From NCBI GenBank assembly GCA_000310025.1, contig FN649726.1:1968546-2032545 (forward strand): DNA of 64,000 bases, given 5' to 3'. The DNA comes from Ectocarpus siliculosus. Taxonomy: Eukaryota > Sar > Phaeophyceae > Ectocarpales > Ectocarpaceae. Position numbers and translations under genes: made by a program. Positions within the stretch are counted from its first letter, which is position 1, and the number at the start of each line of letters is the position of its first letter. The notes below the pieces were generated by a model that saw only the letters and a program-made list of their open reading frames with translations, had not been told where the DNA came from and made no database searches. Below are positions 1 through 64,000 of this stretch, one piece after another.

Positions 1-266
1 TCTCTCTCCCTCGGCGCGCCCACTCCTTCTCGCTCTAATGCACCGTGGTGCTCTGTAGGCCAAGCATTCGCTCCTCCTTATCTGTCCCTCCCCCGTGCCA
101 CCTCGAGCCGGTGAAACCTAGCGCTACGCTTGTCCCAGGTGGAATGCACGGGTCTATGGTTGGAAGAATAAGCCCAAGAACGCAAACGAACAGCTCCGTC
201 TTCCCTCCCTCCCTCTTCTCTCCCTCCCGCTCTCCCCGGTTCCCCCTCTCTCGGTGGTGAGTGAAG

Positions 267-1472
267 ATCAAAGCTGGCGAGGACGGAGGCCGAACGGCGG
301 AGAAGCGTGAGGGATGCCGCCTTGCTTGCGGAACAGCTGGAAAGGTGGGCTCTCCGGAAAACAGCTATTCCAACCTGTCAACGGCGAAGTATTGGTTGGC
401 ACGCATCTGCGCTGATATGGTTGTTGCTGTCGTGGTCGATGTTGTTGAGTTGATGTTCCTGTATCGGCTATTGCTGTTGGTAGTTTTTGTCGCTTCTTGA
501 AGTGGCGAGTAAGACGGTTCGAGCGATCTTCTAGCGGGGGGGGAGGAGGTGGGGAACGACAACAAACTTGTTCTCCTTGCAATAGGTTTCCCTCTAGGGA
601 AGACAGCTGGAATGGGGCGACAACGCTTCGCCAGGATATCTCCGCTGCTGGCAATGCTGCCATTGCGCTGTAATGAACAACGCCTTCGTATTTGTTTCAG
701 TAACCACAAACGACGAACAGCACTTGGCGGTTATTCCAGAAGAAGGAGAAAACCACGATCCACCTATCCCGCTGTCTTGCTTGTTTGCTCCGCCGGCCAA
801 TCGCTCGACCACCACCAACACATCGCACCGAAAACAAACAAACTGGTCGAAGCAGGCACCTGAAAGGTCTGCTCGAGGCGACGATGGAGGCGGAGCGGCG
901 GCACGCGTACGCCATCCGGCTGCAGTGCTGGTGGAGGGGAATCCTTGCCGTCAAGGTCAAGGCCCGGAAGCAGCTGACACTGATGGAGACGCCGCCCGAG
1001 GACGTGGGGGAGGAGAAGGAAAAGGCGGCTCTTGCGCTGCAAGTAAGCGCGCTATACATGCAGTTGTTTGGCGGACATCGTTTGCTTGTCATGGTTTGCT
1101 AGTCGATCCATGCGATGATGGATTTCGTTTTTTTAAGCTTGACGTCACTTGCTCACTACCGGTACGCTTGTCCATGGTAACTTTTTTTGCTGCTCTTTTC
1201 GGTAATTCTCATTTGCTTGTAGTCAAAGCTGTGGAGGAGGGGCAGGAAAAGGCCTCTTCCGTTTGTAACAGGTATTTATAGTTGGGGAATGTATTCGTGG
1301 ATTCGGTTTACTTACCGTTGTTGCTGGGCAGCCTATGACCACTGAAATGGAAATCGTTTTTGATTAGTGCTGAAGGTGTACTTGGTAAAGGTCAGATATG
1401 CTAGTAGGCCACAACATCACGACGACCACGACGACCACGACCACGACCACCACCACCACCACTACTACCATC

Positions 1473-1508
<36 letters not shown>

Positions 1509-4194
1509 AGTATCTGCATGTTCTTCAGCAATATGACGAGAAATCCCCGGCTGATTCCAGTGATTATTGTCAGGCTGTCTGTATTCCTATTCAGTCTAGT
1601 CATGGCATTTTTCTTCCTATAGACCAATCAACGACGAACAGCCAGCCGCATGGCAATGTTCGCTGTCACAGTTTTATCTTGAACACTGGAATGATTTTCC
1701 GACCATGTCTTGCCCGCCCCCTCCCCCCTACCCTTCCTAAACCTGCTCTGCGACCAAAACACGTTCAGTGTCACTGGCGAGCAATCAAGGCCAGGCGCTT
1801 CTACAACGCAAACTATGCCTTGTTGTATCGGGAGCGTGAGCGCAGAAAGTGCTGTACGGAGTGCCAGAGCGAGTACGCCACTCGAAAGTGCGACACGTGC
1901 ACAGACAAGTTCTGCGAGGGTTGCTGGGCGCGCATCCATAGCACGGTACGTGCGCTTCAGCTTAGGGAACACACACAACACACGCATCCATGTACTGTTG
2001 GCCGACGGATTTGAAGGCTCGCAGTCCACGCTCTTGGCTTGCGTGGGATGGCGGCAACGTCAATCCTACTCATGCTAACTACTCTTGTTCTTGTTGTCGT
2101 CATTGTTGCCAAGGTATTCCTACCTTCACATCGGGTGCAAACCTATTGTGTGCGCAGGTATTTGTCTGCTGCTTCAACAAAAGATCTCCGCGAGACTAGG
2201 CTCGACGTAGGCAATGACTTATTGTACGCGTAGTGTACACAAGGTGGTTTCGCGTTTAATTTTCAAGTCTTCAGTTTTTTATCACCGACGACGTTGCGGA
2301 GCTTGTCTTATCGTCTTCTTCACACAAGGGGGTGTAGAGCAAGACCTCGTCCTTTCGTTCATTTTCGGTTTCTGTTCTCCTCAAAAGAAATGCTGTCTCT
2401 ATACTCGCTTCCACGTGTTGTTGTATATCCATTGTACCTTGGCATGTGTATCTCGGTTCTTGCCCTGTTATAGAAACAAAAATTGTCATCCGTGGCAAAG
2501 TGGTGACTAGAATATGTCGACTGAACAACTGCTCGTGAAACGAGCACACGTTGCCACGCTTGATCGCAGGCAACTGGAGAGTATCAGATCTGCAGCGGAC
2601 CAAGTCGATACCCTCGAACTAGCCTCAGGGTCGCATAAACCCCACAAACCTATGATCAGCTCATGCGTCGATTCAACGAAAGCACAACCAAAACGTTTTT
2701 GCTCTTTCTGCGCATCCCCCCCGCACCCCTCCCCCCCCTTCTTGTCCCGCACGTCCCTCCCGTCATACAGGGTGCACGCCGTTTCCACGACTGGCTGCCC
2801 TTTGCGCCCGCCACGTACGACACAAGCAGACCACAAGACGCCACCGCAGCCCCGTCCATCACCGACAGCCAGTACTATTACGACACAAGCACGGGGCAAC
2901 AAGGAACAGGAGGAGGAGAACTGTGGGACGTCAATCAACAATCGGCAGAGCTAGACCCGTACTACCAACCTGGGTACGAGTCCTACGACTACCCCGGGAG
3001 CGAGTACTACTACGACCAGCGAGGCTGGGAACAGGAGGGCGGCAATCAGCAAGTCTCGGCGGTTTCTGTGCAGGGCTGGTCCCCGGAGACCAACAAACAG
3101 TGGTACGACCCCGACCAGCCGCCGTCCACCGGCAGCGAGTACGGCTACGACGGGGCCATGAGCTACGATGGTGCAGCGGCGATCACGCCATCGTCGTCGT
3201 CAGATTACTACCCCGCGTGGACGCCCGAGACGCCGGACACAGCCGCCGACAACAACAGCAATGCCGCCGGTACCACAGAAAAGTCCTGGGAAGGCGAGGG
3301 AGACGGCGAGTGGACTTCGGCAGCAGCGGAATATTATGGCTACGATTCCGCCGGCAACGGGGTGGATCAAGCGGCAGGCGGGGCTTGGGCGGGGGCAGGA
3401 GGAGTCGCGGGGGGCTGGGACGAAGGGTGGGCGACGCCCCAACCGGCGGACACAGCCAATGGTGACGAAGATTCCTCGGTGTTCCTTGCGTCCACCGGCG
3501 GGGAGACGAGCAAAGACAGCGGCGGTGGCAGTGGCGGCGTGGGGGGGGCACCCCCGAGCGGGAGCAGCGGCAGCCGGCCGTGGTCGGTGAACGAGTACGG
3601 GCAGAGGGTGGCCGGGGACTGGGTGGAGTACTGGGACGACGCCGCGCAGGCGGCGTACTTCTACAACACAGCCAGCGGGGAGGCAAGTGATCCTATGCGT
3701 GGGAAGATACGCGGCGCGAAGAGATTTGCGCAGCAGTAAACGGGATTCTATTGGTTCATTTGAGTCCAACGTTGCTGCCTTTTTTGGTGCGGTGAGGACA
3801 ACGAACAGCCCACGGAGGACAAGCCCCTAGTTGCGAACTGCTTACCAGTACACGCCGCCCTCCTGCTTATCTCCTTCCACCCCCCGATTTCCTGACCACC
3901 ATATATACATCCCTCTATATTTGCGGAAAAGTGTTAATCTGCCCTCTCTTCCTCCGCATGCCTCCCATCCACCGCCCAAGTCTCCATTCTTGGCCCCCTG
4001 CACCGCCGTTTGAAAGACGAGTAACCCTCCACCCAACGGCCCCAATCTGGTACTATTTTTCCACGAACCCTTCCTCTCTCATTTACTTTCCTGCCCCCCT
4101 CCCCCCCCGCCCAATCTTTGGCCTTCCTGGATTGCTGTGTGCACCCCAACCGACGACCGAGCAGGCAAGCTGGACCGAGCCCGCGACGGGATAA
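267..4194 (+). CDS. IQ-motif / B-box / WW-domain protein (5' partial)
   Basis: Exons 267-344, 856-1042, 1769-1945, 2771-3682 and 4165-4194; the 5' end lies outside the window. All junction phases agree. The first exon is a charged coiled-coil stretch. The 856-1042 exon holds one IQ motif (AIRLQCWWRGILAVK), and a second (ALALQ + CHWRAIKARR) is assembled across the 1042/1769 junction, so calmodulin binding is expected. A B-box-like zinc finger follows, with CxxC, CDTC and CEGC pairs and two histidines, the last (GARRFHDW) supplied by the next exon. The long exon is Tyr/Gly/Ser-rich low complexity ending in a WW domain (DWVEYWDD...AYFYNT). The domain's second Trp and Pro (ASWTEPATG, stop) come from the tiny last exon through a GC-AG intron. 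If 2771 is read straight on, the frame stops at 3739 and the WW domain lacks its C-terminal WxxP. Likely a calmodulin-responsive scaffold; function is inferred from domains only. Confidence 0.8.
1410..1507. repeat. (ACG/ACC)n-(AAC)n microsatellite
   Basis: Compound trinucleotide tract inside the intron between exons 856-1042 and 1769-1945. It gives spurious poly-Thr/Asn or poly-Val/Leu reading frames on the two strands. Confidence 0.9.
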
Positions 4195-7100
4195 ATTGTG
4201 AAAAACGTAGCACCGGCCGCCTAAACAGCAGGGAGGGGCCATCGTTTGGAGAACCGCCTGTTCTTGGACGTGAAGACTCTCTCAGAACGGTTTTAGTATA
4301 GGAGCAATGTGTAGCTGGTTCCCACCGCCGCAGCGAGCATGGCGTAGTGCCCCGGATCACTCTTTATCATATGCCTTGATCCGACTTGTATTGTGTGATA
4401 CTGAATCCTCTCTAAGCGTGTGTGTACGTATGTCAAATTAATGGTGCCCAATCAATCTCTTCTTGTAGACACAATGTAATGTGTTTTTGTCTAAAGAACA
4501 AAGAACTGTAGGTATGTGGAGCGAGATCTGCAATATCAACAGCAAGCAAGTAAGCATGCATGGTGTGTGGTGATGTCGTGGCCTTTTGGCGGCTATGCGC
4601 CAAGATTATCGCGATCGATCGTGCTTGCATTTCAAGATTTTTTGTGTGATGAACGCTACCGACTCGACGTTGATTGCAATTTTCTTTCGTGGTCTCCTCG
4701 TGTACGCCTTGCACATGTTTCCCACGGTTGGGCACAAGCCGTTGCGAAAGGTACCATCTGCCTGCCCCCCTTTCAACAGAAACGGCATTTGCAAACGATT
4801 GCGTTTCTGTGTGGCTGTACAACACCACAACCGCCACCAGCATCGCGATTAAGTTTCTGCGCGGCACACCCCATGCTAGAACCCACAATAAAAGCCAGAG
4901 TCTATCTATCAAGCAGGGCACAGTGACAATAAAAGCCATAGTCTATCTATCAAGCAGGGCACAGTGATCCGCATAGTCCCGCACGACACCGCAGACCTAT
5001 TCATCCCCTACTTCCTTTCACACCCGGAGGATAGTTGGCTTGCCGCCCTTCCCTTCCCATAGACCCTGAGTACTATGACGTGTTGACAGTGGACAGCCAC
5101 CGGTGCGACGCAGGTGGTTTTCGCTGAGAAGAAGTAGTCAACATCGTAATTCACACCCTACTTTCGCCACACTTCTCTCATCCCCCCTCTCCCGCCCCAT
5201 AAATTCATGTCTCGCTGCCACCGCCCCCCACGCCTGTCATTCGCGGCTCATTCCGGAAGGGTCAAGGGTAAGCAGGACGGATCCACAACAAGTCCACAGA
5301 GCAACTGGCATTTAATTGCACTCTCATCCTTCAGTCTTTCCGAGCTCTCGGCGCCGACCCTGAACCGTGCACTTGCGTATTAATCTGTAACTACCGGTTC
5401 AAATCCGAACACTCATGGACAGCATCACTACCTCACAAACAATGACAATCAGCACGTGAGACCATCATATCCCAACATGTTCTAACGTACTACGGATTAC
5501 CGTGCTCGCTCCCTCTCCGTCCCCGTCACTCAGCTCGCTTGAGCGGTTAAGGGTACTTCCGATACGAAGGCATAAGACAGCTTACGGTACGCCATACAGA
5601 CACATACCGAGGTGCCATGGGCGTTGATACACCGTAAGCCGCTCAAGCTCAAGATGTGCCAAGTGCACCGCCAACATTACAAGGCGAGACTGATCCTCGT
5701 TCTTCCGTACGACAACGAGTAAGATTGTCCTCCGTGTTACATAGCTGCGCTTCGGTCTTCAGGCAGGATCACTCACACCCCCGTCCTAACACTCCATCAC
5801 ACCAACGTGATGAACCCCAACAACCTCTGCTGGTGTCGAACTACACCTCAAAAAGTTTTCAAGCTGCAATCTTCTCTGACTCGACCATGGTGGGGTACCG
5901 GGCCCCGTTCTTGTCCGTGTCTTACCAACGCACGGTGCAATGGACAAACGTACAATTACTTTTCAAGTTTCTGCCGCTTGGCTCAAAACTACCCAGCCGA
6001 TCTCTCCCTGACAACCCATTATTTGGGTGTTTCACGTCCAGAGATGACCCAAGCAGACACACAACAGTGCAGTAAAATCTCCGGTGGGATCGCTGCCCTG
6101 CAACATCAACTTTCTGTTATTTTTTCCCCTTTTTTTTCAAGTCTGCCAAACAGTGTCTCCCACCACTGTTTCAGGGCGCGCCAAACCATGCAAGAGGGCC
6201 ACATTTCATGATGAAAGAGCACTTGATAAGAATGATAAGAACGCACGTTCTACAGTTGACCCTTGTGCCCGCTGTGTGTAGCCCGCGCAAGGCCCCTTGG
6301 CTCCCGGCAAGCACATTTCACCGCTATCGTCTCTTGTAGACCGACGGCGACAGGCGGAAGGTACGAGTAAAGCAACTCCTTGCCCACCGGCATGCTCCCT
6401 ATAGAGGAGAATCACACGTGCTTGTCACGCGCGTGCTCCTTGCCGATGCTTACCTGCGGGGAAAAAAATGTGTGCGTGTGCTTGTGAACCATCAAGGAGG
6501 ACGAAGCATGTTCGCAACATGCCAAGGGGTGGCAGGCACGTGCAAGAACTGCGTGTTGAGCAAAACAGCTAGCGATACGCAGCAGATTCTTTCGGGCACG
6601 GCGATCAACCGAACTGAGTGCAGCGACCCCATGTACTGCCGAGGTCATAACATTAGCACCTTCCTCTTAAAAACCGCCACATGTGCGACATTATTTTCCC
6701 GTGTGGCAAGTGCGCTCTACATCAACTTATGGAAGCTCCCTCAACCACAATTAGCACAGCATAGATATCTAGTTCACGGTTAAGCGTCGGACGCTGCTTG
6801 CTCGCCCTCACTGTGTTTCTTTTCTTCGTGCAAGGACGGTCACGGTGATGTGGAGGCCTCGGACGCAAAATCCTACCGGTAGCGTTCCCACGGAAGCGTG
6901 ACCTACCTTGGTGTCGAGCTGACGCGGCAGTGTCCAACGCGGTGTGCCACATAGCGTTGCCTCGGGGTTTTTGAGTCGAGGCTTGTTTCATTTCAGGGTG
7001 GCATGACCCCGTACATGTGTTTATATCTGTGCCGCCTCGGTTTCTGCTTTAGTCTGTGGGCGAGTTTCGCCATCCCCGACAAAACGCGGTCTTACCCCGC

Positions 7101-7392
7101 AACGCCTACAACACTAATGCACCCAACTTTTCGTTTCCACACAGCTCACGAACGGCTGCCTCTCGAAATTAACTCGAAGTAGTGTACATCCACGGCGGTG
7201 TGTGACAGTAGTACAGGAAATCCCGATCCCATCATCTCTTTGCCTAAAGACGGAACGTCTTGGAGGGGCTCCGCAATACACGTGCACAGCATACTCTGCT
7301 AGATCTGAAAGTTACCGGGGGTGTTGACAGCAGGAGGAGAACAAATGCACCAATACTTCCGCGCAGAAAATGGTAGGTCAATTGAGGCTCAC
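4195..7392. other. Gene-free stretch between convergent genes
   Basis: No reading frame here has recognisable domains or exon-like borders. The open frames of 120-140 codons at 5656-6211 and 6418-6783 have no family resemblance, and overlapping frames are equally open, so they look fortuitous. Any 3' exons of the PHD gene on the minus strand would lie in the upper part (about 6700-7390), but I could not identify one. A 41-bp tandem duplication lies at 4885-4966. Confidence 0.5.
4885..4966. repeat. 41-bp tandem duplication
   Basis: Two head-to-tail copies (4885-4925, 4926-4966) beginning ACAATAAAAGCC and ending AGGGCACAGTG differ at one base. Each copy contains AATAAA, a possible polyadenylation hexamer. 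Confidence 0.9.
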
Positions 7393-9544
7393 CCCGACGA
7401 CCAGATTGGTTGCCCCGGCCCTCGGTACACACGGGGCAGTGCCACGTCTCATCTGTGGTTTGGCCGGCGGCGGCTTGCTGGCTATTCAGCCTGACGCGCA
7501 GACACCCCAGGTGGAAGACACGGGGGCACTCGTCGCAGCATGTGAGTTCACCCGGATATCCGCAGACACTGGGAGAATCAAATGGGGGCAACAAAACCGG
7601 GAAAAACCGGAGGGTATGAGAGGGACGTAGAGAGAACAACGTCAACAGCTAAAACCCAGAAATAACAGCAACAGCAGTATGACTAAAAACAAATGCCGAG
7701 AGCAATCGACAAACAAACGCCTGGACGACTGACGGACGACTGACGGACGACTGCCGATGAGAGGCAACAACGTCAGCAATCCGTTGATTCACAGTAGCAT
7801 GTTCGACATGTGGTCAATGCACTCTGTACTACAAGAAACGCCATACATAGGTACGTTCGAAAGACAAGAAAAATGCACCACGTTGTCCCCTTCTCCCCCT
7901 GTCTTTCCCCGGGTATCCTCACCTGCAAAAGAAATGGCTGCCGTCAGCTCCCATCATGATTCCGCCTTGCATCCTCCACGCCTTGTCGTTCTCCTTGACG
8001 TGTTTCTGGAGCTTTTTGGATAAAGGGTGGCCTGCCCAGTCTTTCCCGCCCCAGGGGTGCCGCTTCTGCGCCGGTTTCCTCGTGCCGCTTTTCGGGGCTT
8101 GGGTCCCCGCTCTTTCCAGGTGTGCCGGCTTTCCATCCGTCCCTTCACCTGCTGCTGTACGGGGACTACCAGCGACAGGAGGAGCAGCAGCAGACTCTCC
8201 GGCGGCGTCGGTCGAGGAGGTGGGTAGAGATTGCTTGGCACTGCAACTACCACCATCGTCGTTGATGGTGCTGCTGTTTTTTTCGCCGTCACCACCACGG
8301 CCGCTGCCGGTCGCGTACATCTCGCCGCCGGTGCTGCTACCTGCCGCAGAAGAGAATCTGACCGCACCGGAGGAACCTGAACCCTTGCCAGAAAGGTGTC
8401 CACCGCCGAGGTGGTACGCGGTCACCGCGGCGCTAGCCGCCGGAGGAGCTCCGAAAGACTGGTTCGCCGCGAAAGTCACGGGAACGGCGGCCATCGAGAA
8501 TGAGGGGTAAGAGCGCCTGGCGACACTAGAGCCACCCGCGCCCTTCTCGACGAGGTGGTGCGCGGTCTCCGCGGCGCTAGCCACCGGAGGAGCTCTGAAA
8601 GGCTGGTTTGCCGCGAAAGCCATGGAAGCCGCAACGATCGAGCACGAGGGGTAAGAGCGCCTGGCGGCACTAGAGACACCCGTGCCCTTGCCGTTGGCGT
8701 CTCTGATATCCACCCAGCTAGTGTCGTCACCCTCGCCATGGTGTCCACCACCAGGGTAGTGCCCAAACACGTTCATGGTGCTTGCCGCCAGGGGGACTCG
8801 CGCTGCCTGGCGTGCGGCGTGTGCAGCCAGTTGGTCTCGGTATGCCACGGCTAGAGCCGTGGAAGCGGCGGCCGTCAGGGCAGTGGGCGGTGCAATACTA
8901 ACCAACGGTGACCGCCTGTTCTGGCGGCTCTCGTCGAGGCTGCGGAGGTACCGAGCGGCAGTAGAGACACCCATGCCCCGGCCACTGACGTCTCTGATAT
9001 TCACCCAGCCAACATGATCACCCTCGACATTGTGTCCACAACCTACCCCACAGATTTTCATGGTGCCTGCCGCCTGGGTGTCTTGCGCTTCCTGGCGTGC
9101 GGCGTGTGCGGCCAGTTCTTCTTGGTGTCGGTATGCCATGGCAATAGCCGTGGAAGCGGCGGCTGTCAGGGCGGTTGGCGGTGCAATACTAAACGACGGC
9201 GGCGGTGGGCTGTTCCGGCGGCTCTCGCCGAGCCTACGGACGTCTCGAGCGGCACTAGAGGCACCCGTGCCCTTGCCGCTGGTGTGCCTGACGTCCACCC
9301 AGCCAATGCCACCACCGTCTGCATGGTGTCCACAAGCGGGATAGTGCCCAAACACCGTACTCGTCGCCAGGGGGCCTCGCGCTGGCTGGCATGCGGCGTG
9401 TGCGGCTCGGTCTCGGTGCGCCACGGCGAGAGCCGTGGAAGCGGCGGCGGTCAGGGCGGGGGGCGGTGCAATCCCAAATGGTGGCGGCGGCGGCGGTCTG
9501 TCCCGACGGCTCTCGCCGAGGCTGCGGACGTGTTGAGGTGCCAT
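7393..9544 (-). CDS. PHD-finger protein with internal repeats (3' end not found)
   Basis: Exon 1 is 9544-7923 and exon 2 is 7568-7393. The start is the first ATG (9544-9542, context GCCATGG); the frame is open upstream to about 9610, so an upstream exon is possible. Exon 1 encodes about 540 residues of Ala/Ser/Pro-rich sequence. It has three long imperfect repeats (each beginning R-S/R-L-G/D-E-S-R and containing APPxALTAAAST) and two shorter ones (beginning RSYPS). A basic segment (HPWGGKDWAGHPLSKKLQK) follows. The C4HC3 PHD finger is split by the intron: the first zinc Cys (SHFFC) ends exon 1 and the rest (VCGYPGELTCCDEC, RVFHLGC, WHCPVC) is in exon 2, joined in phase (AG + T). PHD fingers usually read histone H3 tails, so a nuclear chromatin role is inferred. 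A donor (GGG|GTGAGC) ends exon 2; later exons were not identified. Confidence 0.75.
7723..7755. repeat. 11-bp tandem repeat x3
   Basis: Three consecutive copies of GGACGACTGAC (last ends GCC), within the intron between the two exons of the PHD gene. Confidence 0.8.
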
Positions 9545-10322
9545 GGCAGTGGCGGCCGTGCTGGAGCTGACCTTGCTCGTGATCCCGCCAGCAGTCTCCG
9601 TGGTAGACAACTCCTAGGCACACGTGGGTGGGTGAGACAATCACAGGGAAGGGGGAAAGATCAGGAGCCGGATCTACACAACGCAGTAGAGAGAAACCCA
9701 ACACATTTATACGCGTACAGTAGCGCTTTCAGCAACACAACGGGGTGATTGTTGAACAACAAATGACAGTGATCGTACAATGTTGCAATGGCTCCTGGAT
9801 CGCACACAATATACCAACAGCTAAGCGCCCGTACCATTGTTGCTCGAGTGCTAGAACTGCCACTTTCAGATAGACGACTAAAAATAGGACAAAACAAACA
9901 AACAAACTGGGTAACATTGTGCTACATATCTTCTCTCAAAGAAATTTCGGTCCATTCCTTCAACTTGCACCAGATCCTCTAAAGAGAACGAGGAAGAGTT
10001 GGAGTTCTGTAGGCTCTCGGAAGCCAAGCCTGCTCTATTTGTGCAGGTGAGTCAACCTGAAAGCGAGGTTACCGACGGTCTACCATTGGCATATTTCTGG
10101 AGGAAGCTGTCTACATTACATTGGATTCGCGTGTAAACCATTGGAAGCTCGCGCTACTTTTATCCCCTGCACACGAGAGAAATAGTGAAATATTCGTTAA
10201 CGAACATTATTAAACGAAATATTAAGATTGTATTCGGCACTCACTGCATCCTCGAGAGAAAAAATCGCTGCCTGTGGTGATTTCAAAACTTTTCCGTCAA
10301 CCAATTGGTTTCACCTATAGAC

Positions 10323-10333
10323 TATATAAATAG
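10323..10333 (+). promoter_or_regulatory. TATA-box-like element
   Basis: TATATAAATAG lies in an AT-rich stretch 176 bp upstream of an ATG in a strong context (GCCACCATGG at 10509). It sits inside a small palindrome (GACTAT...ATAGTC), so it may be part of a repeat rather than a promoter. Confidence 0.3.
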
Positions 10334-10508
10334 TCGGGAAATTGCTGCAGGGTTTTCGCTATGCATCTAGCGCTCTGTCGTTTCGGATGCAGCACAGCAC
10401 ATGACCGATGCGCATTGAACACCGCTACATGTGTACCAATCTTACCTCCTCCAGAGATGCTCTTGTACTGCTCTTCGTCCCCTCGGCTTCTTCTTTTCCC
10501 CCGCCACC

Positions 10509-10853
10509 ATGGTCATCGCCGCCGCCAGTGATCCCATGGCTTCGATGACCTCATCACAGACGAGCGTAGTCTCGAGTAAGACATGGCCAGGAAAGCGTGG
10601 CGTTCTTCAACACGTCTCAGTCACCAATCTCCTCTTCCGTAGAAGAGATCGCCTCAACAGCAGTTGGTTCGGGCGCATATGCTCATCGCAGACGAGTGAG
10701 GAGCACGGGGAGGGCTCCACAGACGGGCACAGCACGCCACAAAAGAACGGAAAACATTTGTGTGGGTTGTATGACTCACCCCCAGAATGGCCTGGACCTC
10801 ATTCCTGTGCGAGGATCCACCCAGTGGTAGTGGTGGTGTTGCGGTCCTGGTAG
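10509..10853 (+). CDS. Weak candidate small gene, unknown
   Basis: A 114-codon frame starts at an ATG in a near-ideal eukaryotic context (CCGCCACCATGG), downstream of a TATA-like element at 10323. The product begins MVIAAASDPMASMTSSQ and is Ser/Arg-rich with no domain I recognise. Frames on the opposite strand are equally open. I list it only because promoter-like and start-context signals coincide; it may be non-coding. Confidence 0.2.
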   Translation: MVIAAASDPMASMTSSQTSVVSSKTWPGKRGVLQHVSVTNLLFRRRDRLNSSWFGRICSSQTSEEHGEGSTDGHSTPQKNGKHLCGLYDSPPEWPGPHSCARIHPVVVVVLRSW

Positions 10854-13265
10854 CAGGAGAGGACGACACGCTGAGGAATTGCATGGCACACGCTCCCAAC
10901 TGGACAAACCCAATCACCGTGCAGCACGACGGGGGTTGAGGGAAGGGGATGGGGCAAGGGTCACCGCTGGTTCGAGAATTCGCACTCAGGTAAAACACAA
11001 AATTCCAACACAAAATTCCCCAAAACGTTGCGATCTACCAGGACCGCCGTCTTCAAACAACAGGCAGCCCAACAAAGCGTTAAACTCAGTTTCAACATTT
11101 AGTGGCATACACCAAATGTTTCGTATTGCGAACATTTCGTATTAAATGTTTGGAAACAGAAGCCCGGGCAGGCGTAGCATGCCCCGGAAGAGAACGAAAA
11201 ATTTCGTGTAGCGCAAGAGGGGAGTTAGCACCCAGAACATAGAACGGGGCAACACCTCGTTTCCACGGAACTTAACTGGTCTGACAGATGGGAACTAGTG
11301 ACAAATATGTTCTGTATGCGTACGGCGGTCTCAATGTAACACAAGAGTGAGGTCCGACAGAAAGAACGGTTTTCCAAAATAGACGTATTAATTTAGCCAC
11401 AGAAACACAAACTGTTCGAGAAGTTTCCGGGGTGCGTCAAAGTCATTTCAACAGTGTTGAGAAGAATCTGCCGCATGCTCGACTTATCTGAGTTTGTTTG
11501 AGCCTATACACTGAGAGATGAGCCATGCCAGCCGGCACAAAAACGCCTAGGCAGGCATGTTGTACCTTGTAGCATCTCCTGCAGGTCTCCGTTGGGTGAA
11601 CGACAAAGACACCGTGAAGAAACCCGCCGCGAGGTCGGATGCTATTCAACGTCTGTCTTTTTGTAATGTTGCACTGGTCTCGCAGTAGATGAGGCCTTCT
11701 GACGATGGAGGTGGCACGCCCTGCACACTGCGGTAGACAAACAATCTTGGGTCGAACTATCTAGGTTACGCCCTTGCCTGCTGAAGGTTCGGCCATTGTC
11801 TTGGATGGACTCGTTGTTCGTTGAGCTGGACATCGCGACGTGGAATGGTGTTGCGAACTGCACGGCGCCCTGAGAGACTGACAGCAAAGTGACGAACAAG
11901 GGACAGGGAATCGGCGATGGGAGGCAAACTTGGGGGTGCTTGCTTCTGTCGGGTTCGAAAGTTGTCCATATCTTCAATCGAAAAACAACACTTCTCTCTG
12001 TAGATATACGGGAGGCCGATGTGTCTCATCATAGTCCAACTCAAGGCCTGCTCATCCGCCTCTACCTTCCTAATTTCTTGTTGGTTCCTGTTTCAGGTTT
12101 AATTTTAGAACGGCATGGATTGATAAAATATACTCGCCGACGCAGCGGACACCTCTGTAAACAAACCTTGGCTTCAAAGTAAACTCTTGTAATTCAGCAA
12201 TGGCCTTGCGAGAGGGAACCACAACCTACCATACTGTACAGCATTAGGCGAGGTGAGAGGGATCCACACACAAGGAACCACATTCAATGTAGGCACTTCT
12301 GTGTCTTCCCGGTACAATATGCACAACGGAGAATGCAATCACCTGGACCCCGGTTGAGATAGTTATGCTGAGTGTTTGAGGTAGTGCCCCTTGAGACCAA
12401 TGCACTGTAGTATCAGGCAGCCCAAACATTGATAGATAACATATTTTTGTGAGCAGAGACAAGAGCGAGAGGCCTCCCCCCCCTATGCTGCTACCCACCA
12501 ACATTGAGATGTATGTACTGCTGTACACCTCTCTACACTTGGGTGTGAGGGTCTAGTGTGCGACCTGTGCCTGCCCTGCTAGTCTCGACACCTATCACAC
12601 GCCTTTGCACTTGGTGTATACAAAAAGAGTCGAGGGCAGGGCGAGCTTTATTATTGGCTGACGACCACCCCCCTTGTGAATCACCGTCGCCCCTCCAGAC
12701 CTCAAAACGGACGCACTAGCCTGCAGGTACAGTATATTGTACTTGAAGTATAATTTACCTTTACCTCGAAAATATATTCAACCCCCCGCAACCTCGTGCA
12801 AATCATGCTACGGACCAACAGTAGGTCAAGTTGTTGACATCAACCCAGCGGGAATAAACGAAGTGTTAATCGAAATCAAACCCGAGGAACAGTCAATCAA
12901 GCAGTAGGTCCGAGCATTGACCTTCCTCAGTCAGGAGGGATTTCTCCTGCACTCCTTGAACAGCGGTGCACAAAATGTTTTCCATCTCTCTTCTCTCAGT
13001 GAGAATTCTTTGCAATCTTCGAGTGATTGTATGTATGTAGTAGAGATGCTGTGTGTGAGCGCTGATTTAAAGCGATGAAAGAAAGTGTTTTCCACAAGAG
13101 GTGTCTGTAGTCTAATAAGGCTAGTACCAGAATACGTGTAACGGACGGTCTCCGATATATCTTTTGGATATCTTGCAGGTATGATCAAGGTAGTTACCAA
13201 CTGTGTCAGGGAAACCCCAGCCCTTGCCACCCAAGGAGGTTAGAGTGCGAAAGAGTTCAGCGACA

Positions 13266-13310
13266 TACGTGCTCTCTCTCTCTATCTCTCTCTCTTTCTC
13301 TCTGCCGCTT
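13266..13310. repeat. CT-rich microsatellite
   Basis: Interrupted (CT)n tract, CTCTCTCTATCTCTCTCTCT and following bases. Confidence 0.85.
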
Positions 13311-16300
13311 GTACCCTCCCTCGAACTCTGGAAAAGCAAAAAGAAACCCTTAGGATACAGAACCCAAACACGTTCATGTTCCAGTCAAAGCCTGCAACTG
13401 GGAATACACCATGCTATGACCCAGTGCAGATGAAAGGCCGAGCCTAGCCTTGTCTCTCTGCCTCTCTGTCTTCTGTCTGTCTCCAGGCCTGGCTGTTGGA
13501 TCCGGTGGTTATTAGATACCACCAACAACTCGCAACCATCATCCACCACGCGGATCTATCTTTGCACCTTTTCACCTTCGATTTGTGGCGGAGTTGTCTC
13601 CGTGGGAGAGAAGTCTGCCCTTGCCTTCTGCTGCCACTGCACCCCAAGAAGGTGTGTACTGTAGTCCTCTCTGTTGGTGTGATGGTAGCCACTGCTGTGC
13701 ACGAGGAAACGGAGAGAGAACGGTGTATGAAGTGGGAAGTGGGAACCGGGGGAGACGCGGCGGGACGCTCGGGAATGGAGATGTCACTTACCCGTATGAA
13801 AAAAAAAAAAATGATCTTCCCCCTGTTCTTTCGCTCTTTCTCTGCCTCTGATATCCGTCCAAAACGATTTGCGAAATCTCTCTACTCTGTCGGCAGGATA
13901 GAGCACACACCCAGTAAAGGAGCGTGTCTGCTACTGCACATGACACGACCGACCGTGGTGTGTAGTGTACACGCTGCTCCCGTTAAGTCGTGTGTATGTA
14001 CCAAGAAGACACCTCACTTCTCCGTACCTGGTTGGTAGCACCGTCAAACTGGCTCTCTTCCACAGCACCAGTGTAAGTAGATCAGAACGAATCCGCCCAA
14101 CCTTGTAGCTTGCGATGGCAGCAGGAGCCGCGTGAGCCCGATTGTGGAACTGCGGGCGATTATGCGTGGCACATCATCTTGAGAAAATGGAATCGAAGCA
14201 GCCAGTGATACGTGTTGTGAGCACTGTAGAGACGAGAGAAACCTTCACCGGTTATCTGCTGGTCTCATTGCACCTTACAGCAGCAGCAACCATCCTCCAT
14301 GGTACATAATAGCTGAACACACACATATCAGCACAAGATGACAAACAAGAGCGGTAGCAACAACATAGCTACTACAAGCTTGCTGCCTTGGCTGCTGCAA
14401 CTGATTCGGCACGACCTTTTTCTTGGGGGCAAACATCCAGGGGCCCCCGGAAAACATTTCTTATCTTCGGAGACTTTCTGCAGCAGCCGTGTACATGTAG
14501 AGTGTACATAGTCCAATAAAGAACGACGTATGCAATAAGGCGCGTCAGGCAGTGGTAGTAGGGGAATACGTCGCCGGGAGTGACAGCGATAACGTTGGAA
14601 AGTTCATGCAACTCACGTGATGTTGCCGAGTCTGAACGTGGCAACTGCAGCGTGGTCGCCGTGTCTTCAGCGACAGCGCCAGTCGAAAGCCTACTACGTA
14701 CGGTACACACGTCTTTGCCAACAATTAATTCATTTCGCCTGGACATCCGACAAACACGCAGAGCCTCCGTCCACATCTCGCCGCGGACTTCGGTAGATCG
14801 ATGAATGTGTGTCACGGGCGGAATGGTATTAAGCTTGCGCATGGCGCGCGTCTGCTGCATTCGTCGTCAGGGGAGATTCATCATGCGTTTCCGTTTTCAC
14901 AGGGTTTGCAGACAGCGGCGGCTCCCTTTGCTCGGAATTGGCATCGATCGAGGTAGAAAGTCTAGACACTTACTTCAGTTTCCTCTGAAAGGCGCGCTCT
15001 TGTCGGTGTGCTCTCTCGCGCATACGTTCTGCCCAAGCGATATTCATTTTCCTCGCCCAGCTGTGACTAACGGCAGAACGGCAGTACGAACGCGGCCCAG
15101 TGCCCAGTGACAGAAATATTGTTCTGTCTCAGCTACTGCACTCCGACCGGGAACCGACACGAACTTGTGTTCCTTTTTACAAGGGGGAGAGGGGCAGGGG
15201 GCAGGGTCCCGAAGCGAGAGTCAAGCGAAAGGGTTATAGAGACAACAAGCACTACTGCTGTAGGGTTAACATGTATCGGAAAGGACAAATAAGGAGAGAG
15301 TGTGAGGCGTGGATGTGGTAGGGTCATGGACGAATGGATGAGGTTTGAGATTGATTCTGGACTGGCTGTGTTTTCGTTTGTGGCACGCCGCGTCCACCTT
15401 CAGCCGCCCAAACGGCGAGATATGCATACAAGACTACTACTACTACTACTGCTGTCTCACGAAAAAAATTGAGTCCGACATTGCAATTCAATTCTTGAAC
15501 AACCTATTTCGTACAACTTTGAGTGTCGAGAGTTGGGAACGACTTGCATTTACTCTTCAAACTAAGAAACCGGGCTGGCACCGTCCAATACACAACCTCG
15601 ACGGCGAGTGAAACACACACACCCGCCCGCGCACGGTGCGATTCTCTCTGTGGTTTCTGTCTGGTCTGCCGCTGGATTCTTCTGGTTCTGGGGGCTTCGC
15701 AGAAGACAGTCTATAGAAGACGCCCCCCCCTTGACAATAAGTTCAAAAAATTGGTTTGTGGTGTGGTTACTTGCTCCGCCAACGCGCGCGTGGCCGACAT
15801 ACTAAAGACGAAAGACCGTTAGACTCCTGGGCGAACACAAGACCTGCAACAGGAAGCCAAACACTATGCTTGGATATGTGTGTGTGAGATGGAGAGATGG
15901 AAAACCACAAAGGTTCGTCACATGAGTGACTGATGGCAGACCTGAGACGCTACACACGTACGCCGGATGGGCCCGCCGTGTCATGCTGTACATCCAGCAT
16001 CCAGCACCACCACCGCGATCACTGGAGGCCGCCGGTAAGCCTTTGCTCGGTTGTTCGTCTCTTTCTCATCTCTTAACTTGAACGCGCTCCGTGCCCCTTT
16101 CCCTTTTTCCCGAAATGCATGGTGTTCATGCTGTTCGAGGTCTCGTCGTTTGAGAGAAAAAAAAGAGGACTAACAATTATTATAGGAAGGGAATTAATTG
16201 TTCGTTGTTGGCGTGTGCCCTTGCGGCGCCCGCTCAAACGTTACAACCTGCTGCATTTTATACTCCGTATGCATTTGCATACGGTACAACCTAAAGATAT

Positions 16301-16341
16301 GCTTGCCATGATTGCTGTGATTGAGTCTGTGTACAGCAGGG

Positions 16342-16385
16342 ACATCAAATCAAGCCCACAAATCAGCATGATTCCACAACGACAG
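16342..16385 (+). repeat. Short dispersed repeat, copy 1
   Basis: About 40 bp containing AGCCCACAAATCAGCATG and CCACAAC. It closely matches 19704-19742, which lies at the left end of the reverse-transcriptase remnant. It may be a fragment of the same element family. Confidence 0.6.
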
Positions 16386-16661
16386 AGAAAAGGGTTTGAC
16401 GCTGGCTCTTTTCTTATACTTTAGTCCAACATAAAGAAACAAAACAACCTTCCTGCCGGAGGAACCTGGTACTTAGTACTAAATTTCAGTAGAGGACACC
16501 ATCAAGAGGCGTCGTGCGTGCTGGCACGCGTTCAGGTTTTCAACTGGAGCTGAAATATCGAAGGTCGCAGAAGCGTCTGAAAACAGTCCGAAATCTGCGC
16601 CCGAAGCAAGCGGCATCCAACATTTGTCACAGCCCTGCTCACTGCCACGGACCGTAAACAC

Positions 16662-16790
16662 CTGAACTGCGGGTGAAACCCCTGAACTGCGGGTTTACAG
16701 CAGTAGCTGATATCTGATGGCATCAGCTACTGCTGTACACCCGCAGTATATCTGATGGCATCAGCTATTGCTGTAAACCCGCAGTTCAGG
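16662..16790. repeat. Fold-back element (nested inverted and direct repeats)
   Basis: Arms 16681-16711 and 16760-16790 (31 nt each) are reverse complements with one mismatch, beginning CCTGAACTGCGGGTTTACAG. Inside, a 36-nt unit (TATCTGATGGCATCAGCTAC...) is repeated at 16711-16746 and 16749-16784. A partial left-end copy sits at 16662-16676. The structure resembles a small fold-back or MITE-like element. No flanking target-site duplication was established. Confidence 0.8.
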
Positions 16791-17305
16791 AGACTGGGGT
16801 CAGTGGCGGCGAGCACAAGCAGTACAAGACACTGGGTAATGGTCTACAAATTTTGCGAAGATTTGCGGAGATTTCACAGGCCGCTACTGCTGTAATACAA
16901 ATACGATCCTCGATATCACCACCACAGAAGAAGATTTGAGCGCGCCAACACGCACCCCCCGCTGCTATAGGATGTCCTCTAGTGATGTTAGTACTATGCA
17001 CCAGGTTCCTGGCAACACAGACCTTATTTGAGCGCCTGCCGTTTTGGCTCTTTTGACTTGAATAGAATGGTGTGAATTTTGATCTTGATTTCAAAGGAGG
17101 CGTGTGGAGGTAGACGCGTGAAATGTACGTTTTGAGAAGACTCTACTGCCTCCCTGTGCGAGAATCAACGATTTCTGTCTTTCGCGATGCCTTCCGACTG
17201 GTCTTGTGTGTCTATTGTGCGTTTTCTGGTGCTCTTGCGTTTGTCTTCAAAATTGGTCAACATCAAAATTCTTGTTGCACCCCCTTTTAAACGAATGCTC
17301 CGAAG

Positions 17306-17690
17306 TTAAACGGGCGAACGACCCAACAGGGTTACCCTGGTCGATAAACGATTCAGCTGGAACATGCTACTCAACGGCGTGAAATGAACGCAAATGATTG
17401 GTTGGCATCCCGTGGGGTCGAAAGGGTTGGGAAAGGATTTCCGCGGAGGAAATGGTTGATGGACGGTCGAATTTCCCGTCAGGTCAGGGTACATTTATTT
17501 CCGACATCAGGGTACGCTTCTGGAGAAAAGTAGCCACGGCAGGGTACACCCCGTCCTTTTCACGACGCGGCGGGGTGAAAGTGGTCCTTCCATTCATCTG
17601 GGTTCATTTCACGCTGTTGAATAGTATGTACCCAGCTGAGTCGCTTTTCGACCAGGGTGTATACCTGTTGTGTCGTTTGCCCGAAATCAA
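17306..17690. repeat. Large imperfect inverted repeat
   Basis: The segment about 17306-17400, read on the minus strand, matches about 17595-17690 on the plus strand. Shared blocks include GTTCATTTCACGC, GTTGA(A/G)TAG, CAGCTGA and TCGACCAGGGT. Arms are roughly 90 bp with about 190 bp between them. The arms encode similar short peptides (VHFTPLSSMF and VHFTLLNSMY), suggesting either a decayed inverted duplication or a fold-back element. Confidence 0.65.
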
Positions 17691-17699
17691 ATATCGGTC

Positions 17700-19700
17700 T
17701 GGTCTGATCATCGTTGTCATGCTATGCAACGTTGCCCGATGATACGCCGTTAACATCGTGTCGGAAAGGTTGTGCAGTGCAAGTTCTGAAATATGACCGA
17801 GCTCGCGGAGCTTCGAGGGAAGTAGTCGAGAAATACCGGTAGGGGTGGATCCCAGGAACTAATGTACGCTGCACGTGCTACGGATTGGAAGAACTTGCTG
17901 TGTTGGCGGTTGGGGGCAACAAAGTGGAATGAGTATCCCGGAGGGCAGGAAGATGGAAGTCAGACGAATGAGACGAATGAGTAGCCGTACACATTACGCA
18001 ACATGGAGGACTCGCGAATGGTGTCCGGTACGAAGTAGCAAGTCGAGAGTCAATCGGGGGAAGGCCCGGTGTGGGGTAGTCAGTAACAGGAGCTAATCCC
18101 ACTGCATGAGTAGTGCCACGACTACCTCGAAGTTGGCGAAGAAAATGGTAGGGTACCATTTTGGCCACTTGGTCATCTGACACTCTTGAGACTACTGAGT
18201 GCAGTGAGATTGGTTCCTGTCGAGGCAACAGCACTGTCACTGCAGTCGCTGTGCAGCTATTCCTTCAGCTGCAGCTACAAAGTAGCTGGCATGTGACGCG
18301 AGGTTAGGTAGGCAAAACACACAGAGTGATCTTATTGTTCACACAGACGCCCAAGCTGTCTTCACCTGACGGTTACAGACTTGGCAACGCCTTCACAATA
18401 CCGCATAAACCCATGCAGTAGAATAGAGTCGTTCTTGTACTGCAAATACTCCAACATGTCCTCTCAAGAACGACGTCATTCTAGTACTAATGCATCAGAT
18501 CCAATTCTCTCTCACTGTCCTCTCGAAACAATATCCATGTCCTCTCGAAACAATGCTATCTTAAGAACTTCTGGCTCAATATGAATTATTTTGCCTTTCT
18601 CAGCTGCATTGCATCAGCAGCGAGTGCTTTCCTTCAACACAAATCTCCCGAATATTATTTTTAACATATACACACACATACAACCATCCAACCCTCATGA
18701 CATAAAACTCTGATTACGAACAGGGGAGGTGATAAACTCGACTTGTTTCCCTTCGGCAGCGTCTTGACATCTCCATGCCTTCTTGTTCTCGCGCTGCGAT
18801 TGCCACCGCAGATCTTCCATTCAACTTCGACTATTAATACTTCATCATGATTCTGTCGTCTCCTTCGTCTTGGTAACCTGTTTGATGTGGTTCAATTTTC
18901 GCTCAAAAAGAATGTTCGGGCACGTTGGTTGCTGTGTAGTATTGTTTTAGCTCGCTCCTCCCGGCGGCCGGCGGCTGCTTTTCCGGCTCGGGAATAGTAT
19001 CAGCTGCGAAACTCCCGCGGTAGTCTTTCTTGCTGCCCTCAAGGGATACCCGTGACGCTTGCTATAGCCTCCTCGTTGCAGCGTCCTGGCTCCCACGGCC
19101 GGTACGGATCCGCCCTCGGGTTATTCGAGGCTGCCGCTGAATCGAACACTGTTTCCGCTCCCGTGAAGGTCTTCTTGGTCTCTACGGTCGTAGCCGTCCC
19201 AGGACGTTCTTCTCCGTACGGTATCTCGTTATTTGGTCGGGAAACTCTGATGTATTGAAATTCCTGCGAGCACGATCTCGTCTTCTTCTTCTTCTTGTTC
19301 AGTGATGCCTGGTGACTGCTTTCTGCCAGCGACAACGAACCCACTCCTGTGAATCGTTAGTCTCGATGTACCCTGCACTTGTATGTGATCGTCAGCGAGC
19401 TATTCAAATACCGCTACTGTAGGCACAATCGACACCTGCTTGTTGGTAGCTTCGATATCCTCGTTCGCATCAGCCGCACTGCAGGAAAGATCACCCTCGG
19501 TTGCTGCTTGGAGGGAAAAGAGAGCGACACTATTTTTTGCGAGCGAGGCAGAGGCACGATAGAAAGGACGTAGAAAGGTGTCTGCGGGAAACGTGCTCTC
19601 TGCCAGTTTGGTATCTCTCTCTTCCCTCGGGTTTTAGGAAAATAATAATAAACGCAATTCGAAAGAAATCAATTCGAAATGTCCCAATAAACTTTGGTTT
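17700..19700. other. Gene-free stretch
   Basis: No exon supported. It holds short imperfect repeats (for example TGTCCTCTCGAAACAAT twice near 18516-18555) and low-complexity CTTCTT tracts. Nothing else recognised. Confidence 0.45.
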
Positions 19701-19703
19701 GAC

Positions 19704-20600
19704 ATCAAGCCCACAAATCAGCATGGTTCCACAACAACAGAGTGACGATGATATGATATGTGTAGGATCTGATGGCAGCAACACCAACATGCATGCCATG
19801 CGAACGGGGCCGACACAAAAATACACATCGTCGTGGTTGACAACGCAAGGGTTGTCAGCAGATGAAAGAATGCTGCCTGATCTATATCGGGAGGCAATCG
19901 GTCGTGTACTGGGGAGTCACCATCGAGCAGACTGCGACACAGGCAAACTTTGTGGTGCAGGTGCATTATTGCCATGCAAGGACCGCTTGAGCCGAGCCCA
20001 CTCCCTTGTCTGCACCAAGACCGGCGCCTCAACCTACCTCCATAAATAACAGGATGGTTCGAGTAGTCCTCAAGACACTGCGCGAGTGCCATATGCCCAT
20101 CGCCGCTGAGGATTCTTCCCCTTTTACCACAGGCACTGGTAGGGGAAAGAGGCTATACAAGATGGATGTGGTAATCCCCCCAGGATTACACGCAGGAGAG
20201 AAGGAAGAGGAACTCTGCACCAAGTCCATTCTTATAGACGTAACAATTGTCAACCCATCCGCAGGTCGAAGCATCGACAAGTCGATCCAAAAGCCAGGAT
20301 CCTCCCTCGAAGATTGAGCTGCAAGTAAGGCAAATCACAACCCGGCTAGATCTTACTGCTGCTTTTTCAACGTATGGGGGTCTTGGCAAAGGCACCAATC
20401 GATTCATCGTTGCTATCGCCAACTACTTGGCGCACGAAGCTTTTTGCCGGGGGAATTTTGACGACGAAAGAGCCCTAGTTCGCCAGAACTTTTTTCATAC
20501 CAACAGGATTCGGAGACGGTTTACCTTCGAGCTAGCTCGTTTTCTGTCGATGCGAACTCGCGATGTGTTCAAGCGTCATGGGTTACTGATCGACCAACTT
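19704..20600 (+). pseudogene. C-terminal remnant of a non-LTR-type reverse transcriptase polyprotein
   Basis: Three successive plus-strand frames, shifted against each other, read like the C-terminal end of retroelement polyproteins. First a segment with ADERMLPDLYREAIG followed by Cys/His-spaced residues (about 19850-20040). Then a frame with NNRMVRVVLKTLREC and ILIDVTIVNPSAG (about 20045-20275), matching the usual H-N-x-V-R-x-x-L and L-D-V-T-V-x-N-P pattern. Then AAFSTYGGLGKGTNRF (about 20356-20405), matching the usual F-S-T-Y-G-G-x-G block. No reverse-transcriptase catalytic YxDD or endonuclease was seen. The frame shifts show the copy is decayed. The family assignment rests on pattern memory. 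Confidence 0.55.
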
Positions 20601-21101
20601 CCACCAGGGCCAATCGGTTGGGATCTCTGCGACAACGATAGTAATGAGGGTAATTATTTTGGGAGTGACGGAGACGAAGGAAAGGGAAAGGGAAGAAATG
20701 AGGACGAAGACGACAATGGAGGAGGAAAACATGGAGGAGGGGTGGAAGAGAGCAAAGGGTTTGAGCCAGATGACCTTCCCCAAAACAAAAAACGCAGGAC
20801 TAGGAAAGAACTGCCCAGAGATTCTTGTCAAAATGATTGTCAGATTGATGGTAGGGAAAACAAGGAGGATAATGGTGAAAGTACTCCTAAACGAACTAGA
20901 GTACAAGGTAATAACCTTGGTAGACGCGTCCAGTTTTCTTCTGTTGCTGCCGTTTCTGTCTTTGATCCGAAGGATAGCCTTGCCTCCCCCATGCTGCCGC
21001 CTCACGGGGTCCCAGTTCATGGCAGACAGAAGTGTTTTTTGTTTTCAACGGCACTAAGGCTGACGTCTTTTCATTGGTCAGCCGGTAAGCGCGGTCGATG
21101 A
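20310..21101 (+). other. Open tail reading frame downstream of the RT remnant
   Basis: A continuous frame runs from the third RT-remnant segment through a highly charged Asp/Glu/Lys/Gly-rich stretch (about 20640-20910) to a stop at 21101. The acidic-basic tail (GNYFGSDGDEGKGKGR) could be the hydrophilic C-terminus of the element protein. Its last part overlaps the dispersed repeat at 20937-21120. Whether any of it is expressed is unknown. Confidence 0.35.
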
Positions 21102-21120
21102 TAATAACAAAAAAACACAC
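20937..21120 (-). repeat. Dispersed repeat family, copy 1
   Basis: Read on the minus strand, this segment aligns with 57873-58015 (+) over about 140 bp and partly with 21121-21380. Shared blocks include ACCGGCTGACCAATGAAAA, CGTCAG, GTTGAAAA and GGGACCCCGTG. The translated versions are also alike (RLTNEKTS and RLTNENTS), so the family is unmistakable though diverged. Confidence 0.75.
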
Positions 21121-21180
21121 GATGGCGTCTTTTCACTGGGCAGCCGGTTAGCGCGGTCGATGGAAATAATCAAAACACAC
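21059..21180. repeat. About 60-bp tandem duplication
   Basis: Units 21059-21120 and 21121-21180 share GTCTTTTCA(T/C)TGG, CAGCCGGT, AGCGCGGTCGATG and the end AAAACACAC. The duplicated block is the edge of the dispersed repeat family. Confidence 0.85.
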
Positions 21181-21246
21181 GAACGCGTAGTCGCGAAAGC
21201 GGAAGCCTCGGTACGCGTACTACGGTACTACTACGTGCATTTCTCT

Positions 21247-21380
21247 CCATCTGCCACCGTCGTCTCTGTCTGTAATCCGGAGAATAGTCTAGGCTCTCCC
21301 ATGACTGACGCCCCCTCACTGCTGTGTGTCCCAGACCATGGCCTATGGAAGGAGAAGCGTTGTTTTCTCTAGTCAGCCGC
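21247..21380 (-). repeat. Dispersed repeat family, copy 2 (diverged)
   Basis: Resembles 20940-21055 in order and spacing: GTC(G/T)TCTCTGTCT, ATCCG, then GCCTCCCCCATG versus GCTCTCCCATG, then CATGG and GTTTTCT. It is more degraded than copies 1 and 3. Confidence 0.5.
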
Positions 21381-23220
21381 ACGGAATGACATCTACCTGT
21401 TGTCTGTCTGTCTGTCTGTTCATTTGTCAGCGGGTTGAGCCGGGTCGATGCTACCGATGCTACTGTAGTAATGACTACTACAGTAGTAGTACAGTAGTAC
21501 TTATACACATGTACTTTTACCTGGAGAGCAGACAGAACTACTGTATCACCCCTCGCTCGCGCGGAATTTTCCTCCAAACACGAGAGACACGCGATGCGTG
21601 CCTACTACGGGCAAGCACGCCGTGCTGTGCCATAGGCAGCAGGTCTGTTGTTGTCGATCCGGAAGCAAGCGAGGTTCGGCAGGCGGCGGGATTGATTAAA
21701 TAAATGTGCCCATCTATCTGTGTGTGCCTACATGCCTGTTTTTTTCGGGATTTTTGTCATGTTGGCGCAGACCAAAAAGGTGGTTATTGACGCAGACTAT
21801 ATAGAAACCAACACGAATCGGCCGAGTGGAGGCATGGTGCTATGTTTGGCTGGCACATCTGATGTGTTTCAGCTTTACAGCAGTGCCTGCTGTCATGCAC
21901 CATCTGTTTTTTTTTTCCCCGCGAGAGTTTGGCGACGACAAAGTCGCTCTAACAGTATCTGTCTCTCATACTAGTCGGTTTTTTTTTTTGGCGAGAGTTT
22001 GACTGGCAACCAATGGTTGTTGTTTCATGTCTAACGGGCATCCCCCCCCCAAAAGACCTGTCTCTCCCCCAACACCGTGGGGGCCCCAACCCCAAATCCC
22101 AAACCCCAAACGGCATCGGGGACACGATGCTACAGCAGCAGCATTATTACAGTAGCACATATCGCCACGAGGAGCAAAGCAGCAGTAGGTGGTGGTGTTT
22201 TGCCGTCTCAGGGCCGTTTTAAACAGAGCACTTTTTTTGAAAAGTTGGAATGATTTCAAATTGGGAAACTTTGCGCGGGAGTTTGAAGGCAATAAATTTG
22301 AAAACTTTCCAAAAGTTTGGAACCTAAACTACCATTGCAAAGTTCTGGGGCCCTGGTCACTTCCAAATGTTTGGAAGAAGTTTTTATGTTTTCGATGACT
22401 TCCAATTTGTTTTTTGTGTTTGTAAATTTGGAAAGAACAGCCATGATTCAAATGGCCCTCATCTTGTACTACGGTGGTACTACAGCAGGCACTTGTTACT
22501 CTGAATCCGAGGCTGGTTGGACCGCTACTTTTTCCTCCGCGGCTTCGTTGTCGGGAGCCTCCTGTCTGTATATATACCAACCGTCTTCGTGGTCTTTTGG
22601 CTGGCTTTGGTGGACGTTTTGCGTTGTTCAGCCAGCCGTTGGATTGGGTCCCTTTGGGCACTAGCATACCAGATGGCATTGATTATGAGCAGGCAGGTGG
22701 TTCACCGGAAACACAGAGGTGCACGTAGCTCTCCGACGCACCGGATATCCTGCCGCGGCATGCACTAAACCCCTGGGTCGCTCATGATTTTGGTCGTCCA
22801 GCGAACAAAGAAGATGTGTTTGCCCGTTTTGCCAACGGCTTTTTATTTTGGGTAGTGATACCGATTCGACCAGCAATATTATTTGTTTACTAGTTTCGTC
22901 ACCCTAGTCGGACACGCATGTATGTATGTATGTGAGGCTGCATGTGGGGAGATACTACCATAACTCCCAAGGCGTCGAGGTTCTGTGCTGCAACGATCGC
23001 GTCCGTCCATTTGTGTAGGGGGCTGTGTGATAACGCAGTTCACGTCGCGAGAAATGTTTGCAAGCTTCGTGATTTATTTTCCCTTATACACGCAAGAGTT
23101 GGACGCATCGGATTGTTTCGTCACCGTGGCTGCAATTTAAACACAGATCGCCGGACTGCTGTTGTCAGTGTCCCGGGTGGCTAGCCCGAACGCAACGATG
23201 GGCGTTGGGTCCCGAATGTC
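21381..23220. other. Gene-free stretch with small palindromes
   Basis: Nothing coding is supported. It contains a short palindromic run of CTACTACAGTAGTAGT (about 21470-21500), homopolymer runs, and an A/T-rich block with repeated TTTGGAA/TTTGAAA words (about 22245-22440). Confidence 0.45.
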
Positions 23221-23249
23221 ATGATGATCTCGAGGTTTGACTGTGGTTT

Positions 23250-24530
23250 GAGATGCGCGGTTTTCTGTTGCGAGTGGGCAGCTTGTACCCTCCCAGGTAT
23301 AACTGTCTTGTTCGCCCCCAACAATCGGTGTTCACGGACGCCTCTTGGGCAGTCTATTGTCGGGTACTGGGTACAAAAAATTGTTCGCTGTGTTCGATGT
23401 ATTCTTTCGACGGGGGAGCATTCGTTTTATGCGTTCGCGCACATCTGTGGTGGGCCTTGACAACGTCCGTGTGGTTGAAGCCCTTGGCGTGGTGGTGGGC
23501 TTGTGGCTGTTGTTCGACACAATCGTGGCACCGGCCGCTGGAGGTCGGTGACTGTGTGCGATGGTGGCGTGGGTGTCGCGGTGTCTACGCGCCTCGGTCG
23601 GGAGCGCTTGTGCGTTCGTTGGGGACTACCGACGTGCTCCATGGTTGGTGTGCTGAGAGCGACTGAATTGGCTTGTTAACGGTCTCTGTCGTGGGGACCG
23701 TTGTCATGTTCGCGCTCACCTTGTGCCGCTGGCCCTGAAATTGCGTTGCAGAACGTGGAACGTGGACCTGAGGGCGTTGTGCCCCGAGATGCTGGGTTCG
23801 AGTTCGTTTGCCAAGCACCTGCGCCGTCGTCGGAATGAGTTCCACTGGGCCGCGTGGATGACGCGTGGCGACCTGTGTTCATAGCAGACCCTTCCCAAGT
23901 CGACTGCCGTAGTTTTGCAGTTGCTGGAATACGTTGAGCCTGCCGCTTCCGTGCTGGGGTTCCGGTGTACGGCTGTCGCTGGCCATTCGTCCGTTATCAC
24001 GGTTTATTTTTGTTTACCTGTTGTCATGTCCGATGGCATTGGTCGCATAACCGTAGCTGCTTCGCACAGCGGTGTGGACATCCTGTATCTGGGGGTATGA
24101 TGTGTCCATTATGGAGATCGAGTGCTCCGTTCGTTTCTTCACGAGGGTGTGCACATGGGGGAGTTCGGTCGATGTGATGATTGGACTCCTGGCGTTCGGT
24201 GTCGATGGTGGACGGTGGTTCGTGTGGGGCGGCCCGATGCGGCAGCGGCCCTGCGGCAAATGGTGTGATGGCGGGGTTGCCGTCATCGAAGTACGCGGGT
24301 TTGCAGCCGGTTGCCCTTCGCCCAAGCGGTTGGGTTGGCGGGTTTGCAGCCCGCTGAGTGCGCGCTGCACTCCCTTCGGATTGGGCGCGCAACCTACTTG
24401 GCGGCGGGGGGTGCCCTCCGTAGGGAGGGCGATGGCCGGGGGAGAGTAGATACCAGTGTTGTGTTCGGAAGGTGGGGAGTGACGCGTCGCGGGTGCCGGA
24501 ACTGTTGGCGAACGGTGAGGGCGTGACTAT
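23250..24530 (+). mobile_element. Decayed DIRS-like (tyrosine-recombinase) retroelement remnant
   Basis: At about 23310-23360 one plus frame reads QQSVFTDASWAV, like the first catalytic block (TDAS) of an RNase H domain. A neighbouring frame at about 23450-23550 continues with RVVEALGVVVGLWLLF, resembling the helix that follows in such elements. At 24311-24480 another frame reads ALHSLRIGRATYLAAGGA, the H-S-L-R-I-G-x-A-T box of tyrosine recombinases. It is followed after a shift by FGRW and GSDASRVPELLA, the usual G-R-W-x-S-D-A block. Co-occurrence of RNase H and tyrosine-recombinase blocks in one orientation is typical of DIRS/Ngaro-type elements. Frame shifts and stops show it is dead. Confidence 0.6.
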
Positions 24531-26340
24531 TGTACGAAGCCGGGGCAGGGTACCAGATGGGGTGAAGTGTAATGTATCCGGTGGTCCGCGTTGGATACCG
24601 GCGAGGCAGCAAGTAGTCGACGCGTCAAGTTTTGGATTCTGGGGCGTGAGTTTGGGTCGAGAGCAAGGAGTAGCGTGAACTCTGCCGTGGGCTATATGTA
24701 TATAATGTACATAGTAGGCTGGCCGGGGGGGCATCAGTATGGCACACCAGCCTTTGTGTTCGGGGCAGACAGTTTTTTACCTCTCTGTCTGTTAGGCTGG
24801 TGTTTATAGTGATCGTGAAGGTGTAGACTGGGGTGTGTGGTTCGTGTTGCCCCGGTCTCCGCTCTCCTCCCCTCCCCCCTTGGCGAGCAAAGGGGGGTAC
24901 GCAAAAAATTAATAGCAACTTCGAGAGCGTCGAGAGAGTACCCGCTTTGTGTGATCATGGGTCCGGGGTTCGCAAGAGAGGATCCTAGCTCGCGCATTGG
25001 GTACTCCAAAGAAAATTGGTTCCCCACCGCGGGCCCCCTTTGCTTATATAGGAAGTAGAGGTATTACGCCCCCCTAAAACAAAAAACTCCCAAATGTGAA
25101 AAGAGGGAATCGTCCTCGACAGACGTTGGGGAGATCGTACCTTTATGAAAGGTGGTCTCCACACAAAGAAGAAAATGCGTACGTCGGGGTCGGATAATTT
25201 TTTTGTTCGGGTGCCCTTGTTTTGGTTAATATTGATTTTTTCCATTTTTCTCTCCCTCTATTTATTCCCTTCTTGTAGACGCTTGGAATTCAACATTCGG
25301 ATCCCTAGCGTTGGTCGCCATGCGCATCCGTGCGTGTCCACACCGCAAAAACAAAAAAACACGAGTTGAGAGGCCTCGATTCTGTCCTTTAACTTGAGAT
25401 TTATCCGAGCACGATAGACCCCTTCCGATTCGTGTCCGATGTACTGTAGGTGCACGCCGGAACCAGAACGACCCGTTGAATTACTGAATGGAAGAAAAAA
25501 AGTGTGCCCACATGACAGAGATGATGGCTGCCACTACTGCAGTAGTGCCCACCGTCACCCACCATCAAGCATCACGCTGGCCAAAAGGGTATGTATGACT
25601 GGAGCAGCAGAAACTCTCAATCAAACACCGCTCGACGTTGTAGTACCTTTGAAAAGGCCACCGAACACACCCAGTCTTTACCAACGAACTCTCTCCTTGA
25701 AAACACGACACAGGAATAAGTCAAGGATGGTCCCAGAAAAGGCTTGGCCGGTGTGCTCATGGGACACCAATACGCTGTCGGAGCTGTACAAGGATACCTC
25801 CAGCCGGCAACTTATCCTTGCGGGGTTCGCGGGGCCGGACGCATGAAATCGCTTGCGACCACCACACTCAACATCAACACCGCTCTTGGACCGGACTAGG
25901 TACACACACGCAACTTACAACATGCACGTGATGTTTTCGTGGGTTTCACATTCGTTCCTCGCTTCATTCGATCGCAGTCGGTGCTGACTACTGTAGAGAA
26001 TGCCACCCTCCTACACACGCTGCTGATCGTGTACGCCTTTTGACAAAGGCTTTCAACTTGGTGTCCAAAAGAACACCGCTGGTCAGAGTCAGGAACTTAA
26101 CAGTCGTCACCTACGTCAGACAGGATGATACTGTCTCAACCAAAATCCTTAGCTCGACAGAGGCTGCAATGTCGGAAAACTGCGGGTGCATGCGTACTGC
26201 GCCCTTTCGGTGTACCCCACAACATTCCAAGTTGGTGTTCGCCGTTGGACAGACAGAAGGCCGGCCGAGATCTCTCTAATAGCAAAATCGTGCGTCACAA
26301 ATACACAACTAAACCCCGATGTAGATCAGAAACAAATCTA
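24531..26340. other. Gene-free stretch
   Basis: No exon supported. It contains a short repeat at 25096-25140 shared with 31525-31570. The frame at 25439-25846 has no recognisable family. It abuts the 3' end of the DUF1995 gene. Confidence 0.45.
25096..25140 (+). repeat. Short dispersed repeat, copy 1
   Basis: GAAAAGAGGGAATCGTCCTC followed by GACAGACGTTGGGG closely matches 31525-31570 (GAAAAGAGGGGATGGTCCTC then GACAGACGTCGGGG). Confidence 0.7.
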
Positions 26341-28075
26341 TCATGACCGCCAGTTTGTGGACTTCTCCTCCTCGCCGCCCTCCTCCCACCAGGTCTTGTT
26401 CTTGAAGCCCTTTCGGAAGAAAGACGTCACCGCGTTGTCTTCTTCCTCGTCGAGCTGACGACGGGAGGTGTCAGGTGACGGGCGGCGACAGCAAGGGAGA
26501 ATAACAACCGCGAAACGTTCGCGCGGGAAGGAGACAACAAACAAACGCGGACATCGGCGGGAAAAAAAAAAATCAAGTCATTCGCTTTCACAAGGAAGAG
26601 AGAGGCAACGTCATTATCGTGGCATGTATGCATACACGACAAAAAAGTGAAAGCGAAAAAGGATGTCAAGTTCCGTCGGTGATCATCAGTGCCTCCCACT
26701 GTCCGCATGACCCGAAAGATAATCTGGTCAAACGCAACGTCCGACGATTCGCAAAAAAACTGTCGATATACCTTGAGGGCCTTGGTGATCTCGTCCTTGA
26801 AGTCCCCGAGGGATTGTCTCTTCGGCGAGTTGCTAACCTGGTACCACGTCAAGCAGGGAGCGGATGAAAGGGGTGAATCGGTGCACAACAGCGGTCGGCA
26901 GGGGAGAGGGGCGGCAGGGGGCTCACACACACTTTGTGTCACGGGAAGGATCAACACAAGACTGTCTCCCACTGGAGGCACCCAAGAACAGGCTTCCAAA
27001 AAAGGATACCGGTACACGAAGGTGAAACCGTCGGAAGGTTGCCCCCGAATGCATGCATACTTCTCGCTTGTGATTCCATCGCTCACCAACACGAGACTGC
27101 GGATCGATACATCACATACACAAACACAGTTTCCCTCCCCCCCGAATTGGGGCGATTTGTCCCCCCCCTCCCAAGAAAATGCAGCGCACCCTTCATGCGA
27201 CTCGCGGAATACCTCAAGGCCCTTCGCGCCTGGGGTTGTGATAGCCTGGTCCGGTGACAACCCGGCGTGCTCCGTCCCGGCTTTGTAGGGACGCGAGGTC
27301 AACGGTCTAACGACTACGGCATGCACGACAATGAGTATACCCCCCCCCCCCCACCCCCACTCGGTGTTTGCCATCGGGATTGGGTTTTCGTCGCTTGGCA
27401 ACGACGTTGTAAAACAAGCCAATTCACTTCGTGAACTCGGCAACCAGGTTACCGTCTTTTTTTTTTTACTCTCTGGTTTTTTTTTTGGCGGTAACCATAA
27501 TGGTGGTCGAGTAGATCATGTTGTGCGGGGTCGAGAAACCTCACTCCGCGCAACGGGGGATGATCGCACCACGTTGTGTTAAAATGGTCAAGCTTCCTCG
27601 AGGCAGTTACACAGTGCTTACAACTGTCTCTGGAAGTGAAAGCACCAGAAAATAAATTAAGTCATACGTAGCTGTCATCCGTACGCAAGGAAGTAAGCAC
27701 AAGATGCCGAACACCCTTAGCAGGATGCAGCTCACCCTTCATGCGACTCGCCAAATACCTCACGGCGCTTCGCGCTTGGTGATGTGAGAGCCTGGTCCGG
27801 TGAGAACCCGGCGTGCTCCGTCCCGGCTTTGTAGGGATGCGAGGTCAATGGTCAAACGACTACGGCATGCACGACTATGAGTACACCCCCCCCCCCCCCC
27901 CCCCCCCCNNNNNNNNNNNNNNNNNNNNNNNNNNNNNNNNNNNNNNNNNNNNNNNNNNNNNNNNNNNNNNNNNNNNNNNNNNNNNNNNNNNNNNNNNNNN
28001 NNNNNNNNCCCGGTTTTTTGGGGGGGGGGGGTAAAGGTCAAAAGGTTTCGGCCAGCCCGGTTTTGGGTTCCCCCC

Positions 28076-28106
<31 letters not shown>

Positions 28107-31100
28107 GCCCAAGAAAAAAGTCCTCCTTGGGTCTCCCCGCCCGCTCACCCTCTTGTATCGGCTCCCGACATCAAGCAGACACTGGTATTCTCCCGGGTAC
28201 ACACGGAACTGCGCCCCTTGGTAGTTGACTAGGAAGGGCTTCTTGGAGATGGTGCGAGAGTAGGCGCGCGTGCGGAGCAGGTAGACTGGCTTGATTTGAG
28301 ACAGGAAGTCGTAGTGTAGGCTCTGCAAGTGACGCGGGCGGGGGACAGCGAGCGGCGGACGGGTGAGTTATTGATAGGGGTGCTTGCGTTTGTCTGGAAT
28401 GTTGAACGTGTCTGGATGTATTCCAGGCCAACTCCTTCTTTTCCTACCAATAGCATGTCCTCTCTCTCCCCGCGACAAATCCACAAACGTTTGTTACGCA
28501 AATCAAAGAACAACGTTGCGGCAGAGGAAGGCCTGACACCAAGAGGAAATTCTACGTGACGTCGGAAGTAGGATGTTTCCTCACCCAACAATTCTCGTCA
28601 TTATTGCACTCTCCATTGTCGACTTCCGCACATAGTATTTGGAAGTACACACGACTATCAAAATAACGCAATAATCGAATGCCGGCTACCTCTCAAAGCT
28701 GCGTTTAGGAGAGAGCGGGGGGGGGGCGGGGGCGGGCGATAGTCGAGCAGTGTCGCCCCCCAAACGTGTCGCGCCCAAGTGAGGGAGGACAACGATCGCA
28801 CTCACGGCCAAGCAGCAGAAACCGTGCCAACCAAGGCAGGGGGTAAGCCGGGTCAGAGGACACACAGCAGTCAAGAACGTCCAATTTTCAAAAGCAAGCT
28901 CTTGACAGCCCCCGCCAAGCTCGACGTTTCGTTTCGACAGAAACGCCAAGCGCAACAAAGACAAAAAAACAATCACCTTCGGGGGGAAGGCGGGCAACCC
29001 GAGGTCGCCCCGAAGAGTGTCCAGCCTTAGGTTAAAGAACACGATCTTCGCGTCGGGCACAAGCTTGTTCAGCTCCTGCAGGTCGGGCAGCTCCTGGCAC
29101 GAGAACACCAGGGCCACGTATATGTCCGTCCCCTCTATTGGCTGGTTTTCCGCGCACGAAAGGAGGCATGACGGGGGAGGGGGGGTTACTCTTATGTTTT
29201 GCATGTCTTAGCGGTTAGACCATTGACCTCGCATCCCTACAAAGCCGGGACGGAGCACGTCGGGTTGCCACCGGACCGGGTTCTCACATCACCAAGCGCG
29301 ACGCGCCATGAGGTATTCGGCGCGCGCGGGGGGGGGGGTCATGGGTTTCGCAACGCGCCAGAAACGGAAGCTTGCGAACATCAAGAGAGCTGTGCAACAT
29401 CACCCTTAGGGGAGACACCAACGAGTCCTAAATAGTATTGGTTGCCGCTGGTCTGTGCTGTATTTTCGAGCATGTGGCTCCATGAGTTCTGGAGAGGGTC
29501 TACAGCGCTTATTCCTTGATCACCACACAAAAATAAGAGTGGCGACAGCGATCAGTAGTACAGTGGCGGCAGTTTGAGCCAAGATATCGCAACTCCAATG
29601 TAGCAAACGGGAATAGTCCATAGAGAAAAAACAAGTGCAAGCCCCTCTTAACCGCTGTTCAAAGGCTCACGGGCTCGCTCGGTCTGCGCAGCCTATGGAC
29701 GGCATTCCATCAAAGAACCCCCGAACCCATTGTTGCACAACCTCCTTCCTCCTACGTCGCAAAACAAAGAAGCAACAAAATCACGAAACCGCGAAAGCTC
29801 GCTCCAACAGGATGGGGAAGTGAGGACAGAGAGGAGTACCATCGACGCTGTCACTCGCCGGGGTGGCTGGCTTACCTCGATCACCCCGGTGCCGCGGCCG
29901 ACGAAGCTCATGAACAGCGCGTCTAGAGTCGCCGCCGTCCGCTTCCTGGATGCACGCACCACCAACCAGCATAGAGAACAATATTAGTCACGACAAAACG
30001 GCGGTGGCGTCTATTGAAGTGACAAGCCGGGAGCGGGGAGCATCGCACGTGAGCAGCGTGAAAGTACGTAACGAAAAAAAAAAGCCCAGCAGTTTCAGGG
30101 CACCCATCATAACGCTGTCCTCGAGCATCGATCATGACGGCTAGATCTAGCAGGTAACACGGACATACATCAGATGCGCTAACTATCTTCATGGACCAGG
30201 GAACAGAGTCGAGCTACATGTAGCCGTCTAGATCAGGGTCCGTGAGTGTTTTCCGTGCGCTACGAACACAGTAGTGTCCAAAGTGGATCAAAGGCAGAAA
30301 GCATGCACCGCGTCTGGTTCTCGCCTGCTGCGGAATTCCCAACCGACAACCAAACCACAACCCAGCCACCCGCGTATGGGACCATCATTCACTTTCCCTC
30401 CCTGCCCCTGCCCCCGCTCGGCTCTCTTGTCCCTCCCTCTGTACACCTGTGGTGTGTCTTACCCACTGCTGCGCAGCGTGCGCAGCGTGACCCCCTTGGA
30501 GATCTCCACCCCACCCTCGTCGTCCGCGGCTTGGTCTAACTCCGCCTCGTCCGGCAGGAGGATCGACACTTCCTAAAAAACAAAACGAAACAAAAAACAA
30601 GCCATCGCGAGTAGAAACAAAACAAACAAACAAACAAACGACTTCACAACAAAATTTGGTTACGGCGCAAAACAATTGGGTTTAGGACAAGAACTCGCCG
30701 CGGTTTTCCCAGCTGGTGTACGGTTCCGGCCTGCTCTATTGGGCAGGATCACGACCATTTGTGGCAGACATGGAAAGGCAACAAGGGCATAGTGCGGTGT
30801 CTTCGAAAGACCCGAAAGAAAGACCAACAATATATGAAAGCATGTGCCGCAGAAGGAGCCGCAGGGGAGGGCGGGAGAGGAAACAAATGTTGTTCTGCCT
30901 TTTAGAAACCGAAATCAAAGCATTAGACTAGACAGCCTAGTCCAGTGCTTTGATTGCGGTTTCTAACGCCCCCAGCTCGGCTCTACTAGCGTACCTGGTG
31001 AAAGACTAGACTTGGAATGTTGGGAATAATGATAGAGCAAACGATAGGCACGGGATCGACGTGAACCGACCAATAACATAATGGAGGATGGGGATACAAC

Positions 31101-32392
31101 CAAAGTTTTATCGAACTAGCGCAGAGGGCGGCCCCAAGTCAGCCCCGCCTCCCGCTTGGGATGGTCGACAACCGGCTGTGATTCCACGTGATGCACAGCT
31201 GTACTAATATAGATCGTTTGTGCCAGTGCACCTGGCCGTATCGTCCCTTGCGAACTAGCAAATCCCACCTTTCCCTCCGCGGCAAAGCTCTGCGCGAAGC
31301 GCGAGGCGAGGCGGACGTTGGCGCTGGAGACGTCGTACGCCGAGCTTCCCGAGTCCTCCAGGTAGTCCTGCTGCAGGGGGGGGAACTCCACCTCGACCAG
31401 GTTAAAGCCGTCCTCGAAGGCGTCCTCCACCGCACCCTGACGGGCAACGACGTTGAGGGGAAGAAGAGAGTCGGTCAGACCAACCCCCAAGCGTGCTGCT
31501 CTAACCCCCAGGTCTCTCTTTGTCAAGAAAAGAGGGGATGGTCCTCGACAGACGTCGGGGGCATGGGACCCCTTTCTTCGGAGATGTTACCTCCACAGCA
31601 GTAATGTGAAGAAACATGAAAGAGGAGAGGGGGGAGGCATGAACAACCAATCACTTCGGGAAACTGCGCCATAACGCCGTCTGGTGCGGAAATCAGCAAC
31701 GAGCCAGAGGAGGAAGCTGTGGGTGTGCTGCGCGTAAGGCTGGCAATTCCCGTTCCTACCCCCCGCATTGCTCGAGTTGCGCGCTTGAAGTACGGCCTTT
31801 CTGGTCGACGAGGTTGCCCCAGTACGCAACACTCACGCAATACTTCGAACAATGAGTTGAGGTAGCAATCACGACGACTTTAAGGAGAGAGAGGACTGTC
31901 GGATCATCGAGGCGACGAGAGGGTGAGGTCTCATCACAATCAACCCATGCTTCAGCGTCCACGTTCTTGACAGCACCATCACAGCAGCAGGTATCACTTA
32001 CAACGTCCTTACGACCAATGTACCTTTGGTTGACCCCAACCAACATTTTAAGTTGAGATTCTTGTTTCGCTGTGGCTTCCACGTTCGCAACAAAGCAAAA
32101 TGTCACAGGACGGTGTAACAAATTACTTACTGCGGCCATTATACACTGCAACACGTTGCCATACCTGCGCCTGTCGTATGCACTGCTCGAACGTGGACGG
32201 TGCCGGCTCCAACCGCTCCGACTTCGGCGTCTGTGTCGGAGGAGAGTCCGAGGAGCTGCTGCTCATGGCAAGCGACGATCGTGCTGCTCTGCCGCCCTGC
32301 CAATTGACAAACACCAAGCACCCGGCGAGCACAAACAACGGCCGAAAAGGGGCGACAAAGGTGACCGCGACGACAAAGGTCACACCATCCAC
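26341..32392 (-). CDS. DUF1995 (LPA3-like) photosystem-assembly-type protein
   Basis: Eight exons, all phases consistent: 32392-32165, 31436-31269, 30572-30463, 29945-29876, 29141-28977, 28322-28149, 26837-26772, 26454-26341; 364 residues. The ATG at 32392 follows an in-frame TGA. The N-terminus is hydrophobic then Ser/Arg-rich (residues about 1-45), compatible with a plastid-targeting presequence. The DUF1995 domain spans about residues 60-310 and shows FNLVEVEFPPL, EVSILLPDEAEL, YVALVFSCQELPDLQEL, KIVFFNLRLDTLRGDLGLP and PFLVNYQGAQFRVYPG. The C-terminus is acidic with aromatic KTWWEEGG. In plants the family includes LPA3, needed for photosystem II accumulation, so a plastid role is likely; orthology is not proven. 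Introns carry three SINE-like copies, a hairpin and a gap. Confidence 0.9.
27181..27350 (-). mobile_element. SINE-like element, copy A
   Basis: In the intron between exons 28322-28149 and 26837-26772. On the minus strand it shows GACCTCGCGTCCCTACAAAG, CGGGACGGAGCACGCCGGGTT, and near its end AGGTATTCCGCGAGTCGCAT. It is highly similar to copies B and C. Confidence 0.75.
27727..27900 (-). mobile_element. SINE-like element, copy B
   Basis: Same orientation as copy A and about 550 bp away in the same intron. It shares the CATGCGACTCGC edge, the CTTTGTAGGGATGCGAGGTC core and the ACTACGGCATGCACGAC edge, then runs into a poly-C tract and the assembly gap. Confidence 0.75.
27909..28008. other. Assembly gap (100 N) flanked by homopolymers
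   Basis: One hundred N bases, preceded by about 22 C and followed by C/T/G runs. It lies in an intron of the DUF1995 gene, so no coding sequence is lost on the present model. Confidence 0.98.
29185..29340 (+). mobile_element. SINE-like element, copy C (opposite orientation)
   Basis: In the intron between exons 29945-29876 and 29141-28977. The plus strand reads TAGCGGTTAGACCATTGACC, TCGCATCCCTACAAAGCCGG, then GGGTTCTCACATCACCAAGC. The first block resembles a tRNA D-arm (A-box-like) and GGTTCTCA is a weak B-box-like match, which suggests a tRNA-derived SINE. Confidence 0.7.
30902..30966. repeat. 65-nt hairpin (31-nt arms)
   Basis: TTAGAAACCGAAATCAAAGC... (30902-30932) pairs with 30936-30966 with about four mismatches, leaving a 3-nt loop. 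It lies in the DUF1995 intron between exons 31436-31269 and 30572-30463. It could be a small fold-back element or a precursor of a small RNA; the very short loop favours the former. Confidence 0.75.
31525..31570 (+). repeat. Short dispersed repeat, copy 2
   Basis: Matches 25096-25140 (GGTCCTCGACAGACGTCGGG versus CGTCCTCGACAGACGTTGGG). Located in the DUF1995 intron between exons 32392-32165 and 31436-31269. Confidence 0.7.
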
Positions 32393-33872
32393 ACAGAATC
32401 GTCTCAGGTTATTGTGCGGGGAGTTAAGGCCTGCTGGTGGGGGAACGTACTGCTGTACTTAACTGACTTCTCGTTGCGGCGATTGGTGATACAATGTTGG
32501 TTTGTGGTGGTGTGAAAGCAGTGTAATGCACTGCTGTGTGTTCACCGGTGGCGATTGGCGCGAGTGGATACCGCGTTGCTGGCTCATGTTTGAGCGATCT
32601 TGGTGCTCTGGTCAAAATGCACGCTCGTGACGGATAACACCGGCGAGAGAGCCGGTACGGACGTGAGAGCGATAGCATGAGGACCCGCATGGCATACACA
32701 CCACGTCCCAGTGCTTCTCCAGCAGTCTACAACACATTTCCATGATCGACTTCGGCAGAAGTGGTAAAGACCCACCATACCAAACCGACATCATTATTCT
32801 ACTAAAAGAAACGATGTGAAACACCCACTAGGCCTCATGACGGCGAATACCACCCCCCTGGAAATGAGCAACACTATCTACCCGATCGGGGTGTATTTTT
32901 GGGACAACGACCTACGCACCTCACTGCATATCGAACCAGTGATAACCTCAACCTTGGGACAGGTCCCGTACCCAATTCGGTTCGTACACAAGGTCGGTTA
33001 GGTGTTGCAGGGACAGGTGCAGATCGGCGGCGGTGTTCATGTACTCTAAAATCACCAACACACGCGTGTCTTTTGACGGGCGTGGCTCTCGTCGCGGATG
33101 TTCAAGTCAGTAACGTCGCGCTATAGGTAGGGAGTCAAGACAATATTTCGATCAAAGAGCATGGAGGTTGCCATGAGGATGCCATGACAACAGCAGTTAT
33201 GATATGTGTGTGAACCTTGTTGGTTGGGTTGAAACCTTGTCAGAGTCGGGTGCTGACGTCTACGCCCCCTGGTTTTGGCGTTTTGAATCCCCGGCGCACC
33301 CGATGACTTGCGGACATGATGCGCTAGCTCCAAGGCGAGAATAGCTTTGTCGACCAGTCGGACATCCACGACCAGTGGGTGTCACACGCTTTCATGACAC
33401 CTGGGGGAATCTATGTACCACAGGTGTCAGCACACGAACACACCTTTTCCTGCTGTCGGGCTCTGGGGCATGTTGGAGAGGAAGGAGCACCCGCGTTTGC
33501 TAGGCTTGGCACCGACGGCGTCGCCACAGGAACCACAAAGCTCCTCGCGAGATCAACGCAGAGCGTTGCCACTACTACGACGCCCGCCACCAGACGCAAT
33601 AGTCTTCCAGGCCGCTGTTCTGCCATCATGCTAAGTATGAATGAGATTGGCGGACGAGCGCAAGAGCGGAAGAAAAACCGGGGGACGTGGACAGACGCAG
33701 ATCTCGTAGATCTCGTAGATCTCAGCATCTCAACGCAACATAGAGCGGGAGCACTCCCCAGCTTCCACCTCCGGGGCACACACCGAGCACCTGACTCGTT
33801 GACTCCACAGGAAGTTTTTTGCGTAGCACACATAGAGCATAAACACGCGTCTTCCAAGAGCAGACCCAGGAC
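32393..33872. other. Divergent intergenic region
   Basis: About 1.5 kb between the start codons of the minus-strand DUF1995 gene and the plus-strand unknown gene. It should hold both promoters. No TATA box or coding exon could be supported. Confidence 0.5.
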
Positions 33873-36800
33873 ATGACCGACAACGGCAACCACAAACGGC
33901 AGCGAATGTCGCCGCCACCGACTCCCGATATTGACGATATGGAGGTGGCCCCACAACCGACGAACGGGGACAACAGCAGTAGTAGGAGCAGAGCAGACTC
34001 CAATGCCTCGTCGGACTGGGACGATTGGGCGGACGCTATGGTAGCTCAAGGCGAACCTCCGGGAGAGTCGGCGGCGGCCGGAGGAGCACCGGGAGGAGGG
34101 GTAGGAGGAGGCGGAGGAGGAGGCATGGCTGTCGACGAACAAGACGAGGAATGGGTTCGATCCTTGATGGAGCAGGGGACCGTTGGTTCCGTCATCGAAG
34201 GCATGGAAAGCCCTGCTTGGGACTACGTGTTGCAGATGGTGGTGGAGGAGAGAGAGGTACGACGCGCGGACGGGGTACGAGGCGCGTTGCACAATCTGTG
34301 TGTGTGCCTGAAGTCACGAATTACGCCGCATTTCGTGATGGCGACCGTGATGATGGTATGGACACATGACGGGTGTGGCCTCTCTCTCCTACCTCTGTTG
34401 CTCCGCGATATGTACGAGCAAAGGTCAGTTGTAGATATAGCCTGTGCCTGTTGTTTCGTTATAACAATAATAAATCATGTCAGTGGTGTCGACAGCATAC
34501 GTCTCTCTTTGCCCTTGCCCGCCGCTCGGCTGGACCCAAACCACCACAACAGCGAGGCGGAGCGGCGACGGTAGAGTCCCCGGTGCAGGAGATAACGGGC
34601 GTGGCCGCCACCGAGTTCGTGTCCCGATGGCTCCGTAGCAACCTGCCAATCACGCTACCAGCGCTCAACGCCCTCAAGCTCATAGAAGGCGGTTGCGCGC
34701 AGCAGCACCAGCGAATTGGGAGCAGAAGCGGTGACGGCCAAGAGCAACGACGCGTGCGTGGTGGGAGGGCGTTGGCCGACTCTGTTGCGGAGCCATCCTC
34801 CGTGGCCGTGGTTTCCTGCTCCCCGGAACAGGGCATGTAAGAGTGGGATAATTAGAGATGGCTGCGACTGACGGGAGGGTGGCGTGGTTGCATTGCCGGA
34901 AGACAATTATCTTTTCATCATACCGTTTGCTCATATTCCTCCTGTTCGTGAGCAGAGCGCTGCTATTTTGGCCGCGCTGTGGTGGGGAAACCCCTCTCCC
35001 TTCAGAATTCGCTGCGCCTGCTCTTTGCTATCCCGTAGCCGCTGAAACACCACCGCCGTAGCTGTTGAAACATACTTGACTCGCTCGAACTCGTAGAGTG
35101 GTGCTTCTTGTTGTAGAGGTGCACTTTTTCGGCGTAACATCTTCAGCCGTCCCTTTATACCGATTCCTATCTCGGTCCCCAACCAACGTTCCTACGTTTC
35201 CAGGCACCGCGTCAACCTGTTCAGTCTCAGCGCTAACTCAGGCGCAGCTCTCGCCGCCGCCGTCGTGCAACCCGGGGCGGTCGGGCTTCTAGTCCCGCCG
35301 GTGGGGGCGGCGGCGTTGGGTGAGGAAACCGTGGCCCGGGGTTACAACAGCAACGACACCAGAGGAAGCAGCGGCGAGGTTTCGGGGAGACGGTCGACGG
35401 GGCCAGGGTGCAGCGATCGTGGGGTCGTGTTCGAGTCCTTGGACTCGAGGATTTTGGAGGACGCCCTAGTTTCGACGATGAGGAGGCTCGGACTTGGTCT
35501 CAAAAAACGATCCAGGTGTGTGGTAGAGGGGAGGAGGTCGCAGTGTTCCGAGGGGTGTAGGCCGCGTGCGTCTGATCCTTGGTGTCCTCGCCCTATTTAG
35601 CGCCTGAACGTGGAGCCAAGCCATATCCACCGCATGTGAAATGTCGATGCATATATATTGTGTGCGTTCTGTTAGCTGGATTGGGTCGTTTCTGCGTTGT
35701 GATTCTGTCATTCTGCCTGAATGGGGCTTGATTTACTGCTAGTCTTGTTGGTCGGATTTCGGCAATGGCCATCTTGCGGCAACTCGCTGAGAGTAGCAGC
35801 GATCGAGTTTCCCCTGAAGCGCCGGCCGCTGTGCTTGGTGAAACCAGTCTCCACGATCTATTTACGATTGTCAGTACGCATAGGAAAAAAGTACCCAGAC
35901 ACCGTTGGTTGACTACTGCTAGCAACACAACAGCTTGCCCAACGTTCCACGGGAATGGTCGATCACGCCCGTGAGCCCCCTTGTCCGGCCGGCCGGCCGG
36001 CCGTCGTGCCTAGTTAATTGGGGTTGCATGCGGAAAAGAGACGTTTCGTGAACCCAAGGCGGACCTGTTTGTCGAAACAGCGTTTTCCCTCAAAAACATG
36101 AAGGAACACACAAAGTAGTTGCTCAAGAGTAATTCTACCGGCGTGTGACCACTTTCCTCGTATCTCGAACAGGAGCGGGATGTGGAAGCTTCGACCCGGC
36201 GCCGTGCTACCCGCCGGCGATACCTCGATAACATCGGTAAGGGATTGCTGTGCGTTCCCACCATAAAAACTCACAAATACATGCACCGCGTGATGTTTTG
36301 TTTGTGGCTTTTCCCGATGTGAAGTGACGAGCGCATCTCGATTGGGCAGTTTATCTTTGATTGTATGCAAATATTTTATAACATTTGCGACGAAAAACAC
36401 CCGCTCAACGTCCCTGTTTGGCGTCCTATTTGTCCAGGCGGAAGTGAGACCCGTCACCCTCGAAGACGTGGGCCTCATCGCCCGCTGCTGCTCCAGTGGA
36501 CTCGGGGAGGTCGGTAGATCAGAGGCGCTGGTGCGTGGCCTGATTGGCCGAAACCCTTCCGCCGGAATCCGGAGAGGAAGTCAGCTCGTGGCGTGGTGAG
36601 TGTGTACGTCCGTAGCCGGTACAAAACGTAGTGGCTGTGTGGATTCGAGGGCAAGACTTTTGGAGGGGTCGCTTTGGAAGAGACACATATACGCGAAAGC
36701 ATGGACTCACTCAAGTATATGCGAAAAATCGAGAAATTTCTGTCCGTCGGTGCATGTTTATTGGCCAGCCACGCGACTACTAGACTCGAGCCAATGCTAT

Positions 36801-37512
36801 CGTGGAAAAGAAGAAACGTAACGCATTGTGCGGCTTGGAAGCACCAGGCGTGCCCTCTACCACTGCACTTCAAATAAGCTACCTTGGCCTTGAAGTTTTC
36901 AACAGACGACCAAACACACATACGTGCAAACCGGGCGCGAACCAGCACCTCCATCTATCAACACCCAAAACAACCTGCCGCAGGTGTCTTTCTTTCGACA
37001 ACGGACTGGCCGGAGCCCTTTACATCGCCCCCCAGACGACAGAGTCGGGCCTCCCCCTTCCTATCCTTCCGCCCCTTGCAAGCGGAGGACAAGAAGAGGG
37101 ACAATTCTCGCCGCGAAATATGGTCCTGGCTCTCCTGGGGTCGCTGTTGGCTCGTCCACCGGGCACCGACCGCGCCGCAAATAACACACCTACCGCTCGC
37201 ACGGACGACGAAGCAACACGGTCTGTTTCAGATGCGGCATCGAGCACGGAGGAGAAGCAAGTGGGCCTCTCAGGCTCATCGTTGGCGCATGGCCGAGGTG
37301 CCGGTGGCGGCGTTAGCGTTGGCTTGGAGGCCGTTGTGGTTGACGACGATTCGCCGTTCGTTGGCCTCTTCGGGGAGCTGGAGCTGCTTGAGAGGGTGTG
37401 CGATGCGGATTGGGTTCGATTTGAACCTCTTACTAGCTGCAGCAGCGGCGCCAGCGGAGCGCCGGCAGTGGTGGCGCCGGTACCCTTGTCAGCGTTGGTG
37501 TTAAATCCTTGA
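33873..37512 (+). CDS. Unknown protein, six exons
   Basis: Exons 33873-34256, 34553-34836, 35204-35515, 35743-35869, 36438-36595 and 36984-37512 give one frame of about 597 residues. Phases interlock: AT+G at 34836/35204, AG+T at 35515/35743, TG+G at 36595/36984. The end of exon 4 is uncertain (35869 or 35890, both phase 0). The N-terminus has a basic HKRQR cluster, then acidic and Gly-rich low complexity (residues about 70-90). The middle is Leu/Ala-rich and helix-prone (FVSRWLRSNLPITLPALNAL; HRVNLFSLSANSGAALAAAV), suggesting an alpha-solenoid, but no repeat family could be named. The C-terminal exon is Ser/Ala/Gly-rich with an acidic patch (VVVDDDSPFVGLFGELELL). Not recognised; nuclear location is only a guess from the basic cluster. 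Confidence 0.65.
35985..36003. repeat. (GGCC)n tract
   Basis: CCGGCCGGCCGGCCGGCCG, a self-complementary tract in the intron between exons 35743-35869 and 36438-36595 of the unknown gene. Confidence 0.95.
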
Positions 37513-39194
37513 CGTATTTGCGATTGTTGCGCTATCATCGGGTCGGGCGGAGGGCTGCAGCAGGGTGCAAAGAAGGCGCAAGCGAGTTCCTGTGATGCTC
37601 GTGCGCGCGCTTGCTGTACGAGGCAACGCTCCTGCTCGTGCTTTGGTACCAGCACTTGAGATGTGCTGAAAAAATAGTGCTTGAAAAGAATAACACCAGT
37701 GCTTCGCATTCCAATACAAGCAGGCGGCCCGGTCTCTTTCTGCGAGGCTTGAATAGAACGGCCAATCCATGCATCACTTGTGTTGTTGTCTTTCTCGGCC
37801 ACGCAAACACTGAAAAAGAGAACGCCAAAAGACAAAACCACGAGGGCTGGTAACTTATCTCGAGGAGGGTTAAATTATCGACCGACATTTGTTGACAAAG
37901 TAGGGTAGACACAACGACAGCTTTCTTACACGAAGACGGAAAATAAATGGCGCAGTCGCCAGTAATATTTCGGGTCGTGCGTAAACTGCAATGGCAACAT
38001 AATAAGTAGCGCGAACGCCGCGGGAGGTCCAACCACAACAGAAACCGGCTGTTATCCTCCGCAAAAAATCAACGTCACTCCGCCCGCGCCCCACACCTAA
38101 AAAAACACACACACGCCCACCCTTAACTCACGAATAGATAACACGCGAGTTTGTACTCTGAGAAAGAACAGCCTCCTCACAAACACGAAACACGAACTCA
38201 CATAAGTGAAAAGAAGCCGAATGCCCCGTCGCAAACGTAAACAGGTAGCACAAAACAGTTAAGTTACAGTACCATACGCATGGAAGGGGTCACCGCGACA
38301 GCGCGGCAGTAGTGCCATTCAACAGCTGTGGCGGGGGCACAACTAGTAGCCTCGTTCCACCACCCATTCTAGACTAAAAAAAACTCTCTAGGGCGCAGCA
38401 AGAGTGAGAAAAACAACTAAAATACGAAAAACGTCGACTCCCATGCGAGAGAGGCCTGAGGTTGCACAGCAAATTGGCCAGCACCCAGCGCAAAATCCGC
38501 ACAAACACGAACAACACACTGAGTTATTTGAGTACCCGGCGCCATACAAATTTGAGGTCCAGCTTTGTCTGCCACCTGCATATACTGTTTACAGGTCCTC
38601 CTCTAAACACCTCTTCTACCCTCATAACCAATCCCTTGCGCAAGATACACTACAGACGTTTTCGCGAAATAAAAAGCTAAATCGCTTCGTTCGGCGGAGG
38701 AGACAAGCAATGGCGAATCCCGCCTTTCCCCACACAAATTTTAACAACAGCAACTCACCAACCCTTATGACATGCCGCTCCCGTACCCGCCCTAGCTCTC
38801 CCTGCATGCATGCGTGTAACCTCACCAAATACCTCAAGGCGCTATGCGCTCTAGGTGAGACGGCATTCGCTTTGTGGTCGATGAAACCGTGAGGTGTCCC
38901 TCCTCGCCGTTGCTGGTAAATAAAGCCGCAAAATGGTGTATTTGGATACGCGGCCCAGCATATAGAAAAACGAGCTACCACCCCTCCCCCCGAAGTTAGG
39001 CGAATGAAAACCGACCTCAACTTCTCGAAACCTCTCAAATTATTGTTACATACATGCGCTGATACGCGGCCGTGCCCTTAGAAACGAGCTACCCGCTCCC
39101 CCCGCCCCCCCCCCAAAGCTACACGAATGAACCTCGCTCTCTCGTGCCCCCCAAGATAAATTGTTATCTACACCGCCAAGAACGGACGTTTTGT
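37513..39194. other. Intergenic region between convergent genes
   Basis: No exon supported. It contains a partial SINE-like copy (38800-38890) and a diverged duplication: about 38942-39013 resembles 39059-39133, sharing GATACGCGGCC, AACGAGCTACC, CTCCCCCCG and GAATGAA. Confidence 0.5.
38800..38890 (-). mobile_element. SINE-like element, copy D (partial)
   Basis: CAAATACCTCAAGGCGCTAT followed by GCGCTCTAGGTGAGA matches the 3' part of copies A and B (CAAATACCTCACGGCGCTTC, GCGCTTGGTGATGTGAGA). The tRNA-like half is not conserved. Confidence 0.5.
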
Positions 39195-41312
39195 TCACTT
39201 CATGGTGATGGGGCGCGAGTCGCTCGCCCACCTCGCCTTCCAGCGGCCGTCGAACAGCACGCACTGGCCGTCATCCTGCATGGTCAGCGTGTACGGCGCC
39301 GGGCCGCAGTTGGCTGTTTCCGAGGACCAGAACACTCTCGCCGCCGAGTCGTACCCGACCAGGTCTCCGTTCTTCTGAAGCACGAGCCTGAAGGGGGCGC
39401 CGACCGGTGGCTTCCCTGCTGATCTCGAGCCGCTGCTCCAGATGATTCTCTCCGCCTGCCGGACGATGATGTTCCGGTCAGGCAGCACCTGGAAAGTGAA
39501 CTTTCCGTTGGCCGACCGGAGCACCTTCACATCCGCGTTGGCCGTCTCCACGCGCACGTAGGTGCCGGGTGCCTCTCTGGCGTGTCGGTCGGCGGGTGCC
39601 TTTCTGGGGTGTCGGCCGCTGGGAGAAACTGTGTCCACCGCGCGACGGACCATATTGTCGTCTCCGTGGTAGACCGAGCCCCGACGGAGGACGTTGCGGG
39701 CGAAGTCGCCAGCCTGGTTCCCTCTCGGTGAGAAGTAAGCGACCACCCACATGGTTGATTTTCCCTTGTACGTTGCGCGGAAGACGCCGAAGCCTACGTG
39801 GGTGGTGAGCCTCCACACGTTGGCGGTGAAGTGGGACGTGTTCGAGCTTAGGCCCGGCTTTCCGTAGTCGTACCCGGCCTCCTCTTTCTGATCATCGAGT
39901 GGGGAACGGTAGACCATGGGTATCATTCGTGTGAGAGCTGTTGAGAGATTGAGCCTCAAATTTTAAAATATAACAAAATTCCGTTACTTGTACGAAAATA
40001 AGGTTCAAATGTTCGCGAAAATAATTTGAAAATAGGGCTAAGACAAAATACGAAATGAGAGCGACCGAATACCCCATCACACAAGAACATTTCCACATCC
40101 TCCGCCCGTGCCACCCACCCCTCAGCCAAGATGCCGTTCGAGTAGTATTGCACTGAAATATCGCCGCGGCCGTTGGGTGGTGGGTGGTGCTAGAGGTGGA
40201 CCACGAGGAGGGAGTCAGGAAACTCCAGGATGGCGACATCCATCCCCCAATCAGCGTTCGCAACACCAAACTCTTGGGTCAATGATCCCCGAATCAAAGT
40301 TTCCACACCGACCGTTCTTGAGGAGGTGTGTTGTATTCAAGAAAACAAGAAAATTAGATGCGACAGCCCATAAGAAACCCAAATGAGGACTTCGGCTGGT
40401 CCTTCCACTGAGATCCTCGTTGCCCGACTTCGACGTAATACAACTGCGGGCCCGTTCTGTAATCGTTCCATACCCGGCTCTGGTTCTACAGTTTGAAAAT
40501 TGGTTGACCGAGGTGAGTGCAACACGGAGGTACGCACTTACAACGTTCAGAGATCATACTTGGCATGACGTGGTAACGCGATACTTCAGTCTTCGAGTGT
40601 CTTGACGGAAGCCACGGACAGCCCGGCAGTAAACTTCTATGCCACAACAAAGGAAACACCAGCGCCGAGCCCTTCAGCATTAGCCTCGGCCCTTGACTGG
40701 ATGTCCCGCAATTACCCTTGGAGGTTTACCGCATAACTTCAGTACTTTGTTACAGCGTCTTCCCTCGGGTCGAATCGCGGGGTATCGCCCCGGCAAAAGT
40801 CGGACCCCAAGCTCGGTGCATTCATACAATACGCGCACGTACCCACGTACCTGCATACCAGGCTCTCCAGCTCTATCTATGCTACGGCCACCACCTGAGG
40901 CTACTACATACTCGAGTATACGACACGGAAACACACCTAAGGGGACCAACCAAGACCGCGGGTTCGTTCGGTGTTTCTCGAACATGCGTGAGAGACGGGA
41001 GTGTGCGTACTCTCCCAGAATTTTCTGTCGGCGTACAGCAGTACAGCAGTACGACGTACCTGCCACTGATGGATGGAGCCGATACATGCTATCGTTGGAT
41101 CTCTCCAGCTGTGATCCGTGCTCCTGGCAAGATTCTCGCCGTACTCGGCGCTCGGCCCGGACTCGTGGCTGGCTCGCCGCTGAGCTTCGCGGGCGCACGC
41201 CGAGCTCCACCGCAGCATCGGGGCTCCGTGCTCCCTGCGGTATTCGTTGATGCAGCGAAGCACCTCGGACTCGTCTAGGATTCTCCTGGCGTTGCTGCTG
41301 GTGGTGCTGCTG
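39195..41312 (-). CDS. CAP/SCP-domain protein with bulb-type lectin domain
   Basis: Two blocks are clear. The 5' block (about 41312-41060, ending at a CAG|GTACGT donor) encodes the first half of a CAP domain: EVLRCINEYRREHGAPMLRW, then GPSAEYGENLA and GSIHQWQ. The 3' block (39937-39195, stop at 39197-39195) encodes the second half: YDYGKPGLSSNTSHFTANVW, THVGFGVF, WVVAYFSPRGNQAGDF. A linker and a bulb-type (B_lectin) domain follow, with FTFQVLPDRNIIV, RLVLQKNGDLVGYD, VFWSSETA and YTLTMQDDGQCVLFD. CAP proteins are usually secreted, and bulb lectins bind mannose-type sugars, so an extracellular or cell-wall role is inferred. The donor of block 1 is phase 0 while the likely acceptor of block 2 (before 39937) needs one extra base, so a small exon or another border is missing. 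The signal-peptide exon was not found. Confidence 0.75.
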
Positions 41313-41879
41313 CTGCCACCCGAACACACAGTCTGTGGACACACGACACAAAGAGAGGACTTGCTGGTCAAGCACAGCTGAGTGGTCCGATGTATCGCCA
41401 CTACGACCTGCCGCCACACTACGACCCCCGGCTACAGGTACCCAACAAAGTAGTTCGATTTTGTCACCCACATCGAACGGAGCGATTGAAGACACAATCG
41501 AGGCATGGTCCCCCGAAGAAGGCGTTTGTGCGTAGAGTTTACCGCCTCCTTGTCGGTGCTGGTGGTATTCCATAGGTGTAGGGGCCGCCGTGTACGATGG
41601 AGACAGGGACGTGGGATGAGAATGCGCGGTAGAGGGATGTATGTATGTAGATGGTTGATGCGTGTGTGTATGTGTGCGCGCTGCACCAACGGCACCGGTG
41701 TGTTGACGTCGTGGTGACGTCATCGATCCGATCGCTGGAAATTGCTTGGAACTTTACTTGTATTATGATTGCAGATGGGTGGGACATCTTCAAAACTTCG
41801 TACCATCCATACAGCAGTAGAATGCTACCGCCCAGCTTTCCCATACTCTACAGAGTAGTAGTGACCGACCTTCGCTTTC

Positions 41880-42061
41880 CTCTTTAGAGCGCCCTTCTCC
41901 AGGCACTCGGAGAGGTCCAAGAGATCTGCTGCTATCTGCTTCGTAACTTGGGATGTCTCCCGGGATAATTTGTGATCTCCTCGGTATATTTTTTTGGTTG
42001 CTTTGAGGAGCCAAATACAATTACCTTGCTTGGAATTTGGCAACTCAACTCGACTTGCCAA
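41880..42061 (-). CDS. Orphan helical exon, unknown
   Basis: The minus frame reads SRETSQVTKQIAADLLDLSE followed by CLEKGALKRKAK, a charged amphipathic stretch with coding-like composition. Exon borders are not fixed. It may belong with the exon at 42805-42658 but no phased junction was found. Confidence 0.25.
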
Positions 42062-42657
42062 AGCAGCCTCTGCACGAAAGATCGGTCGCGCGTCTGAGTA
42101 GAAAGAGGCACACGGCTCTACCTGCTGCCTATTCAGCAGGTTGTATTGGCGGTTTGACGGCCAAGGACCCCCAACTCCAGGCTCTTCACACAGCAGGATA
42201 TTCGGTTGCTATATACGTATATAGTCTACAGCAGTAGTAGAGCAGCAGTCACCGCTGTATGATTCGCCGTACACCGAAGGCGCGGCAAGTTCCTCGATCG
42301 TCACGACGGCTTACGCCCTCTTCTCGACTTCTTAATTAACACCTCAATATGCTGCAGTTTATCCCAAACTACTCTATTACACCGAACGAACCGCGCGGTG
42401 GTCCGAAAAGCAGATAGATAGAGTATGTGTAGATGTTGCAGCACGTGGCCGCGGTTCTCCAGAGGGCAAATTACTTCGGCGGTGAAGCCAACGAATGGAC
42501 GAAGTCTCGCAACAGCTTCCGTCCTATCCGCAGCGTAGCCGCAGCAACAACGAGCGAGTGCTTTACACCTGGCAAAGGTCATAGGAACACTGGTAGTAAT
42601 ATTTTCGCTTAACTGCAAAGGAGTAACGAGCCCGCACTGGTTCTTGTTTGTTTCTAC

Positions 42658-42805
42658 CGCAAGCCGATCATACGCTCCGCGTTGTCGAGGGCCCTCTTTA
42701 GCGAACCCCTCAACTCTTGCAACTCCTTCGTCGTCAAAGGGTCTAAATTCCTCCCGTTGAGGCGCGATATCTGTTCTTCAGCGGCAGCAAGCTTGTCGCG
42801 TTGAC
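42658..42805 (-). CDS. Orphan coiled-coil exon, unknown
   Basis: Bounded by a CAG acceptor and a CG|GTAGAA donor. It encodes RDKLAAAEEQISRLNGRNL and TTKELQELRGSLKRALDNAE, a heptad-like Leu/Ile pattern resembling coiled coils (loosely like a MADS K-box). The exon begins with two bases of a split codon and ends with two. Flanking exons could not be identified, so the protein is unknown. Confidence 0.4.
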
Positions 42806-43905
42806 CTGCGACCATTCCACCACACATCGAGCCGGGAAGGAACGAGTTGTGTAGTAGCAGATGACATAATGAACATCTCTCGTCTTGGGGAGAGCCTCTG
42901 CATCATCAGCAGCGTCGCTTGCTTGTGTGATGACTACGTGTACCACTCATTAAGAAACTCAGAAGCGGGGTAGACTACTACGTACGGTTAATTGGTCCCT
43001 GACATTATCCCTGATTCGGTCCCCTGGCCGGGATGTTTCCATCGATCCGATCCGGGGCGTTGAGCAACAACGATGCGACAATTTGCCAAGGGGGGAAGAA
43101 ACGCGCCCTCGGAGCGACTTGAGAATACTAGTACAAGAGGACGAGGATGAGTGCAACGGGGCAACTATTCGCTAGCGTTATACGTCGTATGAGCGCTTTA
43201 TGAGCGTTCAATGATGAGCATTGTGATAGCCAGTGAGCAATACAGATACATTTTTGTCTGAAGGTGAAATAAATGCCGTCGGTATTGAAGCACTTGAAGG
43301 GGGGAGCAAGACTTCAGCCCCGTCCTCGCACTCTCCGCATGAGCCCAGAGTGCGTGGACCTGGTCTCAAAAGGATACAACGAGAATAAACAAAGTTGTGA
43401 GTAACTCAAAGCAAGGAGCAGTGGACCTGCTCCCTGCCCCATTTTTGTTCTGTGTCCTCCATGACATTTAATTTGTTGGCGTCGTCGACAGCACATTTAT
43501 TTTCAGATGAAGTCCTGCCTGCGACTGGCTGCGACACTCACGGGCCCCATAACTGATGTATCTAGAGTTGGAAAGCATACCATGGTTGGTGTTCCGACAT
43601 GATGTGTTCCAGACCTGGTGTACCTGAGGAGCACCAAACCCCCGTGAGAAAGGATAAAATGGTACTACAGCCCCCCCTTTCGGCGCCTGTTAGAACGGTG
43701 CGCTTCGTTCATTAATCTAGTCGTTATTGGTGGACCTTCTCTGTACGTCATACGGTCGTGGTGTTGAACTTTAAAGCACGTAGCACCTGCTGATCAACAA
43801 AGAACTAACATGTAAATACCCAAACAGTTCCCCGTGTGCGTGTTCAAAGGAGGGCATTGTCGCGCGGGTTGAGAGAGGGGGCGCCCAGAACCGCGGCCAA
43901 GGACG
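42806..43905. other. No gene recognised
   Basis: Short frames only. Upstream exons of the orphan coiled-coil gene may lie here but none could be supported. Confidence 0.4.
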
Positions 43906-46900
43906 CTACGCCGCGCTTGACACAGGGTAAACCAGCTGCATGATGTAGTATGACGCTGAAAACCCCGCTCCCTGCCCCTCATGCCCAAACACACCTTTCA
44001 GTTCGATTTGCGACTGGTCGCCGAGCAAGGATGCTCGCCAGCGCCTTCTGCAAACCAGGAACAACCCAATCCAAGCGAGCAATAACCTCGCCAAGTTGCA
44101 GCCGTACCACAACAGGACCTGAGCGGGGTAGACGACCACAAATTGAATAACATGCGCACTATGTGGACCATTGCGACATGTGTATTGCATGCAGGGTGGT
44201 CAGCACAGGTTTTGTCCACTTCGGCTGCAGTACAGATTACTCGAAAACTCCGGAACGACAGGTGCGCATCACCACCGCCTCCACGCGATCTTGCATCGAA
44301 CGAACATGTCTTGTGTTTTGTAGGTACCCACCGTTGATCGAAGCCCGTCTTCCATCTCGCTGACGTACCATCCTTCGGCCGAGGACCCATAGGCGTTTGC
44401 GATTCCGGTGTCGGCAACCGCGCACACGAGCGAGCTCACAAGGCATCCTCCGTACAAGAGGACGGACCCCTGGGAACAGATCGATCGGGGGTGCTGTTAG
44501 GATCAGTAGTGCGACGACCCCACTCTGTAGTTTGGCACTGCCTGCCTATGCTGGAAGCGAGCGCTAAATAGAAAAATTTCCCATAGAAACGTGCTCCCTC
44601 CGTGGCAGTTGACTGTTTGCCTTTCGACACAAAGAACGTTGCGAATGTGGTGCTGGCGTCGCGTGGAATCGCCTGCCAAGGCATACGGGACCCGACCGGA
44701 GCAGGCCCAGGTCACGAATTTAGGACAAACTATTGTTGGGAGGTGTCGCGCGGGAGAAATAGGTTAGGGTGCCCGTCAGAAGGGCGTTGTTGACGTTTCC
44801 GGGGGGCAGCGGACATGGAGAACGGGCGGACCGACAAAACCAACGACGCACAAGAGACGTATGCTCCTGGTCGAAGCAATCTTCTACAGGGTAGGGGTAC
44901 GGCTGGTAGTGGAAATAATTGTTAGAGGGTAGTGACACGTCGTTGAGATGCGGGTTACTAGCTCTACCAAATGACATAAAGCGCCATTCCATGTTTGAGC
45001 GTTAACAGAAACATCGCGTGCTTTGGTACAACGTAGTACCGACTTCGAGGGTGGGTGGTGACAAGGTGATACGCACATGGCAGCCAGGGGCCACCCCGCT
45101 CGACAGAAATAGACGAATATGTTCTGCACGAAGAACTCCTCCATTCGTCTCCCTCGGAATTACAAACGGAGGCGAAGACAGAGCTTGTGTATGTGTGATG
45201 GATGACGGCACCTCTATAACATGCCCAAAACACATGCCCGTCCGTCAAGAAAACAGAAATACACGTGCCCTGCAGCCGGTACTTACCTGCAAATCAAGCC
45301 TGCCCCACCACCCGAGTCTTGCCCAGACCTCCCCCTTTCCCTTCGCCTGCATTAGCTGGTCCTCAGTACCCATGAGGGCCAGCGTGCAAAGGAAAAACAT
45401 GGCGCGCCGAATCTCTCCTGCTTGTGCCTGTGGGGCAAGAAGCAGGTGCCCCCACGCGACGTCGGCTTCAAAATTGGGGCACGCCTTGATCTGGTCGTGT
45501 TTCGAAGAGATGATCTTATGGTCGTCCGTAGTCAAGACCTCTGGAACCCCCACGACGCTCTATCTCGGCTCGTTGACAGAAGCCCGTCGTCGGAAATCTT
45601 AGGGTAAACGGGCTTCTGTGCCTTCTCAGCAAGAAAACGACTATCGAGGTTGATAAGTACTGCGATGTTCTTCTATCCTCATGTTTGTTTGGTTGACAGC
45701 GCATCACGACCAAAGTGTCAATCCCCCATGTGTACGGGTGTGAATACAGAACCAGAATCGGCAGGCAGGCATCCTTGCTCATCCGCACCTCATATGCGGC
45801 GACGAAGCTCTCGAGACTCTCGGCCAACAGCATCGCGTACGCTGACGCCAACGTCAGGCCCGCTAAGACACCCTGGACGAGCAAAGTTCCTGCCTCGACG
45901 CCTTTGTTGAGTCTCATTAGCGACACCTTCGAACGACGACCACAGGTCATCACCAGAATGAACGGAGTGTGAATGGAATACCGGATGCGAGACACCATCG
46001 CCACGCAGAGGCCTTCGCGGCTCGCGCAGGTGGGGCGGGAGGTACCTGAGGCGAGCTACGGTTTCTTCGACAACTCTCGCAAGGAAAGTCATCGGTCTTC
46101 AGGTCGCCAGTAAGTGACATACTGCAGTTCCCCCTCACGGATGGCATATCAAAGCGCTGCACCAAACACGCGCCGTTTCACGGACGCCAACCGGTTGTCA
46201 CTACGTATGCAGGAGTTCGAAACGAGCCCTCCTTTGTATCACGAACCCCACCTCTCGGACGGGTATTCCGAGCCTCTCGGCCGCCCGGACTTCATCCTCC
46301 GCAAAGCTTCCAGCACCGCCGCCCCCGCTACCCGCCCCGCGGCCCTCGCGCCCTTCCTTTTCAAGGCCGTCTTCACCGGCGCCGTCCCCACCACCCGGGT
46401 GGCGGACGCTCGTGCTCCATGCTTCGCCGCCTCCTCTTGACCCGCCCAGTCCTTCATAGACCTGGATGGGTGCGGTAAGGGGGGCCGATTTTATTCAAGG
46501 TAGTGATGGATTTTTCAGCACGATTCACATGCCTGCAGTGCTTATTGAGCGACTCCCTGCAGGCACATGGGATATCGATGAGGAGGGGGGGGGGTACCGA
46601 ATTGTTTCAAGCCTTCTTTCATTGATCAGCAGGCCTGTATATAGTCTATCACTTGCAGGAAGAGGTATCAATTCCTCAGCTGTAGCAGCGCCGACGAACA
46701 ACAGTGCTATTTTTGCTTTGCTGTTGCGCAGCGATGTTGTGGTCAGCTCTCCCCCCGCTTTGTACCAAGAGCTACATCGTAGCGTTTCCATTTTGATGCA
46801 TCTCTCATGGGAAGCAAGAACGGGGGGGGGGTGAGGAGGCTCACCTTGAAAAACTTGCCGGTGGTCGCGGATTCGACGTGAACAACCCGTCTTCGCCTCC

Positions 46901-47897
46901 CGTTGGCACCGCCACCACGCGGTTCTCTCCCCACCCCCCTTGATCCCGCTCTGCCGTCCCCCCTTCCCACCGAGTGGTGGCGCTGGTCCCTGCCATGGCC
47001 ATCCCCCGTTAGACGCGACCAGAACTCCCCGCCCCTTCCCAACAGCGCGATCTCGTCGGCGTCCCGAAACGCTCGCACGACCTCGTTGGGGGGAAGCGCG
47101 CTCGGGCCCGTGCCGTCTCGGAAATCGATGCTCCCCACGTAGTCCGCCACCTTATCGCGGGACAACATGAAAGGGCGGCGCCTCTCTTCCGTCGGATGGC
47201 GTTCCATCTGCTGTCACCACTTGAAACAAGATGACTGAAGAACGGTTTTCTCATACTACCTACACAAGAAAACCTACAGATATTTGCACGTGATGGGGGG
47301 CGTAGGATTCCATCGCTACTCTTGTCTTTCTTTGCGTCGCTGCGTCCTTCGAGAGAAATTGCCGGAGTCTTCCGACCCGTGGTTGTCATTCGTAAACAGG
47401 TGTATTTCACGGCGCAGTGGGATGCTTTCTAATCACGACACACATTTAGTTCTACCGCACCAAGAGATGCTCAAGTTGTCGAACGACTGGCGCAGTACTC
47501 ACAATATCTTCTTGACACCCTTGTCGTTCGTCTTGCTTTTCATATATTTTCTCCATTTGAAGGGTCATAATTCTCTGCAAAGAAGTGGCTACAGGAATGA
47601 CAGGTATGTATGCTCTCTCGCTATCAGGCAACTCACCTCTTCGCGGAGCAATGGCTCTTCTTCATCAAATTGGGCCTCCCCTATCCCAAAGCCGCCGGAC
47701 CCCCTCCGAAACAGTGTGCCGTCGTCACCGTTATCGCCGCTGCCCATCCCCTGACCGACGTTGTGCGGTGTTTCCCAGGACTTGACAGAACGTCTGCCCC
47801 CCACCGCCGCTGCTGATGCCTCTGCCTGTGGTTCCACCTCTTCCCGAATATTGGTGGGAGAATTCCTTCCAGAAGTTGAGCCGGGCGTTCCTGGTAC
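43906..47897 (-). CDS. Multi-pass membrane protein, TMEM237-like
   Basis: Exons 47897-47637, 47207-46845, 45926-45789, 45427-45287, 44469-44332 and 44118-43906 are all phase 0 and join into one frame (417 residues as listed). The first exon may begin upstream; its frame is open to a start-like codon at 47990. The N-terminal half is hydrophilic and low complexity (acidic FDEEEPLLREE, then Arg/Gly-rich), ending ESATTGKFFK. Four hydrophobic segments follow, one per exon: LLVQGVLAGLTLASAYAMLL; AMFFLCTLALMG; VLLYGGCLVSSLVCAVADT; LARLLLAWIGLFLVC. This layout (disordered N-terminus, four C-terminal helices, QGxLAG in the first) and the length fit TMEM237, a ciliary transition-zone protein of about 400 residues. 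Similarity is topological plus a short motif, so the family name is tentative; the exon chain is firmer. Confidence 0.6.
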
Positions 47898-47990
47898 CTG
47901 CAAGTTTGTCCGATTGCATACGGTTCTTGACAAAGGTTGTGCCCGTCGCTTCTGAACCGTCTTCTGTGCATAACTGTGCGTATTGGACAA

Positions 47991-49853
47991 TCTACAACAG
48001 GAGTTCTGCGAGTGTCGTGGAGGGGTTCCCTGCTTTCAGCCGGACCTTGAAGGCGATGTCGGAAATACATGTACTTTGATTGGCACCCTATGAGCCAACA
48101 CGGCGACCAACTCTTCGCAGAGTCAGATGCACCATGATGGTGTTGCCGCCACCGCGTGTCTTTGCCCGTTTTTCGATGCACTCAAGGTGCGACAGCCTTT
48201 GTCTCACGGCCTTTCACCTTCTGCATCGAGCGTTGCCTCGCCAGCTGCAGGAGTGACGGGGACGTCCTGCCACGTTCGTCTCTTCTTCGATTGCGTTGAC
48301 CATCAGCTGCAGATAGCGTCGACCTCACTTCCCCGTCCGTGGAGTCAGAGGTCATCCTATCCCTAGGTCAACACAACATTTTAAATGGTTCAGTAGACGA
48401 TATGTAGTGGGAAAGCATACAAACGATCGTAGCTATCGAAGCAGCTTGTCTTACGGACACAACGAAATGTGAACGGTTGTTGTCCACTCCTTTGCTTGAG
48501 AGACTGAACAAAAAGGGGTAGTTAGTCGCGGCCATCGACGCGTTTCCCACCCTAAATATTGGTGCAAGGAACCTCTGCCCAAACAAACTAGCTACGACGA
48601 TCGTACGTGAACACCTCTGCATCAATTGTCTCCTGGGGGTGCTACGAAATGGCAGCCAGGAATACCACATTTAAGCCATAATGCACTCCAATGTGCTTCG
48701 TCTGGTCCACTGATTCGGCCGTAATGACGTCGAGCCCAGGATTTCGAAATCTTCCTATGTTTATCTATGGCTCACCCGAATCTTTCTCTGGGTTCTCGTT
48801 GGTTGTCCTCGGAGTCGGTAGAAAATGGGCTAGCCGGGTCAGCTCCGCTTGTAGGCCCTCGGCTTGCTTGCCTGTATGTGTGTGCCGCATATCGTAGTGA
48901 TGAAGCGTATGATGCAGGCGAGAGGAACGACTCTTCACCGCACAACATGCTGTATTTTTAGTAGGTACGTGTGTACGAACCCGGTCTCCAGACGTTGGTG
49001 TAGGCTTCGGTGGTCACAGGTATGATTTCGCAGTCAGTCAGTCAGTCATGAAACCACGTACTGTCGTCTTCCACATGTAGACTAAAGGGGCTTGTCAACA
49101 CACTTGTTGTGAGAAGAAGTACAGAACAAGATAATTTGTTAGTGTAGTGGTACCAAGTATCTGGAGCACTGCCACAGTTGTTCGTTGTCTCTCCTTGTTG
49201 CTCTTGTTGTTGTTGGTGATGGTGTTGGTGGTGGTGATGGTGGCGGCGGCGGTGGTGGTGGTGGTGGTCGTGGTTCTTCTTAGACCCTTTTGTCCAGTAT
49301 GTCCCTGCACACCCCGACTTATGCGGAGGATCCCACTGAAGAGCGTATCGCGCTGGCCGCAGGGCCGTATGTTCTTTGGATACGGTCATTTATTTGTTCC
49401 ATGACTTTCGGCAAGGATTTTGTTGATACACTCTTCTATGGATTACATCTACATGTAGGGTCTACAGTCAGTAGTACAAAAGTGCACAACGTTCTCTTCA
49501 TCGGCACCTGTTGAGTAGTCTCCTCATGGTCGAATTGTTGCCTGCTCTGAGCACGGGAAGGCTCGAGATGCTGGATCTCAGAGGGTTGGCAGAACAGTGA
49601 AAGAAGAAGCGCACACATCGTCGTCCGACACGTCGGAAGTCGGTGCGGCGGAATAAATTTTTCATGGCGGTTTCATTCGGAACGATCTCGGAAATTTCAC
49701 CGGGCTGCTTCTGCAGCAGCAAAGAGCCAAGCGAGATGCGCTGCCCCAGCCGAGAGACCTATCGAAGAACCCTTCACTCAAACACCAGCGATCGTGCATG
49801 CAGACGAGAGCTCGTTCATCAACACCCAGGCTTTCAGGCCGCTGGGCGCAACG
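47991..49853. other. Divergent intergenic region
   Basis: About 1.9 kb between the minus-strand TMEM237-like gene and the plus-strand E4-E2 gene, expected to contain both promoters. It includes a (GGT/GTT)n microsatellite at about 49204-49275. No exon or TATA box supported. Confidence 0.5.
49204..49275. repeat. (GTT/GGT)n microsatellite
   Basis: Imperfect trinucleotide tract, GTTGTTGTTGGTGATGGTGT and onward to GGTGGTGGTGGTGG. Confidence 0.9.
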
Positions 49854-52800
49854 ATGGCTTCTCTTCCAGGCAACGGAGTAGCGAGGACGTTTCTAGACAT
49901 GGGCGTCCTTGGCGTCCTGCTGGTTGGTGCGGCGCTGGTGATCTTGGTGCGAACCACGTGGAAGAAGAAGCGAGACGAGAGTGTTGCTGAGCCAGCAGTG
50001 GATACTGCAGAGCTTAGACGGAAGCGCATGGCGATGCTGGGCTCTCAGGTGTGACGGTTTTCAATACCGAGGCGGAATACATATACCATACGTGCAGGGC
50101 ACGTGGAGGGCAAACCCTTTACTTTCTGCTACTCCAGAATACTGCTGTACATGCAATTGCGACAGCTTGCTCATTCGTGTGGCGTGTTAGGGCGACACCC
50201 TTCCCTTGACACAAGCTGAGATACCCCAAACACATAACCCTTCTATCCACAGGGCTGCTTCATCAGTTTCAATGCGTTCGTTGTTGTTTTGTTTAATTAA
50301 AACACTGAAGACTACTTACTTGTAGCTGTTTTCGGAACGAGCAAGCTGGATCGAAGTCATGGTTAGTACCAGGTGGAATCACCTCAAATAGAACGCCACG
50401 CCTTTCTTATCTGCAACCAACAATGGGCTTGTCCGAACAGGCGGTATGCCGCTGTCTTGTACATGCACGAACCATTTCCGGGGTCCCGTTGTCCATGGGA
50501 GTTGCCGGGGGGCGGCAGGTAAACCTTGGGGCCAAGACTATACCTGAGGCAAATTGATAAGACAGTAAATCAAGCACCCGCTCTCTCACACACAAGGAGC
50601 CCCCCCGGTAGCTTCGAATACCGCATCTCAGTACTGCGGTCCATGTGCACAGCAGCGCTGTAGTATCAGTGCTCAAGTTCCTGTGAGGCGCCCCACTGCC
50701 CCACGGCAGAGGATTCCCAATCCTGTGCACCCCTAGGTTGTGGCACATACTAAGAAGACGAGGGGCAACTTGAGTCGCATGGAAAAACAGCAAGGATACT
50801 CAATGGGAACTGATGACGTTCAGTTATCGGTACCATAGCGCGCCCAAAACATGCCTACACCCATTCGATACCCTCCCCCCTTGCCCTTCTCTAACATCTC
50901 ATTCGTCTCTTCCTAACACAGGTCAACAGTACTCCCATTGAGCGTCGGGCCACTGCCACCACCACCAACTCCGACCCAAAGGCGAAACATACCCCCAAGA
51001 AAAGAGTTTCAAGGACCAAAAGGACGGACGCGCTCGTGCACGTCGAACCCGAGAAAAAGGTCAACACGGTGGCGAGCCGTTCGGAGCTTCGAAACAAACG
51101 CGAGGCCTTCGTCGCGGCAGCAACTCTTCCCCCCGCCGACAGCGGGAGCGCCAGCCAGCGGGATGAAGACAGCAACGCAGACCTTGCCGGTGAGAGGTCG
51201 TCGTCATCCGCAGCTACAACAAGAAGAGCTCCCAGGACCTCGTCGTCGCCCTCCTCCCCGCCGCCGCCGACCGCCTTGGCCGACGCCGCCGACGCCGCCG
51301 CCCCTGCGCCGGAAACGCCTCCTTCTGCCACAGAAACAGAGCAGCCGCCCTGCATCTCGGCCTCAGCTCCAATGACCACGTCTCTAGAGGGATCTAGGCC
51401 CGGGCAGCCATCAGATGTACCGGAGCCGCAACCGTCATCGCCAGCGGCCGCGCCAGCAGCAGTAGCCACCCCTGCGCCGGAAACGCCTCCTTCTGCCACA
51501 GAAACAGAGCAGCTGCCCTGCATCTCGGCCTCAGCTTCAATGGCCACGTCTCTAGAGGGATCTAGGCCCGGGCGGCCATCAGATGTACCGGAGCCGCAAC
51601 TGTCATCGCCAGCGGCCGCGCCAGCAGCAGTAGCCACTCCTGCGCCGGAAACGCCTCCTTCTGCCACAGAAACAGAGCAGCCGCCCTGCATCTCGGCCTC
51701 AGCTCCGATGACCACGTCTCTAGAGGGATCTAGGCCCGGGCGGCCATCAGATGTACCGGAGTCGCAACCGTCATCTCCAACGGCCGCACCAGCAGCAGTA
51801 GCCACCCCTCTGGCGACCGGCCCAGCCCCCACCCCCCCGCCGCCGCCGCCTAACCTTCCGGGATGGATGCAGCTGAGCGAGCTGCTGGAGCTGCTGGAAT
51901 CAGGGGCCCGTCCAGCATACGAGGCACTGACCGGCATCGTCTGCGTCGACGTGGTCGGCAATGATCTTACTTGGAGGAGCCGAGGCGACGGCCCCGCCGG
52001 CCCCGACACCACGGCGGGCGTTTGTCGGAGGTGGTGGGATGCCGCGTGGGGGGCCGGGGAGGTGGAGGCCGCGCGCGTGGCTGCTGATGTGCTTGGTTTG
52101 CACCTCGACGCCATGCAGGTGTGACTATGTAGCAGTGAGAGGGTGGCTCCGCTGGGGTTGGAACAAAGATTGCCGTAGTACATGTGGCGTCAAGGTTCTC
52201 ACTCTGTGCGTTCATGCTTGATATATCGAGGCCACGTGACGTGCGTGCGGTAGCTTCGGTAGTTTCTTAGGGCAGGTGGCAAGTTCTTGCTTGCTTTGGC
52301 CTACACAGCAGTCGTGCAGAAGCGCTCTTATCAACATTGTCTTCTGCTGTTGTACGATTGCCAACCCATGATGTTTCGTTCCCAGTTGGGCTGGGTCGCA
52401 CAACCTCATCAATCTTACGGGAGCATGCTGCCGTGCAACGGCAACAAACCCTATACCCCTCGCGGCGAGCCGTTTTGGTCATCTCGCCAAAACTTCTTCC
52501 CCCCTCCCTCTGCCTGCAACCTGCAGGACGATATCTTCTCGAGCGCTGATGAACAAGGCGGTGCTCTACTGCTAGCATTTCTGGGCACCTCGCCTAGCCC
52601 GTTGATGGTTCGCCACGTCTTCCTAGGGAATCCCTCAGCGGCAAGGGCGTCCCTGCGGCTCGCTGTTGCAGTTTTACGTGAGGTGCGAGGGGAAGCAGCA
52701 TCACCAGGAGCCCAGGTCCCCGCTGGGCGGCGAGGGACGAGGGCTACAGCAGCATCGGCCAACGCAACAGCTTGGGCGGACACGGCTCGACGCCTAGAGG

Positions 52801-55800
52801 CGTGGCAGCCTCTGGAGGGGCTCGAGAGCCTAGAGCGGCTGCTTCGGAGCGCCGCCGGTGCCGCTGCTTTGGCGGCCGTCCTCGGCCTTGAGGCGCGCCG
52901 GGAGTACGCGCACGGCGCCGAGCTCGAGGCCGAGTCCGTGCTCGGGCCGCTGCTTGGCGGGCTGTCTTGTGTCTTGACGCTCAACGAGCACCTCCGAGCG
53001 GCTCAGGAGAACGCTGGAGCCAATCCGTACTCGTCCGGCTCGCCGTCTCTGGGGAACCAGATGACCCAGCAGCTGGAGGAAGAGGCGTGGAAGAGAGTGC
53101 CGGCGGCGCACAAGCTCGCCAGGCGCCTCGCCGTGCTCAGGAAACCCGGGCCCCGCGCCCACAACGCCGCGGTCCATGAGTTCAACGCCTCCGTCGAGAC
53201 GGCGGCGCGGAACAGGCAGAGCTTCGTGGCGCTCGTCGAAGGAACGCTCGTGAAGGTATGGATGGTTCAAGGCCTTGGTTCTTGCTTGCTTGTCCCCGTA
53301 TTCTTGGAAGTCATGTGCCGTCCACTGCCTTGAAGGTGTACGTCTGCCGACGCTTGCCTCAAGAAAAGCTCTACGGTACCCGGAGACAAACGTATCCGCC
53401 GCTCTCGCCCTTTCTTTGAACCAATAGTGTCCCCTCCCCCCCCCCCCCCCCCCCCCCCCCCNNNNNNNNNNNNNNNNNNNNNNNNNNNNNNNNNNNNNNC
53501 TTTTCCCCTTTTTTTTGAACCGCTGGTTCCCCCCCCCCCCCCCCCCCCCCCTCCCCTCCCATACTTTTTTCCCTGCGGACCGAAGGCGATGACCACCAAG
53601 GGCGTTGCTCGCGAGTCCAAATCCGACGTTTGCGCTTGGCTCTCCAAGGCCATTTTCCTACACGAAGGCCTCCCCGAGATGTGCGACGACCACAGCGCGC
53701 CGGAGCTGTTGGGCGGGGAAGGGTCGACGTGCGCTTCCTCGGGGTTCCTGATGAGCTTCTCGGCCCTGCTGCTCCGCATGGGAGTCGGGCTGTTCTCCTC
53801 TGTTTGCCCCAAGGTGTGCCTAGGGCAGATGACGGAAGGACCGGGACGCCGCGCTTACCTTGCCCCTTTTGAACACCGCTAGAACACATTCCGAAGCAAT
53901 CCAAAACAGTGTTGGTTGATGTTTGTGTGCAGCAGTGAAAGCAGAGAAATAGAGGGAGGCCTGGTGCTGATGAGCCGATTGTCCTCAGAATCGTGCTGCT
54001 CCTGCGGAACAATCGATCTTTGAAACTCGGACCAATTGGTTCTTGTATACACCTATCCAATACTGCATTCCACGCGTACAGCAGTAGTATTGCAATTAAC
54101 GGGTTGTACGACTAGCTTACCTTCCCTTTACCCTCCTTGCTGTGTAAGTAATAGACCAACCTGACCGCGCGATAACACTTTTTATTTATTTTCGCGTCTA
54201 CCTCACCCCCAGTGCGCAACAAACGATGATCCTCTCCCCTGCGAACTCTCTCTCTCTCGCGCGCTTCTTGCCCCCCCCCCCACCCTTCGATCTTCGCGCT
54301 GTGGCACACAGAGCATGGGCTTGGTCGAGATCGACTACGTCGAAGGAGGTTCGGTGAACTGGTCGAGCGGCCTGCCGGCAGCCTCGATTGACGACGACGA
54401 CGACCCCGACGACTGCGAGGGCGATGAGGAGGTCGGCCATGGAGACGGGAACGTTGGAGGGGGCGTAGCCGTGGCAGCAGAAGCTACACCACCGCACGAA
54501 AGTGGAGGCGTCGAAGAGGAAAAAGACGGGGGGGCAGGAGAACCGCGAGAGAGCAGTGGAGAGGCTGCGGCGGCTGCCACGATTTGCGGGAGTGGTGATG
54601 ACGTCGGAAACGAAGTGGCTTCGGCGGCGGCGGCGGCGGCGGCGGATGACGAAGGAGAAGAGGAAGAGCGAGAGCAAGAAGAACCACCCCGGCGTGGCTT
54701 CAGTTTCGCGACCGAGCTCTTCTTCCTCACTCACCGCGCGCTCCAGGTGATCATCAGCCCTCTTGACCGCCGGCGAGGGGAAATGCGCAAGAGAATCAGC
54801 GACATCGCGCTCGCCAGGACAGGGCTCTCTCTTTCCGGCGACGGCGATGCCGAAGGGGAGGACGAAGCGGGCCGCGGCACGGCCGGGGTTGCACTCAAGA
54901 TCTTCAAAGAAGCGAACTCCGCCATCTCTCTCGCCTGGTCCGTGGAAGGCTTCAGCTCGGACGCGGTCACGGGCCACGCCTGCCAGCTGGCACTCTTCTC
55001 CGCGTCGTGGCTCGAGCTGTACATCGGCGAGGGCAACGCCACTAGCAGCAGCAACTGTTTGCGGTCCCCTTCCGGTGCCCCCCTCCCTGTTGCGGCCGCT
55101 GAGGGTAGCGCGAGCGCAGCAGCCGCGGCGGCGACGTCGGTGTCGAAGATAGCCCCTCCGCTGATCGAGACGATCTGCGCCTCCTGGGTGCGGGGTGCCT
55201 CGAACGGTCGGGACGAACAGTTCCTGAGTCGCCGGGCTGCGGAGGACGCGGCCACGTTCTGCGGGAAGATCATGGAGCGGGTGAGTGGTGCCATCTTCCT
55301 TGCACTATACAAACGCGACTCCCGGATCTATCGCCATGCGTTACATACAGACGATGACTATTGTGCCCTACCTGAGAGTTTGAGCAGCCCGATACGAACA
55401 GATACCATACTCGAAACAGGGAGAATTGTGAAGCCGCTGTTTGCCAGTTGCATTTCGGCGATGAAGACGAGGCGATGAATATGCTTCTTCTCTCCACTTG
55501 CACTAGTGAAACCGCTTTTTGTCAGTTGAAGATAGGTGATGAAGACGCTTTTCTGGTTGCACGTCTTCGCGTAAATGGGACAGGTGGACCTCCGCCTGTC
55601 GCCGGTAACGCAGAACAAGCTCGTGGGAGTCCTCGAGACCCTCATCCAGACAGGCACCTGGGCCCTAGAGAACGACAGGAGAGGCCGGAGAGGAAGCAGC
55701 AGAAACGGCCCCGTCGCAAGGTCTGGGGGGTTCAGCGGCTCCATGTACTGGGGGAATCGACGCGGGTATGCCGGGGCCATCTTGGACAGCGGGGAGCTGA

Positions 55801-58800
55801 GGACGTCGCTCCCGCGACAGCTCATGAGGCTGTACGCGTCGGTTCAGCAGATCGAAGGGATGGCCGCGACCGAATACATCGGGTATTTTAAGTTTAGGTG
55901 GGTGTTGTGGCTCGCCCGACGGGCCTCCTGTTTGCAACAACTGTTTGTTTTCGGCGGTATCGACCGGCGCGCGCATGCACGCACACAGAAACATGTTGAA
56001 ACAATATCGATATCGCAACGGTTTTCCGCTTGGCTGCTATGTGTCGCTGAGAGAACGTCTTTACTCATCGAGGTCTTCAGGCGTCAGCTAATGTAACAGC
56101 AGTCGCATTCATTAGGACGTTACCTTATTCATTAGGACGTTCTTCGCTCACGCTGCCGGACCGTGGTCCCCTTTTCTGAGCACGGTTTCCGGGCTTCTTT
56201 TCTGATTTTTTTCTTACGAAAACACAACAGATTTAATTAACATCTTTCACAGGCCACAGGGAGCCTTTATTTATTTTGTTTTTCGTACGTTTCGCTTACG
56301 CTTCGCCATCACGCTGAAACCGGCTTGCGTCTGCTTGCCTTAACGTACACATGACAAATTGAACTGTAAAGCGTCCGGGTGCGCGTGGGCACCATCCTCC
56401 TTCAGCTGTGGTCGCATCCTCTGGGAGAACCTCGACAGGTGATCCTCGACCTCGTTCGCGCCTCGATGGCCACATCGACAACGGCAGCGTCAACCCCGCC
56501 GTCGCCAGACGTAGCCACGGCCACCGGCGGTGTCAGCATGTCGGGCGGCGGCGGCGGCGGCGGCGGTAGAACGATGACAGCGGAGACCGCTCCGGCGGAT
56601 GCCAGGCCTCTGGCGACGGAGTTCTTCATCTCCGCCTTCGACACGATCAACTATTTCTTCAACCTGGCCTTGGACCACCTGAGGGACGGCGTGATCGAGG
56701 AGAGGGGCAACGGGGGCAGATCCCTCGACGCCGGCCATGAGCACTGGCACAAATACATGTCCGATCGAAAGCAGGTCGTCTCCGCGCTCAAGAACATGTA
56801 AGAGCAAGAGAATTGCACGATGTCAGAAACCCTCTCTTTTGTTTGTAGTCCCGAAGTTACCTCCGAATATGGTCACCACACACACAACTTATCAGTCGCC
56901 TAGTCACACGTGCACATTGTGTTCTGTCATTAGCAAATAAGGGCAGAGGTTTGTAAAGCGCTCTTTACTCTGTGTGCCTGGACCGTCCCAGGAATGTTGT
57001 CCATTCGTTGGTGTGAGGGTGTACAACAGAAGAGACGGATGTGCTGACCGATGGGTAGATATGTCTGTGGGACCTTGAGAGGGTAAGCGCTGGGTGTGCA
57101 CTATGGGAGCAGACAAGCCTTGGCGATAGAAGCCTCTTGAAGTTGTGTCCGGCTGTGGTGTCAGTTGTGACACCATCTTTTTCGAGTTGATGGCGTGAAA
57201 CAAGAGGTGTCTCCCCACGAAAACACCTGCTTGGACCCTCCTCTCCCACCCACCTATCTACAAGACAGCGGTACTCCTGCAGAAGAGGTTTTGGGGATGT
57301 TTGAGGGTTAAACGCGCTCACGCAATGCCGGATCCTCCACTGCAGACAAAGGGCCCTTCACAAGAGCGACCATACACCCTCGGCAACAACAACCGCTAAC
57401 CTAGGGTCATGGTCATGGCGTCTTTTTAACCCTGACCGCGGTAACTTGTAGGTCTTTCCGTTCAGAACGTGCGCTGCAAAAAGGTCTTGAAAGCACGCAC
57501 CCAGGCAAGAACAATCTGCGTAGTTCATACATCTCGCTCTCGTGAAGTATGTTGCACACCTCGTGGAACGGTTCGTTCTGGTTTGCCCCAAACTAGACGT
57601 CCACGCTACTCTGGCCACCTACGTTGCTGCACTATCGTGTGCCTCTGGTCTGTTCCTCGTGGCAGGACCGTCCCGGTCCTGACGCTCCTGACCACCCTCG
57701 GCGAGGAGAAAGAGGTGATGGATGCCCTCCGCATTGGAGAGTTGGGAGCGCGTTCTGCCGCCCTGCTGTCGGGCATGCTCCGCTCTCTCTACGGCGAGGA
57801 GTCGGCCGCGTTTGCGGTGGCCGATCCAAACGCGTGGGGATTCGACAAGGTTTGTGTGTGTGTGTTTCTTTTTAATTAGCATCGACGCTAACCGGCTGAC
57901 GAATGAAAATACGTCAGTCTCAGTGCGGTTGAAAATAAAAAATGCTTCTAACGGCCATGGTCAGGGACCCCGTGGGAGGGTGTCATGGGGAAGGTTATGC
58001 TTCTCTCCGAATTAAAGCCAGCTACGGTGTGTATTTGTGCGTGCGTTACGTAGGTCTCACGCGATAACTCACCCCCTTGGACCGATTCTCAAAGCTCGAT
58101 TGCTCCACGACGAAGAGGATGCCAAAATCGAACGACACGCTTTCGGAGAGCTCTCGACAGGACGGTTCCAAAGCCACGCCGCTTTCGGCATCGTCACTGT
58201 TATTGTTACGACAGTAGTGGAGCTTTGACAAAGGGTCCAGGGGGTGTGGTATCGTGCGCGACCTACAGCGTGCACGTTGGTTATATATATAATAGTCCGT
58301 CTTGTTGAAGACGGGTATCACTAGAGGTAGCAAAATAGTAGAATGGAGCGCCACCATCAACCTCAGACGGATATACTATATCCCGCACGCGGGTCTCTCG
58401 CCCGTTCTCCCCTCCAGGCTGAGCTAGGAGGAATGGCCTGTGACCTGCTGGTCGGCCTCACAGCGCACGGCGACGCCGCCCCCACCCGAGCCTTCGCTGC
58501 GGCGTTGCACCACGCCGACTCGGAATTCGACGGCCGGCTGCTGGAGGCCGTGGCGGCGGGGGAGGGCGGCGCGGGCCTTGGCGGGACGCCGGCGTTGGCG
58601 CGCTTGACGCGGGCCCTGGAAGCGGCCGACGAGGACCGCCGTAAAATGGAGGAGGAGCAGGCAGCAGCGGCCGCGGTGGCAGGCGAAGGAGGACAGGGTA
58701 GCGGCGGCAGCGGAGATCCGTTTGAAGGGGTTCCGGAAGTGGCGGCGGATGATGAGGAGTTGGTCCGGGAGTACGGCGACGCCATCGCAGACCTAGTGCA

Positions 58801-61393
58801 CACCCAGGTAAGGTGTGGGCTGCCGGTCCGATGCCTCTATGTAGCGTGCTTTGCGTTCTCACCCGGTTCCGTCGTGTTGCGCGCCGTGGGCCCCGTTGAT
58901 ACAAGGTGATCTAAGCGCCAGGAATTTGGCTGAAAGTGTTGCAGACTGCCGTACCTCCGTAGGCGTCGGCCAACTGGTTGATGCCGCACTCGTGGCTGCA
59001 AACCTGTCGCTCGGCTCATTAGCCCGGGTGACTGCAGATAGAAGGGAGTTGACCATGTCATTATATACGGCGAAACATGCCGATGCTCTATAATATGAGA
59101 CAGGCGACATTGTTGACCGTTTGTTCTTTCACCACCATTTGAGACAATTTGCCTACACGCAGGTTATTTTGTTGCCCCTCATCACGCACCGCTTTGACCA
59201 CGTCTACCCGTCGCATGGGGGCATACGAGTACATAGCAAGCGTTGCGCTTTCCCCCCTTTTCGTGCCCAATCGGGCGTTGTACTTTTACTCTCCCTGAAA
59301 GAACAAAACGCCAAGATTGATCGACCCTCTGTCCTCGCGCACGGTACTTGCGTACACGCATGTGTCGCAGGTGGAGTCGCTGTCTCCCGGGCACTACTTC
59401 GACAGCCGAAGGGAGGGTTCCACCCTGACTCACCCCCGCAAGGTGGCCACCGAGACCATGCGCAAGCTCCCCCGGATGCTCCCGAACCCGCCGCACCCTA
59501 ACTCCGCGGTGTTCGCGGTGCTCGGGGAGGACGCACTCAACTTTTCCCGATTCGTGATCTCGGGGCCCGTGGACACCCCGTACGAGGGCGGGCTGTTCGT
59601 GTTCGACGTGTTCTTGCCGTCTAACTACCCGGCCGACCCGCCCCTGGTGCAGATGATTACGACCGGCCAGGGCACGGTCAAGTGGGTTGTTGTTGTTGTT
59701 GTTGTTGTCGTTGTCGTTGTCGTCGTTATTGCTGCTCTGCTGTGGCGTTGCCTGGTGTTTCAGATTGTTGGCATTTCGGCAGTACACCGTAGACTCACAT
59801 ATAGTTGCTGTCACGACGTTACAGCAAGACGGGGCATGGACCGTTGTTGTTGCGCTGCTGTATTGTTGCGCGGCTCCATCGCTCCAAACTCTTGCTGAAT
59901 GAGCGATGCGCAGAAACACGTTTTGCGTCCGTTTGAGGATCTCCATGTTGACGACGCTCAAACTGCTTCCGCCATAAGTCATTTATTTTGGAGGTGCGAG
60001 TGCTCGAAACCTGGTTGCCGATCTACCACCCCGGGGGTCCCGAAGTGCCTCCTGCATGCCCAAATATCTCCCTCTTGCGTCTGGATAGGTTCAACGTCAA
60101 CCTTTACTCCGACGGCAAGGTGTGCCTCAGCCTCCTCGGGAGTGCTACCGGGGCCAGCGCCAGCGGTGGAGACAAGTGGAACCCCGAGACAAGCTCGCTG
60201 TGGCAGGTGATCGTTCTCATCTAAGTAGCATCCCGCGACCCATACTTCGGCAGCAAGCAACTCTTAGAACACGACTATTTATCACAGACAGCAGTTCTTC
60301 TTCGCTCTGTTCGACCAGAGAGAAACCATGAAGATGCCGACGCGCTCCTCGAAGGAGAACCCCTCGGTGTTAGCCATTGCTGCTAGTGTTTGTATGCCCT
60401 ACCTACCTGTGTGCGTCTACATGTTAACGTGTGATCTCTCTCGCAACTTGTGGTGTATCGCTCGCGTGTTGTTTTCATTCTTGTTCACGTCCCGATCGTT
60501 TTTTGCGTTGTCTTTTTTATTTTTCCTTCAGGTGTTCGCATCCATCCAGACCCAGGTGCTCGTGAAGGACCCGTACTACAACGAAGGTGACTCTTTCGCG
60601 TTATTAGTTCCTGTACATCCGTGAGGAATCAATCATCTGTATTTACAGGGTCGTTCGAAAAAAGCCGTGTTGTGTATCATGTACGCATAGATAGACGTTT
60701 GCCAGTTGAACAACATCAGTCCTGAAAAGCAAACTACGGTTAGCTTACTGAACGGATAGAACCATTGCCAGGAAGAACGCAACACAACTTTCGCACAACA
60801 TGAAAAAAATGATCGATCGACGCCCCCTCTCTCAAGATCAAATGACGGTCGTTTACAAGAGCGATCGTGACGAATACGTCTTATGCATACAACAATTCAA
60901 ATTTGGTTGATCCGAGTTGTTGGCGCTAGTATTGGAACAAAAATGTGTTGACCAGGACGACACCCCACGCTAAATGTCTTGACAATATAACCATATCGCT
61001 TCCATCCACGGTAAATTAATGTTTGTCGGTACGTACGTATTTCAATTTGCTCAACTCCCTCCCTTTTCCATCCCAGGTGGAGGGCGTAGCAACATGCGGG
61101 GCCGAGGGACCGCGGAGACGGAAGAGGCCTCCGCCCACGAGAACGCCCGCGTGATCCTCGAGACCATCCGGCACGCGGCCGTCGCCAACCTCCGCCACCC
61201 GCCCAAAGGTTGCGAGAAGCTCATCAGGCAACATTTCCACAGCCTCCGCAAGCGGGTGCTGGCGAGGTGCCGGAGGGCCGTCGAGGAGGCCCCCAACGAG
61301 CGCCTCAAGAGGGCCACGCTGCGAGCGTCGGCGGAGTTGAGGGCCGAGATGGACAAGCTCCCTCAGCAGCTTGCCGGCGAAGTTGAGAGCTGA
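49854..61393 (+). CDS. Membrane-anchored UFD2/UBE4 (E4) core fused to a BIRC6-type UBC (E2) domain
   Basis: Thirteen exons: 49854-50048, 50922-52118, 52527-53255, 53586-53813, 54312-55280, 55584-55897, 56372-56797, 57666-57849, 58418-58807, 59371-59681, 60089-60206, 60532-60586, 61077-61393. All junctions are GT-AG and in phase; 1810 residues. Start: first in-frame ATG (ACGATGG). Residues about 13-32 form a transmembrane anchor (LLVGAALVILV) followed by KKKR. ELRRKRMAML (53-62) matches the UFD2/UBE4 N-terminal motif. Residues 193-360 are three 56-residue repeats. The UFD2 core spans roughly 465-1540 (ESVLGPLLGGLS, SSGFLMSFSALLL, FSFATELFFLTHRAL, FFISAFDTINYFFNLALD), with acidic insertions. 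No U-box follows. Instead residues about 1555-1705 are a UBC domain (ISGPVDTPYEGGLFVFDVF, FNVNLYSDGKVCLSLLG, catalytic Cys1660, KWNPETSSLWQ, VLVKDPYYNE) of BIRC6 type, then a helical tail. Predicted to extend ubiquitin chains at a membrane; activity is inferred. Confidence 0.85.
51303..51806 (+). repeat. 168-bp coding tandem repeat x3
   Basis: Units start at 51303, 51471 and 51639 and each encodes 56 residues (PAPETPPSATETEQ...). The three copies are nearly identical at DNA level, implying recent expansion or homogenisation. They lie in exon 50922-52118 of the E4-E2 gene, in a Pro/Ala/Ser-rich presumably disordered region. Confidence 0.95.
53462..53499. other. Assembly gap (38 N) flanked by poly-C
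   Basis: Thirty-eight N between long C runs, in the intron between exons 52527-53255 and 53586-53813 of the E4-E2 gene. The UFD2 core reads continuously across, so no exon appears lost. Confidence 0.95.
57873..58015 (+). repeat. Dispersed repeat family, copy 3
   Basis: Lies in the intron between exons 57666-57849 and 58418-58807 of the E4-E2 gene. ACCGGCTGACGAATGAAAAT, GTTGAAAATAAAAAATGCTT and CAGGGACCCCGTGGGAGG align with the reverse complement of 20937-21120 over about 140 bp. Confidence 0.75.
59690..59735. repeat. (GTT/GTC)n microsatellite
   Basis: GTTGTTGTTGTTGTTGTCGT and onward, just downstream of the donor of exon 59371-59681. Confidence 0.9.
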
Positions 61394-63003
61394 GGTAGTC
61401 GGACAAGCTGCTGTTTCTAGTTGATATCGATTTACGATTCTGTTTGTCGTTGAGAGGTGACGTTGTTTCCTAAATAGGGAAGTACTCGGAACAAGCAAGG
61501 TGGTGACGCCATTTGGTTACGCACCACGTTGGGACAACTTTTCGAGGAAGAGCAGAACGCGAGTAGTATAGAGGGACGTGACTCGGCCCGGCCTCCATCA
61601 CGACCTTGAGCGAAACGAATCGGAAAGAAATTGGGGAAGGACACTGAAGAGGAATCGCACACATTGGTTGAGCCCACCAATGGAGTTCCTCGGTCAGCGA
61701 ACAGATGTGGTCGACATCATTGTGAAATGTTGCTTGGTCCCGGGAAGGTAGTGTTACCAGCCCTAAAACCCTAAGTTGATGAATATGTGGGAAAACCGTG
61801 ATGGGTGATCATTAGGGGGGTGGTTGATTGGGCAAGGAGGCCAGACCCTTGGTTTGCGTCCGTCGGTGCGATTTTTCGCCTTGCACTTTTACCCTAAAAT
61901 TATTGTTTTTGTTCTTCGTGTGACTTACGCGTTAATCAGCGTCAATGTCCCGGTTATCATTCAAGTCTCGCCGTTCCATGGTTTGCACGAGGGGCGGCGT
62001 GCCAAGAGAAAAATTGTAGGTTGCGTTGCATGTAGCCGTTTTATCCTTCAAAACACAACTATATCCTCTGCTGACGTAGCTCTTGGTTGGGAGGGTGTCA
62101 CCAAAACTTTTCGACACTCAATCTGCCAACATGTAGGCACAGGCGAGCGGTGTACCAGAAGCTAAAAGTGATGATGAAGGGTAAACCTAAGAAAAACATT
62201 TGTGGCTCGCAGTTCGCTGATTGGTCAACGCACCTGCGGCGGAATTTCGAAAATTCCAAAAAAGACAGGGACGACCCAAGATACTTGTTTGGCGGGTGGC
62301 GTCATCCACGGTGAAATCGAGGATGGCACCTCAGGAGATCTTGGGAAAGTCGTGTCTTCTGATGATGATCTTTCTGCAAAGTCATCATCATCTCGGATGA
62401 CTACGAACGGGGATGGATGGAGATGGATCTGCCGGCCGACCGATATCCACGTGTAGTTTTGTGTGTGGGGATCGATCGAAGGAATGTTCCGCTGCTGGTC
62501 TTCTAGTCTTCTACGTAGACTATAATACAATACACAGGCCGGGCGGAGAATGGTGTTGTTCCGTGCTGCCTGTAGACTACATTGTTGTCGGAATGTAGTA
62601 AAGCCTCCGTCCAAGATGCTGTACGCATTTTGATATTGCACGGGCATCACTCGTTTTGAGTTGATTTGGCGAATGCTGAGGATGTTCTTGAAGACCTACA
62701 GAAAGAATTCCGGTAGCGAAAATGGGTTGTAATAGATTTTGACACCTCTTTTCCATTTTAGAAAAATTATGTAGACATGCCGATGCCGACACGAAAACCG
62801 GCATCAACGCATGCAAGGGAGGCCGCCACCGGGTAGTTCACTGCCCCCGCCCGGTGTAAACCGCACCCCAAACGGATTCCGCAAAGGACCATCAAGCAAC
62901 ACCCGTTGCGTCATCTTCCTAGCCCTCTAGCCTACCGATGTTGTTGCCAACCGACCAACTGCTGCCCTCAAGAACGAAAAAAACTGCCCCAGAGCCCCTC
63001 TCT
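61394..63003. other. Intergenic region between convergent genes
   Basis: Separates the stop codons of the plus-strand E4-E2 gene and the minus-strand SNF2 gene. No exon, RNA gene or mobile element could be supported. Confidence 0.5.
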
Positions 63004-64000
63004 CTACTCTCGTGCCACGGAGTCTGCCAGGCGTTCGGCGGCAAGGTACGCGTAGTCCTCATCCGCGCTCCAGAGCTCAACACTCTCCCCATCATCACCG
63101 CCACCCCCATCCTTCTTCTTGTTCGCCGCGGCAACGACGGCCATCGCCTCGCCTAGCATGCCGAGGACGCCCCCCGTGCCGCTCGAGAAGGCCGAGGCGT
63201 TTTCGCGGCTCACGACGGCGGCGGCCACTTGGAGCTTGTGCCCCTGCAGCCGCAGGACGCGCTGCTCCACCGAGTCCGCCGCAATGAGCCGGTACACGTT
63301 CACCGCCTTGCGCTGGCCGAGGCGGTGGGCGCGGTCCATGGCCTGTTTGTTCCGGTTCGGGCAAAGACGAGGAGGAAAAGACAGAGAGGGACGGTTGTTT
63401 CACGAGAGGGTGGACGAAGGGCCCTGGAAGGCGCCGAAAACGTGGGATGTGAGCAAACGTTCCTCGTATGATACGAGCAAAGACCGGGCCGGCTCTCGGG
63501 AAAACGAACGGGTGCGACACGGGTGTGCTTGTCGCACACAGGGCAGGGGTCGTTCTCGGAAGGACGAGCGCCAGTACTGGAGCATCCAGTGGAATCAACC
63601 TAACTGATCGCGCCAGTATGTCTTGTTCATGGCTTGCTTTGTTCGAGCGATAGGGAAGACGGCCGACGACCTCGCCATGAATGAAGCAAGAGACGAAACA
63701 GCCGGCAACAGCAAGAGGACGGACTTATCCAATCAACAACCCCCGTCGGACGTGCGTGCAACCAATCAGCAAGAGGCAACAAACTCTCTTCACTTGAAAA
63801 ACGTGTACGTGGTCGGTCGTTCGTATCACCCGTTCGACAGCACCCTAAAACGCCAGCAGATCCTCCTCACCTGCAAGTCCACCTGTGGATTCCAGTCGTG
63901 CTCCAAGAACACTACCATGCTCGCCGCGCTGAGGTTCAGGCCGAGGTGCCCCACCCTCGTGGTAAGGAGAAGTATCGCCACCGACGGGTCCGCTGAGAAG
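63004..64000 (-). CDS. Mot1/BTAF1-type SNF2 ATPase, C-terminal part (5' partial)
   Basis: Exons 64000-63871 (continues beyond the window) and 63342-63004, joined in phase 0 across a GT-AG intron; stop TAG at 63006-63004. The first exon encodes helicase motif V (LLLTTRVGHLGLNLSAA) and VVFLEHDWNPQVDLQ. The second begins with motif VI (AMDRAHRLGQRKAVNVYRLI) and continues RVLRLQGHKLQVAAAVVSRE, the post-helicase segment seen in Mot1/BTAF1. That protein removes TATA-binding protein from DNA using ATP. The C-terminal 60 residues are low complexity with an acidic patch. Motif V has His-Leu where the family often has Gly-Leu (VGGLGLN). The SNF2 family is secure; the Mot1 subfamily is likely from the HDWNP...DLQAMDRAHRLGQ run and tail. 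Confidence 0.85.

Follow-up and report, generated by a model that had tools for sequence, protein, structure and literature searches.

A diverged UFD2-type core and a BIRC6-type ubiquitin-conjugating domain in one predicted protein of Ectocarpus siliculosus

RING and U-box ligases work with a charged E2 that they recruit as a separate protein. In the window analysed here, a stretch of 64,000 nucleotides of Ectocarpus siliculosus DNA, a first-pass annotation had noticed what appeared to be a different arrangement, in which a UFD2/UBE4 core is followed in the same frame by an E2 (UBC) domain, and had proposed an enzyme that elongates ubiquitin chains in cis. The questions raised by the locus are whether a single gene is present, which kinds of scaffold and E2 it joins, and how such a protein could work.

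On the + strand of the window, 13 predicted exons between 49854 and 61393 join stop-free into a protein of 1,810 residues (5,433 bases, equal to 1,810 codons plus the stop; ATG at 49854, stop ending at 61393), in line with the single frame originally described. The 12 introns, 303–873 bp in length, without exception start with GT and end with AG. Third-position GC is 0.63–0.90 in the exons vs an overall GC of 0.43–0.60 in the 12 introns, which is the pattern expected for coding exons. From these features of the sequence we infer that the mRNA is spliced according to the following model.

49854–50048, + strand: exon 1, aa 1–65; hydrophobic helix, then a basic stretch; open frame and GT donor, no homology found
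50922–52118, + strand: exon 2, aa 66–464; low-complexity with a tandem repeat; no Pfam family
52527–53255, + strand: exon 3, aa 465–707; the UFD2-type core begins here, as judged by eye (ESVLGPLLGGLS)
53586–53813, + strand: exon 4, aa 708–783; Ufd2P_core profile positions 63–109; alternative start 53616
54312–55280, + strand: exon 5, aa 784–1106; Ufd2P_core positions 153–270, preceded by an acidic insert
55584–55897, + strand: exon 6, core; with exon 7, Ufd2P_core positions 355–421
56372–56797, + strand: exon 7, core; with exon 6, Ufd2P_core positions 355–421
57666–57849, + strand: exon 8, core; with exon 9, Ufd2P_core positions 512–602
58418–58807, + strand: exon 9, last part of the core (to ~58552) followed by an Ala/Glu/Gly-rich linker; donor CAG/GTAAGG
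58808–59370, + strand: junction intron, 563 bp, phase 0
59371–59681, + strand: exon 10, a BIRC6-type approach segment (HYFDSRRE...HPRKV) leading into the UBC domain, which begins in this exon
60089–60206, + strand: exon 11, UBC active site; Asn1652 and predicted catalytic Cys1660 (60123–60125)
60532–60586, + strand: exon 12, UBC; VLVKDPYYNE
61077–61393, + strand: exon 13, C-terminal part of the BIRC6-type E2; stop

Exons 1 and 2 rest on open frame and splice sites, the Pfam scan finding nothing in either, and exons 1–3 could be placed differently. The start of exon 4 is uncertain between 53586 and 53616, of which the latter by eye better fits an intron position of the genome's UBE4 gene (see below). 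Exon 2 carries, at 51297–51809 of the window, an in-frame 168-bp tandem repeat (3.1 copies, 95% matches) whose unit corresponds to 56 Pro/Ser/Thr-rich residues. Intron 3 contains an assembly gap of N flanked by two poly-C runs (window 53462–53499).

The link between the two halves of the protein has the coordinates and phase ascribed to it at the outset: exon 9 ends at 58807, exon 10 starts at 59371, and the frame is in phase 0 and open on both sides. The donor after exon 9 (CAG/GTAAGG) agrees with the consensus at eight of nine bases and is the best of the 12 in the gene, the others reaching 5–7, and exon 9 is thus unlike a last exon, even though it would run on, if left unspliced, for 33 more codons to a stop at 58907–58909. 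On the other side of the intron, the match of exon 10 to the solved BIRC6 homologue 9qgg, a BIR-repeat E2 from fly, starts at residue 8 (HYF), and the match to the human BIRC6 of 3ceg at residue 17. Exon 10 has its first in-frame Met at residue 30 (aa 1574), and no Met occurs where the frame stays open upstream of the acceptor. An E2 starting within exon 10 would consequently lose conserved sequence, and the first exon of a separate E2 gene would have to lie elsewhere. A short one inside 58808–59370 would be compatible with the sequence, but the 3′ end of one gene and the promoter and first exon of the next would then all have to fit in 563 bp, a length inside the range of the gene's introns. 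The motifs AATAAA, ATTAAA and TATAAA are missing from 58808–59370; since AATAAA and ATTAAA are also missing from 61394–61900, beyond the stop, this says little. We consider it unlikely that the fusion, predicted here from DNA sequence, is an artefact of the gene model and that the locus instead holds a degenerate UFD2-like gene that lacks a U-box and stops after 58807, next to a gene for a BIRC6-type E2 that starts upstream of 59371.

When the joined protein was compared with Pfam, UQ_con was matched with an E-value of 6.5e-17 (aa 1599–1703) and Ufd2P_core with 5e-16, the latter in three stretches scoring 58.7 bits against a cut-off of 20.4. A UFD2-type core and an E2 are thus indeed found in one predicted protein, and the E2 stands where a U-box would be expected. 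Beyond these two families, the scan at E up to 1 returned one weak UEV match (0.012), and the BIR family was not found. Likewise, the U-box was not found, so that of Ufd2P_core, U-box and UQ_con the joined model contains the first and the last, as the earlier description implied. Of the 11 open reading frames listed for the junction intron, four on the plus strand and seven on the minus strand, three plus-strand frames in or overlapping it were scanned and gave neither a U-box nor any other Pfam family. The six exon-level U-box matches obtained genome-wide (best candidates only) all lie on contigs other than that of the window.

The 266 residues following the junction match 242 distinct PDB sequences at E-values up to 0.001. 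Among the best 60 of these 242, the top nine are BIRC6 or BIR-repeat E2 enzymes (1e-44 to 1.4e-40), followed in the same 60 by UBE2O from 1.5e-29 and then UBE2Z from 1.4e-25. The BIRC6 match covers query residues 17–247 of 266 and extends through PYYNE. The active site reads NVNLYSDGKVCLSLL in the window E2 and NPNLYNDGKVCLSIL in BIRC6. Asn and Cys are kept in it, and the triad NPN of BIRC6 is replaced by NVN (Pro to Val). The predicted catalytic Cys, aa 1660, is encoded in exon 11 (60123–60125) and aligns with the BIRC6 Cys. The UBC domain opening at 59371 was therefore correctly credited with an intact Cys, with the correction that it is spread over exons 10–13. Judged by these matches, the window E2 is not a generic E2; it is of the BIRC6 class, as found in single-polypeptide E2/E3 hybrids.

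The diverged core extends across seven exons, and four pieces of it were scanned apart against Pfam. Ufd2P_core gave the lowest E-value for each: 0.17 for exons 3–4, 4.8e-4 for exon 5, 0.034 for exons 6–7 and 0.0017 for exons 8–9, all of them below the curated cut-off when taken singly. For the first piece, RtcB follows very closely (0.2). The pieces follow the order of the profile, at positions 63–109, 153–270, 355–421 and 512–602 of 628, and it is in this order and in the sum of the pieces that the strength of the profile evidence lies. Of two control sequences, a reversed core matched only SelK_SelG (0.15) and a locally shuffled core matched no family. The recognisable core ends at aa 1459 (~58552), 26 profile positions before the profile end, and the rest of exon 9 is linker; hence 58807, first taken as the end of the core, holds as the end of the exon only. 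In addition, exon 3 resembles by eye the segment KTILGPILSLS of a solved UFD2 chain, a likeness that lies outside the Pfam stretches. In a phmmer search of the PDB with the N-terminal part of the protein (exon 1 and the exon 2 repeat region omitted), UFD2 was not found and two chance matches were obtained.

The profile and sequence searches of the genome covered 189 Mb in 492 contigs, here numbered C1, C2 and so on, with the window on C1. An ordinary UBE4 is encoded on C19:70279-83835 (partial model, N terminus not traced), with a core matching profile positions 1–627 at 1.9e-137 and a U-box at 7.8e-25 that starts 17 residues past the end of the core match. The window gene is consequently an extra gene, not a replaced E4. 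Compared directly with this UBE4, the window protein reaches a local score of 68, which is not above shuffles (mean 48, SD 5.6, maximum 74 of 300), and a best BLASTP E-value of only 0.27. Similarly, when phmmer was run against UBE4, the full protein ranked behind four of 300 shuffles, with Ala/Gly-rich linker as its best stretch; used by itself, the core did not appear among the 12 matches listed. By profile, the predicted protein is nevertheless of UFD2 type, as a distant member.

The intron after window exon 4 (CPK/SMG) falls at the site of a UBE4 intron (FKK/IDA), both in phase 0, and the preceding intron also agrees with UBE4 if exon 4 starts at 53616. Both comparisons were made by eye, and among the remaining core introns compared in this way none coincides with a UBE4 intron. 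The window core may derive from an old duplication. A simple exchange of last exons at a shared intron was not seen: the junction intron is in phase 0, and the intron that precedes the U-box exon of UBE4 is a different one, in phase 2. The latter (C19:82825-83080) appears to be of the GC-AG type.

The weak likeness to UBE4 in single-sequence comparison leaves room for the scaffold to be some other helical repeat, e.g. armadillo, making the protein a short BIRC6/UBE2O-type enzyme without E4 ancestry. BIRC6 itself is described as carrying armadillo repeats before its UBC domain (PMC10827748), and to this may be added the sub-threshold scores of the single core pieces and the near tie of the first with RtcB. 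Conversely, the joined protein clears the Pfam cut-off by 58.7 to 20.4 bits, its four pieces come in order, the reversed and the shuffled control were negative, and one or two intron positions are apparently common with the genome's UBE4. No armadillo family was listed at E up to 10, a setting at which the filters drop most weak matches. We therefore regard a scaffold of another repeat type as improbable, and continue with a core of UFD2 type.

A second copy of the fusion was not seen with any of three queries. Of eight matches to the E2 query, four are the window gene and the remaining four lie on C17, C14, C29 and C476. The junction query gave one further match (C26, E 0.0365), and an 822-aa core query, lacking exon 9 and the acidic first part of exon 5, two further ones (E 0.23 and 0.51). 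An exon-by-exon search of the genome with Ufd2P_core missed the window gene itself, and an equally diverged copy could thus escape detection. Searches of viral, bacterial and archaeal contigs with the E2 part produced 1 and 35 pattern matches and no relatives by tblastn; a single-protein query of this kind finds close relatives only, and prokaryote and virus contigs are uninformative on distribution in eukaryotes. The C17 match (C17:1351211-1351522) is another BIRC6-type E2, with 52% identity over query residues 39–148, which by eye shares a Q/V intron with the window gene.

What the analysis shows directly is an open exon structure, two domains recognised by profile with no U-box, an E2 of the BIRC6 class and a separate UBE4 that has its U-box; binding, catalysis and location of the protein are what we infer for it in the following. 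In the reading that we consider probable, one gene encodes a UFD2-type helical scaffold that ends in a BIRC6-type E2 instead of a U-box, the tethered E2 serving a client bound to the scaffold. As in UFD2 proteins, from which the function is carried over by family, the diverged core would bind either the client itself or proteins that partner or carry it. An E1 would charge Cys1660, a site assigned by alignment, with ubiquitin. The linker would then let the E2 hand the ubiquitin directly to the bound client, with no separate E2 and no RING or U-box ligase, by analogy with BIRC6 and UBE2O. The architecture is compatible with client binding and transfer by one polypeptide. That the protein is made with a relic core and an ordinary or even inactive E2, and hence has no special mechanism, seems very unlikely to us: the core is strongly diverged and the triad is NVN where BIRC6 reads NPN, but the frame is intact across 12 introns, third-position GC is at least 0.63 in exons and at most 0.60 in introns, and the active-site Asn and Cys are retained together with PYYNE.

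The enzyme first envisaged, one that elongates chains in cis, stands in part, in that core and E2 do occur in one predicted protein. Since the E2 is of the BIRC6 class, an E3-independent hybrid of the BIRC6 and UBE2O kind, built on a UFD2-type scaffold, would be a better model. E4 activity and chain elongation in cis are putative for the window protein, UFD2 activity being ascribed to the U-box that is missing here, and the core can for this reason only be presumed to bind. The putative enzyme may either start chains or lengthen them. In work on yeast Ufd2, the U-box is reported to be essential for ubiquitination activity, and a function is shown that persists without it (PMC4582114). For worm UFD-2, the corresponding account describes a preference for unfolded segments, with luciferase left unmodified whether folded or unfolded (PMC5797217); binding of any unfolded client is thus not assured.

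The highest 19-residue hydropathy of the protein, 2.58, starts at aa 14 and marks a helix at approximately aa 14–32 (49893–49949), followed by RTTWKKKR. On the evidence of hydropathy, the helix perhaps anchors the protein in a membrane, in which case the basic residues would, by the positive-inside rule, place the remainder in the cytosol. ER quality control is a natural guess for location and role; if the alga has a complex plastid, a guess at an alternative role would be the plastid's ER-like import machinery, and a table of components of that machinery in a Nannochloropsis paper includes Ufd2 (PMC6610115). Taken together, a membrane-anchored, self-contained E2/E4 in which a diverged UFD2-type scaffold has had its U-box exchanged for a BIRC6-type E2, and which works alongside the normal UBE4 in quality control, either at the ER or at a plastid membrane of ER origin, is a tentative picture that we put forward as possible and somewhat doubtful.

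Among known systems, the UFD2/UBE4 proteins are alike in that Ufd2P_core profile positions 63–602 follow in order and the catalytic module is C-terminal; the window protein differs from them in that no U-box was found and a UBC domain is present instead, in its very diverged core and in the extra N-terminal hydrophobic helix. BIRC6 (BRUCE, Apollon), an E2/E3 hybrid, provides the best E2 match, one that takes in the approach segment and most of the C-terminal region. It also resembles the window protein in having a C-terminal UBC domain on a helical scaffold (layout from PMC10827748). The same source describes the UBC domain at the end of the armadillo scaffold as too mobile to be visible and the E1 UBA6 as enriched with the protein (PMC10827748). 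The window protein is, however, much shorter, with 1,810 residues as compared to ~4,860–4,900 in the long solved BIRC6 chains, gives no BIR match in the Pfam scan, and has a scaffold that matches Ufd2P_core. UBE2O, an E3-independent E2, represents the second closest E2 group (1.5e-29) and likewise holds its E2 inside a large single polypeptide, but the window E2 is nearer to BIRC6, and the N-terminal part of UBE2O is to our knowledge unrelated to UFD2. The third group, UBE2Z (1.4e-25), has solved chains of 262–354 residues and no comparable scaffold.

In layout, BIRC6 and UBE2O are thus of the same kind and already known, and the pairing of a Ufd2 core with a UBC domain is what sets the window protein apart from them. 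We know of no described protein with this pair; in the literature searched (titles and abstract openings) none is described, and automatic database annotations may exist. If the protein is made as predicted, the attachment of an E2 to an E4-type scaffold would be another evolutionary solution to E2 recruitment, and one more way, next to those of BIRC6 and UBE2O, of arriving at an E3-independent E2. It would also be a natural experiment on the contribution of a UFD2 core that lacks its U-box, and the N-terminal helix would add a membrane-bound version of an E3-independent E2.

Elsewhere in the window, a 564-residue open frame on the - strand (7919–9613) carries two tandem arrays, one of 144 bp x 2.0 and the other of 291 bp x 3.0, and has no match in Pfam at E up to 0.01. 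Two further open frames give weak Pfam matches below the curated cut-offs, one on the - strand at 39198–39962 to the D-mannose-binding family (B_lectin, E 4e-4), and one on the + strand at 2639–3736 to a WW domain near its end (E 8e-4).
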